A stretch of DNA of 64,000 nt, taken from positions 21,126-85,125 of the forward strand of contig CALDNT010000094.1 of the NCBI GenBank assembly GCA_937915145.1, written 5' to 3'. Numbering within the stretch: position 1 is the stretch's first letter; each line of letters opens with the position of its first letter. The translations under genes were made by a program, and so were the position numbers. Source of the DNA: an uncultured Reyranella sp. Its GTDB lineage: Bacteria > Pseudomonadota > Alphaproteobacteria > Reyranellales > Reyranellaceae. Below are positions 1-64,000 of this stretch, piece after piece. The notes below the pieces were generated by a model. That model ran no database searches and was not told the origin of the DNA. It worked only from the letters and a program-made list of their open reading frames with translations.

Positions 1-89
1 GCGGGCGGTGCCTCTGCAAGCACTTGAGGCTCAACGATCTTTTCCAGGCGTGTCGTGCTGTCGACTATTTTCCAGACAGGTTGTCGCAG

Positions 90-1715
90 TCAGGCCGCCA
101 AAGCGCGGTCCATCAATCCAATCTCGGCATTACCGAGGTCGGCGGTGCCGAACTGGGCAAAGTGGCCCGCGCCCAGCCGCGTCTCGCCATAGAGCGTGGC
201 GAAGGGCGAGCCGGCCTCGACCAGCGCGGCAAGTGCTGCGATGCGGGCCAGACCCTCGCACAGGAAGCGCGCGCGGCGCTCGGCCTCGGCCGATTTCAGC
301 GTGCGCTCCAGCGCCTGGGCGAGCGGCGCCACATTGAAGGCCTGGGACGCCATGCGGACGAGGCGCGATAGGGTGTCCATCGCGGCGTCGGGGTGGCGGC
401 CGGCAGCACGCAGCACATCGAGCGCCATGACATTGCCCGAGCCTTCCCAGATTGCGTTGAGCGGCGCCTCGCGATAGTAGCGGGCGAGCGGCAGATCCTC
501 GGTGTAGCCGTTGCCGCCGAGGCACTCGAGCGATTCGTAGACCACCTGCGGCGTGCTCTTGCACACCAGGAACTTGACCGCGGGCGTCAGCAGCCGCGCG
601 TAGGCCGCCTCGCGCGGGTCCGACGCGGCATGGTCGGCCGCATGGGTGAGACGGAACACCAGCGCCACCTGGGCCTCGAGTTCGAGGGCGAGGTCGGCGG
701 CAACGGCACGCATCGCCGGCTGATCGGACAGTCGTCGCTGGAACACCGTGCGGTTGCGGATGTGGTGCACCGCCTGGCTGAGCGCGATGCGCATCTGGCC
801 AGCCGAGGCGATGGCGCAGTCGAGGCGCGTGAGGTTCACCATCTCGATGATGGTGCGCACGCCTGCGCCCTCGGGGCCGACCCGTTCGGCGTAGGCGGCA
901 TGGAACTCGACCTCGGATGAGGCGTTCGACTTGTTGCCGAGCTTGTCCTTCAGCCGCTGGAATCGAATGTTGTTGTGGCCGCCGTCGGGCCTATGGCGCG
1001 GCATCAGGTAGCAGGTCAGACCGCCAGTTGCCTGGGCGAGCACCAGGAAGGCATCGCACATCGGCGCCGACATGAACCATTTGTGGCCGGTGATCTCGAC
1101 ATGATCGCCGCGCGTCACCGCCTGGGTGATGTTGGCCCGCACATCGGTGCCACCCTGACGTTCGGTCATGCCCATGCCCAAGGTTACGCCGTCTTTTTCC
1201 CACCACGGTAGCGCGCGCGGATCGTAGGTGCGCGACAAAATCCTGGGCTGCCACTTTTCGAGCAGTGCCGGCTCGGCGCGCAGCGCTCCGATACAGGCAT
1301 GGGTCATGGTGATGGGACAGAGATGGCCACTTTCGGCCTGGGTGGCGAGATAGAGTCGGACGGCCCGGCTGCCGAGCGGGGCCTGCGGAGCGCTGCCGTC
1401 GTGGGCCGCAGCGTGAATACCGTGGCCGATGCTCTTGGCCATCAACGCGTGATAGGCGGGGTGGAATTCGACCAGGTCGAGGCGATTTCCCTTGCCGTCC
1501 ATCGTTCGAAGCTTGGGCGGATTCTCGTTGGCGATCCGGCCGAGATCGAGCGTCTCGGCCGCGCCGTAGTCGCGACCGCAGGCCGACAGCGCCTCGGCGT
1601 CGAGGCCGAGGCGCGTGGCTGCATCGACCAGCGGCCGGTCCGCAGCGAACAGGTCGACGTCGCCGAAGGCGGGTGACTGGTTGAACGAGGCGTCTTCGAG
1701 CAGGCCGGAGTTCAT
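90..1715 (-). CDS. AidB-like acyl-CoA dehydrogenase family protein
   Basis: 541 aa ORF with acyl-CoA dehydrogenase motifs (GMGMTERQGGTDVRAN, ECLGGNGYTEDLPLARYYREAPLNAIWEGSGNV) typical of the AidB subgroup. Confidence 0.9.
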   Translation of the reverse strand: MNSGLLEDASFNQSPAFGDVDLFAADRPLVDAATRLGLDAEALSACGRDYGAAETLDLGRIANENPPKLRTMDGKGNRLDLVEFHPAYHALMAKSIGHGIHAAAHDGSAPQAPLGSRAVRLYLATQAESGHLCPITMTHACIGALRAEPALLEKWQPRILSRTYDPRALPWWEKDGVTLGMGMTERQGGTDVRANITQAVTRGDHVEITGHKWFMSAPMCDAFLVLAQATGGLTCYLMPRHRPDGGHNNIRFQRLKDKLGNKSNASSEVEFHAAYAERVGPEGAGVRTIIEMVNLTRLDCAIASAGQMRIALSQAVHHIRNRTVFQRRLSDQPAMRAVAADLALELEAQVALVFRLTHAADHAASDPREAAYARLLTPAVKFLVCKSTPQVVYESLECLGGNGYTEDLPLARYYREAPLNAIWEGSGNVMALDVLRAAGRHPDAAMDTLSRLVRMASQAFNVAPLAQALERTLKSAEAERRARFLCEGLARIAALAALVEAGSPFATLYGETRLGAGHFAQFGTADLGNAEIGLMDRALAA

Positions 1716-1763
1716 GGCCCGATACTACGCCAAGCCAGGGAGGACGCTAGCGATCGTCCCGCG

Positions 1764-1979
1764 TCAGCCACCGCCGCCATACTTGAAGGAAAGCTTAACT
1801 TTGGCCCGGTAGGCCGAGACCTTGCCCTTCTCGATGACGAGGTCCTGCTCGACGACCTCGGCGACACGCAGGTCACGCAGCGATTTCGCAGCCCGTTCGA
1901 CCGCGGCCTTTGCCGCTTTCTCCCAGGAGTCGCTGCTGGTCCCGACGAGTTCGATCACCTTGTAGACGCTCTCTGCCAT
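1764..1979 (-). CDS. Dodecin family flavin-binding protein
   Basis: Short protein MAESVYKVIELVGTSSDSWEKAAKAAVERAAKSLRDLRVAEVVEQDL..., characteristic dodecin sequence; start chosen at internal Met. Confidence 0.9.
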   Translation of the reverse strand: MAESVYKVIELVGTSSDSWEKAAKAAVERAAKSLRDLRVAEVVEQDLVIEKGKVSAYRAKVKLSFKYGGGG

Positions 1980-2111
1980 GTGAGCCTCCCTGGACACGAC
2001 TGTGCCGTTTGAAGCGGCGCCGGGTCAGGGGGAGGCTCGGCAGCGGCTGCGTTGCTGGCCTTTTCCTTATAGCGGAACGGAGCCTAGCACGACTGCGCCA
2101 AGCGGCTCAAA

Positions 2112-3764
2112 TCAGGCGGCGAACTTTCCGAACTCCCAGTTGCGGCCGGGTGCAGCTGAGAACAGCGCCTTGGTGTAGTCGTCCCGCGGTGCGCCGAATA
2201 CCTGCTCGGCCGAACCATACTCGACGATGCGGCCCTTGCTCATCACCGCGACGTAGTCGCAGATTTGCGCCGCGACGCGTAGATCGTGGGTGATGAACAG
2301 CACCGCGAGATTGAGCCTGACGCGGATTTCGTCGAGCAGCTCCAGCACCTGCTTCTGCACCGACACGTCGAGGGCGGAGACCGCCTCGTCGGCAATCAGC
2401 AGTTCCGGCTCCATGGCCAGCGCGCGGGCGATACAGATGCGCTGGCGTTGGCCGCCGGAGAACTGGTGCGGATAGCGGTCGAGGGAATTGGGATCGAGCC
2501 GCACGGTCTCCATGAGATTGCGCGCGCGGTCCAGAGCCTCGTCACGCTTGAGACCAAAGTTCATCGGGCCTTCGATGATCGAATCGCCCACAGTGATCCG
2601 TGGGTTCATCGAACGATAGGGGTCCTGGAATACGATCTGCACGCGCCGCCGGTGCGGCCGGAGCTTTCTGGCCGACATGGTGGCGATCTCGGTGTCGCCG
2701 AGGAACACCTTGCCTTCGGTCGGGTCGATCAGGCGGGCGATGCAGCGCGCCACCGTCGACTTGCCCGAGCCCGATTCACCCACGATACCGAGTGTCTCGC
2801 CTTTGCGGATGTCGAGATCGACGTCGACCGCGGCCTTCACCACGCGGGCCTTCTGGAAAAAGGCGTTGCCGGAGTAGGTCTTGCCGAGCTTTTCGGTGCG
2901 CAAGACGGTGGTGCCGTCCCGGCGCACGCCACGGTGAGCGGGATGAATCGACGGCACCGAGGAAATCAGCATCTTGGTGTAGCTGTGCTCCGGCCGCGAC
3001 AGGATCTTCTCGGTCGGGCCGACTTCAACCAGTTCGCCCCAGCGCAGCACCGCCACGCGATGGGCAATCTCAGCAACCACACCGAAATCGTGGGTGATGA
3101 ACAGAACGCCGGTGCCCTCGCCGGCCTGCAGTTCGGCGATCAGCTTCAGGATTTCGGCCTGGGTCGTGACGTCGAGTGCGGTCGTGGGCTCGTCGGCGAT
3201 CAGCAGCACCGGATCGAGCACCAGCGCCATGGCGATCATGATGCGCTGGCGCTGGCCGCCTGAAAGCTGGTGCGGATAGGAGGCGTAGATTCGCTCCGGC
3301 TCCGGCAGCTTCACGCGATCGAGGATGGCGATGATCTTGGCCTTGCGCTCGGCGGCGTCGAGCTTGGTGTGGGTCTCCAGCACCTCGTCGATCTGCAGGC
3401 CGCAGGTCATGACCGGATTGAGTGCGGTCATCGGTTCCTGGAAGATCATCGACATGCGGGTGCAGCGCAGCTCGCGCAGGCGCGATTCGTCGGCGGCGAG
3501 AATGTTCTCGCCTTCGAGCAGGATCTCGCCCGATGTCGGCTTCAAGGCCTTGGCCAGCAGCCCCATGACCGTGAAGGCGATGACCGATTTGCCGGAGCCC
3601 GATTCCCCCACCAGGCAGACGATCTCGCCGGGACTGACGGTGAAACTCACATTTTCCACCGCGTGGGCGCGGTCGGCGCCAGCCGGAAGAGAGACGCTGA
3701 GATTGCGGACTTCGAGAACAGGTTTCTTAGGGTCGGCCATTGTGCTGGGCATCGTGTTGGGCAT
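2112..3764 (-). CDS. Oligopeptide/dipeptide ABC transporter, fused two-domain ATP-binding protein (DppD-DppF type)
   Basis: Two Walker A (GESGSGKS) and two [18 protein letters not shown] signature motifs in one 550 aa ORF. Confidence 0.95.
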
Positions 3765-4695
3765 CAGACTTTCTTGCTCATCTTCGGATCGAGTGTGTCG
3801 CGCAGACCGTCGCCCATGATGTTGATCGCCAGCACGGTGAGGGCAAGGAAGATGCCCGGATAAAGGATGTTGTGTGGGAACACGCGGAACAGCGTGCGAC
3901 CTTCGGCCATGATATTGCCCCAGCTCGGGATTTCCGGCGGGATGCCGATGCCGAGGAACGACAGGATCGCCTCGGTTATGATCGCGGCGGCGGCGATGAA
4001 AGTGCCCTGAACGATCAGCGGCGCGATGGTGTTGGGCAGGATGTGGCGAAACATCAGGGTCCAGGTCGGCGTGCCGACCGAGATGGCACCTTCGACATAG
4101 GGTTCCTCGCGCACCGACAGCACGACGGAGCGAACCAAGCGGACCACGCGCGGCACGTCGGGCACGACGATGGCGAAGATCACGGTGATGAGGCCGGCGC
4201 GCCAGATCGAGACCAGAGCGATGGCAAGCAATATGCCCGGGATGGCCATCAACCCGTCCATGATTCGCATGATGAAACCATCGGCCCAGCGGATGTAGCC
4301 GGACACCAGGCCGATCACCAGACCTATGGCCACCGATATCGCGGCGACGGCCACGCCGATCATCAGCGAGACGCGCGTGCCATAGAGCACGCGGCTGTAG
4401 ACGTCGCGACCGAGGCTATCGGTCCCCATGAGGACAACACGCTTGGCGGTCGAGCCGTCGTCGAGCCTGTAGGTGATTTCCGTGCCGGGATTCTTGTTGC
4501 GGGATGCCGGGTCGATACGCGTCGGATCCACCGTGCCGAGGTAAGGCGCCAGGATGGCGATGGCCAACATGATCAGCAGGATGACGCCGCCGAAGATGAC
4601 GGCCGGATTGCGTAGCGCCAGCGCCCAAAGGCTCTTGCGCTTGGTCGATGCCGCAGCAATCGATGCCGAATCGACGACTTCTTCTGATATCGCGC

Positions 4696-4699
<4 letters not shown>
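3764..4699 (-). CDS. Dipeptide-type ABC transporter permease (DppC-like)
   Basis: 311 aa, hydrophobic, GTDSLGRDVYSRVLYGTRVSL motif. Confidence 0.93.
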
Positions 4700-5637
<938 letters not shown>

Positions 5638-5694
5638 TGTCTACCAATCGAAGCGGAGTCCCGGGCGAGAGGTCTCGCCCGGGATGTCGCGTTG

Positions 5695-7275
5695 TTACTT
5701 CTTCTCGATGTTCCACATCACAGGCACCGGCGCCTTGAGCCAGCCCGAGATGTCGGCGCGGGTTGCGCCGGGGCCGTACCACTGGCCGAGCCAGCCGAAC
5801 TGGGCTGTCTCGAGCGCTCGTGCTTGGATGGCTGCCGCCAAGGCCTTGGCCTTGCCCGGATCGGTCTCCTTGGCATACTGGTCGCGCAGCTTCTCCATCG
5901 TCGGATCGTCGGGCCAGCCGAACCATGCCTTGTCGCCATTGGCGGCGTAGTAGGCGTTGGAAATCGGATTAAGCGCGTCGGCCGACACCGAATAGGTGTG
6001 GAAGACATTCCAGCCGCCCTTGTCGGCCGGCTCCTTCTTGGTGCGCCGCGTGACCAGCGTCTGCCAGTCCATCGACTGCATGTCGACTTTGAAGCCGGCC
6101 TGCTCGAGCAGCGCCTTGGTCACCGGTGCCATGTTGGTCAGTGCCGGCAACGTGGTCGACTGCATCAGCACGATCGGTGTGCCGTCGTAGCCCGCCTCCT
6201 TCAGAAGCGCCTTGGCCCTCTCGAGGTTGGGCTTGATCAAGATGCCGTCGGGTGCATCCACGGCATTGGGCGTGCCGCAGATGAAGGACGCGCTGCAGAC
6301 CTTGTAGTAGGCCGGATCGCCGATCGTGGCCTTGAGGTAGTCTTCCTGGCGCATCGCGTAGAGCGCGGCCTGGCGGATCTTGGCATTGTCGAACGGCTTC
6401 ACCTTGTGGTTGAAGCGAATGACGAAGACGTGGCCGAGCGGATTCCAATCGACCAGCTTCACGCCCTTGTCCTTCTTCAGGATCGGGATCAGGTCGTGCG
6501 GTATTTGCTCCAGCATGTCGATCTCGCCGACGATGAGGGCATTCACCTGCTGTTGCGTGTCGGGCATCTCGATGACCTCGACGCGGTCGACCTTGACGAC
6601 TTTGCCGCCAGCGAGACCCGAGGGTGGCTCCGCGCGCGGCTTGTATTTCGTGTTCTTGACGTAGACGTGCCTTTCGCCGGGCTTCGACGCGGCGTCGTCG
6701 TAGATGAACGGACCGGAGCCGACGCGGCTGCTGATCTGCTTGAAGGGATCGGTCTCGGCCACGTCCTTGGGCATCATGAAGGGCACGTTCGAGCTTGGCT
6801 TGCCGAGCGAGTCGAGCACCAGGCCGTACGGCTCCTTGAGTTCCATGGTGAAGGTCTTGGCGTCGACCGCCTTGAAGTCCTTGACGAAGTCCATGAGCTT
6901 CTGGGCCATGGTGTCGCGCTTGCCCCAGCGCTTGAGCGAAGCGACGCAGTCTTCCGCCGTGACCGGCTTGCCGTCGTGCCACGCCAGCCCGTCGCGCAGG
7001 GTGAAGGTCCACAGCATCTTGTCGGCCGAGACTGTGTATTTATCGACCATCTGCGGCTTGACGGCATTGTTCTCGTCCATCGCGAACAGCGTATCGTAGA
7101 CCATGTAGCCGTGGTCGCGCGTGACGTAGGCGGTCGTCCAGATCGGGTCGAGGATGGTCAGATTGCCGTTCTTGACGTAGCGCAGGACCTTGCCCTGCGC
7201 GAGCGCCGGCCCGGCGGCAGCCAGGATTGCGCCAGCGGCCATTGCCGCGAGCGTTCGTCTCATTACCTGCTTCAT
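5695..7275 (-). CDS. ABC transporter substrate-binding protein, family 5
   Basis: Signal peptide MKQVMRRTLAAMAAGAILAAAGPALAQ and SBP_bac_5-like body (FTLRDGLAWHDGKPVTAEDCVASLKRW). Confidence 0.93.
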   Translation of the reverse strand: MKQVMRRTLAAMAAGAILAAAGPALAQGKVLRYVKNGNLTILDPIWTTAYVTRDHGYMVYDTLFAMDENNAVKPQMVDKYTVSADKMLWTFTLRDGLAWHDGKPVTAEDCVASLKRWGKRDTMAQKLMDFVKDFKAVDAKTFTMELKEPYGLVLDSLGKPSSNVPFMMPKDVAETDPFKQISSRVGSGPFIYDDAASKPGERHVYVKNTKYKPRAEPPSGLAGGKVVKVDRVEVIEMPDTQQQVNALIVGEIDMLEQIPHDLIPILKKDKGVKLVDWNPLGHVFVIRFNHKVKPFDNAKIRQAALYAMRQEDYLKATIGDPAYYKVCSASFICGTPNAVDAPDGILIKPNLERAKALLKEAGYDGTPIVLMQSTTLPALTNMAPVTKALLEQAGFKVDMQSMDWQTLVTRRTKKEPADKGGWNVFHTYSVSADALNPISNAYYAANGDKAWFGWPDDPTMEKLRDQYAKETDPGKAKALAAAIQARALETAQFGWLGQWYGPGATRADISGWLKAPVPVMWNIEKK

Positions 7276-7371
7276 TTCAGCTCCCTTCAATTTTTTCCCA
7301 CGGAAGAAGGCAGATCGGGACCCGCCTTCATCGGTGGGCACGCGGGGCCGGGGCCCCGCGTGCGTCACGGT

Positions 7372-8958
7372 CTACTTTTTGGTCACGTTCCAGAACACCG
7401 TGACCGGTGCCTGGACATTGCCGTCGACGTTCTTGCGCAGCGCGAACGGCGCGTACCACTGGCCGAGATGGACGTGTGTCGGATACTCCGTCACCCGCAC
7501 CTGTACGGCCTCGGCGAGCGCCTTCTGCTTCACAGGGTCGGTTTCCTTGGCGAAAGCGTCGCGCAATTCCTGGATCTTGGCGTCGCACGGCCAGCCGAAC
7601 ATCGCCTTGTCGCAGCCGGCGTTGAAGAAGCCGGCCATCACCGGATTGAGGACGTCGGCCGCCACCCAGGAGGTGAGGAAGGCGTTCCAGCCGCCCTTGT
7701 CCGGCGGGTCCTTCTTGGCGCGGCGGCTGACCAGCGTCTGCCAATCCATCGCCTGCATGTCGACCTTGAAGCCACCCTTTTCCATCAGATCCTTGGCGAC
7801 CGGGGCGAGGTTGGTGAGCACCGCGAGGTCGGTCGACTGCATCAGCACCACCGGCGTGCCGTCGTAGCCGGCCTCTTTCAGGAGCGCCTTCGACTTGTCG
7901 AAATTGGAGTTGAGCTTGTCCTCCCAGCCCTTGAAGGTTTCCAGCGGCGTGCCGCAGATGAACATCGCCTTGCATTCCTTGTACCACTTCGGGTCGCCGA
8001 TCGTGGCGTTGAGGAAGTCCTTCTGGTTGAAGGCGTAGAGCACGGCCTGGCGGACCTTCTCGTTGTCGAAGGGTTTGTGCAGGGCGTTGAAGCGGAAGGT
8101 GTACTGGCTGCCCAGCGGGTTGGCGTTGAACAGCTTGATGTTCTTGTCCTTGGCCAGTACCGGCAGCAGATCGTGCGGCGGCGATTCGATCATGTCGACC
8201 TCGCCGGCGAGTAGCGCGTTCACCGCGGTCTGGTGATCGCCCACCGAACGCCAGACCACCTGATCGACCTTGACGACCTTGCCGCCGGCCAGACCGGACG
8301 CCGGTTCGCTGCGCGGCTTGTACTTGGGATTCTTGACGTAGACCGTCTTTTCACCCGGCTTCCATTCGTCGCGCTTGAAGATGAACGGGCCGGAGCCGAT
8401 CACATCTTCTGGCTTGATCTGCGTGTTGGGATCGGTTGCCGCGACGCGGGCCGGCATCATGAACGGCACGTTCGAGGAGGGTTTGGCCAGAGACTGCAGA
8501 ACGAGGCCGTAGGGTTCCTTCAAGGTCAGCGTGAAGGTCTTGTCGTTCACCGCCTTCATGCCGGCGACCCGGGCCATCAGGGATTGGCCCATCGAGTCCT
8601 TGGCAGCCCAGCGCTTGATCGAGGCGACGCAATCCTCGGCGGTGACGGGCTTGCCGTCGTGCCATTCCAGTCCGTCGCGCAAAGTGAAGGTGTAGGTCAG
8701 CTTGTCGGGCGATACTTCGTACTTGTCGACCATCTGGGGCTGTACCGCCAACTTGTCGTCCATCGCGAACAGCGTGTCCCAGACAAGATAGCCGTGGTTG
8801 CGTACGATGTAGGCAGTGGTCCAGATCGGATCGAGGATCTTCAGATCCGAATGCATCACCACGTTCAGAGTCTGTGCCTGGCCAGGCGCGGCACCCAGAA
8901 ACCCGCCTACGCTTGCAGCCGCCACGACGGTGGCGACCGACTTCTTGAGATTGAACAT
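7372..8958 (-). CDS. ABC transporter substrate-binding protein, family 5 (paralogue of the adjacent gene)
   Basis: 528 aa, strongly similar by eye to 5695-7275 (WTTAY..., FTLRDGLEWHDGKPVTAEDCVAS, KEPYGLVLQSLAKPSSNVPFMMP). Confidence 0.93.
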   Translation of the reverse strand: MFNLKKSVATVVAAASVGGFLGAAPGQAQTLNVVMHSDLKILDPIWTTAYIVRNHGYLVWDTLFAMDDKLAVQPQMVDKYEVSPDKLTYTFTLRDGLEWHDGKPVTAEDCVASIKRWAAKDSMGQSLMARVAGMKAVNDKTFTLTLKEPYGLVLQSLAKPSSNVPFMMPARVAATDPNTQIKPEDVIGSGPFIFKRDEWKPGEKTVYVKNPKYKPRSEPASGLAGGKVVKVDQVVWRSVGDHQTAVNALLAGEVDMIESPPHDLLPVLAKDKNIKLFNANPLGSQYTFRFNALHKPFDNEKVRQAVLYAFNQKDFLNATIGDPKWYKECKAMFICGTPLETFKGWEDKLNSNFDKSKALLKEAGYDGTPVVLMQSTDLAVLTNLAPVAKDLMEKGGFKVDMQAMDWQTLVSRRAKKDPPDKGGWNAFLTSWVAADVLNPVMAGFFNAGCDKAMFGWPCDAKIQELRDAFAKETDPVKQKALAEAVQVRVTEYPTHVHLGQWYAPFALRKNVDGNVQAPVTVFWNVTKK

Positions 8959-9092
8959 CGGCTACGTCTCCCTTGAATAGATCCCCGTTTGCATCCCCCG
9001 TAGGCGATCTTCGCAAGAATCGCGCCACTGATGGGAACAGTAGCAGTCGGAGGCCCCCCTCTGACAAGCCGATTCACTGCGCCAAACGCTTT

Positions 9093-10049
9093 CTAGCGCG
9101 GCTGATTGAGCGCTTTCTCGAGCAACTCAAGCACGCCTTCGGCGGCCGCGGATGCGACGATGTCGCCGAATCCCGCCCACGATCCACGGGCGGCGGCGAG
9201 CGGCACCGGGTTGGCTTGCTCGATATCGCCCACGGTCCTGCCCGCCGGGTCCTTGAGAAACCATTTCAGGACCAGCTTCCCGGTCCGCTCGTCGAGCGGC
9301 GTCAGGCTTACCGTGCCGACCACGGTAAAGGTGTCGCTTCCCGCCGTGTCGACAATCACGATCTTGTTCGATCCCAGGGCGCGGCGCATGCCTGAATAGA
9401 GCTGGCGATTGCCGTCGGAGGGTGCGCCGGTAATGGCCGCGACCATGACCTTGACCTGCGGCGCCGCCGACGCGACCGGCGTCGCGCTGGGCATCTTTGA
9501 GGCAGACGATGGATCGTTGGGATCGACAGGCGGTTCGAGCGGTAGGCTGACGCCGGCGGCGATCTGGCCGGGCGATCGTGGCTGGAAGGTGGGCGGTCGT
9601 CCGATCAGCGTCGCGATCCGCGGTGCGGCCTGCTGGGCAATGCGCGAGATCAGGCGATCGTTGGCCGCGGCATAATCCTCGGCGCGCGTGCGTGTTCGGC
9701 TGACGGCCGGTTCCTGTGTCGAAGGTTTGCCCTCGATCCGCCAGTCGATCTGAACCTCGATGCCTTCGCCCGCGTCGCGGGTACTCATCGCGCCACCGAC
9801 CTGTATCGGTGCCTCGGCTGGCTGGACGGCGGCGACCACGCCGTAGGACTGCAATTCGATAGCCAGCGCCGCCGCCAGCCGAGCCCCCATCTCGGGCGGC
9901 ATGTTCCTTGGCGCCCCGATAGCGAGTTCAATCTTGTCATTGTTCGGGAGGAAGGCAGCGTCGTCCGAAGCGCTGTGACTGAACGGACGAGGCGGCGCGC
10001 CGCATGCCGCGAGTGCAACGCAGCAGAGAAGGATCACAACATGGCGCAT
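9093..10049 (-). CDS. Putative lipoprotein of unknown function
   Basis: 318 aa with lipobox MRHVVILLCCVALAAC|G. Confidence 0.7.
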   Translation of the reverse strand: MRHVVILLCCVALAACGAPPRPFSHSASDDAAFLPNNDKIELAIGAPRNMPPEMGARLAAALAIELQSYGVVAAVQPAEAPIQVGGAMSTRDAGEGIEVQIDWRIEGKPSTQEPAVSRTRTRAEDYAAANDRLISRIAQQAAPRIATLIGRPPTFQPRSPGQIAAGVSLPLEPPVDPNDPSSASKMPSATPVASAAPQVKVMVAAITGAPSDGNRQLYSGMRRALGSNKIVIVDTAGSDTFTVVGTVSLTPLDERTGKLVLKWFLKDPAGRTVGDIEQANPVPLAAARGSWAGFGDIVASAAAEGVLELLEKALNQPR

Positions 10050-10103
10050 GTCGCGACGATTCCGAGCAGGCAGAGGAACATCAGGATGATGAGGTAAGGC
10101 ACG

Positions 10104-10871
10104 TCAGTTCCGGAGGGCGATTGCCGACAGGCCGCGACCATAGTCTTGTTCACCACAGAGCGTGTTGCGCCGGTAACTGAAGAAATCCTCGGTCGCCGCC
10201 AGGGTGTCGTGGCCGGTGGCGCTCGCGGCGACGCCAGCGCGGGCGATCCGGTTGCCGAGATAGCCGGCGAGATCGAACAGTAAATGACCGGCGCGAGGTG
10301 CTGAGCGGAAGAATGCGGCGTTGGCCGAATCCTGGGCGAGGAACGGCGCCGGAAATTCGGGCCCGACCTCGTAGGACTCGCGACCGATGCAGGGCCCGAT
10401 CGCGGCGCTTATTTGTTCGCGCCGCGCGCCCAGCCGTTCCATGGCGGTGATCGCGGCCTCGACGATACCGCCCAGCGCGCCCTTCCAGCCGGCATGTGCC
10501 GCACCGATCACACCGGCGCGGCCGTCGGCGAGCAGGACCGGCGCGCAATCCGCCGCCAATACGCCCAGCACCACGCCCGGCCGGTCGGTCACCAGGGCAT
10601 CGGCCTTGGGCGCGCCGGGCGAGGTCCAGCGTTGATCGGCGACGGTCAGCACATCCGTCGAGTGGATCTGGTGCACGGTCAGCAGGTCGGGCTCGGAGCG
10701 GTCGAAATGGCCGGCGGCGCGGCGCCGGTTTTCGCGCACGTTGGCCTGATCGTCACCCGAGCCGTAGCCGCAGTTGAGCGATGAATAGAGGCCGGCGCTC
10801 ACGCCGCCGCCACGGGTAAAGAACCGGTGTGCCACACCATCGAAGTCGGCAAGCGTCGGGGCCAGGATCAT
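10104..10871 (-). CDS. pgeF: Peptidoglycan editing factor PgeF (YfiH/laccase-domain family)
   Basis: 255 aa; HRFFTRGGGVSAGLYSSLNCGYGSGDD, VHQIHSTDV, DCAPVLLAD, AAHAGWKGALGGI. Confidence 0.92.
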   Translation of the reverse strand: MILAPTLADFDGVAHRFFTRGGGVSAGLYSSLNCGYGSGDDQANVRENRRRAAGHFDRSEPDLLTVHQIHSTDVLTVADQRWTSPGAPKADALVTDRPGVVLGVLAADCAPVLLADGRAGVIGAAHAGWKGALGGIVEAAITAMERLGARREQISAAIGPCIGRESYEVGPEFPAPFLAQDSANAAFFRSAPRAGHLLFDLAGYLGNRIARAGVAASATGHDTLAATEDFFSYRRNTLCGEQDYGRGLSAIALRN

Positions 10872-11974
10872 GTCGTATCCGAGGGGGTATCCGAAAAACC
10901 GGCCGGTGCGGCGCTTCTGTCGTCGCCCACCGCCATAACGCGAAAGAGGGTGCCCATTTGATCCGCTGTGATCAAGCGCGCCAGCGCCGCATCGATGGCG
11001 GCCGGTTCCGACGTGCGCGCCTTCAGCGCACGCGCGCGCTGCTCGATGCCGAGCCGGCGCAGGAAGTCGCCCTGCCCGGCCGGACCGAAGACCCGGGCGC
11101 CGGCCGCGGTCGCCGCCTGGGCGACAGCGGCAAAATCAACGTGTGCAGTGAGGTCGGTTTCGCCCGGCCGATCGAGGACGTCGACACCGCGATGGCGGCG
11201 GACCGCCTGCAGCGTCGCGCCGGGTGCCGTATCATCGCGCCCGTAGTCGACGATCAGCGCCCAACCGCCCTGCCGCATCAGGCGAGCGGCAATTGCGGTG
11301 GCCTGATGCGCGACCGCGCCCGAGGCCTCGGCCAGGGTTCCCGGCGGCAGATCGGCATCGCGCACCGACGCCGGCAGGAGAGAGGCGAAGGGTGACGGCC
11401 CGGGGGTCAGGGCAAACCGCAGCGTCTCGCCGTCGGCGGCCAGCCCGATCATGCGCTCGGCCCAGCCGTGCGGCGTCTTTTCGAACTGGCGCACCGGCAG
11501 GGCGTCGAGGAATTCGTTGGCGACCATGAGCGTGGGGCCGTCCGGCACTTGGTCGACAGACGCATGCCAGGCCGGCTTGAACGCGCCAAGTGCTGCCTCC
11601 TGGGCGTCCCGCAGCGTCTCGCTGATCTCGACCAGGTGCAGAGCCGCCGCTGCATGAAACCCCGGCACCGCGCGGGTGGCGCGCAGCGCATCGGCCATAA
11701 GCGTGCCGCGCCCCGGCCCCAGTTCGACCAGGCGCACCGGCGCGGGACGGCCCATCGCCTGCCAGCGCTCGGCGAGCCACGCGCCCACCAGCTCGCCGAA
11801 CATCTGCGAGATTTCCGGCGCCGTCGTGAAGTCGCCGGCCGCGCCCAGCGGCATGGCGCGCCGGTAGTAACCGAGACGGGGATGGCCGAGCGCCTCGGCC
11901 ATGAAATCGGCGACGGAGATGGGACCGGTGAGGGCGATGCGCCGCGCGATCAGGCGGCCGAGTTCGCTGGTCAT
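10868..11974 (-). CDS. Class I SAM-dependent methyltransferase, MidA/NDUFAF7 family
   Basis: 368 aa; GDFTTAPEISQMFGELVGAW, ELGPGRGTLMADALR, NEFLDALPVRQF. Confidence 0.92.
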   Translation of the reverse strand: MTSELGRLIARRIALTGPISVADFMAEALGHPRLGYYRRAMPLGAAGDFTTAPEISQMFGELVGAWLAERWQAMGRPAPVRLVELGPGRGTLMADALRATRAVPGFHAAAALHLVEISETLRDAQEAALGAFKPAWHASVDQVPDGPTLMVANEFLDALPVRQFEKTPHGWAERMIGLAADGETLRFALTPGPSPFASLLPASVRDADLPPGTLAEASGAVAHQATAIAARLMRQGGWALIVDYGRDDTAPGATLQAVRRHRGVDVLDRPGETDLTAHVDFAAVAQAATAAGARVFGPAGQGDFLRRLGIEQRARALKARTSEPAAIDAALARLITADQMGTLFRVMAVGDDRSAAPAGFSDTPSDTT

Positions 11975-11984
11975 TGCCGCCGGA

Positions 11985-12791
11985 TCAAGGCAGCGCGGGC
12001 TGCCGGTAGGCGCGGCCGATCAGCCAGCCGCCGAAAGCGAGCATCGGAACCGACAGCAGCATGCCCATGGTGAGTGGTCCCCACAGGTAGCCGAGATGGG
12101 CGTCGGGTTCGCGGAAGAGCTCACCGGCGATGCGCGCCAGCCCGTAGCCGAAACAGAACACGCCGGTCAGCAGGCCGGGGCGGCGCCGGCCGTCGGTGAG
12201 GCGCCACACGGCAACGACGGCAAGCAGCAGCAGCACGCCTTCGAAGAACGCCTGATAGAGTTGGCTGGGATGGCGCGGCAGCGGGCCGCCACGGGGGAAG
12301 ATCATGGCCCACGACACGTCGCTGGCGCGGCCCCACAGTTCGCCATTGATGAAATTCGCCAGCCGCCCGAAGAACAGGCCGATCGGTGCCACGATCGCCA
12401 CCAGATCGGACAGCATGAACGGCTGCACGCCATTGCGCAGCGCGAAGGCGAGAATGGCCACGATCACGCCGAGCAGGCCGCCATGAAACGACATGCCGCC
12501 TTCCCACACGGTCAGGATCGCCAGCGGATGATCGAGATAGAAGCCGGGCTTGTAGAACAGGATATAGCCCAGCCGGCCGCCGAGGATGACGCCGACCGCG
12601 GCCCACAGCAGGAAGTCGTCGATCTTGAGCGGCGACAGGATGGCCGGGGGCTGCTCGCAGACCCGGCGCATGATGCGCCAGCCCAGCACCAGGCCTGCGA
12701 TGTAGGCCAGTGCGTACCAGCGAATGGCCAGCGGCCCGAGCTGGATCAGCACCGGGTCGATTTCGGGGTAGGGGATGAGGAGGGCGGTCAT
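11985..12791 (-). CDS. lgt: Prolipoprotein diacylglyceryl transferase
   Basis: 268 aa; GGMSFHGGLLGVIVA, GRLANFINGELWGR, PRHPSQLYQAF. Confidence 0.95.
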   Translation of the reverse strand: MTALLIPYPEIDPVLIQLGPLAIRWYALAYIAGLVLGWRIMRRVCEQPPAILSPLKIDDFLLWAAVGVILGGRLGYILFYKPGFYLDHPLAILTVWEGGMSFHGGLLGVIVAILAFALRNGVQPFMLSDLVAIVAPIGLFFGRLANFINGELWGRASDVSWAMIFPRGGPLPRHPSQLYQAFFEGVLLLLAVVAVWRLTDGRRRPGLLTGVFCFGYGLARIAGELFREPDAHLGYLWGPLTMGMLLSVPMLAFGGWLIGRAYRQPALP

Positions 12792-12939
12792 GCGATGCGA
12801 AGGTTATAGCCGGCCAATCGTTGCCGCATAATGGATGCGGCGCCGGCCTGGGGGGCCGGCGCCGCGGAGAACGATCCGATCAGAGACTCTTTTATGGTCT
12901 TCTTACGAGAGGGGGCGTCGGATGGTCCTCTTTTCCGGG

Positions 12940-13449
12940 TCAGGCTTCTCCGACCGTCTCGAGGATCGAGGCGGTCAAGGCGTCGGCGGGGCTCTTGCCG
13001 GCCCACACGACGTACTGAAAGGCGGGATAGAAGCGCTCGCTCTCGGTGATCGCCACCTCGACGAGGTCGTTCAACTGGTCCGGCATGAGGCCCGAGGTGC
13101 CGCGCAGCGGGATGGCGTGGCGGAACATCGGCAGGCCTTCCTCGGTCCACAAGTCGAAGTGGCCCAGCCACATCTTCTCGTTGATCAGAGCCAGCAGGAC
13201 ATGAATTTCGTTGTGGCGTTCGGCCGGGATGCGGACATCGTAGGCGCAGGTGAAATGCAGTGCCTCGACGTCGTCGCGCCAGCTGAAGAACATGCGGTAG
13301 TCGCACCAGCGGCCGGCGACCTCGACGGCGATTTCGCGGTCGGAGGTACGGTCGAACGGCCAATCGTTGTCGGAGATGACTTTTTCGATCATCTCGAGCG
13401 GGTTCAAATCAGTCTTTTGCCTGGTCCGCTCGTGTCGCGATAACGCCAT
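12940..13449 (-). CDS. YbjN domain-containing protein
   Basis: MALSRHERTRQKTDLNPLEMIEKVISDNDWPFDRTSDREIAVEVAGRWCDYRMFFSWRDD...; conserved alphaproteobacterial YbjN-type protein. Confidence 0.85.
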   Translation of the reverse strand: MALSRHERTRQKTDLNPLEMIEKVISDNDWPFDRTSDREIAVEVAGRWCDYRMFFSWRDDVEALHFTCAYDVRIPAERHNEIHVLLALINEKMWLGHFDLWTEEGLPMFRHAIPLRGTSGLMPDQLNDLVEVAITESERFYPAFQYVVWAGKSPADALTASILETVGEA

Positions 13450-13699
13450 CGACCCACTCCCCAACCATTTCCGCCATGCGGTCCCTAGTGAACCTTTCTT
13501 GAGGCGGGTGGCCGATATATCGTGGTGGGCACCCAACAACCCACAAACTGTAGCCTGCCATAAGGGTGAGTCTCGACGCAATAAGAAATGAAGCGGAAAT
13601 CGAGAAAAGAGTCAGCGATTCCATAAATTTAATCCCCAGCGCTAAGATTCGAGTCTCAGAATTCCGCAGGCCGAATCTGACAGTTTTGCCCTGTTTTTG

Positions 13700-13724
13700 C
13701 GCATCTATCCCTTGACGACAAGTA
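13700..13724. repeat. Left terminal inverted repeat of IS1595-like element
   Basis: 22/25 match to the reverse complement of 15708-15732. Confidence 0.9.
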
Positions 13725-13765
13725 CGCCAGATGCTATCCCTTAGCCATCGCGAGGGGGATAGGCC

Positions 13766-14668
13766 GTGAAATATACTTTCAAGCAGTTCCAGACCGAGTA
13801 CCCGGATGATGCGGCCTGCTTGGATAAGATCATGGAGCGCCGGTACGGTGGCACCGTCCTAACGTGTCCGGCATGCGGTGTGTCAGAGGCCAAGTTTCAT
13901 CGCATCACGAAACGCCGGGCCTATGCCTGCCAAGACTGCGGGCATCACATTTACCCCTGCGTCGGCACCCCGTTTGAGAAGTCTAGGACGCCCCTCACGT
14001 CGTGGTTCTTCGCAATGTACCTGATGACCACCACACGCCACGGCGTGGCTGCCAAGGAGCTAGAGCGCCAGTTGGGCGTGACCTACAAAACGGCGTGGCG
14101 GATCGCCCACGAACTGCGCAAGCACATGGCGAACTCTGACAACACCGGCCCGCTGTCCGGGCATGTCGAGATGGACGAGACGTTCGTAGGCGGTAAGCGT
14201 CGTGGCCGTCGCAGCATGGGCAAGGGCGCGAACCCGCTCGCCAACAAGGCGGTCGTGTTCGGCATGCTGGAGCGGGGCGGTGCGTTGCGCGCTGGTCCGG
14301 TTCCTGATGCGAACAAGGAGACGTTGCTGCCGTACATCCTGACCAACGTGCAGCGCGGCAGCGTCATCAACACCGACGAAGCGGCAGCCTACAAGACGCT
14401 AGAGACGGCTGGCCCCTACACGCACTTTGCGGTCAATCACTCGGCTTACGAGTACGTCGCGGGCATCCACCACACGAACAGCATTGAAGGCTTCTGGGGT
14501 CACTTCAAAAAGGGCATCAAGGGAACGAACGTCGGCGTGTCCAAGAAGCATCTTTGGAAGTACGTCGCGGAATACACCTACCGCTACAACTTCCGCGACC
14601 TCGGCACCTACGGCCTGTTCAACCGCCTTGTTTGGACTTTCCAACAGCCGCGTCTAGTAGAGCCGTGA
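13766..14668 (+). CDS. IS1595 family transposase (ISXO2-like, DDE)
   Basis: N-terminal zinc ribbon (CPACG..CQDCG), GHVEMDETFVGGKRRGRR, NTDEAAAYKTL, HTNSIEGFWGHFKKGIKG. Confidence 0.95.
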   Translation: MKYTFKQFQTEYPDDAACLDKIMERRYGGTVLTCPACGVSEAKFHRITKRRAYACQDCGHHIYPCVGTPFEKSRTPLTSWFFAMYLMTTTRHGVAAKELERQLGVTYKTAWRIAHELRKHMANSDNTGPLSGHVEMDETFVGGKRRGRRSMGKGANPLANKAVVFGMLERGGALRAGPVPDANKETLLPYILTNVQRGSVINTDEAAAYKTLETAGPYTHFAVNHSAYEYVAGIHHTNSIEGFWGHFKKGIKGTNVGVSKKHLWKYVAEYTYRYNFRDLGTYGLFNRLVWTFQQPRLVEP

Positions 14669-15689
14669 AACGCTCTGCGGATCGTTCGTCGCCTTCCATG
14701 GGAGGCGGCGCCGGTTCTGCGGCGAGAGCGGGCGGAACGACGGCGCTAGGTGACGCCGCCACTGACGCGCTGCGGAGGCGCGCTATTTCCTCGCGTTGCT
14801 GCTTCACGGCAGGCATTTCTAACAACTCCACAATCTTAGATGTTGGAACCACTACCCCCATGCCCACTGGGACGGTCACTGGGCCGCCTCTGCCAACGGC
14901 AAGTATCTCGCTGGGCTTCGCGTGCCAAGCTGCTTGGAATAGACCAAGCAAGAATACATTTTCCTGCGGGAAAATCCCTGTGACTTGCGAAGACTTCCCG
15001 TTCCGATCAATGGCGTTGAGATTTTGAAGGCGCATGCTTGGCCGAACAAAAACCGGAGATCCGCTAAGTCCCGGCAGACTCTGAGATTCAACAAGATAGG
15101 CGTCAACCCATCGCGTCTTGCTCTCGTCGTCCCAGTCTCGAATCGGAACTTTTTCGTCGCCGGGCATGAGGGAGATGTTGCCGGTGTGGACGACCGGGAG
15201 ATTGCGGCTAGCGCCCACCAGCATCCTAAAGAGGCCTACGGTGTGGCAAACGTCGCCGGCTCCAACGTGCATGGCGTAGGACACATCCTCCGTCAGAAGA
15301 GTGCCCGGCCCTAAAAACGAGTGGCTGTATCCCGGCTTGCCAACCCCAAAGGTAATGGCCGCGAGATCAACATTTTCGTCGTCGTGGAAGAACCAGGATA
15401 CGCGCTCATTCGCCTCCAGGTTGACGCACGAGCCATCGTCTTTGTTCAACCGGACAACGAACCCCACGTCGCCAAGCGGCTTCGCAACGTGACGCGCCGT
15501 GATGAGGTAGCCCACCCCATCGTACTGAAGCAAAAAGCCGGTTCCGACGCAGTGGATGCCCTTCTCGCGATCCTTCTCGTCGGCAAATCCTAGGAAGACG
15601 ACTGACGTTCTGATGTCGTCATGCAGCCGCACCTTGAAGGCTCCAATCCCGTGCCAGACAGTCGGCCCCAGCCGATACCCGATGGGCAT
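14619..15689 (-). CDS. Trypsin-like serine protease (IS passenger gene)
   Basis: 356 aa with H in YLITARHVA, D in NVDLAAI, S in PGLSGSPVF; lies inside the IS inverted repeats. Confidence 0.85.
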   Translation of the reverse strand: MPIGYRLGPTVWHGIGAFKVRLHDDIRTSVVFLGFADEKDREKGIHCVGTGFLLQYDGVGYLITARHVAKPLGDVGFVVRLNKDDGSCVNLEANERVSWFFHDDENVDLAAITFGVGKPGYSHSFLGPGTLLTEDVSYAMHVGAGDVCHTVGLFRMLVGASRNLPVVHTGNISLMPGDEKVPIRDWDDESKTRWVDAYLVESQSLPGLSGSPVFVRPSMRLQNLNAIDRNGKSSQVTGIFPQENVFLLGLFQAAWHAKPSEILAVGRGGPVTVPVGMGVVVPTSKIVELLEMPAVKQQREEIARLRSASVAASPSAVVPPALAAEPAPPPMEGDERSAERFTALLDAAVGKSKQGG

Positions 15690-15707
15690 TTTCTACGCCT
15701 TTTCCCA

Positions 15708-15732
15708 TACTTGTCTAGAAGGGATAGATGCG
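15708..15732. repeat. Right terminal inverted repeat of IS1595-like element
   Basis: 22/25 match to the reverse complement of 13700-13724. Confidence 0.9.
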
Positions 15733-15859
15733 TGTTTTTGCGCAATGCCCGGATCGACCTGCGAGCTGCCCATTATTTCCTCGTTCTGGGTCGCCGCTGG
15801 CATGTGCCTTGCTCAAGGAGACCTGGACGCACTGATTTTCAGGGCAGCAGGAGCGGGCA

Positions 15860-16306
15860 ATGAAACGGGCTGAAGTGACCGAGAAGATCCTGAGCGCCAA
15901 GCGCATGAAGGAACTCACCTGGGACGAGATCACTAAGAAGATCGGCGGGGCCTCGAAGATCGTCGTCACCGCCGCCTGCCTCGGCCAGATGAAGATGACC
16001 AAGGAACAGGCGGCCAAGGCCGGCAAGCTGTTCGGCCTCGGCAAGGAAGAGGTCCTGCTGCTGCAGGAGGTCCCGTACCGCGGCTCGCTACCCCAGGTGC
16101 CGCCGAACGATCCACTGATCTATCGCTTCTACGAACTGGTGCAGGTCTACGGCACAACCTGGAAGGAACTAATCCAGGAGGAGTTCGGCGACGGCATCAT
16201 GAGCGCCATCGACTTCGACATGACCCTGGAACGCCAGCCCGACCAGAAGGGCGACCGCGTGAAGATTGGCATGTCGGGCAAGTTCCTGGGCTACAAGTCG
16301 TACTGA
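15860..16306 (+). CDS. cynS: Cyanate hydratase (cyanase)
   Basis: 148 aa; LTWDEITKKIG, DPLIYRFYELVQVYGTTWKELIQEEFGDGIMSAIDFDMTLER. Confidence 0.95.
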   Translation: MKRAEVTEKILSAKRMKELTWDEITKKIGGASKIVVTAACLGQMKMTKEQAAKAGKLFGLGKEEVLLLQEVPYRGSLPQVPPNDPLIYRFYELVQVYGTTWKELIQEEFGDGIMSAIDFDMTLERQPDQKGDRVKIGMSGKFLGYKSY

Positions 16307-16325
16307 GCATACGACTAAGGATGCC

Positions 16326-17993
16326 TCACTCCGCCGCCAACTTCCGGGCCGATCTCGGATCGCGCGTGAGCAGGCCGTCGGCGAGGTCGCGCTCGATCAT
16401 GGCGTCGGGCCGTTCGGAGACGCGGCCGAAGCCGGCGCCGCCGCCCACGAACATTTCGACGATGTCGCCCTTGGCGAGATCGACGGCGGCCTTGCTCCGC
16501 AGTTCCTCGACGGTGCCATTGGCGCGATGGATGCGGCAGTAGCCGCGCTGGCCGGGTTCGCCACCCAAAAGTCCCTCGGGGGCGAGGCGGAAACGGTCGG
16601 AATAGATCGCGAGCTGCACGTCATCGCGCAGGATCTCGCAGCGGCGGGTAAAGCCGGCGCCGCCGCGGCGGGCACCCAGCCCGAAAGAATCCGGCGCCAG
16701 TTCGTAGCCGACAATGCGAAAGAAATCGTAGTCGATATCGAGCGATTCGACCGGGGCGTTGGAGCAGTTGCTGAGCGGCGAGTCGACGGCGTCGCAGCCG
16801 TCGGCGCCCCTTGAGGCGCCGTAACCGCCGCCGAAGATTTCGAGATAGACGCTATAACCCTTCTCGCCGAGCCGGGAGAGGCAGAAGGCCGTGGTGCAGT
16901 CGAAGCCAGTGGCGATCACCTTGTCAGGTAGTGCCTGCGCCATCGCCTTCATCACGGCGTTGAACACGCGATAGGCCGGTATCATGCGCGCCCGCACCGG
17001 CGCCGGCGGGCGCGGGTTGAGCAGCGAGCCGTAGGGCACTTTTATGGTGATCGGCCGCGCCATGCCCTCGTTGTAGGGAATGTCGGGACTGGTCAGCACC
17101 GATTTCACGCAGCTGAGCGCCGCCGAGAGCGTGCTGGAATAGGGGCAGTTGAGGTTGCGTTTTACCTGGGCGCAGGTGCCCTCGAAATCGATCTCGACCG
17201 AATCCTCGGCGATGGTGACCTTGGCCTTCACCACCAGCGGCTCGTCGGTGAGGCCGTCGTCGTCGACCGCGTCCTCGCCGTAGAACGTGCCCTTGGGCGC
17301 CTGCGCGATGGCGGCGCGCACGCGGCGCTCGGAATAGTCCTGCATCTCCTGCATCGCCGCTTCGACCTTGTCGGTGCCATAGCGCTCGCAGAGCTGCTTT
17401 ACCCGCAACACGCCGATCGCATTGGCGGCGAACTGGGCATTGAAGTCGCCGATGGTGAGATCGGGCACGCGGACGTTGGCGGTGACCAGGCGTTCGAAGC
17501 TGCCGCCGTTCCAGTCGCGCTGGAAATCGTACTTGCTGGGCGGGAAGCGCAGCCCTTCCTGGTAGACGTCCGAAGCATGAATGTTGAGGCCGGGGGCGCC
17601 GCCGCCGAGATCGAGATGGTGCGCCACCGACGCGCCGAAGCCCACGACCCGGCCGGCGACGAAGATCGGCGTGAAGATGAAGACGTCGGGAATGTGCTGG
17701 CCACCCTCGAACGGGTCGTTGTTGATCAGGAAATCGCCTTCCTTCAGCGTCTCGACGGGATGGCGTTTCAGGCAGGCGCGCAGCGTCTCGCCGATCGGCC
17801 CGAGCTGCATGGGGATCAGTTCGGCCTGGGCGACGGTGTTGCCGAAGCGGTCCATCAGGCCGGCGGAGCCGTCGCGTGCCTCGCGCAGGATGGTCGAGTA
17901 GGCGGACCGGATCAGCTTTACGCCCATCTCGCGCGCCGAGGCGATCAGCGCCTGGCTGATGACGGCATAGTCGATGGGACCCAGCTGGCTCAT
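16326..17993 (-). CDS. hyuB: Hydantoinase B/oxoprolinase family protein
   Basis: MSQLGPIDYAVISQALIASAREMGVKLIRSAYSTILREARDGSAGL...; ATGA overlap with the hyuA stop. Confidence 0.93.
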   Translation of the reverse strand: MSQLGPIDYAVISQALIASAREMGVKLIRSAYSTILREARDGSAGLMDRFGNTVAQAELIPMQLGPIGETLRACLKRHPVETLKEGDFLINNDPFEGGQHIPDVFIFTPIFVAGRVVGFGASVAHHLDLGGGAPGLNIHASDVYQEGLRFPPSKYDFQRDWNGGSFERLVTANVRVPDLTIGDFNAQFAANAIGVLRVKQLCERYGTDKVEAAMQEMQDYSERRVRAAIAQAPKGTFYGEDAVDDDGLTDEPLVVKAKVTIAEDSVEIDFEGTCAQVKRNLNCPYSSTLSAALSCVKSVLTSPDIPYNEGMARPITIKVPYGSLLNPRPPAPVRARMIPAYRVFNAVMKAMAQALPDKVIATGFDCTTAFCLSRLGEKGYSVYLEIFGGGYGASRGADGCDAVDSPLSNCSNAPVESLDIDYDFFRIVGYELAPDSFGLGARRGGAGFTRRCEILRDDVQLAIYSDRFRLAPEGLLGGEPGQRGYCRIHRANGTVEELRSKAAVDLAKGDIVEMFVGGGAGFGRVSERPDAMIERDLADGLLTRDPRSARKLAAE

Positions 17994-20005
17994 GCGGACC
18001 TCCGAAGGATCAGATTGTCGGCCGGGTCGAGTTCGGCTGTCCAGCCGGGAGGTACCCACGTGGTCGCGGTATAGCCTTCGATCACCGCGGGTCCGGCGAT
18101 TTTCTGGCCGGCGGCGAGCGCCTCGGCGGTGAAGCGGGCACAATCGAGCCAGGTCTCGCCGTGGAAAATCTTCGCCTGCTCGGGCGCGCGGGCGGCCAGC
18201 TTCTCGCGGTCGAGTTGGGGAATGGCGCCGATCGGCAGGGTGGCGCCGACGCGCAGCGTCACGATCTCGACCGCGCGGTCGAGCGCGGCGCCGTGCATGA
18301 ACGTGCGGTGGTGGGCATCGGCGAACAGGCCGGAGAGATAGGTTGCATCGAGGGCGCCGAGGCGATCCGGGGGAATTTCGACGCCGACCTCGAAGGCCTG
18401 GCCGACGAAGCGCATTTCCAGCGTGTGGGTGTAGTCGAGCGTGCCCGGCAGTTTCATGTCTTCGAACTGGGCGGCAAGCCTCGCGCGCATCTCGGCGAAG
18501 GTCTTGCCAGCTTCGGTGGCGGCTGCGTCGTCGAGCTTCATCTTGCGCGTGACGGCGTCGAACTTGGTGTAGTCCGAGGCAACGAGGCCATAGGCCGAGA
18601 TCACGCCGGCATTGGGCGGCACGACGATGGTCGAGATGCCGAGCTCCTCGGCGATGCGCGCGGCATGCAAGGGGCCTGCGCCACCGAACGGCACCAGCGC
18701 GTAGTCGCGGGGATCGCGGCCGCGCTCGGTCGAGACGAGCTGGATGGCGCGCACGATGTTGGCGTCGGCGAGCTGCAGCGCCGAGGACGCCGCCTGCTCG
18801 ATGCCGAGACCGAAACGGGTGGCGATCGGTTCGAAGGCGCGCCGCGCGGCGTCGCCGTCGAGGGTCATGCGGCCGCCGAGGAAAGCGCCGGGGCGGATGG
18901 TGCCGATCACGATATGGGCGTCGGTGGTGGCGGGTTCGATGCCGCCCTTGCCGTAGCAGGCCGGGCCGGGATCCGCACCGGCACTCTGGGGGCCGACTCG
19001 CAGCATGCCACCGTCGTCGACCCAGGCGATCGAGCCGCCGCCGGCGCCGACCGACACGATGTCGAGCACCGGCGTGCGGATTGGCAGGCCGTCGATCTCG
19101 CTTTCCGAGGCGAGCGAGGGGCGACCGTCCTGCACCAGACAGACGTCGGTGGAGGTGCCGCCCATGTCGAAGGTGATGAGGTCCTTGTAGCCCGAGCGGG
19201 CGGCCTGGCGCGTGGCGCCGACGACGCCGGCGGCAGGGCCGGAATAGAGTGCGGTGATGGCGCTCTGGCGCATCGCTTCGGCCGGCAGGCGGCCGCCGTT
19301 GGATTGCATCACGGTGAAGCGGCCCCTGAAGCCGGAGCCCGCGAGCTTGCTCTCGAAGCGGTGCAGGTAGCCGTCGATGACGGGCTGAACGTAGGCCGAC
19401 AGCAGGGTCGTCGAGGCGCGCTCGAATTCGCGAAACTCGCGGGCCACCTGATGGCTGCAGGTCACCAGCACATCGGGCAGCGCCTCGGCGATCAAGGTCG
19501 CCAGCCGCTTCTCGTGCACCGGATTGGCATAGGCATTGAGCAGGCAGATCGCGACCGCGCGATAGGCTCCGTTCTTCAGGGCGGGGATCAGTTCGGCGCG
19601 CACCCTGGCCTCGTCGAGCGGCGTCTCCACGGAACCGTCGGCGGCCAGGCGTTCGGTCGCTTCGAAGCAATCCTTGCGGCGCACCGGCGGCGCGGGCTTG
19701 GCATAGAAGAGATCGTAGATGTTGCGCCGGTCGTGGCGCTGCATGAACAGCAGATCGCGGAAGCCCGCAGTGGCAACGAATGCCACCGCCGCACCCTTGC
19801 GTTCGAGCACGGCGTTGGTGGCGACCGTCGAGCCGTGGCCGAGATCCTCGATGCCCGCCAGATCGATGCCCGAGGCGGTCAGCGCGGCGAAAGCGCCGAT
19901 GTCGGGACTTCCGGGCGTGCTCGGCACCTTGGTGACGACGACCCGTCCCTCTTCGACCGCAACGAGGTCGGTGAAGGTGCCGCCGACCTCGACGCCAACC
20001 CGCAT
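17990..20005 (-). CDS. hyuA: Hydantoinase/oxoprolinase A family protein
   Basis: 671 aa; MRVGVEVGGTFTDLVAVEEG, FDMGGTSTDVCLV, PFGGAGPLHAA. Confidence 0.95.
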   Translation of the reverse strand: MRVGVEVGGTFTDLVAVEEGRVVVTKVPSTPGSPDIGAFAALTASGIDLAGIEDLGHGSTVATNAVLERKGAAVAFVATAGFRDLLFMQRHDRRNIYDLFYAKPAPPVRRKDCFEATERLAADGSVETPLDEARVRAELIPALKNGAYRAVAICLLNAYANPVHEKRLATLIAEALPDVLVTCSHQVAREFREFERASTTLLSAYVQPVIDGYLHRFESKLAGSGFRGRFTVMQSNGGRLPAEAMRQSAITALYSGPAAGVVGATRQAARSGYKDLITFDMGGTSTDVCLVQDGRPSLASESEIDGLPIRTPVLDIVSVGAGGGSIAWVDDGGMLRVGPQSAGADPGPACYGKGGIEPATTDAHIVIGTIRPGAFLGGRMTLDGDAARRAFEPIATRFGLGIEQAASSALQLADANIVRAIQLVSTERGRDPRDYALVPFGGAGPLHAARIAEELGISTIVVPPNAGVISAYGLVASDYTKFDAVTRKMKLDDAAATEAGKTFAEMRARLAAQFEDMKLPGTLDYTHTLEMRFVGQAFEVGVEIPPDRLGALDATYLSGLFADAHHRTFMHGAALDRAVEIVTLRVGATLPIGAIPQLDREKLAARAPEQAKIFHGETWLDCARFTAEALAAGQKIAGPAVIEGYTATTWVPPGWTAELDPADNLILRRSA

Positions 20006-20009
20006 CGGC

Positions 20010-20261
20010 CTAGCGACCGTCCAGCTTGGCCTGTAGTTCGGCGATCTGCTTCTTCAGGTCCTCGTTTTCCTCGCGGGCCTTGGCGGCCATGGCCTTTACC
20101 GCGTCGAACTCGTCGCGACGCGGAATGTCCATGCCGTCGAGGATCTTGGCGATCCGGTCGCGCACCCGGGCTTCGACCTCGTCTTTCACGCCGCTCAATG
20201 CGCCCACGGCGCCGTTGGCCACCTTGGTGAGATCGTCGATGAAGGGATTGCGGGTTTGCAT
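20010..20261 (-). CDS. Accessory factor UbiK/YqiC (BMFP domain) family protein
   Basis: MQTRNPFIDDLTKVANGAVGALSGVKDEVEARVRDRIAKIL...EENEDLKKQIAELQAKL, coiled-coil C-terminus. Confidence 0.85.
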   Translation of the reverse strand: MQTRNPFIDDLTKVANGAVGALSGVKDEVEARVRDRIAKILDGMDIPRRDEFDAVKAMAAKAREENEDLKKQIAELQAKLDGR

Positions 20262-20330
20262 GGTGTGACTCCTGGTGCGGGGAGTATGGGCGGCTGGTAG
20301 CATCCGGCGCAAGAAGCACCGGAGGACGCC

Positions 20331-21065
20331 GTGGGTTTGGTAAAAGTCGAGTCGAGCGAAGGCATCACTACCATCACCATGACACGGGCGGACAAGCGCA
20401 ACGCCTTGTCGCAAGCCCTGTGCGACGACCTTTACGACGCCTATCGAGGCTTCGAGGCAGGCGACGACAAGGTCGCCATCCTGCAGGCCGATGGACCGGC
20501 ATTCTGCGTCGGCGCCGACCTCAAGGAGCCGCCGTCGGCGATGTGGAAGGCTGTGCCGCACGTCAGCCATGCCCTCACCAAGCCGGTGATCTGCGCCACC
20601 CAGGGCTGGGTGATCGGCGGCGCCATCTGCATGGTGATGACCTGCGACCTGATGGTATCGGCCGACACCACGAAGTTCATGTATCCCGAGGCCAAGGTCG
20701 GCGTGTTCGGCGGTCTGATGCCGGGCATCGTGTCGCGCATGCCGCACAAGGTCGCCATGGAATTGCTGCTGCTGGGCGAGGAGATTTCCGTGCAGCGCGC
20801 CTACGACGTGGGCTTCGTGAACAAGGTCGTGCCACTCGGCGAGGAGCGCAAGGAAGCGCGCCGCATGGCCAGGATCATCGCTGACTCCGCGCCGCTGGTG
20901 ATCCGCACCCTGCGCGATTTTGCCAACCAGACCCTGCCGCGCGGGCCGGCCGAGATATTCGTGCCCGAGCGTTACAAGCTGGAGCAGATCGCCACTTCGG
21001 AAGACCGCAAGGAAGGCGCCAGTGCCTTCCGCGAAAAGCGGCCGGCAAAATTCAAGGGACGTTAG
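20331..21065 (+). CDS. Enoyl-CoA hydratase/isomerase family protein
   Basis: 244 aa; TMTRADKRNALSQALCDDL, ADGPAFCVGADLKE, crotonase-fold motifs. Confidence 0.9.
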   Translation: MGLVKVESSEGITTITMTRADKRNALSQALCDDLYDAYRGFEAGDDKVAILQADGPAFCVGADLKEPPSAMWKAVPHVSHALTKPVICATQGWVIGGAICMVMTCDLMVSADTTKFMYPEAKVGVFGGLMPGIVSRMPHKVAMELLLLGEEISVQRAYDVGFVNKVVPLGEERKEARRMARIIADSAPLVIRTLRDFANQTLPRGPAEIFVPERYKLEQIATSEDRKEGASAFREKRPAKFKGR

Positions 21066-21074
21066 GAGAGCCGC

Positions 21075-21884
21075 ATGGGCAAGTTGCTGCTGGTCGGTTG
21101 CGGCAAGATGGGCGGCGCCATGCTGGATGGCTGGCTGGCGCGTGGATTGGCCGTCGCCGATGTCGTCGTGGCCGAGCCGGCCGAAGCCATCCGGCCGAAC
21201 AAGCCCGGCCTGCGTGCCGTGGCGTCGTCGAGCGAGGTCGGCGAGACACCGGAAATCGTCGTGCTGGCGGTCAAGCCGCAGTCCATGGACGCCGTGCTGC
21301 CCGATCTCAAGCGCTTTGCCGACCATGGTCCCAATGGGGGATCGGTGTTCCTGTCGATCGCCGCCGGCAAGACGCTGGGCTACTTCGCGGGCCATCTCGG
21401 CAAAGGCGCCAAGGTCGTGCGTTCCATGCCCAACACGCCCGCCGCGGTGCGCCAGGGCATCACCGTTGCCACGGCCGCATCCGGCGTGTCGGCGGCCGAG
21501 AAGAAGCGCTGCCACGAACTGCTCGAGGCTGTGGGCGAGGCACTATGGGTCGACGACGAGGCACTGTTGGATCCGGTGACCGCGCTGTCGGGCAGCGGGC
21601 CGGCATATGTGTTCCTGCTGGTCGAGGCGATGGCGGCAGCCGGCACCAAGCTCGGTCTGGCGCCGGACATGGCGATGCAGCTCGCGCGCGCGACCGTTGC
21701 GGGCAGCGGTGAATTGCTCAGGCAGTCGAGCGATGCCGCCGCGCAGCTGCGCATCAACGTCACCAGCCCCGGGGGCACCACGGCGGAGGCACTGAAAGTC
21801 CTGATGGCGCCCGACGGCATTCAACCGGTATTCGACAAGGCCCTGGCGGCCGCGTCGCGCCGTTCCAGGGAACTCGCGGGATGA
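21075..21884 (+). CDS. proC: Pyrroline-5-carboxylate reductase
   Basis: 269 aa; VGCGKMGGAMLDGWL, VRSMPNTPAAVRQGITV, ALSGSGPAYVFLLVEAM. Confidence 0.95.
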   Translation: MGKLLLVGCGKMGGAMLDGWLARGLAVADVVVAEPAEAIRPNKPGLRAVASSSEVGETPEIVVLAVKPQSMDAVLPDLKRFADHGPNGGSVFLSIAAGKTLGYFAGHLGKGAKVVRSMPNTPAAVRQGITVATAASGVSAAEKKRCHELLEAVGEALWVDDEALLDPVTALSGSGPAYVFLLVEAMAAAGTKLGLAPDMAMQLARATVAGSGELLRQSSDAAAQLRINVTSPGGTTAEALKVLMAPDGIQPVFDKALAAASRRSRELAG

Positions 21885-22504
21885 AGCCGCCGAGCGAGGC
21901 GGCCCTCGACGCCTTTCTCAGCCTGGTTGCCGACAAGGGCTTTGCGGCCGTGACTCTGCGTGATGTCGCCAGCGCAGCCGGCCTTGGCCTCGCCGACCTC
22001 TATCGTCTGTATCCCGACAAGGTCGCGCTGGTCGGCGGCTTCCTGGCGCGCATCGATGGTGAGGTGCTGGGCCGCGTGCCGGCCGAGACCGACCCGGAGG
22101 AAACGGCGCGCGACCGCCTGTTCGATATCCTGATGCAGCGCTATGATGCGCTCCGCCCACACCGCCCGGCGCTTGGGGCAATCCGCCGGGCAGCGACAAG
22201 CGATCCGCTGCTGGCGCTGGCCTTGGGGCCGGCGCTGCGCCGGTCGATGGCCGCCATGCTGGAAGCCTCGGGTCTGCCGAGCGAAGGCCTGCCTGGTGCA
22301 CTGCGACAGAACGGTCTACTGGCCATCGACTATACGGTGTCGCGGGTCTTCGACCGTGACGAGACAGTCGATCTTTCCAAGACGATGGCGGCCCTGGATG
22401 GGCGTCTGAAAAGCGCCGAAAAATGGTCACAAATCGTTGATAAATATATAAAAGTTGCCGAACCGGGAACCCGGGCGGGGGGGCCGGTTTCGCCTGCTGC
22501 GTGA
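21881..22504 (+). CDS. TetR family transcriptional regulator
   Basis: N-terminal HTH: ALDAFLSLVADKGFAAVTLRDVASAAGLGLADLYRLYPDKVALV. Confidence 0.85.
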   Translation: MKPPSEAALDAFLSLVADKGFAAVTLRDVASAAGLGLADLYRLYPDKVALVGGFLARIDGEVLGRVPAETDPEETARDRLFDILMQRYDALRPHRPALGAIRRAATSDPLLALALGPALRRSMAAMLEASGLPSEGLPGALRQNGLLAIDYTVSRVFDRDETVDLSKTMAALDGRLKSAEKWSQIVDKYIKVAEPGTRAGGPVSPAA

Positions 22505-22509
22505 ATATT

Positions 22510-22584
22510 TGGTGCAGTGCACAAAATCGTCTCTTGACTTGCTGCGCCGCATGCATAAATTAGTCTCTGTTGTGCACCGCAGCA
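22510..22584 (+). promoter_or_regulatory. Putative phasin promoter flanked by inverted-repeat operator arms
   Basis: Arms 22510-22524 TGGTGCAGTGCACAA and 22570-22584 TTGTGCACCGCAGCA (13/15 complementary) flank TTGACT(22534)-N16-TAAATT(22556). Confidence 0.5.
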
Positions 22585-22635
22585 AAACGGGCACCCGAGT
22601 ATTCACCGCGTTTCCGCCCCTTCCAGGAGAATCCC

Positions 22636-23070
22636 ATGTACGCCACAGGCGCTTTCAAGAATCCGTTTGCCGACATCGACTTCACCAAGATTGCCGGCGA
22701 TTTCAAGATGCCTGCCATGAACGTCGAATCGATGGTCGAAGCAGCACGCAAGAACTTCACCACGCTGACCACCGTCAACACCTCGGCCGTCGAGTCGATG
22801 AAGGCCATCGCGCAGCGCCAGGGCGATATGGTTCGCGCCGCGATGGAAGACCTCTCCAAGCACGGCAGCGAAGTTCTCGCCGCCGCGACCGTCGAGGAGA
22901 AGGCCGCCAAGCAGATCGACTTCGTGCAGAAGAGCTACGAGGCTGCCATTGCCAATTCCAAGGAACTGGCCGACCTCTACAGCAAGGGCCATGCCGACGC
23001 CCTGAGCGCGCTCAGCCAGCGCGTCTCGGAGCTGACCGAAGAGGTCAAGGCCGCGATCGCCAAGAAGTAA
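22636..23070 (+). CDS. Phasin family protein
   Basis: MYATGAFKNPFADIDFTKIAGDFKMPAMNVESMVEAARKNFTTLTTVNTSAVESMKAIAQRQ...; RBS GGAGA upstream. Confidence 0.9.
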   Translation: MYATGAFKNPFADIDFTKIAGDFKMPAMNVESMVEAARKNFTTLTTVNTSAVESMKAIAQRQGDMVRAAMEDLSKHGSEVLAAATVEEKAAKQIDFVQKSYEAAIANSKELADLYSKGHADALSALSQRVSELTEEVKAAIAKK

Positions 23071-23156
23071 GCTTCGATCGGCCCCTGGCCGATTGACGGA
23101 AAGGGCCGCATCAGCGGCCCTTTTCTTTTGCCTCCACCCGGCTAGGGTGCCGCCTC

Positions 23157-23495
23157 ATGAACGAGATTGCGTACGAAGATTTCGAGAAGGTCGACATCCG
23201 CGTCGGCACCATCGTCGAAGCCTCTGTCCTCGAGGGCGCGCGCAAGCCGGCGATTCGGCTGCTGATCGATTTCGGTGCCGAGCTGGGCACGAAAAAGTCC
23301 TCGGCGCAGATCACGGTGCATTACGCGCCCGAGGCACTGGTCGGCCGGCAGGTCGCCGCGGTGGTGAATTTCCCGCCGCGTCAGATCGGCAAGTTCATGT
23401 CGCAGGTTCTGACGCTCGGCTTTCCGGCCGACGACGGCAGCGTCGTGCTTTTCGCACCCGACAAGAAAGTCCCGAACGGCGGCCGGCTCTTTTAG
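23157..23495 (+). CDS. CsaA-like tRNA-binding domain protein
   Basis: 112 aa; YEDFEKVDIRVGTIVEA...NFPPRQIGKFMSQVLTLGF. Confidence 0.9.
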   Translation: MNEIAYEDFEKVDIRVGTIVEASVLEGARKPAIRLLIDFGAELGTKKSSAQITVHYAPEALVGRQVAAVVNFPPRQIGKFMSQVLTLGFPADDGSVVLFAPDKKVPNGGRLF

Positions 23496-23502
23496 GCGCC
23501 GC

Positions 23503-24597
23503 CTAAAAAACCTTGTGGATCCAGCCATGCGGATCGGCCGCCTGGCCGCGCTGGATGCCGACCAGGGCTGCCTTCAGCTCCTCGGTCTTGGCGCCCGAGC
23601 CGCCGTTTCCGATCCTGAATTCGCCATCCTGGCTGCGCACCGTGCCGATCGGTGTCACGACGGCGGCCGTGCCGCAGGCGAAGGCCTCCCGCAGCCGGCC
23701 GCTGGCGGCATCGGCCTTCCATTGCTGGATCGAATAGCGCTCCTCGCGAACCGAAACGCCCTTGTCCCGGGCCAGGGTGAGGAGCGACGCACGGGTGATG
23801 CCGGGCAGGATCGTGCCGCCGAGCGGCGGGGTGGACATCGAGCCGTCGTCGAAGACGAAGAAGATGTTCATGCCGCCGAGTTCCTCGATCCAGCGCCGCT
23901 CGACGGCGTCGAGGAACACGACCTGGTCGCAGCCATGCTTGGTCGCTTCCGCCTGGGCCACCAGGCTGGCGGCATAGTTGCCGCCGCACTTGGCCGCACC
24001 CGTACCGCCTGGCGCGGCGCGCGTATAGTCCGGTGACACCCAGACCGAAACCGCCGGAGCGTCCGTCTTGAAATAGGCGCCGACCGATGAGGCGATGACG
24101 ATGAACAGGTATTCCGACGATGGCTTCACGCCGAGGAACGTCTCATTCGCGAACATGAACGGCCGGATATAGAGGCTGCCGTCGCCGTCCGGAATCCAGT
24201 CGCGGTCGATGCTGACCAGTTTGTCGACGGCCTCCAGAAACACCGGCTCCGGAAGCACCGGCATGGCCAGCCGCTCGGCGGACTGCTGGAAGCGGCGGGC
24301 ATTTTCCTCCGGCCGGAACAGGGTCGCACCGCCATTGGCGGTGCGATAGGCCTTCAGCCCCTCGAAGATTTCCTGGGCGTAGTGCAGGACGGCCGCCGCC
24401 GGATCCATCGGGATCGGTCCCCGCGGCTCGATCTTGGCATCATGCCATCCTTGGGACTCATGATAGCGAACCGTCACCATATGGTCGGTGAAAACCCGGC
24501 CGAAGCCCGGATTGCGCAGCAGGGCGGCGCGTTGTTCGGCGGTGACCGGAGCGGGATGGGGGAGCTCGGCGAACTGAAGGGACTGAGTCTGGGCCAT
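23503..24597 (-). CDS. ilvE: Branched-chain amino acid aminotransferase (long, type-II-like)
   Basis: GFGRVFTDHMVTVRYHESQGWHDAKIEPRGPI, GTGAAKCGGNYAASLVAQAEATKHGCDQVVFLDA. Confidence 0.93.
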   Translation of the reverse strand: MAQTQSLQFAELPHPAPVTAEQRAALLRNPGFGRVFTDHMVTVRYHESQGWHDAKIEPRGPIPMDPAAAVLHYAQEIFEGLKAYRTANGGATLFRPEENARRFQQSAERLAMPVLPEPVFLEAVDKLVSIDRDWIPDGDGSLYIRPFMFANETFLGVKPSSEYLFIVIASSVGAYFKTDAPAVSVWVSPDYTRAAPGGTGAAKCGGNYAASLVAQAEATKHGCDQVVFLDAVERRWIEELGGMNIFFVFDDGSMSTPPLGGTILPGITRASLLTLARDKGVSVREERYSIQQWKADAASGRLREAFACGTAAVVTPIGTVRSQDGEFRIGNGGSGAKTEELKAALVGIQRGQAADPHGWIHKVF

Positions 24598-24660
24598 TAG
24601 GTCTCTCTGAAAACTGCTCGACTGTATCACAGGCTGCGCCGGCGCAAGCCTCGAGGTGTC

Positions 24661-26016
24661 TCAAACGGGAATTCGCACGACGACGCGCAAGCCACCCAGC
24701 GGGGAGGTATCGAGGGCCACGTCGCCGCCATGGCTGCGGGCCACGTCGCGCGCAATGGTGAGGCCGAGGCCCACGCCGCCGGTGTCGGCATTGCGCGACT
24801 CGTCGAGGCGGAAGAACGCCCGGAAGACGTCCTCGCGCCGATCGGGCGGGATGCCGGGGCCGTCGTCGTCGATCGTGATCTCCACCGAGGTGCGGCCGCG
24901 CACCGCGTGGATCCGGACCCGGGTGCCGTGACGCAGCGCATTGGACACGAGATTGGTCAGGCAACGCTTGATGGCGAGCGCGCGCAGCTCGACGTTCATG
25001 TCGCCCTGGCTGCCGACCTCGACATTGGCATTGTCGCGCCGGGCACCCGCCGCCACGTCTTCGAGTATCTCCGCGAGATCGACCGGGGCGGGATCCTCGT
25101 CGCCTTCGCCGCGGGCGAACGCGAGGTAGCCCTCGATCATCCGCTCCATGTCGATCACGTCGTCGGCGAGCTCTCGGGTCTCCGGCGACTCGGGCAGCAG
25201 CGCCAGCGACAGCTTCATGCGGGTGAGCGGCGTGCGCAGATCGTGGCTCACGCCGGCCAGCATCTCGGTGCGCTGCTGGATCGAGCGGCGCAGCCGGATC
25301 CGCATCGTGTGGAACGCGGTCGCGGCATTGCGCACTTCGCGGGTGCCGCCGCTGAAGGCGAAATCGGGCACGTCGCGGCCCTTGCCGAGGGCATCGGCGG
25401 CAACGCCGAGATGCTCGATCGGCACCAGTTCGCGGCGCATGAACCAGATGGCGAGGCCGAACAGCACCAGCGCCGATCCGAGCTGGGCCAGCACATAGGC
25501 GAAGCTTGAGCCGAAGGTCAGGCGGACATGCGGCACCAGGACGTCCATGACATCACCGTCGTTGAGCTGGATCTCGATCAGCATCTGGCCGCCGCCGACG
25601 TCGTTGTTGATGTAGAACGGGCGCTTGAGGTCGGCTTCGAGCGCGCCCTGGACTTCGCGGGCGGCGATATCGAAATACTCCGGTTGCCTGAACGGCCGCA
25701 CGATACCCTTGCGGAAACTGACGAACAGCAGCAGATCCTGGGCCGAGCTGCGCAGGATCCAGGCACGATGCTCGTCGTCGGGAAAGTCGGCGCGCAGCGC
25801 GATCAGCACACGCAGGTCGCGAACCAGCAGGATCGCCAGACGATTGGTCACGTTGTCGCCGCGCTGGCTGTAGAACCACCATGCACTCAATGCCTGCAGC
25901 AGGAGCATCGGCACCACGATGATGATCAGCGCGCGGGCAAACAGCGTTTGTGGCGAATGCTGGTCGGCCCAGCGGGCGACGCGTTCGAAGAGGTCGCGGG
26001 CGGCGGCCCACCTCAT
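24661..26016 (-). CDS. Sensor histidine kinase, EnvZ-like
   Basis: HAMP plus GVSHDLRTPLTRMKLSLALL H-box, NLVSNALRHG, DDGPGIPPDRREDVFRAFFRLDESRN; ATGA overlap with the regulator. Confidence 0.92.
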   Translation of the reverse strand: MRWAAARDLFERVARWADQHSPQTLFARALIIIVVPMLLLQALSAWWFYSQRGDNVTNRLAILLVRDLRVLIALRADFPDDEHRAWILRSSAQDLLLFVSFRKGIVRPFRQPEYFDIAAREVQGALEADLKRPFYINNDVGGGQMLIEIQLNDGDVMDVLVPHVRLTFGSSFAYVLAQLGSALVLFGLAIWFMRRELVPIEHLGVAADALGKGRDVPDFAFSGGTREVRNAATAFHTMRIRLRRSIQQRTEMLAGVSHDLRTPLTRMKLSLALLPESPETRELADDVIDMERMIEGYLAFARGEGDEDPAPVDLAEILEDVAAGARRDNANVEVGSQGDMNVELRALAIKRCLTNLVSNALRHGTRVRIHAVRGRTSVEITIDDDGPGIPPDRREDVFRAFFRLDESRNADTGGVGLGLTIARDVARSHGGDVALDTSPLGGLRVVVRIPV

Positions 26017-26714
26017 GCGTCGACCAGCCGGTAGCCCTGGCCACGGACCGTGCGCAGGTAGCGCGGAAACGACGGGTCGGGCTCGATCTTGCGGCGCAGG
26101 CGTGTGACCTGAACGTCGATGGCACGTTCGTTGACGCCGCTGCCGACGCTCTTGCACAGTGTGTCGCGACTCAGCACTTCGCCCATGCGGCCGGCAAAGG
26201 CGCGCAGCAACGCGACCTCGGCATCTGTCAGCGATACCCGTTTGCCCTTGTGGGTCAGTTCGCCCAGATCGGCGTCGAACTGCATCGGACCGAAGGCGAT
26301 CAGGCGCTGCGGTTCGACCTCCGGGGCGGCGCTCGGCTGCCGCCTCCGGAGAATGCTCTGAATGCGCAGAAGCAGCTCACGCGGCTCGAACGGCTTGCCG
26401 AGGTAGTCGTCGACGCCGGCCTCGAGACCGGCGATGCGGTCCTTGGCCTCGCCCATGGCCGTTAGCATCAGGATCGGCACGTTGTCGGTGCGTCGCAGCT
26501 GGGCGGCGAAGGCGAGGCCGGTTTCGCCGGGCATCATGACGTCGAGCACGATCAGGTCGAAATCGAGTGCCTCCAGGCGCTGGCGCGCTTCGGCGGCGTG
26601 GCCGGCGGCGGTGACGCGGAAGCCGTTTTTCGAAAGGAACGACTTCAGCAGTTCACGCAGCCGTGTGTCGTCGTCGACGACCAGGATGTGCGGCTTGTCG
26701 GCCGATGCGTCCAT
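26013..26714 (-). CDS. ompR: OmpR-family response regulator
   Basis: 233 aa; HILVVDDDTRLRELL, DLIVLDVMMPGETG, winged-helix C-terminus. Confidence 0.92.
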   Translation of the reverse strand: MDASADKPHILVVDDDTRLRELLKSFLSKNGFRVTAAGHAAEARQRLEALDFDLIVLDVMMPGETGLAFAAQLRRTDNVPILMLTAMGEAKDRIAGLEAGVDDYLGKPFEPRELLLRIQSILRRRQPSAAPEVEPQRLIAFGPMQFDADLGELTHKGKRVSLTDAEVALLRAFAGRMGEVLSRDTLCKSVGSGVNERAIDVQVTRLRRKIEPDPSFPRYLRTVRGQGYRLVDA

Positions 26715-26719
26715 GCCGG

Positions 26720-27217
26720 TCAGCGCCCACCTCGAACGCGCTTGTCGACCACCGCCCGCTCCGCTGGGTCGAGCAGGCCGAGCAGGACCTTGCGGAAGCC
26801 CTCGACCGCGTCGGCGCCGGTCTCGCGATAGGCGCGGGCAAAGCGCTGGCTCTGGCGGTCGGTCAGGTCGCGCTCGAGCTTCTGGCCCCGTTCCGTAAGC
26901 TCCAGCCGCCGTTCGCGGCGGTCGCGCGTGCCGCTCTTCTGCTCGACGTAACCCTGTTCGATGAGATCTTTCAGGACGCGCGAGATCGATTGCTTCGTGA
27001 CCTTGAGGATCGACAGAAGATGGCCCACGGTCTCGCCGGGATGGCGGCCGATGAAATAGAGCGCGCGATGATGCGCCCGCCCGAGCTGGTAGCGCTTGAG
27101 ATGTTGGTCCGATTCGAACGTGAAATCCCGGTAAGCATAGAACATGAGCTCGATGCCCTGACGCAATTCCTCATCGCGCAGAAACAGCGGGTTGGCGGGG
27201 GATCTGGTTTCAACCAT
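26720..27217 (-). CDS. MarR family transcriptional regulator
   Basis: 165 aa; LGRAHHRALYFIGRHPGETVGHLLSILKVTKQSISRVLKDLIEQGYV. Confidence 0.9.
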   Translation of the reverse strand: MVETRSPANPLFLRDEELRQGIELMFYAYRDFTFESDQHLKRYQLGRAHHRALYFIGRHPGETVGHLLSILKVTKQSISRVLKDLIEQGYVEQKSGTRDRRERRLELTERGQKLERDLTDRQSQRFARAYRETGADAVEGFRKVLLGLLDPAERAVVDKRVRGGR

Positions 27218-27291
27218 GCTTTTAGCCGGCCGCGACTATAGAGCGGGCGTGTCGCCTTGACACCCAATGAGACGATGCGGCGCGCACGCCG

Positions 27292-28230
27292 TTACAGCTT
27301 TCTCTCGCCCTCGGCCTCACGTAGCGCCTGATCCTCGATCTGGATGGTCGTGTGCGTGAGGCCGAAGCCGGATTTCATGGCCTCGTTTGCGGCGACCAGC
27401 GTCGCCCGCGCCTGGGTCATGTCGGCAACGACGAGATGGCAGCTCATCGAGTCGACGCCGGACGTGATCGTCCAGACGTGCAGATCATGCACGGCCACAA
27501 CGCCGGAAATCCCCGTCAGCTTGGCCTCCAGAAGCCGCAGGTCGATCTCCGGCGGTGTGCCTTCCATCAGAATGTGGATGGCCTGTCTCAACAGCATCCA
27601 GGTGCGTGGAACGATGAGCAGCCCAATTCCGGCACCGATGATCGGATCGGCCAGCGCCCAGCCCGTGAGCATCACGACGACCGCGGCGATAATGACGCCC
27701 AGCGACCCCAGCATGTCGCCCAGCACTTCGAAATAGGCGCCTTTGACGTTGAGGCTTTCCGTGGCGCCGGCCGACAGGAGCTTCATGCAGGCCAGATTGG
27801 CCGCAAGGCCGGCCACGGCCACGGCCAGCATCGGTCCACCGAGGACCTCCGGCGGGTCGAGGAACCGCTGGTAGGCTTCGTAGAAGATGAAAACCGTCAG
27901 CAGCAGCAGAACGACGGCATTGGTCAATGCAGAGAGGACCTCCATGCGGATGTAGCCGTAGGTCTTCTCGGGGGTCGCCGGGCGTTCGGCGAAACGGATG
28001 GCGATCAGCGCCAGGACCAAGCCGCCGGCATCGGTCAGCATGTGTGCAGCGTCGGCGAGGAGCGCGAGGCTTCCGGTCACCAAGCCCCCGATCGCTTCGA
28101 CCACCATGAAGGTCGAAGTCAGCGCCAGCGCCCACAGGAGCCGCCTCTTGTGCCGCCCCGCGGCCGTCCCGGAGGGCATGGCCGTGGCGTGTGAATGTCC
28201 CGCGCCCAAGATCGATACCTCTTTCGTCAT
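27292..28230 (-). CDS. Cation diffusion facilitator family transporter (CzcD/ZitB-like)
   Basis: MTKEVSILGAGHSHATAMPSG...GSLALLADAAHMLTDAGGLVLALIAIRFA, six-TM CDF pattern. Confidence 0.93.
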   Translation of the reverse strand: MTKEVSILGAGHSHATAMPSGTAAGRHKRRLLWALALTSTFMVVEAIGGLVTGSLALLADAAHMLTDAGGLVLALIAIRFAERPATPEKTYGYIRMEVLSALTNAVVLLLLTVFIFYEAYQRFLDPPEVLGGPMLAVAVAGLAANLACMKLLSAGATESLNVKGAYFEVLGDMLGSLGVIIAAVVVMLTGWALADPIIGAGIGLLIVPRTWMLLRQAIHILMEGTPPEIDLRLLEAKLTGISGVVAVHDLHVWTITSGVDSMSCHLVVADMTQARATLVAANEAMKSGFGLTHTTIQIEDQALREAEGERKL

Positions 28231-28313
28231 TTCGTTGGTGCACCGCCGGCGACTGTACCTCGCCGGGCGGCATTTCATGACCCCGAACACATGTCGCCAG
28301 CCCGTACGCAGTA

Positions 28314-28343
28314 TTGACAAAGTCAGTAATACTGACCTAATAA
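28314..28343 (+). promoter_or_regulatory. Putative promoter with a perfect palindrome between -35 and -10
   Basis: TTGACA (28314-28319), GTCAGTA-A-TACTGAC (28322-28336), TAATAA (28338-28343). Confidence 0.55.
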
Positions 28344-28409
28344 TCACTAAAGTTGCTAATTCAAGACTCTATCAGACCTATTAGGACATATAAGAAGGGA
28401 TATATCGCA

Positions 28410-29342
28410 ATGTCTGCAACAATGGACGATCGTGACGGCTATATCTGGATCGATGGCCATTTGGCGGCGTGGCGCGACGTTCGCATGCATGTCCTCACCC
28501 ATGCCCTGCACTACGGCTCGGCGGTATTCGAGGGCGAACGCATCTACGACGGCCGTGTCTTCCGTCTCGCAGCCCACAGCGCCCGTCTCATCAGGTCCGC
28601 GCGGCTGCTTGATTACGACCTGCCATGGACGCGTGAGGAGATCGACGAGGCCACACGTGCCGTGGTGAAGGCCAACGGTCTGCAGTCGGGCTATGTCCGG
28701 CCCATCGCCTGGCGCGGTTCGGAGGTGCTGGGTGTTTCGGGTATCGGCACCACCGTGCACCTCGCGATTGCGCCGTGGGACCAGGAGGGCAAGCTCTCGA
28801 TCCAGGTGCGCGACAGCGGCATCAACGTCACGATGGCGAAGTATCGTCGGCCGTCACCGGAGACCGCGCCGGGCCATGCCAAGGCGGCAGGTCTCTACAT
28901 CATTTGCGGCATCGAAAAGGATCGTGCGCTCAAAGCCGGCTTCGACGACGCCTTGATGCTCGACTGGAAGGGGCATCTGGCTGAATCGACCGGCGCCAAC
29001 CTCTTTCTGGTGATCGACGGCACGCTGGTGACACCGACGCCGGACAATTTCCTGGACGGCATCACGCGCCGCGCGGTGATGGAACTGGCTCGCCGGCGTG
29101 GCTGGCTGATCGAGGAACGCGCCGTGATGCCCGAGGAACTGGCCAAGGCGAGCGAGGTGTTCCTGTGCGGTACGGCCGCCGAAATCGTGCCGGTGGGTTC
29201 GGTCGACGGACATCATTATCAGGCCGGCCCGGTCGCGCGCACCCTTATGGCCGACTTTCAGACGCTGGTGCGCGAGCCGGAATCCGAGGGTTTCGGCGAG
29301 TCGGCACATTTGGAGGGTCCGGTCAGGTCGTTGGCCGCTTGA
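28410..29342 (+). CDS. Branched-chain/D-amino acid aminotransferase family (class IV PLP, short type)
   Basis: YIWIDGHLAAWRDVRMHVLTHALHYGSAVFEGERIYDG, FLDGITRRAVMELARRRGW. Confidence 0.92.
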   Translation: MSATMDDRDGYIWIDGHLAAWRDVRMHVLTHALHYGSAVFEGERIYDGRVFRLAAHSARLIRSARLLDYDLPWTREEIDEATRAVVKANGLQSGYVRPIAWRGSEVLGVSGIGTTVHLAIAPWDQEGKLSIQVRDSGINVTMAKYRRPSPETAPGHAKAAGLYIICGIEKDRALKAGFDDALMLDWKGHLAESTGANLFLVIDGTLVTPTPDNFLDGITRRAVMELARRRGWLIEERAVMPEELAKASEVFLCGTAAEIVPVGSVDGHHYQAGPVARTLMADFQTLVREPESEGFGESAHLEGPVRSLAA

Positions 29343-29371
29343 CATTGAGGGCCTCGATCCCCTTTTCTCGA

Positions 29372-29479
29372 TGACGTCCGAGGGGTGTCCGGTCTTCGCG
29401 AGAGGTCCGGGCTGAGACAGCGAACGGCTGAACCCTTTGAACCTGATCCGGATCATGCCGGCGAAGGAACGGGAGTTCG
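29372..29479 (+). ncRNA. TPP riboswitch (THI element)
   Basis: GAGGGGTGTCC...CTGAGA...ACCCTTTGAACCTGATCCGGATCATGCCGGCGAAGGAACGGGAG, directly before thiamine genes. Confidence 0.95.
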
Positions 29480-29483
29480 TCGA

Positions 29484-30503
29484 GTGAAACGACTTTCAGT
29501 TACCGTCATTGGCGCCGGCGTTGCAGGTCTTTGCTGTGCGCTGGAACTTGCTGAAGGCGGCGCCAGGGTCGACCTGGTCGATCGCGGTCAGCGCCTGGGA
29601 GACGGAAGCTGCTCGTGGCAGGCGGGCGGCATGCTGGCACCGTGGTGCGAGCGCGCCACGACCGATCCGGCAGTCGCCAGCCTCGGCGCGCCTGCCATCG
29701 ACTGGTGGATGCGGCGCTTTCCCGACACTGTTCGCAACGGCAGCCTGGTCGTGGCGCAGCCGCGTGATGCGGCCGATCTCGCCCGTTTTGCTCAGCGTAC
29801 GGAGCGTTTCGAAGCGATCGGCGCGGAACGGATCGCCGAACTCGAACCGGACCTCGCCAGCCGGTATCACCGGGCGCTGTTCTTTCCCGACGAGGCGCAT
29901 CTCGATCCGCGTCGGGCGCTGGCCGCCCTTGTCGATGGTCTCGCCAGGCAAGGCGTTGCGGTCCGCTTCGGCATCGACCTCTCGCCCGACGCCGCACCCG
30001 GAGACGTCGTGGTGGATTGCCGCGGGTTTGCCGCCCGCGATGCCTTGCAGGACCTGCGTGGCGTGCGCGGCGAAATGGTAATGGTGCGCTGCCTCGACGT
30101 TGCCCTAACGCGGCCCGTTCGCATGCTTCATCCACGGATTCCGCTCTATGTCGTGCCGCGTGGCGATGGGCTTTTCATGATCGGCGCCACCATGATCGAA
30201 AGCGAGCGGCAGGGCGGCGCGAGCGTGCGCTCGACCGTCGAACTCCTGAATGCCGCCTTCGCCCTGCATCCGGCCTTCGGCGAGGCCGAGGTCGTCGAGC
30301 TGGGCGCCGATTTGCGTCCGGCTTTCGCCGCCAATCTGCCGCAGGTGCGGCGCGAGGGCCGCGTGCTCCGCGCCAACGGCCTGTTCCGTCACGGCTTCCT
30401 GCTGGCGCCAGCGCTCGCGCGCAAGGTTGCCGATGCGGTCTTCGATCCCACCGTTTCCCTGGAGATGACCGATGCGGATATTCCTGAACGACGATGCGCG
30501 TGA
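29484..30503 (+). CDS. thiO: Glycine oxidase ThiO (FAD-dependent)
   Basis: GTG start; VKRLSVTVIGAGVAGLCCALELAEGGARVDLVD, first gene after the TPP riboswitch. Confidence 0.92.
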   Translation: MKRLSVTVIGAGVAGLCCALELAEGGARVDLVDRGQRLGDGSCSWQAGGMLAPWCERATTDPAVASLGAPAIDWWMRRFPDTVRNGSLVVAQPRDAADLARFAQRTERFEAIGAERIAELEPDLASRYHRALFFPDEAHLDPRRALAALVDGLARQGVAVRFGIDLSPDAAPGDVVVDCRGFAARDALQDLRGVRGEMVMVRCLDVALTRPVRMLHPRIPLYVVPRGDGLFMIGATMIESERQGGASVRSTVELLNAAFALHPAFGEAEVVELGADLRPAFAANLPQVRREGRVLRANGLFRHGFLLAPALARKVADAVFDPTVSLEMTDADIPERRCA

Positions 30504-30669
30504 CGTCGAGCCGGGCACACTGGCGGCGGCTCTCGAGTCCCTGGGCTATGGCGGGCGCAAGATCGCGACGGCGGTCAACGGCCGGTTCGTGGCCGCGCCG
30601 GCACGGCCGGCGACGAAGCTCACCGACGGCGACCGCATCGAGGTCGTAGCCCCCATGCAGGGAGGATAG
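30472..30669 (+). CDS. thiS: Sulfur carrier protein ThiS
   Basis: 65 aa ubiquitin-like protein ending ...EVVAPMQGG. Confidence 0.93.
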   Translation: MRIFLNDDARDVEPGTLAAALESLGYGGRKIATAVNGRFVAAPARPATKLTDGDRIEVVAPMQGG

Positions 30670-30672
30670 GCG

Positions 30673-31446
30673 ATGTTGTTCTACGGCGTTGATCTTTCCT
30701 CGCGCCTGATGCTCGGCACGGCCCGCTATCCATCGCCTGCGGTTCTCACCGAGGCGATCAAGGCCTCCGGGGCCGGGGTCGTGACGGTGTCGCTGCGGCG
30801 CGAGAGCGGCAGCGAGCGCGCCGGCCAGAGTTTCTGGTCGCTCGTTCGTTCTCTTGGCGTGCGGGTGCTGCCCAATACGGCCGGATGCCATTCGGTAAAG
30901 GAAGCGGTAACGACCGCCCACATGGCGCGCGAACTGTTCGACACGACCTGGATCAAGCTCGAGGTGATCGGTGATTCCGACACGCTGCAGCCCGACGTCT
31001 TCGGACTGGTCGAGGCGGCCCGGATCCTGTCCGATGACGGCTTCGACGTGTTGCCCTACACGACCGAGGATCTCGTGGTCGCCGAGCGACTGGTCGAGGC
31101 GGGCTGTCGCGTCCTGATGCCATGGGGTGCGCCGATCGGCTCGGCACGCGGCCTCAACAATGTCTACGGCCTGCGGTCGCTCCGCGCCCACTTCCCCGAC
31201 ATTCCTCTCGTCGTCGATGCCGGGCTCGGCGTGCCCTCGCACGCCGCGGCGGCGATGGAGCTGGGCTACGACGCCGTGCTGCTCAACACGGCGGTGGCCG
31301 AGGCCGGCGATCCCGTTGGCATGGCGCGGGCCTTCGCGCTCGCCGTCGAGGCCGGCCGTGCCGCGTTCCTGGCAAGACCGATGGAGCCGCGCGACATGGC
31401 GGTGCCGTCCACGCCGGTGATCGGCAAGGCAGCTCTTGGTGACTGA
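30673..31446 (+). CDS. thiG: Thiazole synthase
   Basis: 257 aa; [54 protein letters not shown]. Confidence 0.95.
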
Positions 31447-31449
31447 GGA

Positions 31450-32064
31450 ATGAGGCTGGAAATGCTCGATCCGTTCTATCCCGTCGTGCCCGACTCCAGT
31501 TGGGTCGCCCGGCTGGTGCCCATCGGCACCAAGCTGATCCAGCTCCGCATCAAGGAACAGCCCGATACCGAGATACGCCGGCAACTGGGCGAAGCGAAAG
31601 CCGTCTGCGCGGCGCATGGGGCGCAGCTCATTGTGAACGACCATTGGCAGGCGGCTATCGACGAGGGCTGCGACTATATCCATCTCGGTCAGGAGGATCT
31701 GGTCGACGCCGACGTGAAGGCACTGCGTCGCGCCGGGGTCCGCATCGGCGTCAGCACCCATGATCACGGCGAGTTGGAGGCGGGGCTCAAGATCGATCCC
31801 GATTATGTCGCGCTGGGGCCGATCTATCCCACCAAGCTCAAGCAGATGCCGTGGGCGCCGCAGGGGCCGGCGCGGCTCGGCGAATGGAAGAAGCTGGTCG
31901 GCGACCGGCCGCTGGTGGCGATCGGTGGGCTCACCCTCGATCGAGCTTTGCTCTGCCTTCAGTCCGGTGCCGATACCGCCTCCGTCGTTGGCGACATCGT
32001 GAATCATGCCGACCCGATCGGTCAGGCGAAGGCCTGGCTCGCCGCGACCCGGAGACCGGTATGA
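31450..32064 (+). CDS. thiE: Thiamine phosphate synthase
   Basis: IQLRIKEQ, LIVNDHWQAAIDEGCDYIHLGQEDL, GVSTHDHGELEAGLKIDPDYVALGPIYPT. Confidence 0.92.
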   Translation: MRLEMLDPFYPVVPDSSWVARLVPIGTKLIQLRIKEQPDTEIRRQLGEAKAVCAAHGAQLIVNDHWQAAIDEGCDYIHLGQEDLVDADVKALRRAGVRIGVSTHDHGELEAGLKIDPDYVALGPIYPTKLKQMPWAPQGPARLGEWKKLVGDRPLVAIGGLTLDRALLCLQSGADTASVVGDIVNHADPIGQAKAWLAATRRPV

Positions 32065-33026
32065 CCGACCGTTATGCGCGTCAGACGATTTTGCCCGCCG
32101 TCGGCGAAGCCGGGCAGGTGCGGCTCGCGGCGTCGTCAGTGCTTGTGGTTGGTGCAGGCGGTCTCGGCTGTCCGGTGATGCAGTATCTCGCGGGCGCGGG
32201 CGTCGGCGGCCTGGCGATCGTCGATCACGATGCGATCGAGGAGAGCAATCTTCATCGCCAGCCGCTCTATGGCATGGCGGATATCGGCAAGCCCAAGGCC
32301 GAAGTGGCCCGTGCATCGCTACTGCGGCTCAATCCGGGCATTCGCGTCGATGCCCTGGCCGAGCGCCTGACGCCGCAGAACGCCGCGCGTCTGGTTGCCG
32401 GCGTGGATGTCGTGGTCGATGCCGCCGACAGCTTCGCCGTCACCTACATGCTGAGCGACGCCTGTCACGCGCTGGCCAAGCCGTTGGTCAGCGCCTCGGT
32501 CATCGGCACGACGGGCTATGCCGGCGCCTTCTGCGGCGGCGGCCCGAGTTACCGCGCGGTTTTTCCCGAAGTGTCGGTGGACGGTGGCACCTGTGACAGC
32601 GTCGGTGTGCTGGGCACGGCGGTAGCGGTGCTGGGCGGTCTGCAGGCCCATCTCGCATTGCACCTTCTTCTCGGCCTTGAGCCGACGGCGCTGGGGCGGG
32701 TCGTCACCTTCGACGCGCACCGAATCTCCTTCGGGGGATTCGGCTTTGCCGGCAGTCCCGAGCCGGACGCATTCGTTCCCTTCATTGCCGCCGCCGAAGT
32801 GACCGCTGCCGATCTGGTGGTTGATCTGCGCAGTCTGGCGGAGGCGCCCTTGTCGCCGTTCCCTGGCGCGCGTCGCCTGGAGGTGGACTGCATCGAAGCA
32901 GTGCTGGCCGAACCGGCAGCGGACCGCATCGTGCTGGCATGCCGCAGCGGCCAGCGTGCATTGATGGCGGCGGACCGGCTGCGTGGGTGCGGCCGGTCGA
33001 ACCTGGCGCTGGTGGCTTTGGGCTGA
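32061..33026 (+). CDS. thiF: ThiF/MoeB/HesA family adenylyltransferase with C-terminal rhodanese-like domain
   Basis: RYARQTILPAVGEAGQVRLAASSVLVVGAGGLGCPVMQYLAGAGVG; C-terminal CRSGQRALMAADRL. Confidence 0.9.
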   Translation: MTDRYARQTILPAVGEAGQVRLAASSVLVVGAGGLGCPVMQYLAGAGVGGLAIVDHDAIEESNLHRQPLYGMADIGKPKAEVARASLLRLNPGIRVDALAERLTPQNAARLVAGVDVVVDAADSFAVTYMLSDACHALAKPLVSASVIGTTGYAGAFCGGGPSYRAVFPEVSVDGGTCDSVGVLGTAVAVLGGLQAHLALHLLLGLEPTALGRVVTFDAHRISFGGFGFAGSPEPDAFVPFIAAAEVTAADLVVDLRSLAEAPLSPFPGARRLEVDCIEAVLAEPAADRIVLACRSGQRALMAADRLRGCGRSNLALVALG

Positions 33027-33039
33027 CGCCGGAACGGCG

Positions 33040-33510
33040 CTATTTCTTTGCCCAGCGCGCGGCGGCTGCGTCGTCGCCTTCGTGGGCTTCGACCCACTTC
33101 TCGCCGCTTGGCGTCTCCTCGAGTTTCCAGAACGGAGCCTTGGTCTTGAGCCAGTCGACGAGGAATTCACAGGCTTCGAAGGCCGCCTCACGATGCGGCG
33201 AGCCGACCGCCACCAGAACGATGCGGTCGCCGGCTTCCAACCGGCCGTAGCGATGCACCATCAGCGTCGCCTCCAGCGGCCAACGCCGGTGCGCTTCGGC
33301 TTCGATCTCTTCAAGGGCCTTCTCGGTCATGCCGGGATAGTGTTCGAGCGTCATGGCGTCGATGCGCTCGCGATGCAGCCCATCGCGCGTATGCATCTCG
33401 CGCACCAGGCCGACGAATACCGCCAGGCCGCCGATCTTCTTGTTGCCGGCCGAAAGTTTGTCGAGTTCGGCGCCGACGTCGAAATCGGCTTCCTGGACGC
33501 GTATCGTCAT
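33040..33510 (-). CDS. moaE: Molybdopterin synthase large subunit
   Basis: MTIRVQEADFDVGAELDKLS...GGLAVFVGLVR, LEHYPGMTEKAL, VHRYGRLEAGD, FWKLE. Confidence 0.93.
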   Translation of the reverse strand: MTIRVQEADFDVGAELDKLSAGNKKIGGLAVFVGLVREMHTRDGLHRERIDAMTLEHYPGMTEKALEEIEAEAHRRWPLEATLMVHRYGRLEAGDRIVLVAVGSPHREAAFEACEFLVDWLKTKAPFWKLEETPSGEKWVEAHEGDDAAAARWAKK

Positions 33511-33514
33511 GATC

Positions 33515-33766
33515 CTAGCCGCCGGTGAACGGCGGGAAGAAGGCGACCTCGCGGGCGTCCGCAAGGGGCGCGTCGAATGTCGCCGTGCGCTGGTCGATTG
33601 CGGCGCCGAAGGCGGCCCCCGCCGCCAGCGCCTCGGCGTGGCCGGTGCTGCGGGTACGCAGCCAGGCGACGAGATCGCCAACCGTTCGGACATCGGCGGG
33701 TGGGATCACTTCTTCGTCCGCCACACCGACCGTGCGCTTCATCCAGGCGAAGTAGCGGATCTTCAC
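33515..33766 (-). CDS. moaD: Molybdopterin synthase sulfur carrier subunit
   Basis: GTG start VKIRYFAWMKRTVGV..., ends AFFPPFTGG; overlaps the pgsA stop (GTGA). Confidence 0.92.
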   Translation of the reverse strand: MKIRYFAWMKRTVGVADEEVIPPADVRTVGDLVAWLRTRSTGHAEALAAGAAFGAAIDQRTATFDAPLADAREVAFFPPFTGG

Positions 33767-34344
33767 GACGAATCTCCGGGACTGCTGGAGGTATCCTCCG
33801 CCATGTGTCGCAGGCCGGTCCGAAGATAGTCGTACCCGGTGATCAAAGTCAGAGCCGCGGCGATCCAGATCAGCCAGAGGCCGAGATCGCTGATAGTGGG
33901 TGACGCCGCGTCGCCCACCAGCAAGAAGGCGATGGCAACCATCTGCACGGCGGTTTTCCATTTTGCGAGCGCGCTGACGGGCAGGCCGACCCGCAGTTCG
34001 GCGAGGAATTCCCGCAGACCCGAGACCAGGATCTCGCGTGCCAGGATGATCATGGCTGCCAGCACATTGATTCCGCCCAGCTGACCGTTGTCGACCAGCA
34101 TCAGCAGCGCCGCCGCGACCAGCAGCTTGTCGGCGATGGGATCGAGAAAGCGGCCGAGCCTCGAAATCTGGTGGTAGCGACGCGCGAAATAGCCGTCGAA
34201 CCAGTCGGTTACGGCAGCGGCCACGAACAGGATCATCGACAGCCACTGTGCCCAACCGCGATCAAGCCAGAAGCACGCGACGACCAGCGGAATGGCCGCG
34301 ATCCGCGACAGGGTCAGCACGTTGGGAAGATTGAACAACATCAA
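33763..34344 (-). CDS. pgsA: CDP-diacylglycerol--glycerol-3-phosphate 3-phosphatidyltransferase
   Basis: 193 aa; NVLTLSRIAAIPLVVACF, DWFDGYFARRYHQISRLGRFLDPIADKL. Confidence 0.95.
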   Translation of the reverse strand: MMLFNLPNVLTLSRIAAIPLVVACFWLDRGWAQWLSMILFVAAAVTDWFDGYFARRYHQISRLGRFLDPIADKLLVAAALLMLVDNGQLGGINVLAAMIILAREILVSGLREFLAELRVGLPVSALAKWKTAVQMVAIAFLLVGDAASPTISDLGLWLIWIAAALTLITGYDYLRTGLRHMAEDTSSSPGDSS

Positions 34345-34363
34345 TTGGGCCTGTCATGTCACC

Positions 34364-36301
34364 TTAGCGGCCACCCCGGAAGTGGTCATGGATTTTCTGG
34401 GCGATCGTGCCCGATATGCCCGGCACCGACTTGATGTCCTCGAGCGTCGCCACGGCGACGGCGCGGGCGCTGCCGAAATGGTTGAGCAAAGCGCGCTTGC
34501 GGCCGGCACCGATCCCCGGCACTTCATCGAGCGTCGAGCGCGTAAGGTCGGCGGCGCGGCGTGCGCGATGGGTGCCGATCGCGAAGCGGTGCGCCTCGTC
34601 GCGCAGGCGTTGCAGAAAGTACAGAACGGGATCGCGCGGTTCGAGCGAGAAGGGGGGGCGCCCCGGCATGAAAAAGCGTTCGCGGCCGGCGTCGCGATCG
34701 GGCCCCTTGGCGATGGCGACCATGACGATGTCCTCCAGCCCGAGCTCGGTCGCCACCTGCCTGGCGGCCTCAAGCTGACCCTGGCCTCCGTCGATCAGCA
34801 CGAGGTCCGGCCAGTGCTCCTCGTCGCGGTCGGGATTCTCCTTCAAGGCGCGGCCGAAACGGCGGCTCATGACCTCGCGCATCATGGCGAAGTCGTCGCC
34901 AGCCGCGCCCTCGGTCTTGATATTGAACTTGCGGTAGGCGCCTTTCATGAAGCCTTCGGGACCGGCCACAACCATGGCGCCGATCGGCGCCGTCCCCTGG
35001 ATGTGGCTGTTGTCATAGATCTCGATGCGTTCGGGCGGCGCGTCGAGGCCGAAGGCGCGAGCGACGCCCTCGATGAGCAGGCGTTGGGTGCCACGTTCGG
35101 CCAGCCGCCGCGCCAGGGCTTCGCGGGCATTGGACACTGCCTGGTCGAGGGCATCCTTCTGGTCGCCGCGCTTGGGATGGCGAATCTCGACCTTGTGCGC
35201 GGCGCTTATCGCCAATGCGCTTTCCAGCAGCTCGCGCTCCGCAACGTCGTGACTGGTCAGGATCAGCCGGGGCGCCGGCCGCGACTCGTAGAACTGGCCG
35301 ACGAAGGCCGAAAGGACGGCGGCTTCGTCGAGTTCGCGGGCATGGCTCGGGAAATAGGCCCGGTTGCCCAGATTCTGGCCGGCACGCAGGAAGAACACCT
35401 GTATGCACACTTGGCCGCCATCGGCGTGGGCGGCGAAGATATCGGCTTCGTCGATCGAGGGCAGGCTGATCGACTGATGCGACTGGATCTGCGTCAGCGC
35501 CCGGATGCGGTCGCGCAGCACGGCGGCGCTTTCGAAGTCGAGATCGCCCGACGCCTGCTCCATGCGTTGGGACAGGGCCTGCTGGATTTCGTGATTGCGG
35601 CCGCCCAGGAAGCCGCGCACTTCGTTGACGATGGTGGCGTACTCCGCCTTGTCGATGCGGCCGACGCACGGCGCTGTGCAGCGCTTGATCTGGTACTGCA
35701 GACAGGGCCGGGTGCGCGCGGCGAACACGCTGTCGGAACAGGACCTTAACGGGAAGGCGCGCTGCAGGGCGTAAAGCGTGCGGTTGACCGCAGTGGCCGA
35801 CGCGAATGGGCCAAAATACTCGTTGTTGGATTCGCGTGCGCCGCGATGCTTGGCGAGCTGCGGCCATTCGGTATTCTGGCGGATGACGATATAGGGGAAC
35901 GACTTGTCGTCGCGCAGCAGCACGTTGAAGCGCGGCCGGAAGCGCTTGATCAGGTTGTTCTCGAGCAACAGCGCTTCGGCTTCGCTGTTGGTGACGGCGA
36001 ATTCCATCGTGGTGGTCGCCGAAACCATGCGCATCAGGCGGGTCACCAGCCGGGTCGGCTGGGTGTAGGCGGCGACACGGCTGCGCAGCGAGCGCGCCTT
36101 GCCGACATAGAGCACCTCGCCGTCGGCGGCGATCATGCGGTAGACCCCGGGCTTGCGCGGCAGGGTGCGCACGAATTCGGCGATGATCCGCATGCCGTCG
36201 GCAAGCGAGCCATCGCTCGGTTTCTGGTCGGTGTCAGTTTCGTTGGTCACAGGGCCTGCCGGATGGGCGCGCACAATGGGTCGGCCGTTGCCAGCCGACA
36301 A
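34364..36301 (-). CDS. uvrC: Excinuclease ABC subunit C
   Basis: 645 aa; LPRKPGVYRMIAADGEVLYVGKARSLRSRV, IDGGQGQLEAA, HFGSARAVAVATLEDIKSVPGIS. Confidence 0.96.
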   Translation of the reverse strand: MSAGNGRPIVRAHPAGPVTNETDTDQKPSDGSLADGMRIIAEFVRTLPRKPGVYRMIAADGEVLYVGKARSLRSRVAAYTQPTRLVTRLMRMVSATTTMEFAVTNSEAEALLLENNLIKRFRPRFNVLLRDDKSFPYIVIRQNTEWPQLAKHRGARESNNEYFGPFASATAVNRTLYALQRAFPLRSCSDSVFAARTRPCLQYQIKRCTAPCVGRIDKAEYATIVNEVRGFLGGRNHEIQQALSQRMEQASGDLDFESAAVLRDRIRALTQIQSHQSISLPSIDEADIFAAHADGGQVCIQVFFLRAGQNLGNRAYFPSHARELDEAAVLSAFVGQFYESRPAPRLILTSHDVAERELLESALAISAAHKVEIRHPKRGDQKDALDQAVSNAREALARRLAERGTQRLLIEGVARAFGLDAPPERIEIYDNSHIQGTAPIGAMVVAGPEGFMKGAYRKFNIKTEGAAGDDFAMMREVMSRRFGRALKENPDRDEEHWPDLVLIDGGQGQLEAARQVATELGLEDIVMVAIAKGPDRDAGRERFFMPGRPPFSLEPRDPVLYFLQRLRDEAHRFAIGTHRARRAADLTRSTLDEVPGIGAGRKRALLNHFGSARAVAVATLEDIKSVPGISGTIAQKIHDHFRGGR

Positions 36302-36544
36302 GACGGCAAGAGCATGTGGGAAAGTCTGTGCAGAAACCTAGTGTCTGCCCAATGTTACGCCAATGTCATGCTGTTGACTCAATGCAAAGGCGGTGTCAGT
36401 CGGGCGCCAAAGTCTGATTAGTGCTCTGTAATATATAGGTTATTCGGATAAATTCCACCCGACAAAACAAGCTGGCTGCGGCAGACGTTCATGATTCAGT
36501 CCGATCGTCTGCCGCGCTTCGGTTTGTGGATAAATTAGGTCGCT

Positions 36545-37270
36545 TTACAGTACCGACAGCATGCGCCCTACCAAGGGGTGGCGAACGACATCCTGGTCGG
36601 TAAGACGCACCACCGCGACATCGTCGAGTCCTTCCAGTTTCTTGCCGATCGGGCCCAGGCCGGAGAGTTCAGGCAGCAGGTCGGTCTGGTCGGGGTCGCC
36701 AGTCATTACCATGGTCGAATGCCAGCCCAGTCGGGTCAGCAGCATCTTGAGCTGGCCGTAGGTGCAGTTCTGTGCCTCGTCGATCAGCACGAAACTGTTG
36801 TTGAGGGTGCGGCCACGCATGAATGCCACCGGAGCGATTTCGATTGTCCCGTCGTCGAGAAGCTGACGCAGACGCTTGGCTCCCAACCGGTCGTTCAGTG
36901 CATCCCACAGGGGCCGCAGGTAAGGATCGAGCTTTTCGCGCATGTCGCCCGGCAGAAAGCCCAGATTTTCACCAGCCTCGACCGCCGGCCGCGATAGCAC
37001 GATGCGCGAAACAGTGCCGGCGTCGAGAGCTTCGACGGCGGCAGAGATCGCCAGATAGGTCTTGCCGGTGCCGGCCGGACCGAGAGCGACGGTCAGGGGG
37101 TTGGTTTCAATGGCCTCCATCAGTATGCGTTGATTCTCACTGCGCGGTCGAATTTTTCGGACGTAGCTTTGATCCCTTTCGATGACCGGAGTCTTGTCGA
37201 AGACGACATTGTGAATACGGGCGCCATCGATGGCGTGCAGCTTGGCGCGGCGTGCGGCGCGTTTTGCCAT
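36545..37270 (-). CDS. phoH: PhoH family protein
   Basis: ENQRILMEAIETNPLTVALGPAGTGKTYLAISAAVEAL, RIVLSRPAVEAGE, ALGPIGKKLEGLDDVAVVRL. Confidence 0.93.
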   Translation of the reverse strand: MAKRAARRAKLHAIDGARIHNVVFDKTPVIERDQSYVRKIRPRSENQRILMEAIETNPLTVALGPAGTGKTYLAISAAVEALDAGTVSRIVLSRPAVEAGENLGFLPGDMREKLDPYLRPLWDALNDRLGAKRLRQLLDDGTIEIAPVAFMRGRTLNNSFVLIDEAQNCTYGQLKMLLTRLGWHSTMVMTGDPDQTDLLPELSGLGPIGKKLEGLDDVAVVRLTDQDVVRHPLVGRMLSVL

Positions 37271-37314
37271 TTGCGTACTCCGGAAGCATGGACAGAGGAA
37301 CGGAGCCGGTCGCC

Positions 37315-37343
37315 AAAAAAAATGCCCCCGCAAGCGGAGGCAT
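37315..37343 (-). terminator. Rho-independent terminator-like hairpin followed by U8 (minus strand)
   Basis: Minus strand ATGCCTCCGC-TT-GCGGGGGCAT then T8; one G-U pair. Confidence 0.7.
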
Positions 37344-37589
37344 CGACGATCGGCAGTACGGAAGGTGCGGCTTGGAGGCACGCGGCGAGCGATTGGCCGG
37401 TGATCCAGACTCCGTCGGGGCGTAAAGTCCGTGGACGGATAAGCAACCTCCTTCAGCTACTGTCGAAAGCCTACTCCGAACATAAGGGGGCGACCACCAC
37501 ATTTATGGCTCGCAACCCAAATTTCACACTATGGGGAGGGGCCGGAGCTGCCTGGGTAATCCGGAAGAAGAGGGACCGGCGAAGGCGCA

Positions 37590-37853
37590 TCAGCGAGAGC
37601 AGATCAACGGCAGTTTTGAGATCAGCTCGATCGAGCATGTCGCCTCGGGAAACAATGCCCACACGGCGCAGAGGACAAACACCGCGAACAGGACCGGCTT
37701 CATGATGCGCAGGACGGCGGGTACCACGACGCGAAGTGCACAATAGGCGACAACCAACGCCACCGCGATCGCCAGAACGCGATATTCGGACGACCAGGCC
37801 TCCCAGGAGGCGCTCAAATTGGCCCGCGCGGCCAGCTCCTTCAGATAGTCCAT
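37590..37853 (-). CDS. Small membrane protein of unknown function
   Basis: MDYLKELAARANLSASWEAWSSEYRVLAIAVALVVAYCALRVVVPAVLRIMKPVLFAVFVLCAVWALFPEA; two hydrophobic segments. Confidence 0.55.
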   Translation of the reverse strand: MDYLKELAARANLSASWEAWSSEYRVLAIAVALVVAYCALRVVVPAVLRIMKPVLFAVFVLCAVWALFPEATCSIELISKLPLICSR

Positions 37854-37889
37854 GCCGCCGCTTTCATCTCGTCGACTGCCGCACAATCA

Positions 37890-37919
37890 AAGGGCCCGGC
37901 CGTTGCCGGCCGGGCCCTT
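37890..37919 (-). terminator. Rho-independent terminator of tRNA-Ala
   Basis: Perfect 12-bp stem AAGGGCCCGGCC/GGCCGGGCCCTT with 6-nt loop just downstream of the tRNA. Confidence 0.8.
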
Positions 37920-37926
37920 GTTTAGT

Positions 37927-38002
37927 TGGTGGAGCCAAACGGGATCGAACCGTTGACCTCTACAATGCCATCGTAGCGCTCTCCCAGCTGAGCTATGGCC
38001 CC
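37927..38002 (-). tRNA. tRNA-Ala (anticodon GGC), CCA encoded
   Basis: GGGGCCATAGCTCAGCTGGGAGAGCGCTACGATGGCATTGTAGAGGTCAACGGTTCGATCCCGTTTGGCTCCACCA, 76 nt. Confidence 0.97.
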
Positions 38003-38058
38003 GAAATCCTGGGTCGCGGCGCGAGGTATAATTCCTGCTCCGCGGACTGGCAATAGGC

Positions 38059-38424
38059 CTAGCGGTCGCCTTCGCCCTTGTCGTCTTCGACCTCGACTTC
38101 GATGTCGTCGGTGTCGTCGGCGAGATCGTCCTCTTCCAGCGCGTCGTCGCCCTCCGGGTCGACCAGTTCGTCACCGGCCAATGCTGCGTCGTCGGCCTTT
38201 TTCTTGGCCGCCGCCTTGGCGAGCGCCGCTGCCGCCGCCGATGCCGCAGCGGTCGCAGCCGCTGCCGCTGCTGCCGCGCCACGGCCGCGCCGAACCTTCA
38301 CGAAATCCTCTCGATCATGCTCCCGGCCGCACTTGGGGCATTTCATCGGGCTCTTGTTGAGATCGTAGAAGCGCGCCGCACAGCTCTGGCAGGTGCGCTT
38401 GGTGCCCCAGGTCGCCTTGACCAC
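38059..38424 (-). CDS. TIGR02300/FYDLN acid domain protein
   Basis: GTG start [36 protein letters not shown] then poly-Ala and acidic tail. Confidence 0.9.
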
Positions 38425-38589
38425 GCTGAATCTCCCGAAATTCTGCTGAATTCGGCCGAATCGGCCGTGAGGGAGCGCGTATGTCATGCGTCTTTCACCC
38501 TGTCAAAACCAAATTCCGGCATGCTACGACGGCGCCGCGCCGCATTGGCGCCGCCGCTGGAGGAGAGTGTCCTGTCCGCAACAGCCACA

Positions 38590-39915
38590 ATGGCCAAGCT
38601 GATCGCCCGTCCGGTCGCCCGATTGCACGGTCGCGTCCGGGCGCCGGGCGACAAATCGATCTCGCATCGTGCCCTGATGTTCGGTGCCTTGGCGCTGGGC
38701 GAAACCAGGGTCAGCGGCCTGCTCGAAGGCGAGGACGTGCTTGCCACCGTCGCGGCGTTACGGGCGCTGGGAGCCGAAGTCGAACACCAGGGCCCCGGGT
38801 TGTGGCAGGTCCGCGGCTTCGGCGTGGGGGGCGGCCGCGAACCGGGCAATATCCTGGACCTCGGTAATTCCGGTACCGCGGCGCGACTGCTGTCGGGAAT
38901 TCTTGCCAGTCATCCGTTCACCAGTTTCATGACCGGCGACGCCTCGCTCCGGGGACGGCCGATGCAGCGCGTCATCGAGCCGCTGTCGCACATGGGCGCA
39001 CGCTTTCACGGACGCGAAGGCGGGCGCATGCCACTCGCCATCATCGGTACCGACGAAATGGTGCCGATCGAATACCGCCTGCCCGTCGCGTCGGCGCAGG
39101 TGAAAAGTGCCATCCTGCTGGCCGGCCTCAACACCGCCGGCGAAACCACGGTGATCGAGCCTGAGGCGACGCGCGATCATACCGAAAGGATGTTGCGCCA
39201 TTTCGGCGCCGAGGTTCGCGTCGGCCCGGCCGAAGGTGGTGGCAAGCGCATCACGGTTGTTGGCTGGCCTGAACTGCGCGGACGCGACATCGTGGTGCCG
39301 GGCGATCCGTCGTCGGCGGCCTTCGCCGTGGTCGCAGCGGCGATCCGGCCGGGCAGCGACGTCACCGTGGAGAATGTCGGGGTCAATCCGCTGCGGGCAG
39401 GACTCTATGAGACCCTGCGCGAGATGGGCGCGGATATCGCCTTCGAAAACGCACGCGACGTCGGCGGTGAGCCGGTGGCCGACCTGCATGTCAAAGGCGG
39501 CGGGCTGAAAGGCGTCGAGGTGCCGGCCCATCGCGCACCCTCGATGATCGACGAATATCCGATCCTCGCCATGGCCGCTGCCTGTGCCGAGGGCTCGACG
39601 CATATGCTGGGCCTCGCGGAATTGCGCGCCAAGGAAAGCGACCGCTTGGCCAGCGTGGCGGCCGGGCTGGCGGCCAACGGGGTGCGCCACGAAATGGGAG
39701 CCGACACCCTGGTCGTTCATGGCACGGGCGCTGCGCCGGCCGGCGGCGGTGTGGTCAAGGCGCATCTCGACCATCGCATCGCCATGTCGTTCCTGGTGTT
39801 GGGCCTTGCTGCCCGCGAGCCGGTGGCAATCGATGATGGCTCGCCGATCGACACCAGCTTCCCGGGGTTTGCCGCCCTCATCAACGGGCTCGGCGGCAAG
39901 GTCGGGCCAGCATGA
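38590..39915 (+). CDS. aroA: 3-phosphoshikimate 1-carboxyvinyltransferase
   Basis: [58 protein letters not shown]. Confidence 0.95.
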
Positions 39916-39925
39916 GCGGCCGGAC

Positions 39926-40558
39926 GTGAACGGCCCGTTGGTCATCGCCATCGACGGGCCTTCGGCGGCCGGCAAGGGTACGCTGGCGCGTCGGCTCGCC
40001 GCCCATTTCCAGCTGCCTCACCTCGATACCGGACTGCTCTATCGGGCAGTTGGCCTGAAGGCCGAAAAAAGCGGCCGGCCGGCCGGCGAAATCGCCATCA
40101 GTCTGCAGTTGTCGGATCTGGCCGACCCCGACCTCAGAACCGACCGTGCAGGCCAGGCGGCCTCGAAGGTGGCAGCACTTCCGGAAATTCGCGCCAACCT
40201 GTTGAAGTTCCAGAAGAAATTTGCATCCCAAACGTCCGGCGCAGTGCTTGACGGGCGTGACATCGGCACCGTCATTTGTCCCGATGCACCGGTTAAGCTG
40301 TTTGTGACGGCAAGTTCCGATGCCCGAGCCGAGCGCCGGTACCAGGAGTTGCGCGCGCTGGGGCTCGACACTATAAAACCGCGCGTTCTTGCCGAGATGG
40401 CGGAGCGGGACCGTCGCGACAGCGAACGGGCGGCTGCACCACTTAGAGCCGCGCCCGATGCTTTCCTTCTCGATACCAGCGACATGGATGCCGACGCGGC
40501 GTTTGCCGCCGCCTTGGCGTTTATCGAGCGCAAGGGCTTTCGATCCTCCGGGCCGTAA
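39926..40558 (+). CDS. cmk: Cytidylate kinase
   Basis: GTG start; LVIAIDGPSAAGKGTLARRLAAHF, LDTGLLYRAVG, LDGRDIGTVICPDA. Confidence 0.95.
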   Translation: MNGPLVIAIDGPSAAGKGTLARRLAAHFQLPHLDTGLLYRAVGLKAEKSGRPAGEIAISLQLSDLADPDLRTDRAGQAASKVAALPEIRANLLKFQKKFASQTSGAVLDGRDIGTVICPDAPVKLFVTASSDARAERRYQELRALGLDTIKPRVLAEMAERDRRDSERAAAPLRAAPDAFLLDTSDMDADAAFAAALAFIERKGFRSSGP

Positions 40559-40712
40559 GTCGCCGCCGGCGGATCGAAGACAACAAGCGGTGATTGCGAA
40601 CGGGCGTGTCGTCCGGGCGTCGGTGTTTCAGAGGCAGTGGATCCGCCGGACTTAACCGGTTGGCCGACGGGCAGCAGTGCTCGCCCGGGATCGATGATGG
40701 AAGAGGTACTGA

Positions 40713-42443
40713 ATGGCTAAGGGCAGCACCCTGCGCAGACCCGAGAACGACACGTCGAGCGCCGAATTCGCGGCACTTCTCGACGAATCGCTCGGTGGTT
40801 CGACCAGTTTCGAAGGCACGGTCGTCAAGGGCCGGATCATTCGCATCGCCAACGATTTCGTCACCATCGATGTCGGCCTCAAGTCCGAGGGCCGCGTCGC
40901 ATTGCGTGAATTCGCCAATGGCGGCGCCGCCGAAGTGAAGGAAGGCGACGAGGTCGACATCTTCGTCGATCGCATGGAGAACAAGGAAGGCGAGGCCGTC
41001 CTGTCGCGCGACAAGGCGCGCCGCGAGGAAGCCTGGACCGTTCTCGAGAAGGCATTCACCGACAACGAGCGCGTCATGGGCACGATCTTCGGCCGCGTGA
41101 AGGGTGGCTTCACGGTCGACCTGAGCGGCGCGGTGGCGTTTCTGCCGGGCAGCCAGGTGGATGTCCGTCCGGTACGCGATGTCGGCCCGCTGATGGGCCA
41201 GGCCCAGCAGTTCCAGATCCTCAAGATGGATCGCCGCCGCGGCAACATCGTGGTGTCGCGGCGCGCCGTGATGGAAGAGACCCGGGCCGAGGACCGTACG
41301 CGCCTGATGGGCGCGCTGTCGGAGGGCCAGGTGCTCGACGGCATCGTGAAGAACATCACCGACTACGGTGCGTTCGTGGATCTGGGTGGCGTCGATGGCC
41401 TGCTGCATGTCACCGACATCGCCTGGAAGCGTATCAATCACCCGTCCGAAGCACTGACCATCGGCCAATCGGTCAAGGTCCAGGTCATTCGCTTCAACGC
41501 CGAGACCCAGCGCATTTCGCTCGGCATGAAGCAGCTGATGAGCGATCCGTGGGAAGGCGCCGGCGCCAAGTATCCGGTCGCGTTCAAGCTCAAGGGCCGT
41601 GTCACCAACATCACCGACTACGGCGCGTTCGTCGAGCTGGAGCCCGGTGTCGAGGGCCTGGTCCATGTCAGCGAAATGAGCTGGACCAAGAAGAACGTCC
41701 ATCCGGGCAAGATCGTTTCGACCTCGCAGGAAGTCGAAGTGATGGTGCTGGACGTCGACATGTCCAAGCGCCGCATCTCGCTCGGCCTCAAGCAGTGCAT
41801 GGCCAATCCCTGGGAGAGTTTCGCCGAGACCCATGCGGCCGGCACCGAGCTGGAGGGCGAGGTTCGCAACATCACCGAGTTCGGCCTGTTCGTCGGCCTG
41901 CCCGGCGACATCGACGGCATGGTCCATCTCAGCGACCTGTCGTGGGACAAGGCCGGCGACGAGGCGATCCGCGACTTCAAGAAGGGCGATCAGGTCAAGG
42001 TCAAGGTCCTCGACGTCGACATCGACAAGGAGCGCATTTCGCTCGGCATCAAGCAGCTCGCCAACGACCCGTTCGAGAAGGTGGGCGCCGTTGCCAAGAA
42101 GGGCGATGTGGTCACCGTTATCGTGGCCGGCATCCAGGACAGCGGCATCGACGTCACGGTGCAGGACGGCATCCCGGGCTTCATCCGCAAGACCGAACTC
42201 AGCCGCGACCGTTCCGAGCAGCGTCCCGACCGCTACGCCATCGGCGACAAGCTCGACGCCAAGATCACCAACATCGACAAGGCCTCGCGCCGCGTCGTGC
42301 TGTCGGTCAAGGCGCGCGAAATGGACGAAGAAAAGAAGGCGATGGCCGATTTCGGCTCGTCCGACTCGGGCGCGAGCCTCGGCGACATCCTGGGCGCGGC
42401 CCTCAGCCGGGCCCAGAAGAAGTCCGACGAAGACGAGAAATAG
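40713..42443 (+). CDS. rpsA: 30S ribosomal protein S1
   Basis: 576 aa with repeated S1 motifs (NITDYGAFVDLGGVDGLLHVTDIAWKRINHPSE etc.). Confidence 0.97.
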   Translation: MAKGSTLRRPENDTSSAEFAALLDESLGGSTSFEGTVVKGRIIRIANDFVTIDVGLKSEGRVALREFANGGAAEVKEGDEVDIFVDRMENKEGEAVLSRDKARREEAWTVLEKAFTDNERVMGTIFGRVKGGFTVDLSGAVAFLPGSQVDVRPVRDVGPLMGQAQQFQILKMDRRRGNIVVSRRAVMEETRAEDRTRLMGALSEGQVLDGIVKNITDYGAFVDLGGVDGLLHVTDIAWKRINHPSEALTIGQSVKVQVIRFNAETQRISLGMKQLMSDPWEGAGAKYPVAFKLKGRVTNITDYGAFVELEPGVEGLVHVSEMSWTKKNVHPGKIVSTSQEVEVMVLDVDMSKRRISLGLKQCMANPWESFAETHAAGTELEGEVRNITEFGLFVGLPGDIDGMVHLSDLSWDKAGDEAIRDFKKGDQVKVKVLDVDIDKERISLGIKQLANDPFEKVGAVAKKGDVVTVIVAGIQDSGIDVTVQDGIPGFIRKTELSRDRSEQRPDRYAIGDKLDAKITNIDKASRRVVLSVKAREMDEEKKAMADFGSSDSGASLGDILGAALSRAQKKSDEDEK

Positions 42444-42464
42444 GTCTCCGCAACAGACCCAGCG

Positions 42465-42497
42465 AAAGGCCGGCCCCGCAAGGGCCGGCCTTTTCTT
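42465..42497 (+). terminator. Rho-independent terminator of rpsA
   Basis: AAAGGCCGGCCC-CGCAA-GGGCCGGCCTTTT then TCTTTG. Confidence 0.9.
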
Positions 42498-42518
42498 TGT
42501 GGTTTCAAGGGGTTAGGC

Positions 42519-42546
42519 TTGACGGACCCGATATATAGTTTAATAT
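42519..42546 (+). promoter_or_regulatory. Putative sigma70-like promoter of ihfB
   Basis: TTGACG-N16-TAATAT about 55 nt upstream of the ATG. Confidence 0.6.
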
Positions 42547-42600
42547 CAAAGACTTAAATCCTTGCTCTCGGGGTCTGTGAGGCCTCGCCATGGAACCGCG

Positions 42601-42945
42601 ATGACCAAGTCCGAGCTGATTGCCCGCCTGGCGGCCCGGAATCCTCATCTCTATCAAAGAGATGTCGAGAGGATTGTTGCCACTGTTTTCGACGAAATCT
42701 CCAAGGCATTGGCGTCGGGCCATCGCGTCGAGTTGCGCGGTTTCGGCGCCTTTTCGGTCAAGAAGCGGGATCCACGTACCGGCCGCAATCCACGGACTGG
42801 CGAGCAGGTGGCGGTTGCCTCCAAGCGCGTGCCGTATTTCAAGACCGGCAAGGATTTGCGCGACCGCCTGAACAAGGAAGCGGCGCGTGCGGCCGGCCTG
42901 ATGCCGCCTGATGCGGGTGACATCACGGCCGACGACAAGAAGTAG
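42601..42945 (+). CDS. ihfB: Integration host factor subunit beta
   Basis: [33 protein letters not shown]...[27 protein letters not shown]. Confidence 0.95.
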
Positions 42946-43005
42946 CCTCAGGGGCCATCGCCCTCCTCGCGCCACCCCGCTTGGCTGTGGCATGCTGGGC
43001 GCCGC

Positions 43006-43410
43006 ATGAAAATCCTGTCCCGCGCTCTGTTCCTGCTCTTCATCCTGGCTGGCGTCCTCATCGCGGTCAGCAACACCCAGCTTGTGCAGCTTGCCTTGTG
43101 GCCGTTGCCTGGCATCGTCATCGTGCCGGCCTATCTGCTGGTCGTTGCTTTGTTGTTGGCCGGTGTGTTGGCGGGACTGGCGCTCGGGTGGCGGGCTGGG
43201 CGGCATCATCGCCGCCGCGCGCGCAAGGCGGCCAGCGAGGCAGCACGGCTGGAGCGTGAGCTCGCACGCCTGCGCGGCGGCATCGCCGAGCGGACGCCGA
43301 CGGCCGCGGGTGTGTCCCCGACGTCATCGGAACACAAGGCGATCGAGCGGCAAAGCGCTCTGGTCGCTCCCGATCTCGCATCCCCGGCCGGCCGCGGCCC
43401 GCTTTCGTGA
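43006..43410 (+). CDS. LapA/DUF1049 domain membrane protein
   Basis: Two TM segments plus SNTQLVQLALWPLPG..., downstream of ihfB. Confidence 0.75.
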   Translation: MKILSRALFLLFILAGVLIAVSNTQLVQLALWPLPGIVIVPAYLLVVALLLAGVLAGLALGWRAGRHHRRRARKAASEAARLERELARLRGGIAERTPTAAGVSPTSSEHKAIERQSALVAPDLASPAGRGPLS

Positions 43411-44408
43411 AAATTCTCTCGGCCGCCGAGGTCGACGCCGCCCTCGACGATCTTTCGCTGATCGCCCGTCTCGAGGCGTTGTTTCGTGCCGGTTGCGAGA
43501 TGCCGGTCCGGCATCACCATCCAGTCAGGGCGCCGCTTGGCCCCGGATCGGCCGATGCCATGCTGTTGCTGATGCCGGCATGGACGCGCGCTTCGGCTTC
43601 GCAGGGTGTAGGCAGCCATATCGGCGTCAAAGTCGTGACGGTTTTTCCGGACAACGGCAGGCAGGCGCTTCCTTCGATCTACGGTCAATATCTCCTCATC
43701 GATGGCACGACCGGCCAGACGTTGGCCTTGCTCGACGGCACGATGCTCACCAAACGCCGTACGGCCTGTGCGTCGGGGCTAGCCTCGCGCTACCTGTCGC
43801 GACCGGACTCCTCGAGGTTTTTGATGATCGGGACAGGCGCGTTGGCTCCCGAACTCATTCGTGTCCACGCCAAGGTCCGGCCGATCCGCGAGGTCGCCAT
43901 CTGGGGGCGAACCCCGGAGCGCGCCGAGACGCTGGCCGGACAGCTTGCGGCGACGCTGCCGAAGGTGCTCGGCCGGCCCATCGTCGTGCGTGCCGTGGCC
44001 GATCGTGAGGCGGCGGTCGCCGCTGCCGATATCGTGTCCTGTGCGACGTTGTCGACGTCGCCGCTGGTCGAGGGTGCATGGCTGCACGGGGGTCAGCACC
44101 TTGATCTTGTTGGCGCGTACACGTCCGGGATGCGTGAAAGCGACGACGGCGCCATCCGACGGTCACGTCTCTACGTCGATACCCGGGCTGGCGCGCTCCA
44201 GGAGGCGGGCGATATCGTCCAGCCGCTGGCCAATGGCACCATCGATGAAGCTGATATCGTTGCTGACCTGTTCGAACTGACGCGCGGCCAGAAGGTCGGC
44301 CGGTCGGCCGGCGATGCCAACGCCATCACGCTCTTCAAGTCGGTGGGCGCGGCGCTTGAGGATCTGGCGGCTGCCGAACTCGCTGTTTTCCAGCCACTGC
44401 CCATTTGA
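43407..44408 (+). CDS. Ornithine cyclodeaminase/mu-crystallin family protein
   Basis: GTG start overlapping the previous stop; SHIGVKVVTVFPDNGRQALPSIYGQYLLIDGTTGQTLALLDGTMLTKRRTACASGLASRYL. Confidence 0.93.
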   Translation: MKILSAAEVDAALDDLSLIARLEALFRAGCEMPVRHHHPVRAPLGPGSADAMLLLMPAWTRASASQGVGSHIGVKVVTVFPDNGRQALPSIYGQYLLIDGTTGQTLALLDGTMLTKRRTACASGLASRYLSRPDSSRFLMIGTGALAPELIRVHAKVRPIREVAIWGRTPERAETLAGQLAATLPKVLGRPIVVRAVADREAAVAAADIVSCATLSTSPLVEGAWLHGGQHLDLVGAYTSGMRESDDGAIRRSRLYVDTRAGALQEAGDIVQPLANGTIDEADIVADLFELTRGQKVGRSAGDANAITLFKSVGAALEDLAAAELAVFQPLPI

Positions 44409-44629
44409 ATCTTTGCGGCGTTGTCGTCCGTTCGAACGCGAGCCGCCGTGATCGCGGTGGAAGCGATGGCAGAGGCATGGGGTCGGATTCGGATAGATGA
44501 ATTGTATTCATCCCAGGTGAGAAGTTTCCCTTTGTTGTGGCCATTGCCGCCCACCAGATTTCCCCGCTGAACAACGCGGTGGAGGCATGGCGTCATGGTC
44601 GTACTTGAAGCGCAAGGCGCCTCCGGCCT

Positions 44630-45940
44630 TTGGCAGCCATCGTCGAAGGCGGCAGCTCCGGTGGCTTTTCCGAAATCCACCCCGTGATTACGTCTGATCG
44701 CCGGCTGGTGGCGGCCGTATGTGCCGCCCTGCTGCTCAACATGGTCGGCTTCGCAAATATCGGTGTGGTGTTGCCGGCAGTGGCGGTGGATCTGGGCCTC
44801 AACGCCGCACAGGCGGGGCTCCTGGGCGGTGTCTTCTTCGCCGCCTACGCCGCCGGCGTCCCCCTGTTCGTGCCACTGACCGACCGGGTCTCACCGCTGA
44901 AGGTGTATGTGATCGGCTCGGCCTTTTGGGTCGCCGGCGGCCTTTGCGTCTCCCTTGCCGAGGGCGGTCTCGCCTTGCCGCTGGCTGGCCGCATCCTGTC
45001 CGGACTGGGCATGGCTGCAACTTACATGCCAGGGCTGATGCTGCTTGTGACGCGATTGCCGGAGCAACGGCGCTCCGCGGCTGCCTCGACCTACACGTCG
45101 TGCATTACGCTCGGCACCGGCTTCTGCTTTGCCGTTACCGGTCTCGTCGCGCTCTACTTTCCATGGCGAATGGCCTTCGCCGCCGCCGCCGCCACGGCGG
45201 CGCTGGCGCTTCCCATCGTTGTGATGGCGGTTCGCGCGACGCCATGCCGGATCGAGCCACCGCGGACGGCTCCGCCGGATGTCATGCCTCGGGAGCCGGC
45301 CGTACCCGGCCAAGCCGGCCCGGCCTTGGGGTTCCTGATGCGTCCGAAGGTGCTTGGCCTGCTCGCAGCGTCGGCCGGCAACGCCTGGGAAGGCATGGCC
45401 CTGCGGACCTGGTGGATCGCCTATCTGGTTTTTTGCTCCCAAACGCCTCCGGACGGATCGACCTTGGCGAAGCTCGCCATTGCGACCGCGCTTGCCGGAC
45501 TGGTTGCCATGCCGGTCAGCGTCGCCGTCGCCCGCCGGGCGCAGGGACCGCGCCGGGTGCCGATCCTGGTGGCGGTGTGCCTGGCGTCGGGACTGTTCTC
45601 GCTGATCCCACCATTGCTCGCAGGCCTGCCGGTGCCGCTCATGATCGGACTCACGACAGTTTATCTGTGCCTGGTCTTTGCCGACGCCGGCACCTTGCCG
45701 GCTGCCATTCTTGAGGAGACTCCGCCGCCGCGCCGGGGTGCGGCGCTCGCCGCGGCCGCCACCGCCAGCAACGCCGGTGCCTTCGTGGGTGCCGCCACCG
45801 TCGGCGTGGTCCTGGATATCGCGGGTGGTCCGACATCGCAGATTGCCTGGCTGTTCGCCTTCGCGACAATGGGCGCGGGATCCGTTGTCGGAGGGCTTGT
45901 GCTGTGGGCCGCCGCTCGTCCGGCGACGCAGGCTCGATGA
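44630..45940 (+). CDS. MFS transporter
   Basis: about 12 hydrophobic segments; NMVGFANIGVVLPAVAVDLGLNAAQAGLLGGVFFAAYAAGVPLFVPLTDR; exact start uncertain. Confidence 0.88.
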   Translation: MAAIVEGGSSGGFSEIHPVITSDRRLVAAVCAALLLNMVGFANIGVVLPAVAVDLGLNAAQAGLLGGVFFAAYAAGVPLFVPLTDRVSPLKVYVIGSAFWVAGGLCVSLAEGGLALPLAGRILSGLGMAATYMPGLMLLVTRLPEQRRSAAASTYTSCITLGTGFCFAVTGLVALYFPWRMAFAAAAATAALALPIVVMAVRATPCRIEPPRTAPPDVMPREPAVPGQAGPALGFLMRPKVLGLLAASAGNAWEGMALRTWWIAYLVFCSQTPPDGSTLAKLAIATALAGLVAMPVSVAVARRAQGPRRVPILVAVCLASGLFSLIPPLLAGLPVPLMIGLTTVYLCLVFADAGTLPAAILEETPPPRRGAALAAAATASNAGAFVGAATVGVVLDIAGGPTSQIAWLFAFATMGAGSVVGGLVLWAAARPATQAR

Positions 45941-46101
45941 GCGTGCCGCGGCAAGGTTGCGACCGCTACAGAATCTCGCGCTGCCGCGCTGACGGTGATG
46001 AGTCAAGAGGGCACGACCATTCACCGCCGCTGGCGGGTGTTATGTGACCGTTGTGCGACGCGCGCAGTCGGTGTAGCGAAGGAGTAACAGGGGCGAGGGC
46101 G

Positions 46102-46575
46102 ATGCGAAGCAACGTCGCAAAAAAACAGCAAGAGTCGAAGGCGGCGTCATCTCCGACCTCACGGCCTTACCGCATCGAAGAGCAAGTTGGCTATTTGTTG
46201 CGTCGTGCGCATCAGCGCGCCAGTGCCATCTTTCAGGTCAGCATCGGCGATCCCAACATTACGCCGACCCAGTACTCGAGCCTGGTGAAGTTGAACGAGT
46301 ACACCGAATTGTCGCAGAACCTGCTCGGCCGGCTGGTCGGCATGGACAAGGCGACGATGCAGGGCGTGGTGCGGCGGCTGAAGGAGCGCGGTCTGGTCGA
46401 TTCGCGACCCGACCCGGGCGATGCGCGGCGCACGCTGCTCAGCCTGACGACCGATGGCCAGCGTCTGGTGAACAAACTCCTGATCAACGGCCCTGCGGTG
46501 TCGCGTGAGACATTGAAAGCGCTCAATGCCCAGGAGCAGCGACAGCTTCTCGACCTCCTCTCCAGGATCGCCTGA
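46102..46575 (+). CDS. MarR family transcriptional regulator
   Basis: NITPTQYSSLVKLNEYTELSQNLLGRLVGMDKATMQGVVRRLKERGLVDSRPDPGDARRTLLSLT. Confidence 0.92.
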   Translation: MRSNVAKKQQESKAASSPTSRPYRIEEQVGYLLRRAHQRASAIFQVSIGDPNITPTQYSSLVKLNEYTELSQNLLGRLVGMDKATMQGVVRRLKERGLVDSRPDPGDARRTLLSLTTDGQRLVNKLLINGPAVSRETLKALNAQEQRQLLDLLSRIA

Positions 46576-46633
46576 CCGCGACTCAGCCGTTTGATTCGCG
46601 GCGGTGCTGTGGCATCGTGCGTACACGAACGAT

Positions 46634-47464
46634 ATGGGTGCTTACCTTCGTCCTCAACGCCTTGAAGAGGCGCTTCTGGCTTTGGCCCGACCGCACAGCG
46701 TGCTGGCCGGCGGTACCGACTTCTATCCGTCGCGGGTCGGTCGCACGATCGAGGAAGACGTTCTCGACATCGGTGGCATTGCTGTCCTGCGCGGCATTTC
46801 GGCGACCGTCGATGGCTGGCGCCTGGGTGCCACCACGACCTGGAGTGAAGTGATAGCGGCCGATCTGCCGCCTCTGTTCAATGGCCTGAAGCAGGCGGCG
46901 CGCGAGGTTGGTGGCCGCCAGATCCAGAATGCCGGCACGTTGGCGGGCAACCTCTGCAATGCCTCTCCGGCGGCCGACGGTGTGCCATGTCTGCTGACGC
47001 TCGACGCCGAGGTCGAGATCGCGAGCCGGATGACGACACGCCGGATGCCGCTTGGCCAGTTCATCTCCGGAGTCCGCCGTACGGTCCTGGCGCCCGGCGA
47101 ACTCGTCATCGCCTTTCATGTTCCAAACCCTCGCCATTCGGCACGGAGCGCCTTCCTCAAGCTCGGTGCCCGGCGCTATCTGGTGATTTCCATCGCCATG
47201 GTGGCCGCAACGCTCGAAATCGCCGAAGACCGGATCGCGACGGCTCGCATCGCCGTCGGCGCCTGCTCGGCGGTGGCGCAGCGTCTGCCCGCGCTGGAGG
47301 CGGCGCTTCTGGGCGCACCGGTCGATGGATATCTGGCCGATCGGATCGACCGCGCCCATCTCGCGCCTCTGGCGCCGATCGACGATGTGCGCGGCAGCGC
47401 CGATTATCGCCGAGACGCCGCCCTCGTGTTGCTGCGCCGCCTGCTGGCGGGTTTCGCGGCATGA
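46634..47464 (+). CDS. Xanthine-dehydrogenase-family FAD-binding subunit
   Basis: LRPQRLEEALLALARPHSVLAGGTDFYPSRVGR, GGRQIQNAGTLAGNLCNASPAADGVPCLL. Confidence 0.93.
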   Translation: MGAYLRPQRLEEALLALARPHSVLAGGTDFYPSRVGRTIEEDVLDIGGIAVLRGISATVDGWRLGATTTWSEVIAADLPPLFNGLKQAAREVGGRQIQNAGTLAGNLCNASPAADGVPCLLTLDAEVEIASRMTTRRMPLGQFISGVRRTVLAPGELVIAFHVPNPRHSARSAFLKLGARRYLVISIAMVAATLEIAEDRIATARIAVGACSAVAQRLPALEAALLGAPVDGYLADRIDRAHLAPLAPIDDVRGSADYRRDAALVLLRRLLAGFAA

Positions 47465-50172
47465 AGATGAATTTCACCCTGAACGGCGCGGTCGCGTCCT
47501 GGAGCGGTCCGCCGGTCACGCGTCTCGCCGCGGCGCTGCGCGACGACCTCGGCCTTACCGGCACAAAGATCGGCTGCGATGCCGGTGACTGCGGTGCCTG
47601 CACCGTACTGCTCGACAATCAGCAGGTTTGTTCCTGTCTGGTCGCGATGGGTCAGGTCGAAGGTCGTTCGGTCGAGACCGTCGAGGGTCTCGAGACGACG
47701 GACGGTGGGCTTTCCCGCCTGCAGGACGCCTTTCTCGCGTGCGGCGCGGCGCAGTGCGGCATTTGTACGCCGGGGATGCTGATGGCATCAGAGGATCTGC
47801 TGCGGCGGAGCCCGCAGCCTGACCGCGCCGAGATAGAGGAGGCGCTGGGTGGCGTGCTCTGTCGTTGCACCGGCTACAGCAAGATAGTCGACGCCGTGCT
47901 GGCGGCCTCGCAGGCACCGATGCCGCGGGTGTCGCCGCCGGCCGGTGGCGCGGTCGGTGCCCGCATCGTGCGGGTCGATGGTCATGCCAAGGTCACGGGG
48001 CGTGACAGGTTCGGCGCCGACGGCATTCCGGGCGATGCTCTGTGGATCCGCGTGGTGCGCTCGCCGCATGCGCGTGCGCGCTTCGAATTGGGCGACCTGG
48101 CACCGCTGCACGGCCGGTTGGCCGCTGTGCTGACGGCATCGGACGTGCCGTTCAACGGCTTCGGCATCTACCCCGACATCAAGGACCAGCCGGTGCTGGC
48201 CGATGGAATCGTGCGCTTTCGCGGCGAGGCGATGGTGGCGCTGGTTGGCGATCGCGCAAGTGTCCTCTCGGTCCGCGACGACGAGGTGCCGGTTGCCTGG
48301 GCGATCGAACTACCGGTAATCGGTATTGACGCGGCAACGGCTGCGGATGCGCCACAGGTCCAGGTCGGCCGGCCTAAGAACCTCCTGCTCGACGGTGGCG
48401 TGAGGTGCGGCGACGCCAGCGCGGCTTTTGCCGGCTGCGCTGCCGTGGCCGAGGGCGTGTTCGAGACGACATTCGTCGAGCACGCCTATATCGAACCGGA
48501 GGCGGGCTGGGCCGAGCGGGTGGGTGATCGCATAGAAATCCACGTCACCACCCAGACGCCCTACATGGACCGCGACGAGATCGCCAGCGTGATGCAGCTC
48601 AGTCGCGAAAGCGTCCGGATCGTGCCGACCGCCTGCGGTGGTGGCTTCGGCGGCAAGCTTGACCTGTCGGTCCAGCCGCTGGTGGCGCTGGCGGCATGGC
48701 GGCTGAAACGCCCCGTGGCCTGTGTCTATACGCGGCCCGAAAGCATGGCCGCCACCACCAAGCGTCACCCGGCCCGCGTTTCGGCGAAGTTCGGTTGCGA
48801 TGCTGCCGGCAAGCTGGTGGCGTGCGACATCAGGGCAACCTTCGACACCGGCGCCTATGCCTCATGGGGCCCGACCGTCGCCAATCGTGTGCCCGTCCAT
48901 GCCATGGGCCCCTATGCGATGCCGAACGTGCGCAGCTGGGGCGAGGCCTTTTTCACCAATGGTCCGCCCGCCGGCGCCTTTCGCGGCTTCGGGGTGCCGC
49001 AGGCGGCCATCGCCCACGAGGCGATGATGGACGGCCTCGCCGACCGGCTCGGCATCGACCGGCTGGAGTTCAGGCATCGCAACGCGCTGCGGGCGGGCGA
49101 TACGACGGCGACAGGGCAGGTCCTGGCGCATTCGGCCGGCCTTGCCGAATGCCTCGACGCGTTGCGGCCGCACTGGCGCAAGGCGCATGTCGAGGTCGCG
49201 GCCTTCAACGCCGGTGGCGGGAACAAGCGTCGCGGCGTCGGCATCGGCTGCATGTGGTACGGCATCGGCAACACCTCGATGTCGAACCCGTCGATCATTC
49301 GGGTCGGCCTGTCGCCGGCCGGTACGCTGACGCTCTACAACGGGGCGGTCGACATCGGGCAGGGCAGCAACACCATCCTGACCCAGATCGCGGCCGACGC
49401 GCTGGGCCTGCCGGCGGCGCAATTCGCTCTGGTCTCCGGCGATACCGATCTTACCGCCGATGCCGGCAAAACCTCGGCCTCGCGGCAGACCTTCGTGTCG
49501 GGCAAGGCCGCTGAGGGGGCGGGCCAGGACCTGCGCCGACAGATCTTGCGGCTGGCCAATGCAGGGGCGGACGCCGTGCTGTCGCTGGAGGGCGCCCGAC
49601 TCCTGGTGCGCGATGGCGCCGAGGTGCGCACGATCGATCTCGCGGTCGCCGGCCCGCTGATCGGCGAAGGTACGTTCGATCCGCCGACCACGCCGCTCGA
49701 TGCCGACGGCCAGGGCGTGCCCTACGCCACCTATGCATTTGCCGCCCAGATGGCCACCGTGGAAGTCGACCTCGATCTCGGCACGGTCAAAGTGCTGCGC
49801 ATCGTCGCCGCCCACGACGTCGGCCGGGCGATCAACCCGACGCTGGTCGAAGGCCAGATCGAAGGCGGCATCGCGCAGGGGCTGGGACTGGCATTGATGG
49901 AAGAGTTCCTGCCCGGCCGTACCGAGAACCTGCACGACTACCTGATTCCGACCATTGGCGACGTTCCGGAGATCGAGTGCATCCTGATCGAGGATCGCGA
50001 GCCGCTCGGCCCCTCCGGCGCCAAGGGCGTGGGCGAGCCCGGCCTGGTGCCGACCGCGCCGGCCATCCTGGGCGCCGTCCATCACGCGACCGGCGTGCGC
50101 GCCACCCGCGTTCCGCTGTTGCCGCATCGCCTGCACGAGGCCATCGTTGCGGCGAAGGGGAAGTTGCAATGA
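47461..50172 (+). CDS. Molybdopterin-dependent oxidoreductase with fused N-terminal 2x[2Fe-2S] domain (xanthine dehydrogenase family)
   Basis: GCDAGDCGACTVLLDN, CGAAQCGICTPGML, GVLCRCTGYSKI; C-terminal GAFRGFG and GAKGVGEPG. Confidence 0.93.
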   Translation: MKMNFTLNGAVASWSGPPVTRLAAALRDDLGLTGTKIGCDAGDCGACTVLLDNQQVCSCLVAMGQVEGRSVETVEGLETTDGGLSRLQDAFLACGAAQCGICTPGMLMASEDLLRRSPQPDRAEIEEALGGVLCRCTGYSKIVDAVLAASQAPMPRVSPPAGGAVGARIVRVDGHAKVTGRDRFGADGIPGDALWIRVVRSPHARARFELGDLAPLHGRLAAVLTASDVPFNGFGIYPDIKDQPVLADGIVRFRGEAMVALVGDRASVLSVRDDEVPVAWAIELPVIGIDAATAADAPQVQVGRPKNLLLDGGVRCGDASAAFAGCAAVAEGVFETTFVEHAYIEPEAGWAERVGDRIEIHVTTQTPYMDRDEIASVMQLSRESVRIVPTACGGGFGGKLDLSVQPLVALAAWRLKRPVACVYTRPESMAATTKRHPARVSAKFGCDAAGKLVACDIRATFDTGAYASWGPTVANRVPVHAMGPYAMPNVRSWGEAFFTNGPPAGAFRGFGVPQAAIAHEAMMDGLADRLGIDRLEFRHRNALRAGDTTATGQVLAHSAGLAECLDALRPHWRKAHVEVAAFNAGGGNKRRGVGIGCMWYGIGNTSMSNPSIIRVGLSPAGTLTLYNGAVDIGQGSNTILTQIAADALGLPAAQFALVSGDTDLTADAGKTSASRQTFVSGKAAEGAGQDLRRQILRLANAGADAVLSLEGARLLVRDGAEVRTIDLAVAGPLIGEGTFDPPTTPLDADGQGVPYATYAFAAQMATVEVDLDLGTVKVLRIVAAHDVGRAINPTLVEGQIEGGIAQGLGLALMEEFLPGRTENLHDYLIPTIGDVPEIECILIEDREPLGPSGAKGVGEPGLVPTAPAILGAVHHATGVRATRVPLLPHRLHEAIVAAKGKLQ

Positions 50173-51629
50173 GCGACACGATCGCGCTCACCGAATCGGA
50201 ACGCGGCGCGGGTATCGTGCGCTGCGACGCCTGCCCCGTGCTGTGCCGCATTCGTCCGGACCGCGCCGGTGCCTGCGATCGCTACGCCAACGAAGGCGGC
50301 AAGCTGGTGCGTGTCGATCCGCTGGTACTGCTGGCCAAGCCCGATGTCGCGCGCGTGGCGTTCGCCGAAGGCGGCGCTGCCTGGCAGGGTGGACTCGGGC
50401 GCAAGCTTCTCAGAGAGGGCGAGCGCGCGTTCGTCACCGGTATCGGTGCCACCACGACCTACCCCGACTACAAACCTGCGCCCTTCATCGTTTCGTCGCG
50501 GCACGACGGCGTCGACATGGTTACCGTCGTCACCGAGGGCATCTTCAGCTACTGCGGCGTCAAGGTGAAGATCGACACCGACCGCTATCTCGGACCGGAG
50601 CAGGCGGCGGTGCGCGCGAAGGGCGAGGCCGTGGGCCACGTCACGACGGCGGAATACGGCTCCCAGATGCTGTCGCTGGGCGGCGTCCATCACCTCACGG
50701 GCGGCAGCAAGAAGGAAGGTGTCGCCACTTGCGACGCCCTGCTGGCGCTGTGCAACCGCGAGGCCGTGGAACTTTCGATCGACGGTGGATCCACGGTCAT
50801 CGTGCAGGCTGCCAAGCCGCCGATCGTCAACGGAGTCGCCGAGGAGCGCATGCGGGTCGGTTGCGGGTCGGCCGCCATCGGCATGTTTGCGCCGCAGTGG
50901 CATGGCCATGTCGACGAGGTGATCGTGGTCGACGATCACATCACCGGCGTGCTGAGCGAGCACCAGGGTGGTGCCTTTCTCGACATGAAGCCGGCCGGAA
51001 TCCGGGTGCGCGGACGCCGTTCGACGCCCGGGCGCTACTTCCAGGTCGCTGAGCCAGGGCTGGGCTGGGGCGGCACCAATGTCGGCGATCCGCTGGAGAT
51101 TATCGACAGGATCGATCCCAAGCAGGCCTGGCCCGGTTTGCGGTTGCTCATGGTCTCGACCACGGGCGAGCATTCGGCATGGTTCGAACTCGATGATGGG
51201 CTGAAGCCACGGCCGGCGCCGATGCCTCCCGCGGTGCGCTTGGTGGTCGAGCGTATCGCCGAGAATTGCGAGCCGGCGCTCTGTACCGTTCTGTTCATGG
51301 CTGGAGCCGGCGGTTCGCTGCGCGCCGGCGTGACGGAAAATCCGGTGCGGCTCACGCGATCGGTGCGTGACGCGCTGACCAAGGTGACGCTGGGCGGCGT
51401 GCCGGCCTATGTCTGGCCGGGCGGCGGCATCACGCTCATGGTCGATGTCGCGCGCATGCCGGAGAATTCCTTCGGCTATGTGCCGACGCCGGCCCTGGTG
51501 GCGCCGATCGAGTTCACCCTGCGCGCCGACGATTACGCAGCCCTTGGTGGCTACACGGCGCGGGCGATTTCCCTGGAAGACGCCATTGCACACGCCGGAC
51601 ATGTGCGCGTCGACGAGGACGAGCGATGA
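50169..51629 (+). CDS. 6-hydroxynicotinate reductase-like iron-sulfur protein
   Basis: 486 aa; N-terminal RCDACPVLCRIRPDRAGACDRY (CX2CX3CX9C); family assignment from memory. Confidence 0.7.
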   Translation: MSDTIALTESERGAGIVRCDACPVLCRIRPDRAGACDRYANEGGKLVRVDPLVLLAKPDVARVAFAEGGAAWQGGLGRKLLREGERAFVTGIGATTTYPDYKPAPFIVSSRHDGVDMVTVVTEGIFSYCGVKVKIDTDRYLGPEQAAVRAKGEAVGHVTTAEYGSQMLSLGGVHHLTGGSKKEGVATCDALLALCNREAVELSIDGGSTVIVQAAKPPIVNGVAEERMRVGCGSAAIGMFAPQWHGHVDEVIVVDDHITGVLSEHQGGAFLDMKPAGIRVRGRRSTPGRYFQVAEPGLGWGGTNVGDPLEIIDRIDPKQAWPGLRLLMVSTTGEHSAWFELDDGLKPRPAPMPPAVRLVVERIAENCEPALCTVLFMAGAGGSLRAGVTENPVRLTRSVRDALTKVTLGGVPAYVWPGGGITLMVDVARMPENSFGYVPTPALVAPIEFTLRADDYAALGGYTARAISLEDAIAHAGHVRVDEDER

Positions 51630-52486
51630 CCGGCGCGGTGGCGGCGCGACTACCCGATGGTCGGCTGCATCTGCAGCATGGGCCGATCGACCTTGTGATC
51701 GAGGCCTTCGGCTCCCGCGATGAAGTGGCCCGGGCCTACACCCAGGCGGTCGCGCGTTTCGACGACATTCTGCCAACCCTGGTCGATGAGCTTGCGATGT
51801 TGCGCAAGCCCGTGGGTAGGGTTCGTCCGTCAGCGCGGGGGCCGGTGGCGCGGCGCATGACCGCCGCGGTGTGGCCGCATCGCGCGGCCTATATCACGCC
51901 GATGGCGGCGGTCGCGGGTGCCGTGGCGGATGAAATTCTGGAAGCGCTGGTGCATGGCCGGGTGCTCGACAAAGCCTATGTCAACGACGGCGGCGACATC
52001 GCGTTTCATCTCGCGCCGGGGCACGAGCTGCGGGCAGGAATCGTTGGCGATCTTCAGGCGCCGCGGCTTTCCGGGTTCGCGACACTGCATCATGGCCGGC
52101 CGGTGCGTGGTATCGCCACGTCGGGCTGCGGCGGCCGGTCGTTTTCGCTCGGTATCGCCGATTCGGCCACCGTGCTGGCGACAACGGCAGCGGCGGCCGA
52201 TGCCGCCGCGACCGTGATTTCCAATGCCGTCAACGTCGACAGCCCGAAAATTCACCGCCGGCCGGCCTGCGAACTCGACCCCGACAGCGATCTCGGCGAG
52301 CGCCCTGTCACGGTGGCGGTCGGTGCCCTGTCGCCGGCGCTTGTCGCCAGGGCCCTCGACCGCGGCATGTCCGAGGCCCGGCGGTTGCGGCTGTGCGGCC
52401 TGATCGACAGTGCGGCGCTGTCGCTGAAAGGCCACTGGCGCATCGAGGCGGGGGTGACGGCTGTCACGAAGGTGGGGGCGGGATGA
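51626..52486 (+). CDS. UPF0280 family protein (ApbE-like fold)
   Basis: AAYITPMAAVAGAVADEIL, NDGGDIAFHL, GIATSGCGGRSFSLGIADSATVLA. Confidence 0.8.
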   Translation: MTGAVAARLPDGRLHLQHGPIDLVIEAFGSRDEVARAYTQAVARFDDILPTLVDELAMLRKPVGRVRPSARGPVARRMTAAVWPHRAAYITPMAAVAGAVADEILEALVHGRVLDKAYVNDGGDIAFHLAPGHELRAGIVGDLQAPRLSGFATLHHGRPVRGIATSGCGGRSFSLGIADSATVLATTAAAADAAATVISNAVNVDSPKIHRRPACELDPDSDLGERPVTVAVGALSPALVARALDRGMSEARRLRLCGLIDSAALSLKGHWRIEAGVTAVTKVGAG

Positions 52487-53070
52487 GCGATCTGGTCAAG
52501 GTGCGGAAGTTCGTGGCGACGATCGAGGAAACGCGTCATGACGGCGGGCCTGCGCTGGACCGCCCGGCAGTCAAGGCAGCGGCCGGCGGCGTCATCGCCA
52601 ATCCCTATGCCGGCCGATATGTCGCCGACATCCAACCCATGATGAAGGCTCTGGAGCCTCTGGCCGTCGAGCTGACGGAACGGGTGATGAAGCTGCTGGG
52701 CGCCGAAGGTTCCGAGCTCGAGGCCTATGGCAAGGGCGCCATCGTCGGCCTGTCGGGCGAACTGGAGCATGCCGCGCTGTGGCATCAACCCAGCGGCTTT
52801 GGCATCCGCCATGCCATGGCTGGCGGTAAATCGATCGTGCCCTCAACGGTGAAGGTCGCCACGGCCGGCACAAGGATCGATATTCCGCTGCATCATGCGG
52901 CGGCGGCCTATGTGCGCAGCCACTTCGACGCGATCGAATTCTGCGTTCCCGACGGGCCGAAGCCGGATGAGATCGTGTTCATCGTTGCGGCTTCGATAGG
53001 TGGCCGGCCGCACGCCCGGGTCGGTGGCCTTGCGCAAGCCGGCATCAGGATGGGAGATGGTCTGAGATGA
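52483..53070 (+). CDS. DUF1185 'amino acid synthesis' family protein
   Basis: VRKFVATIEETRHDGGPALDRPAVKAAAGGVIANPYAGRYVADI...GHARVGGLAQAG-type C-terminus. Confidence 0.8.
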   Translation: MSDLVKVRKFVATIEETRHDGGPALDRPAVKAAAGGVIANPYAGRYVADIQPMMKALEPLAVELTERVMKLLGAEGSELEAYGKGAIVGLSGELEHAALWHQPSGFGIRHAMAGGKSIVPSTVKVATAGTRIDIPLHHAAAAYVRSHFDAIEFCVPDGPKPDEIVFIVAASIGGRPHARVGGLAQAGIRMGDGLR

Positions 53071-53444
53071 GCGATGCCCTCGCAACGGCGATGGCCGTCC
53101 TCGACGACTATATGGCCGCACTCAATCGCGGCGACGAACCGGGCGTCAACGACGCCTGCAACTTTCCGCATGTGCGGCTGGCCGGCGGCAAGGTCGTCGT
53201 CTGGCCGAACCATGGTGACTACAAGCTGGGGGATTTCATTGCCCGGGCCGGCGATGGTTGGGACCACAGCAAGTGGGACGAGCGGACCGCGATCCATGTC
53301 GGAAAGAAAAAGGTCCATCTGAAGGTGAAGTTCAGCCGCTGGCGCAGGGACGACTCGTTGATCGGCCGGTTCGAGACGATCTACATCGTGACGCTGCAGG
53401 ACGGTAACTGGGGAATTCAGGCGCGATCGAGTTTTGCGGACTGA
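53067..53444 (+). CDS. Small NTF2-like protein of unknown function
   Basis: 125 aa, AVLDDYMAALNRGDEPGVNDACNFPHVRLAGGKVVVW...; ATGA-coupled to the upstream gene. Confidence 0.6.
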   Translation: MSDALATAMAVLDDYMAALNRGDEPGVNDACNFPHVRLAGGKVVVWPNHGDYKLGDFIARAGDGWDHSKWDERTAIHVGKKKVHLKVKFSRWRRDDSLIGRFETIYIVTLQDGNWGIQARSSFAD

Positions 53445-53519
53445 ACGCTTGTCGAGCGTAGGGCCGGGTCGTTAGGCTCCGGTTATCGGGATTTGAGGCT
53501 TTTCACAGAGGGGGATGTC

Positions 53520-54725
53520 ATGTTGACGCGTAATCATCTGCTTGCCGGCGCCGCGGCGCTCGCGGCGTTGTCGCTGGCCGGACCGGCCGGCGCGCAGGCA
53601 CCGATCAAGATCGGCGAACTCAACAGCTACAAGAACTTTCCAGCCTTCCTCGAGCCCTACAAGAAGGGCGTCGACCTGGCGGTGGACGAAGTCAACGCGG
53701 CGGGCGGCGTGCTCGGCCGCAAGCTCGAGATCGTGAGCCGCGACGACAACGGCAATCCCGGCGACGCTGTGCGCGTTGCCGAGGAACTGCTGAGCCGCGA
53801 AGGCGTTTCCTTCCTGATCGGCACGTTTCCGTCGCACGTCGGGTTGGCGGTGTCGGACTTTGCCAAGCAGCGCAAAGTGCTGTTCATCGCGGCGGAACCG
53901 CTGACCGACAAGCTCGTCTGGGAGGCCGGAAATCCCTACACGTTCCGTCTGCGCACTTCGACCTATATGCAGACGGCTATGCTCATTCCCGATGCCGTCA
54001 AGCTCGACAAAAAGCGCTGGGCGATCGTCTACCCGAATTACGAATACGGCCAGTCGGCGACGGCGGCTTTCAAGAAGCTGCTCTCGGCCAAGCAGCCGGG
54101 CGTCGAGTTCGTCGCCGAGCAGGCGACGCCGCTCGGCAAGATCGATGCCGGTGCCGTGGTGCAGGCGCTGGCCGATGCCAAACCCGATGCGATCTTCTCC
54201 TCGCTGTTCGGCGCCGATCTCGCCAAGTTCGTGCGCGAGGGCGCGCAGCGTGGCCTTTTCAAGGATGTCGCGGTCTTCAACCTGCTGGCCGGCGAGCCTG
54301 AATATCTCGATCCGCTCAAGGAGGAGGCGCCCGACGGCTGGTACGTGACCGGCTACCCCTGGAGCGAGATCAAGACGCCGGAGCACGGCAAGTTCGTCGC
54401 CGCTTACGAGGCCAAATACAAGGACTACCCGCGCCTCGGTTCGGTGGTCGGCTATTCGACGGTGATCTCGGCGGTAGAAGCGATCAAGAAGGCGGGCTCG
54501 CTCGACCAGGCCAAGCTGATCGCCGCCATGAGCGGGCTGAAGCACATGACGCCGTTCGGGGCGATCGAATACCGCCCGATCGACCATCAGTCGACGATGG
54601 GTGCCTACGTTGGCCGTATCGGCGTCAAGGACGGCAAGGGCTACATGAAGGAGTGGCGCTTCGTCGACGGCAAGGACGCGCTGCCGAGCGACGCGGAAGT
54701 CATGAAGATGCGGCCGAAAAATTGA
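53520..54725 (+). CDS. Branched-chain amino acid-type (LivJ-like) ABC substrate-binding protein
   Basis: Signal peptide; IKIGELNSYKNFPAFLEPYKKGVDLAVDEVNAAGGVLGRKLEIVSRDDNGNPGDAVRVAEELL. Confidence 0.93.
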   Translation: MLTRNHLLAGAAALAALSLAGPAGAQAPIKIGELNSYKNFPAFLEPYKKGVDLAVDEVNAAGGVLGRKLEIVSRDDNGNPGDAVRVAEELLSREGVSFLIGTFPSHVGLAVSDFAKQRKVLFIAAEPLTDKLVWEAGNPYTFRLRTSTYMQTAMLIPDAVKLDKKRWAIVYPNYEYGQSATAAFKKLLSAKQPGVEFVAEQATPLGKIDAGAVVQALADAKPDAIFSSLFGADLAKFVREGAQRGLFKDVAVFNLLAGEPEYLDPLKEEAPDGWYVTGYPWSEIKTPEHGKFVAAYEAKYKDYPRLGSVVGYSTVISAVEAIKKAGSLDQAKLIAAMSGLKHMTPFGAIEYRPIDHQSTMGAYVGRIGVKDGKGYMKEWRFVDGKDALPSDAEVMKMRPKN

Positions 54726-54780
54726 TCCTGCGGATCGTGACGGACCGCGGGCATCCAGCCTGCGGTCCGCATGAGTTGAC

Positions 54781-56659
54781 GTGACCTTTTCCTCCATCCT
54801 CATCCAGCTCCTCAATGGGCTGGCCAGCGCATCGTCGTTGTTTCTGGTGTCGGCGGGTCTGTCGCTGATCTTCGGCGTGACGCGGATCGTGAATTTTGCT
54901 CACGGTTCGCTCTACATGCTGGGGCTCTACGGCGCTTATACGCTGATCGAGGTGTTGGGCCGCACGCCCCTGGGCTTCTGGAGCGCGGTCGCCCTGGCTG
55001 CCCTGGCGGTCGGGATCGCGGGCGTGCTGATCGAGGTGCTGGTGCTGCGCCGCGTCTACCGCGCACCGGAGCTGTTCCAGCTTCTGGCCACCTTCGCCGT
55101 CGTGCTGGTGATCAAGGACATCGCACTTTTTGCCTGGGGCCCCGAGGATCTGGTCGGCCCGCGCGCGCCCGGTTTCGATACCGCGGTCGAGATCCTGGGC
55201 AAGCGCATTCCCTCCTATGACTTGTTACTGATCGCCATCGGTCCGGTCGTGCTGGCGATCCTCTGGCTGCTGCTCACCCGTACGCGCTGGGGGGGCGCTG
55301 GTGCGGGCGGCGACCCAGGACCGCGAGATGGTGGGCGCGCTGGGCGTTGACCAGGCCAAGCTCTTCACTTCCGTGTTCTTCGCCGGTGCGGTACTGGCCG
55401 GCCTTGGCGGCGCGCTGCAGATCCCGAGGGAGCCGGCCAACCTCGATCTCGATCTGGCGATCATCGCCGATGCGTTCGTCATTACCGTGGTTGGCGGACT
55501 GGGCAGCATCGGCGGCGCCTTTCTTGCCGCCATCCTGATCGGCGTCGCCAAGGCGTTCTGCATCGGCATCGGCACAGTCGATTGGTTCGGGTTCGAAATC
55601 TCGTTCTCCAAGCTGACGCTGGTGGTTGAGTTTCTGATCATGGCGCTGGTGCTGGTGGTGCGGCCCTATGGCCTGCTCGGCAAGCCGCAGGCGGTGCAGC
55701 GCATCGCGGCCGATCCGGCGCCGCCGCTCACGGCGCCAACATGGAAGATCGCGCTGGTGTGGGTGGTTATTCTGGTCGCCGTGCCGCTGGTTGCCGACCG
55801 CTACGTCACCATCCTGCTGACCGACATCGTGTGTTTCGCGCTTTTCGCGGTCAGCCTGCATTTCATCATGGGCCCGGCCGGCATGGTGTCGTTCGGCCAC
55901 GCTGCTTATTTCGGCCTCGGCGCCTATGCCGCCGGTCTGCTGTTCAAGCAGGCCGGCCTGCCGATGGAAGCAGCGCTGCTTCTGGCGCCGCTTTGCGCCG
56001 GCGCCTTTGCGATCGTCTATGGCTGGTTCTGCGTCCGCCTGAGCGGCGTCTATCTTGCTATGCTGACTCTGGCCTTCGCGCAGATCAGCTGGTCGATCGT
56101 CTTCCAGTGGGACTCCTTCACCGGCGGCAGCAACGGAGTGTTCGGCATCTGGCCCTCGGCCTGGCTGGCCGACAAGACCACCTACTATTACATGGCACTC
56201 GCCTGCTGTGGCCTCGGCATCGCGCTTCTGTGGCGGGTGTTGTTCTCGCCATTCGGCTTCACGTTGCGTGCCGGCCGTGACTCGCCGCTGCGCGCCGAAG
56301 CGATTGGCATCGACCTGCGAGGCGTCCAGTGGGCGGCCTTCGTGCTGGTCGGCGCGCTCGCCGGCCTCGCCGGTGCGGTCTATGCATTCTCCAAGGGCAG
56401 CATCTCGCCGTCGGCGATCTCGATCGCGCAATCGACGGACGGGCTGATCATGGTGCTGCTGGGCGGTGTGGAGACGCTGACCGGCCCGATCGTCGGTGCC
56501 GCGATCTTCACCTGGCTGCGCGACGAAGTCGCCCGCCGCACCGAATTCTGGCGCGGTGTCATGGGCGGTGTGATCCTGGTCATCGTGCTGCTGTTTCCGC
56601 AGGGGCTGGTGGGTGGCCTCAAGGCACTGGTCCTTCGTTGGCGGGAGCAGCGAGCATGA
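54781..56659 (+). pseudogene. Fused LivH-LivM-type ABC permease with an apparent +1 frameshift in a G7 tract
   Basis: ORF 54781-55350 (LivH N-part to ...LLLTRTRWG) and ORF 55301-56659 (...RAATQDREMVGALGVDQAK...LivM) join perfectly if one G is removed from G7 at 55289-55295. Confidence 0.8.
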
Positions 56660-57402
56660 CCGCGGTCCTGCAGGTCGAGGGCCTGCACAAGGCATTCGGC
56701 GGCGTCCAGGCTGTGGCCGATGTGTCCTTTGCCGTGTCGGCTGGAGAGATGCTGGCCCTGATCGGCCCCAACGGTGCTGGCAAGAGCACCTGCTTCAACA
56801 TGCTGAACGGCCAGCTGGCGCCCGATCTCGGCATCGTCCGGCTCGAAGGCCGCGACATCGTCGGCCTGCGCCCACGCGCCATCTGGCGGCTGGGGGTCGG
56901 CCGAACCTTCCAGATCACCGCCACCTTCGCCTCGCTGGGCGTGCGCGAGAACGTGCAGATGGCGCTCTATTCCCATGCTGGCCGGCTGCGCTCGATGCTG
57001 CAGCGTTTCGGCGCGGCGTTCCGGACCGAGGCCGATGCGCTGCTGTCCCAGGTCGGCATGCTGGATCAGGCCGAGCGCGCCTGCGGCGTGCTGGCCTATG
57101 GCGACCTGAAGCGGGTCGAGCTCGCCATGGCGCTGGCCAACCAGCCGCGGCTGCTGCTGATGGACGAGCCGACTGCCGGCATGGCGCCCAAGGAGCGCGT
57201 GGCGCTAATGGAACTCACCGCCGGGCTGGCACGCGCGCGCGGCATCGCCGTGCTGTTCACCGAGCACGACATGGACGTGGTGTTCAGCCAGGCCGACCGG
57301 ATCATCGTGCTCGACCGCGGCCAGCTCATCGCCGGCGGCACGCCCGATGAGGTCCGCAACAATCCCGCCGTGCGTGCCGTCTACCTCGGGGGCACGCACT
57401 GA
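56656..57402 (+). CDS. Branched-chain amino acid ABC transporter ATP-binding protein (LivG-like)
   Basis: ALIGPNGAGKSTCFNMLNGQLAPD, LAYGDLKRVELAMALANQPRLLLMDEPTAGM. Confidence 0.94.
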   Translation: MTAVLQVEGLHKAFGGVQAVADVSFAVSAGEMLALIGPNGAGKSTCFNMLNGQLAPDLGIVRLEGRDIVGLRPRAIWRLGVGRTFQITATFASLGVRENVQMALYSHAGRLRSMLQRFGAAFRTEADALLSQVGMLDQAERACGVLAYGDLKRVELAMALANQPRLLLMDEPTAGMAPKERVALMELTAGLARARGIAVLFTEHDMDVVFSQADRIIVLDRGQLIAGGTPDEVRNNPAVRAVYLGGTH

Positions 57403-58103
57403 TGCTCGAGGTGAAGAACGTTCATGCGTTCTACGGCCGTGCCCACATCCTGCATGGCGTCTCGCTCGACGCCGCGGCGGGTGAGGTCGTGGCGCTGTTG
57501 GGCCGCAACGGTGCCGGCAAATCGACCGCCATGAAGGCGATCATGGGCCTTGTGCCGCCGTCACAGGGCGAGGTCGTCTTCGAGGGCCGGCGCATCGAAC
57601 GTCTGCCGCCCTACCGCATCGCGCGGCTGGGCCTGGGCTATGTGCCCGAGGAGCGGCGCATCTTCACCGACCTCACGGTGATGGAGAATCTCGAAGTCGG
57701 CCGCCAGTTGGCACGCGAAGGCGTCTCCGGCTGGACCGAGGACAAGCTCTTCGCGCTGTTTCCCAATCTGTCGGAGATGCGTGGTCGGCCGGGCGGTCGG
57801 ATGTCCGGCGGTGAGCAGCAGATGCTCACCATCGCCCGCACGCTGATGGGCAACCCGCGTTGCGTGTTGCTGGACGAACCGTCGGAGGGGCTGGCACCGA
57901 TCATCGTCGAGCAGATGGCGAACTCCATCCGTGCGCTGAAGAACGAGGGGCTGACGGTGCTGCTGTCGGAGCAGAACCTTCACTTCTCCCAGGCCGTGGC
58001 CGATCGCGCCTACATCATCGAGAAGGGCCAGATCCGCTTCGGCGGGACCATGGCCGAACTTGCCTCGGATGCCTCCCTTCGCGAACAGTACCTTTCGGTT
58101 TGA
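57402..58103 (+). CDS. Branched-chain amino acid ABC transporter ATP-binding protein (LivF-like)
   Basis: ALLGRNGAGKSTAMKAIMGL, MSGGEQQMLTIARTLMGNPRCVLLDEPSEGLAP. Confidence 0.94.
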   Translation: MLEVKNVHAFYGRAHILHGVSLDAAAGEVVALLGRNGAGKSTAMKAIMGLVPPSQGEVVFEGRRIERLPPYRIARLGLGYVPEERRIFTDLTVMENLEVGRQLAREGVSGWTEDKLFALFPNLSEMRGRPGGRMSGGEQQMLTIARTLMGNPRCVLLDEPSEGLAPIIVEQMANSIRALKNEGLTVLLSEQNLHFSQAVADRAYIIEKGQIRFGGTMAELASDASLREQYLSV

Positions 58104-58105
58104 TC

Positions 58106-60154
58106 ATGGACTCAGAGCATTCCCTCACCGTCGGAATCGACGTCGGCGGCACCTTCACCGATCTCCTGGCCATCGATTCCGTCTCCGGTGCCGTCAAGCT
58201 CGCCAAAGTGCCGACGACGATCGACAACCAGGCAATCGGTTTCATGGCAGCCCTGGCCGACGCCGGTGCCGATCCGGCCACGCTGCAGGCGGTGGTGCAT
58301 GGCACCACGACCACGACCAATGCGCTGCTCGAACGCAAGATCGCCCGGGTCGGGCTCATCACCACCCGGGGTTTTCGCGACGTGCTCGAACTCGGTCGCC
58401 GCACCCGGCCGCAGCCTTATGGCCTGCGCGGCACTTTCAGGCCGATGATCGAGCGTGAGCTGCGGCTCGAAGTGCCGGAGCGCATGGATGCCGACGGCAA
58501 GGTGCTGGTGGCACTCGACGAGGCAGCCGTCGCAGAGGCGGCAAAGAAGCTCCTGGCGCTGGATTGCGAGGCCGTGGTCATCCACTTCCTGCACAGTTAC
58601 ATCAATTCCACGCACGAACGGCGGGCGGCGGAAATCGTGCGCGGGATGTGGCCGAACGCCTACGTCACGGCGGGCCATGCCATTCTTTCCGAGTACCGCG
58701 AGTATGAGCGCGGCGTGACCGCGGCGGTCAATGCCTCCGTCCAGCCCGTGCTCGATCGCTACCTGACGCGGCTGCGCACCGAACTCTCCGCCAAGGGTTT
58801 TAACCGCGACCTGCTGGTGATGCAGGGCAACGGTGGCACGATCTCCTCGCAGCTGATCGCCCATGCGGCCGTGAACACCGTGATGTCGGGCCCTGCCTCG
58901 GGCGTGATGGCGGCGGCCTACACCGGCCGCATCTCCGGCCATCCCGACCTCATCACCTACGACATGGGCGGCACCTCGACCGACGTGGGCCTGATCGAGA
59001 ATGCCGTGCCGCAGGTCTCGGGCGAACTCGAACTCGAATACGCCCTGCCGATCCACGTGCCGATGGTCGATGTGCACACGATCGGCGCCGGCGGCGGCTC
59101 GATCGCCTCGGTCGATTCGGCCGGCATGCTGCGAGTCGGCCCGGAAAGTGCCGGCGCCCGGCCCGGCCCGATCTGCTACGGTCGCGGCGGGACCGAGCCC
59201 ACCATCACCGACGCCAACCTTGTCCTGGGCCGGCTCAATCCCGACCGGCTGCTGGGTGTCGATCATCCCGTCACGCTCGACCATGTGCGTGCCATCGTCC
59301 TGGAGAAGGTCGGCAAGCGGCTCGGCCTCGATGCCGAGGCGGCGGCGGCCGCCATCCTGCGCATCGCCAACGACCGCATGGCGGGCGCCATCCGCCTGGT
59401 CTCGCTGTCGCGTGGCCACGATCCACGCGACTTCGCGCTGTTTGCCTTCGGCGGCGCGGGTCCGCTGCATGCCATGGCGCTCGCCCGCGAGCTCTCGATT
59501 CCGACCGTGCTGGTGCCGGCGCGGCCCGGCATCACCAACGCGCTGGGCTGCGTCGTGGCCGACCTGCGCCACGACTATGTGCGCACGGTCAACAAGCCGC
59601 TGTCGCTGCTCGACGATGCCACGGTGGCGCGCATCTATGCCGAGCAGTCGGCCGAGGGCGAGGCCACGATCGGCCGCGAGGGCGTGCCGGTGCGCGAGCT
59701 GCGCCGCGTCCACACCGCCGACATGCAGTTCCAGGGCCAGAGCCACATCCTCTCGGTCGGCGTCGATCGGCCCGACATCGGCGTGGCGGGGTTGCACCAG
59801 GCCTTCGCGGCGGCCTACTTCCGCCGCTTCGGCATCGAACTGGCGGAGATCCCGCCGGTCCTCGTCAATCTCCACACCGCGGTGATCGGTGTGCGGCCGG
59901 AGATCTCGCTGGCAGCGCTTGCCGCCACCGAGCGCGCGCCGACGCTGAAGGCGGCCCAGGTCGGCGAACGCCGCGTCTGGTTCGCCGACGGCTGGCGCCA
60001 GACTCCCGTCTATGCGCGCGAAAAACTGCCGCGCGATGTGGCGTTCGAAGGACCGGCGATCCTCGAGCAGCTCGACTGCACCACCGTCGTCGAACCCGGC
60101 GACAAGGTCCGCCAGGACAAGCTCGGCAATTTGCTGATTTCGGTTGGCTTCTAG
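58106..60154 (+). CDS. Hydantoinase/oxoprolinase A family protein (second copy)
   Basis: LTVGIDVGGTFTDLLAIDS, HGTTTTTNALLERK, YDMGGTSTDVGLI, AFGGAGPLHAMALARE. Confidence 0.94.
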   Translation: MDSEHSLTVGIDVGGTFTDLLAIDSVSGAVKLAKVPTTIDNQAIGFMAALADAGADPATLQAVVHGTTTTTNALLERKIARVGLITTRGFRDVLELGRRTRPQPYGLRGTFRPMIERELRLEVPERMDADGKVLVALDEAAVAEAAKKLLALDCEAVVIHFLHSYINSTHERRAAEIVRGMWPNAYVTAGHAILSEYREYERGVTAAVNASVQPVLDRYLTRLRTELSAKGFNRDLLVMQGNGGTISSQLIAHAAVNTVMSGPASGVMAAAYTGRISGHPDLITYDMGGTSTDVGLIENAVPQVSGELELEYALPIHVPMVDVHTIGAGGGSIASVDSAGMLRVGPESAGARPGPICYGRGGTEPTITDANLVLGRLNPDRLLGVDHPVTLDHVRAIVLEKVGKRLGLDAEAAAAAILRIANDRMAGAIRLVSLSRGHDPRDFALFAFGGAGPLHAMALARELSIPTVLVPARPGITNALGCVVADLRHDYVRTVNKPLSLLDDATVARIYAEQSAEGEATIGREGVPVRELRRVHTADMQFQGQSHILSVGVDRPDIGVAGLHQAFAAAYFRRFGIELAEIPPVLVNLHTAVIGVRPEISLAALAATERAPTLKAAQVGERRVWFADGWRQTPVYAREKLPRDVAFEGPAILEQLDCTTVVEPGDKVRQDKLGNLLISVGF

Positions 60155-60293
60155 GCTGTCCGAGCCTCCCCCGAATCGCTTCGTGAATTGTATAAGCCTA
60201 AGTGGATGCTACTATCGCGTCGTGAGATTGCGTTACCCACACACGAGCGACCCATGAGAGAGCCGTCGGCCGCCGCGCCGGACGCAGGCTATT

Positions 60294-60932
60294 ATGTCGG
60301 CCGTTAATAAGCGCAGAGTCGGCTTTCGTGTCTTGGTATGGGCAGCGATTGCGGTTGCTGCGCTCTTCGGCGTCCTGACTTTTCTGCGGCTATTCTTCTT
60401 GGGTGCAATGCTTGAAAATCGCAGCCATGTCGGCTCCTTAGAATTGTACGCCTTGCAATACTACGCAGCGCATCCCGATGCCGTAAACGCACTGCAATGT
60501 TACCGAAAAGCGCCGCGCGAGGGTAAAGCCGTATTCTATGCTCCCTTTCATTCTAACGGAGAGCGTGCAGCGCCGGCGCATCCTCTTGATTGTATCCGTC
60601 CCGCGGACCACGAGAAATTCTTCAGCTGGTGTCCGACAATCGCGCGCCTCTGGGGGCTCTGCGTAGCGGCTCAGTATCCGACTATGGCTTTGGAGCTGCC
60701 GGGATTCGAGGCTGGCCTTCGAAGATTCCTGAAACAGCCATGCGACATCGATGAACTCGCGCTCAATGCCGTATTTCGATCCGTCTATCTCCCGAATGCG
60801 GTAGCGAATCCCGTCAAGTCTTCTTCACGTCACAGCCTGTGCTTTAGGCAGCAGCCAGTGGTGGTCTACTTCTCCGATGAAGACGGAAAGGAATTGCGTT
60901 CGATCTGGCATATTCCCGCGCTGCGCTTCTAA
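60294..60932 (+). CDS. Orphan putative membrane-anchored protein
   Basis: 212 aa; N-terminal TM VLVWAAIAVAALFGVLTFLRLFFLGAML; no family recognised; local sequence visibly less GC-rich. Confidence 0.45.
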   Translation: MSAVNKRRVGFRVLVWAAIAVAALFGVLTFLRLFFLGAMLENRSHVGSLELYALQYYAAHPDAVNALQCYRKAPREGKAVFYAPFHSNGERAAPAHPLDCIRPADHEKFFSWCPTIARLWGLCVAAQYPTMALELPGFEAGLRRFLKQPCDIDELALNAVFRSVYLPNAVANPVKSSSRHSLCFRQQPVVVYFSDEDGKELRSIWHIPALRF

Positions 60933-60994
60933 ACTCGTGACAGGGCAGTCTGTTTCCGGCAGTTTCCTCCGCCACAACGCGGAGGAAACGAACG

Positions 60995-62134
60995 ATGAAA
61001 GTGACAGACATCGTCTGCCACATTCTGCAATGCAAGGTCGACAAGCCGTTCGTCTCGGCGCGCGGCTGGGTCTACGGCACGCGCTCGACCTGTCTGGTCG
61101 AGATTTCTACCGACGAGGGCATCACCGGCTGGGGCGAGTGCTACGGCCCCGCCGCCGTTGCAAAGACCTTCGTCGAGACGCAGTACAAGGCGCGCGTGAT
61201 CGGCCGCGACCCGTTCGATGTCGAGGCGATCTGGGAGGATCTCTACAACAGGATCAAGGACTACGGTACGACCGGCATGGCGATCTCGGCCATTTCCGGC
61301 ATCGACATCGCGCTGTGGGACATCATGGGCCGCGCGGTGAACAAGCCGGTGCACAAATTGATCGGCGGCGCCTATCGCAGCGAAGTGATCCCTTACGCCA
61401 CCGGTCTCTATTTCATCGACATGAACCGGCTGGTCGAGGAGGCGGTTGAGGAGGCGCTGGAGTTCAAGAACGACGGCTTCCGGGCGATCAAGATGAAGAT
61501 CGGCCTCGGTGACCTGAAGCTCGATGCCAAGAGGGTCGGCGCGGTGCGCAAGGCGATCGGTCCCGACGTGAAGCTGGCGGTTGATGCCAACCACTGCTTC
61601 TCGGTGCCCAACGCCATTAAGCTTGGCCGCATGCTGGAGGAGCATGACATCCTGTGGTTCGAGGAGCCGATCAGTCCCGAGGATCACGACGGCTACATCG
61701 AAGTAACGCGCACTCTCGACATGGCGGTGGCCGGTGGCGAGAACGATTTCACCCGCTGGGGCTTTCGCGACGTGATCGCCAAGAAGGCCATGGATATCGT
61801 GCAGCCCGATCTTTGCGCGGCCGGCGGGTTCTCCGAGTGCCGCAAGATCGCGACACTGGCGTCGGCATTCGGAGTCGAATGCGTGCCGCACGCCTGGGGC
61901 TCGGTCATCGGCCTTGCCGCCACGGTGCAGTTCCTGGCCGCCCTGCCGGACCAGCCGCCAGCCTTCCGGCCGATGCCGCCGATGCTGGAATTCGAGCAGA
62001 CGCCCAACCCACTGCGCGACACGCTTGCCAAGGAGCCGATCGAGCAGAAGAAGGGAATCGTCGCCGTCCCGACTGGCCCCGGCCTCGGCATAGAAATCGA
62101 TCGCGATATTTTGGCCAAGTACAAAGTGGCTTAG
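60995..62134 (+). CDS. Mandelate racemase/muconate lactonizing enzyme family protein
   Basis: STDEGITGWGECYGP, FRAIKMKIGLGDL, LAVDANHCFSV, WFEEPISPEDHDGY. Confidence 0.93.
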   Translation: MKVTDIVCHILQCKVDKPFVSARGWVYGTRSTCLVEISTDEGITGWGECYGPAAVAKTFVETQYKARVIGRDPFDVEAIWEDLYNRIKDYGTTGMAISAISGIDIALWDIMGRAVNKPVHKLIGGAYRSEVIPYATGLYFIDMNRLVEEAVEEALEFKNDGFRAIKMKIGLGDLKLDAKRVGAVRKAIGPDVKLAVDANHCFSVPNAIKLGRMLEEHDILWFEEPISPEDHDGYIEVTRTLDMAVAGGENDFTRWGFRDVIAKKAMDIVQPDLCAAGGFSECRKIATLASAFGVECVPHAWGSVIGLAATVQFLAALPDQPPAFRPMPPMLEFEQTPNPLRDTLAKEPIEQKKGIVAVPTGPGLGIEIDRDILAKYKVA

Positions 62135-62141
62135 TGCACCA

Positions 62142-62248
62142 CCTCATCCTGAGGAGTCGCGCATCGCGCGGCGTCTCGAAGGATGGGATCCAGTCTCGTT
62201 GTTGCCCACCCTTCGAGACGCGCCCTGCGGGCGCTCCTCAGGGTGAGG
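62142..62248. repeat. Intergenic imperfect palindromic repeat
   Basis: Left arm CCTCATCCTGAGGAGTCGCGCATCGCGCGGCGTCTCGAAGGATGGG; right arm CCCACCCTTCGAGACGCGCCCTGCGGGCGCTCCTCAGGGTGAGG. Confidence 0.9.
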
Positions 62249-62262
62249 TAGGGGAACTGCAA

Positions 62263-63399
62263 ATGAAAATCGTCGACGTAAAGGCCTATCCGACCAGCTA
62301 CCGCGTGCCGAAGGAGCTGCAGGTTTCGCTCGGCATCGGCACCATGACCAAGCGCGACTGCGTGATGGTGAAGGTCACGACCGAAGACGGCATCACGGGC
62401 TGGGGCGAGAGCCATCATGCGCGATCGCCCGGCAGCATCGGCCACCTGATCAACACGACGCTGAAGGGCTTCGTGGTCGGCATGGATGCGACCGACACCG
62501 TCGGCATCTGGGCGAAGATCTACAAGTTCCAGCTCGGCTCCCACGGCATGGGCGCGGCCACCGCGATGGCGATGAGCGGCCTCGACCAGGCGCTATGGGA
62601 CATCAAGGGCAAGGCCGTGGGCTGGCCGCTCTACAAGCTGCTGGGCGGCTCCAACCGGCCGGTGCCGGCCTATGCCGGCGGCATTTCGTTGGGCTACCAG
62701 GAACCGAAATCACTGGTTGCCGAGGCCGAACCGATGGTCGAGGCGGGCTACAAGGCACTGAAATTGCGCATCGGCGACACCGTGCGCGCCGACATCGCGC
62801 GCATGACGGCGATCCGCAAGCGCTTCCCTGATAGTGCCATCCTGACTGACGCCAATACCGGCTACACGGTCGAAGATGTGCGCCGCGTCATGCCGGCCAT
62901 GGACGAACTCGGCATCGCCTGGCTGGAAGAGCCTTTTCCGGCGCACGACCATCGTTCCTACGCCATGGCCAAGGGCTTTGGCCGCACGCCGCTGGCGGCG
63001 GGCGAAAACCATTACACGCGCTTCGAGTTCCATCGCCTGATCGAGGACGGCAACATCACCATCCTGCAGCCCGATCTTTCGAAGTCGGGTGGTATCACCG
63101 AGGTCCAGCGCATCGCCGCCGCCGCTTCGATGTGGAAATTGCCGATCCACCCTCACAGTTCGATGACCGGCCTCAACCACGCCGTCTCGATCCATTTCCT
63201 CGCCTCGATCGACAATGGCGGCTACTTCGAGGCCGACCTGTCGGTGGCCAACAAGTTCCGCGACGAGTTGGGCAGCGCGCCGTGGCAGATCAGCAAGGAC
63301 GGCACCGTCCGCCCGCTCGACAAGCCCGGCATCGGTGTCGAGATCGACGAAAAGTTCCTGATCGCCCACCCGGTGATCGAAGGGCCGGGCTACGTCTGA
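62263..63399 (+). CDS. Mandelate racemase/muconate lactonizing enzyme family protein
   Basis: TTEDGITGWGESHHARSPG, YKALKLRIGDTVRADIARM, ILTDANTGY, WLEEPFPAHDHRSY. Confidence 0.93.
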   Translation: MKIVDVKAYPTSYRVPKELQVSLGIGTMTKRDCVMVKVTTEDGITGWGESHHARSPGSIGHLINTTLKGFVVGMDATDTVGIWAKIYKFQLGSHGMGAATAMAMSGLDQALWDIKGKAVGWPLYKLLGGSNRPVPAYAGGISLGYQEPKSLVAEAEPMVEAGYKALKLRIGDTVRADIARMTAIRKRFPDSAILTDANTGYTVEDVRRVMPAMDELGIAWLEEPFPAHDHRSYAMAKGFGRTPLAAGENHYTRFEFHRLIEDGNITILQPDLSKSGGITEVQRIAAAASMWKLPIHPHSSMTGLNHAVSIHFLASIDNGGYFEADLSVANKFRDELGSAPWQISKDGTVRPLDKPGIGVEIDEKFLIAHPVIEGPGYV

Positions 63400-63402
63400 G
63401 CG

Positions 63403-64000
63403 TTACGTCTGAGCGATGAGGTCGGCGCCCTTTTCGGCAATCACGTTGGTTGCGGCGTAAGTGTTGCCCGAGACCATGGTCGGCATGCAGGAGGCATCGG
63501 CGACACGCAGGCCCTGCAGGCCGAGGACGCGCATGCTCATCGGGTCGACCACGGCTCGGGGATCGGTGCCGAGCTTGGCCGTGCCGACCGGGTGATAGGT
63601 CGTGGAGCCGGTGGCGCGGGCATGCGCCATCCACTGCTCGTCGGTCTGCACGTCGGGGCCGGGGAAGTTCTCGCGGATGACGTAGTTCGAGAGCGGCGGC
63701 GTCGCCAGCAGCTGGCGCAGGTACTTCATCGCCGCCAGCAGCGCGTCGCGGTCGATCTGGTCGGCGAGATAATTCGGCTGGATCTCCGGCTTGGCCACGG
63801 GATCGGCGCTGAGCGCCTTCACATGGCCGGTACTTTCGGGGCGAAGCTGGGCGGCGCCGAGCGTCATGCCGGGTACGGTGTCGAGCTGGGTGGTGCCGTA
63901 GCGGCCTCCGCCGTAGCTGGCCGGCGCGAAGTAAAGCTGCATGTCCGGCGTGGCGAGGCCGGGGCGCGTCTTGAAATAGCCGCCGGCGTGACTTGGCGCC
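63403..64000 (-). CDS. GMC family oxidoreductase (choline dehydrogenase-like), C-terminal part, truncated by the window end
   Basis: TYHPVGTAKLGTDPRAVVDPMSMRVLGLQGLRVADASCMPTMVSGNTYAATNVIAEKGADLI. Confidence 0.92.
   Translation of the reverse strand, partial: APSHAGGYFKTRPGLATPDMQLYFAPASYGGGRYGTTQLDTVPGMTLGAAQLRPESTGHVKALSADPVAKPEIQPNYLADQIDRDALLAAMKYLRQLLATPPLSNYVIRENFPGPDVQTDEQWMAHARATGSTTYHPVGTAKLGTDPRAVVDPMSMRVLGLQGLRVADASCMPTMVSGNTYAATNVIAEKGADLIAQT

Follow-up and report, generated by a model that had tools for sequence, protein, structure and literature searches.

The stretch of DNA that we analysed, hereafter the window, comprises 64,000 nucleotides from an uncultured Reyranella species (Alphaproteobacteria). 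It contains an insertion sequence (IS) of 2033 bp (13700-15732), present in a single copy in its own genome, with a transposase gene and, convergent to it, a gene for a trypsin-like serine protease (Table 1). The 25-nt ends are 88% complementary (22/25), the 8-bp target duplication around them is exact, and the protease frame lies entirely inside the ends, overlapping the 3' end of the transposase gene by 50 bp. A first-pass annotation of this DNA had proposed an element with such ends and duplication and with the protease wholly between the ends, and both proved to be present as placed. An alignment of 28 ends from 15 elements gives the consensus CGCATTTATCCCTTGACGACAAGTA, with the common pattern TATCCC...ACAAGTA.

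Table 1. Parts of the IS1595-family element, with positions in the window.
Feature	Position	Strand	Description
Left target duplication copy	13692-13699		TGTTTTTG; exact match to 15733-15740; single copy in the empty sites of relatives
Left terminal inverted repeat	13700-13724	+	CGCATCTATCCCTTGACGACAAGTA; 22/25 against the right end
IS1595-family transposase, 300 aa	13766-14668	+	Zinc ribbon and DDE domain; PF12762, PF12760, NF033547, catalytic motifs
Trypsin-like serine protease passenger, 356 aa, convergent	14619-15689	-	PF13365, PDC-S45, triad, AlphaFold2 model, hydropathy
Conserved C-terminal tail of the protease	14622-14701	-	About MEGDERSAERFTALLDAAVGKSKQGG; its F codon abuts the transposase stop; related elements have a homologous small convergent ORF
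Right terminal inverted repeat	15708-15732	-	Pairs with the left end; end consensus
Right target duplication copy	15733-15740		TGTTTTTG

The transposase, whose frame is intact, contains the motifs DETFVGG, NTDE and NSIEGFW. It matches the DDE domain model PF12762 (DDE_Tnp_IS1595; E 2.9e-38, 131.7 bits, cut-off 27), the zinc-ribbon model PF12760 (E 2.7e-9, 37.3 bits, cut-off 25.4) and the NCBIfam IS1595 model NF033547 (E 2.7e-60, 203.9 bits, cut-off 75), all well above their cut-offs and in agreement with the type first assigned to it. An N-terminal zinc ribbon is found in every IS1595 group except IS1016 (PMC8101967). With the DDE domain, the N-terminal zinc ribbon and the 8-bp duplication all present, the element belongs to the IS1595 family.

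The reading of the passenger as a convergent 356-aa trypsin-like protease was likewise borne out. The catalytic triad (H67/D108/S209), in trypsin order, is invariant in all 21 aligned protease sequences from this and related elements. The window protease matches Trypsin_2 (PF13365) with an E-value of 1.7e-5 and 26.0 bits, below the curated cut-off of 27.6, and the same model is matched by 11 of the 21 aligned proteases. Structure prediction with AlphaFold2, which the first-pass annotation had called for, gives a trypsin-type fold (pLDDT 78) whose top matches in the PDB are the protease domains of DegS, HtrA1 and Deg1, with a target-normalised TM of up to 0.66. The PADLOC model PDC-S45 (PDLC05022) matches 20/21 aligned proteases (best E 1.6e-24) and the window protease at E 2.2e-11, over positions 30-281 of 293. 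A domain search found no match to a PDZ domain, and hydropathy revealed no signal peptide, hydrophobic N-terminus or membrane stretch in the window protease. Because signal peptide, membrane stretch and PDZ domain are all missing, the protease is probably cytoplasmic.

A search with the transposase returned 44 genomic loci and 12 loci on viral contigs; L043/L122/L157 are one element, as are L044/L123/L158, and each was counted once. Where the transposase is at least 57% identical, almost all elements with a readable passenger region have a trypsin-like protease gene there, identically placed and oriented, and 21 of these proteases are full-length. In 17 elements with related ends (that of the window and 16 others) both genes lie inside a perfect 8-bp duplication, and all the duplications differ in sequence. 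Chance association of transposase and protease is excluded, because each of these 17 elements encloses both genes within related ends and its own perfect duplication. The first-pass annotation had proposed a search for further copies with both genes and different duplications, and had counted the absence of other copies with the same ends and both genes as evidence against itself; the 16 additional elements settle this point in its favour. The unit of transposase and protease occurs in many Alphaproteobacteria and in some phage-like contigs.

Related convergent proteases were also found in two elements of more distant transposase lineages, both with ends quite different from those of the window element: L146 (2258 bp, duplication AACATATT) and L147 (2212 bp, ends GGGACCTATATAC, duplication GAAGAAGG). 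Their transposases are 35-36% identical to that of the window and to each other, and the window protease shows higher identity to the L147 protease (39%) than to any from its own transposase lineage. A classification of L147 as a homologue outside any IS was rejected after a wider transposase search revealed an adjoining IS1595 transposase and ends with the perfect duplication. When the back-translated protease was searched by itself, neither genome contigs nor viral contigs gave a match, probably owing to the great diversity of the protease cores; a tblastn search of plasmids gave no match either.

The left flank of the element can be found in 74 of the 75 genomes of the family. In congeners at most 95% identical over the flank, the two flanks are joined without an insert, as in L093-L104, which read straight through around ...TGCCCTGTTTCTGGGCA... 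with a single copy of the duplicated stretch. The protease is missing from nearly all congeners and was seen in four of the 75 family genomes; the element-free relatives are also free of the protease at this site, so the outcome that would have spoken against the first reading, a protease fixed here in relatives without the transposase, did not occur. One congener (G028) has a clear relative of the element, at almost the same site as in the window. This element is split over two contigs (L009/L052 and L003/L063) because another IS has broken its transposase, yet its protease frame is intact. The duplication around it is CACTAATT/CATTAATT, and the protease shares 35-38% identity with that of the window. 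Since congeners near either genome have an empty site, two separate insertions would be the simpler reading.

A non-coding stretch of about 230 bp (13460-13690 of the window) lies upstream of a YbjN-like gene; it shows good conservation throughout the genus and matches no family in Rfam. It ends in a small hairpin, and the IS is inserted into the hairpin loop. Because two congeneric genomes (the window and L009/L003) were hit at almost the same hairpin spot and the site is empty in other congeners, the near-coincident insertions suggest a local hot spot. A general preference for hairpin targets, suspected from these two sites, was rejected, there being no excess of hairpins among 17 empty sites. 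Beyond the right end, at 15740-16306, lies what we take from its sequence to be a cyanate-hydratase-like gene, and congeners have an NrtA/SsuA-like transporter gene in its place. As the gene on the right flank differs from that of the congeners, a deletion or rearrangement has probably occurred beside the right end of the element.

Transposase and protease distances correlate only weakly (Mantel r 0.15, p 0.13), and the question of protease exchange was therefore addressed with trees and AU tests. The protease tree separates two classes, A and B, on either side of a 100/99 branch. Mapped onto the transposase tree, these classes require 6 changes; shuffled labels require 5.3 on average. AU tests reject the pairing of transposase sisters as protease sisters in four pairs (p 8.8e-6 to 2.2e-4), and of protease sisters as transposase sisters in three pairs (p <= 8.1e-4). 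Elements L044 and L081 illustrate the disagreement, with transposases 83% and proteases 25% identical. Between such elements, likeness at the DNA level extends from the left end through the transposase gene to about the codons of the protease tail; in most cases it is not found again before the right end. The homologues not borne by an IS1595 element (L142, L143, L144, L145 and L149; L148, at a contig end, was left out of this comparison) are scattered through both classes, with 5 changes. Since the two trees disagree at a random level and the AU tests reject shared sister pairs, we conclude that IS backbones exchange the catalytic core of the protease among themselves; and since DNA likeness stops near the tail and mostly resumes at the right end, the rest of the element, including the C-terminal tail, stays.

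The tail itself is conserved. The pattern NPxHxEDFxxLLxAA ends all 23 proteases of the lineage (21 complete, plus the truncated L036 and L046), the tails of the window and of G028 being the most divergent (GDExxxERFTALLDAA); it is absent from the five non-IS homologues and from L146 and L147. In most elements the F codon of the tail abuts the transposase stop, which places NPxHxED outside the gene overlap, and the tail is conserved as protein, as variation is mostly highest at third codon positions. A profile built from the tails of both kinds of element matches not just the proteases but also, in related elements, small independent ORFs that converge on the transposase gene and stand beside a SocA/Panacea passenger (L082), a 255-aa passenger of no known kind (L151) or parts of type I restriction-modification systems (L159, L160). 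Elements from Patescibacteria contain a convergent ORF of 39-50 aa with the pattern GGRExxKxDFxxLLKRA (L057, L058, L060, L061, L064-L066, L077) and identities of 0.70/0.83/0.47 at the three codon positions. Looser versions can be seen in L179 (1195 bp) and L008, where no other passenger was recognised, and in L162, L168 and L169; in the profile search the weakest cases do not rise above noise level.

No model for the tail or the small ORF was found in Pfam or NCBIfam, a tblastn search with the tail peptide gave no match in plasmids or phages, and the Patescibacteria-type profile gave only one weak match (E 0.009) among 191 alphaproteobacterial genomes. With one weak profile match and none by tblastn, the spread of the small ORF in Alphaproteobacteria rests on individually examined elements. 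The protease tail is homologous to a small separate convergent gene of the wider IS1595 clade. The case that this ORF is a real IS gene is strong in the Patescibacteria set and moderate for the weakest examples.

In this wider clade the passenger slot may be occupied by a BglII-like endonuclease with a DNA methylase (L060, which has the Patescibacteria-type small ORF), parts of a type I restriction-modification system (L159), a Peptidase_M78 (L164), SocA/Panacea (L067, L082), DUF4145 (L059), the recurrent DUF7946 (L165 and L177 by Pfam, L175 similar by eye), or one of several frames that match nothing in the databases. Full ends with perfect duplications were found for L057, L058, L059, L064, L065, L067, L161, L162, L165, L170/L181, L171, L175, L177 and L179; ends with a duplication were not resolved for L060, L082, L159 and L164. 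A 2434-bp IS1595 element occurs twice in genome G452 (L170/L181), flanked each time by a different duplication (TCGAGAAA and TAGAGTTA), which is good evidence that such a unit moves together with its passenger, here a 268-aa protein with no match in Pfam or NCBIfam. That sister elements carry other passengers suggests that the passenger may be dispensable for transposition.

The structure of the protease-carrying IS is secure; its function we infer from association. In the explanation that we favour, the element would be a transporter IS (tIS) of the IS1595 family with a cargo that benefits the host. The protease would act in the cytoplasm, most likely in defence of the abortive-infection type, staying quiet until infection and then cleaving a phage or host protein, and the tail would be an accessory peptide of the IS that anchors or regulates whatever core it is fused to. 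We are very confident of the structural and evolutionary part of this explanation, whereas the defence role, argued by guilt by association, is a plausible leaning that falls somewhat short of an even chance; the explanation as a whole, a transporter IS with a defence-type protease cargo and an IS-derived tail, we consider about evenly balanced. The leaning towards defence, one of the three possible roles raised in the first-pass annotation (with stress resistance and control of transposase levels), comes from the match of PDC-S45 to 20 of the 21 proteases, from the diversity and frequent exchange of the cores, from the restriction-modification genes, SocA/Panacea antitoxin-like genes and M78 peptidase of sister elements, and from the neighbours of non-IS homologues. 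One of these homologues adjoins a reverse transcriptase (L142), and another (L145, 6851-8330) ends 1 bp before an AbiV gene (PF18728, E 3.6e-22), with which it may form a two-gene defence unit. A benefit to the host is further favoured by the intact protease frame in G028, where the transposase is broken. Against the favoured explanation stand the status of PDC families as unvalidated candidates (PMC12988326), the lack of a known function for most other passengers of the clade (DUF7946, DUF4145 and several unmatched frames) and the failure of the remaining members of the genus to retain the protease gene.

The near-universal presence of a tail-fused protease in the main lineage would also be predicted if the protease served the element, and this is the main rival, kept alive by the tail: cleavage of the transposase, or of a host transposition factor, would be guided by the tail and set the level of jumping. 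The convergent overlap of the protease gene with the transposase 3' end fits this idea, as does the homology of the tail to the small gene of the IS itself, of which a loose version exists even in L179. An enzyme fitted to its own transposase would not be expected, however, to have cores that move freely among transposases down to 35-36% identity, the tail is missing from L146 and L147, related elements have different passengers in place of a protease, and protease homologues exist outside IS; we thus regard such a role as unlikely, if still worth keeping in view. The nearest folds speak for an HtrA-like hitchhiker that would help the host in general stress or protein quality control; we estimate this as quite unlikely, and the missing PDZ domain, signal peptide and membrane stretch, the patchy distribution (4/75 family genomes) and the very diverse, exchanged cores do not fit it. 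A protease that attacks other mobile elements or rival phages, and so benefits the element or prophage carrying it, would fit both the rapid exchange, which is in keeping with conflict, and the IMG/VR contigs, where several elements occur along with integrase or recombinase-like genes; most copies are in bacterial genome contigs, however, and we consider this role improbable. Accidental pairing, with an IS that landed next to a resident protease gene, is refuted by the congeners' empty sites, which lack the protease, and is further contradicted by the 17 elements of the lineage and the two of other lineages in which perfect duplications enclose both genes; its probability is negligible.

Searches of Rfam and of the open-access literature returned no description of this arrangement, and in the open-access literature (a scope outside which ISfinder and the 2009 family paper fall) we found no account of a protease passenger, of passengers exchanged among IS backbones or of a small convergent ORF like this one, so that the accessory ORF is seemingly undescribed. 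If the favoured explanation of a defence-type cargo is true, some of the smallest bacterial mobile elements move and reshuffle proteases of a candidate phage-defence family as a single gene within 2 kb, which would provide a simple route for the spread of such genes beyond defence islands, as well as a system small enough to test; the conserved small ORF to which the protease is fused would then be an accessory component of IS1595 elements. A broader proposal, about which we remain doubtful, is that this small protein (about 39-80 aa, convergent, C-terminal DFxxLLxxA, without Pfam or NCBIfam model) might be an adapter, fused in one lineage to exchangeable effector domains, chiefly trypsin-like proteases, and that the IS might be a modular carrier of conflict-related effectors common to distant backbones.

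Among known systems the closest are the tIS of the IS1595 family, for example ISNha5 (Siguier et al. 2009, via PMC11891212). The passages of PMC11891212 that deal with them name transcription regulators (IS1595), methyltransferases and resistance genes as passengers. With the tIS as characterised there, the window element has in common IS-like ends, a single DDE transposase, an 8-bp duplication and an extra gene without known role in transposition; it differs from those described in these passages in that its passenger is a protease, exchanged between backbones and fused to a putatively IS-derived tail. PDC-S45, a PADLOC candidate for single-gene phage defence, resembles all but one of the aligned proteases, but belongs to the unvalidated PDC families, and the window protein carries the tail in addition. 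Trypsin_2 is matched by the window protease below its curated cut-off. With the HtrA/Deg proteases (DegS, HtrA1, Deg1) the window protease shares the predicted trypsin-type fold and the H-D-S triad, whereas it has neither their PDZ domain nor their signal peptide, is 14-18% identical to them and is found in other surroundings.
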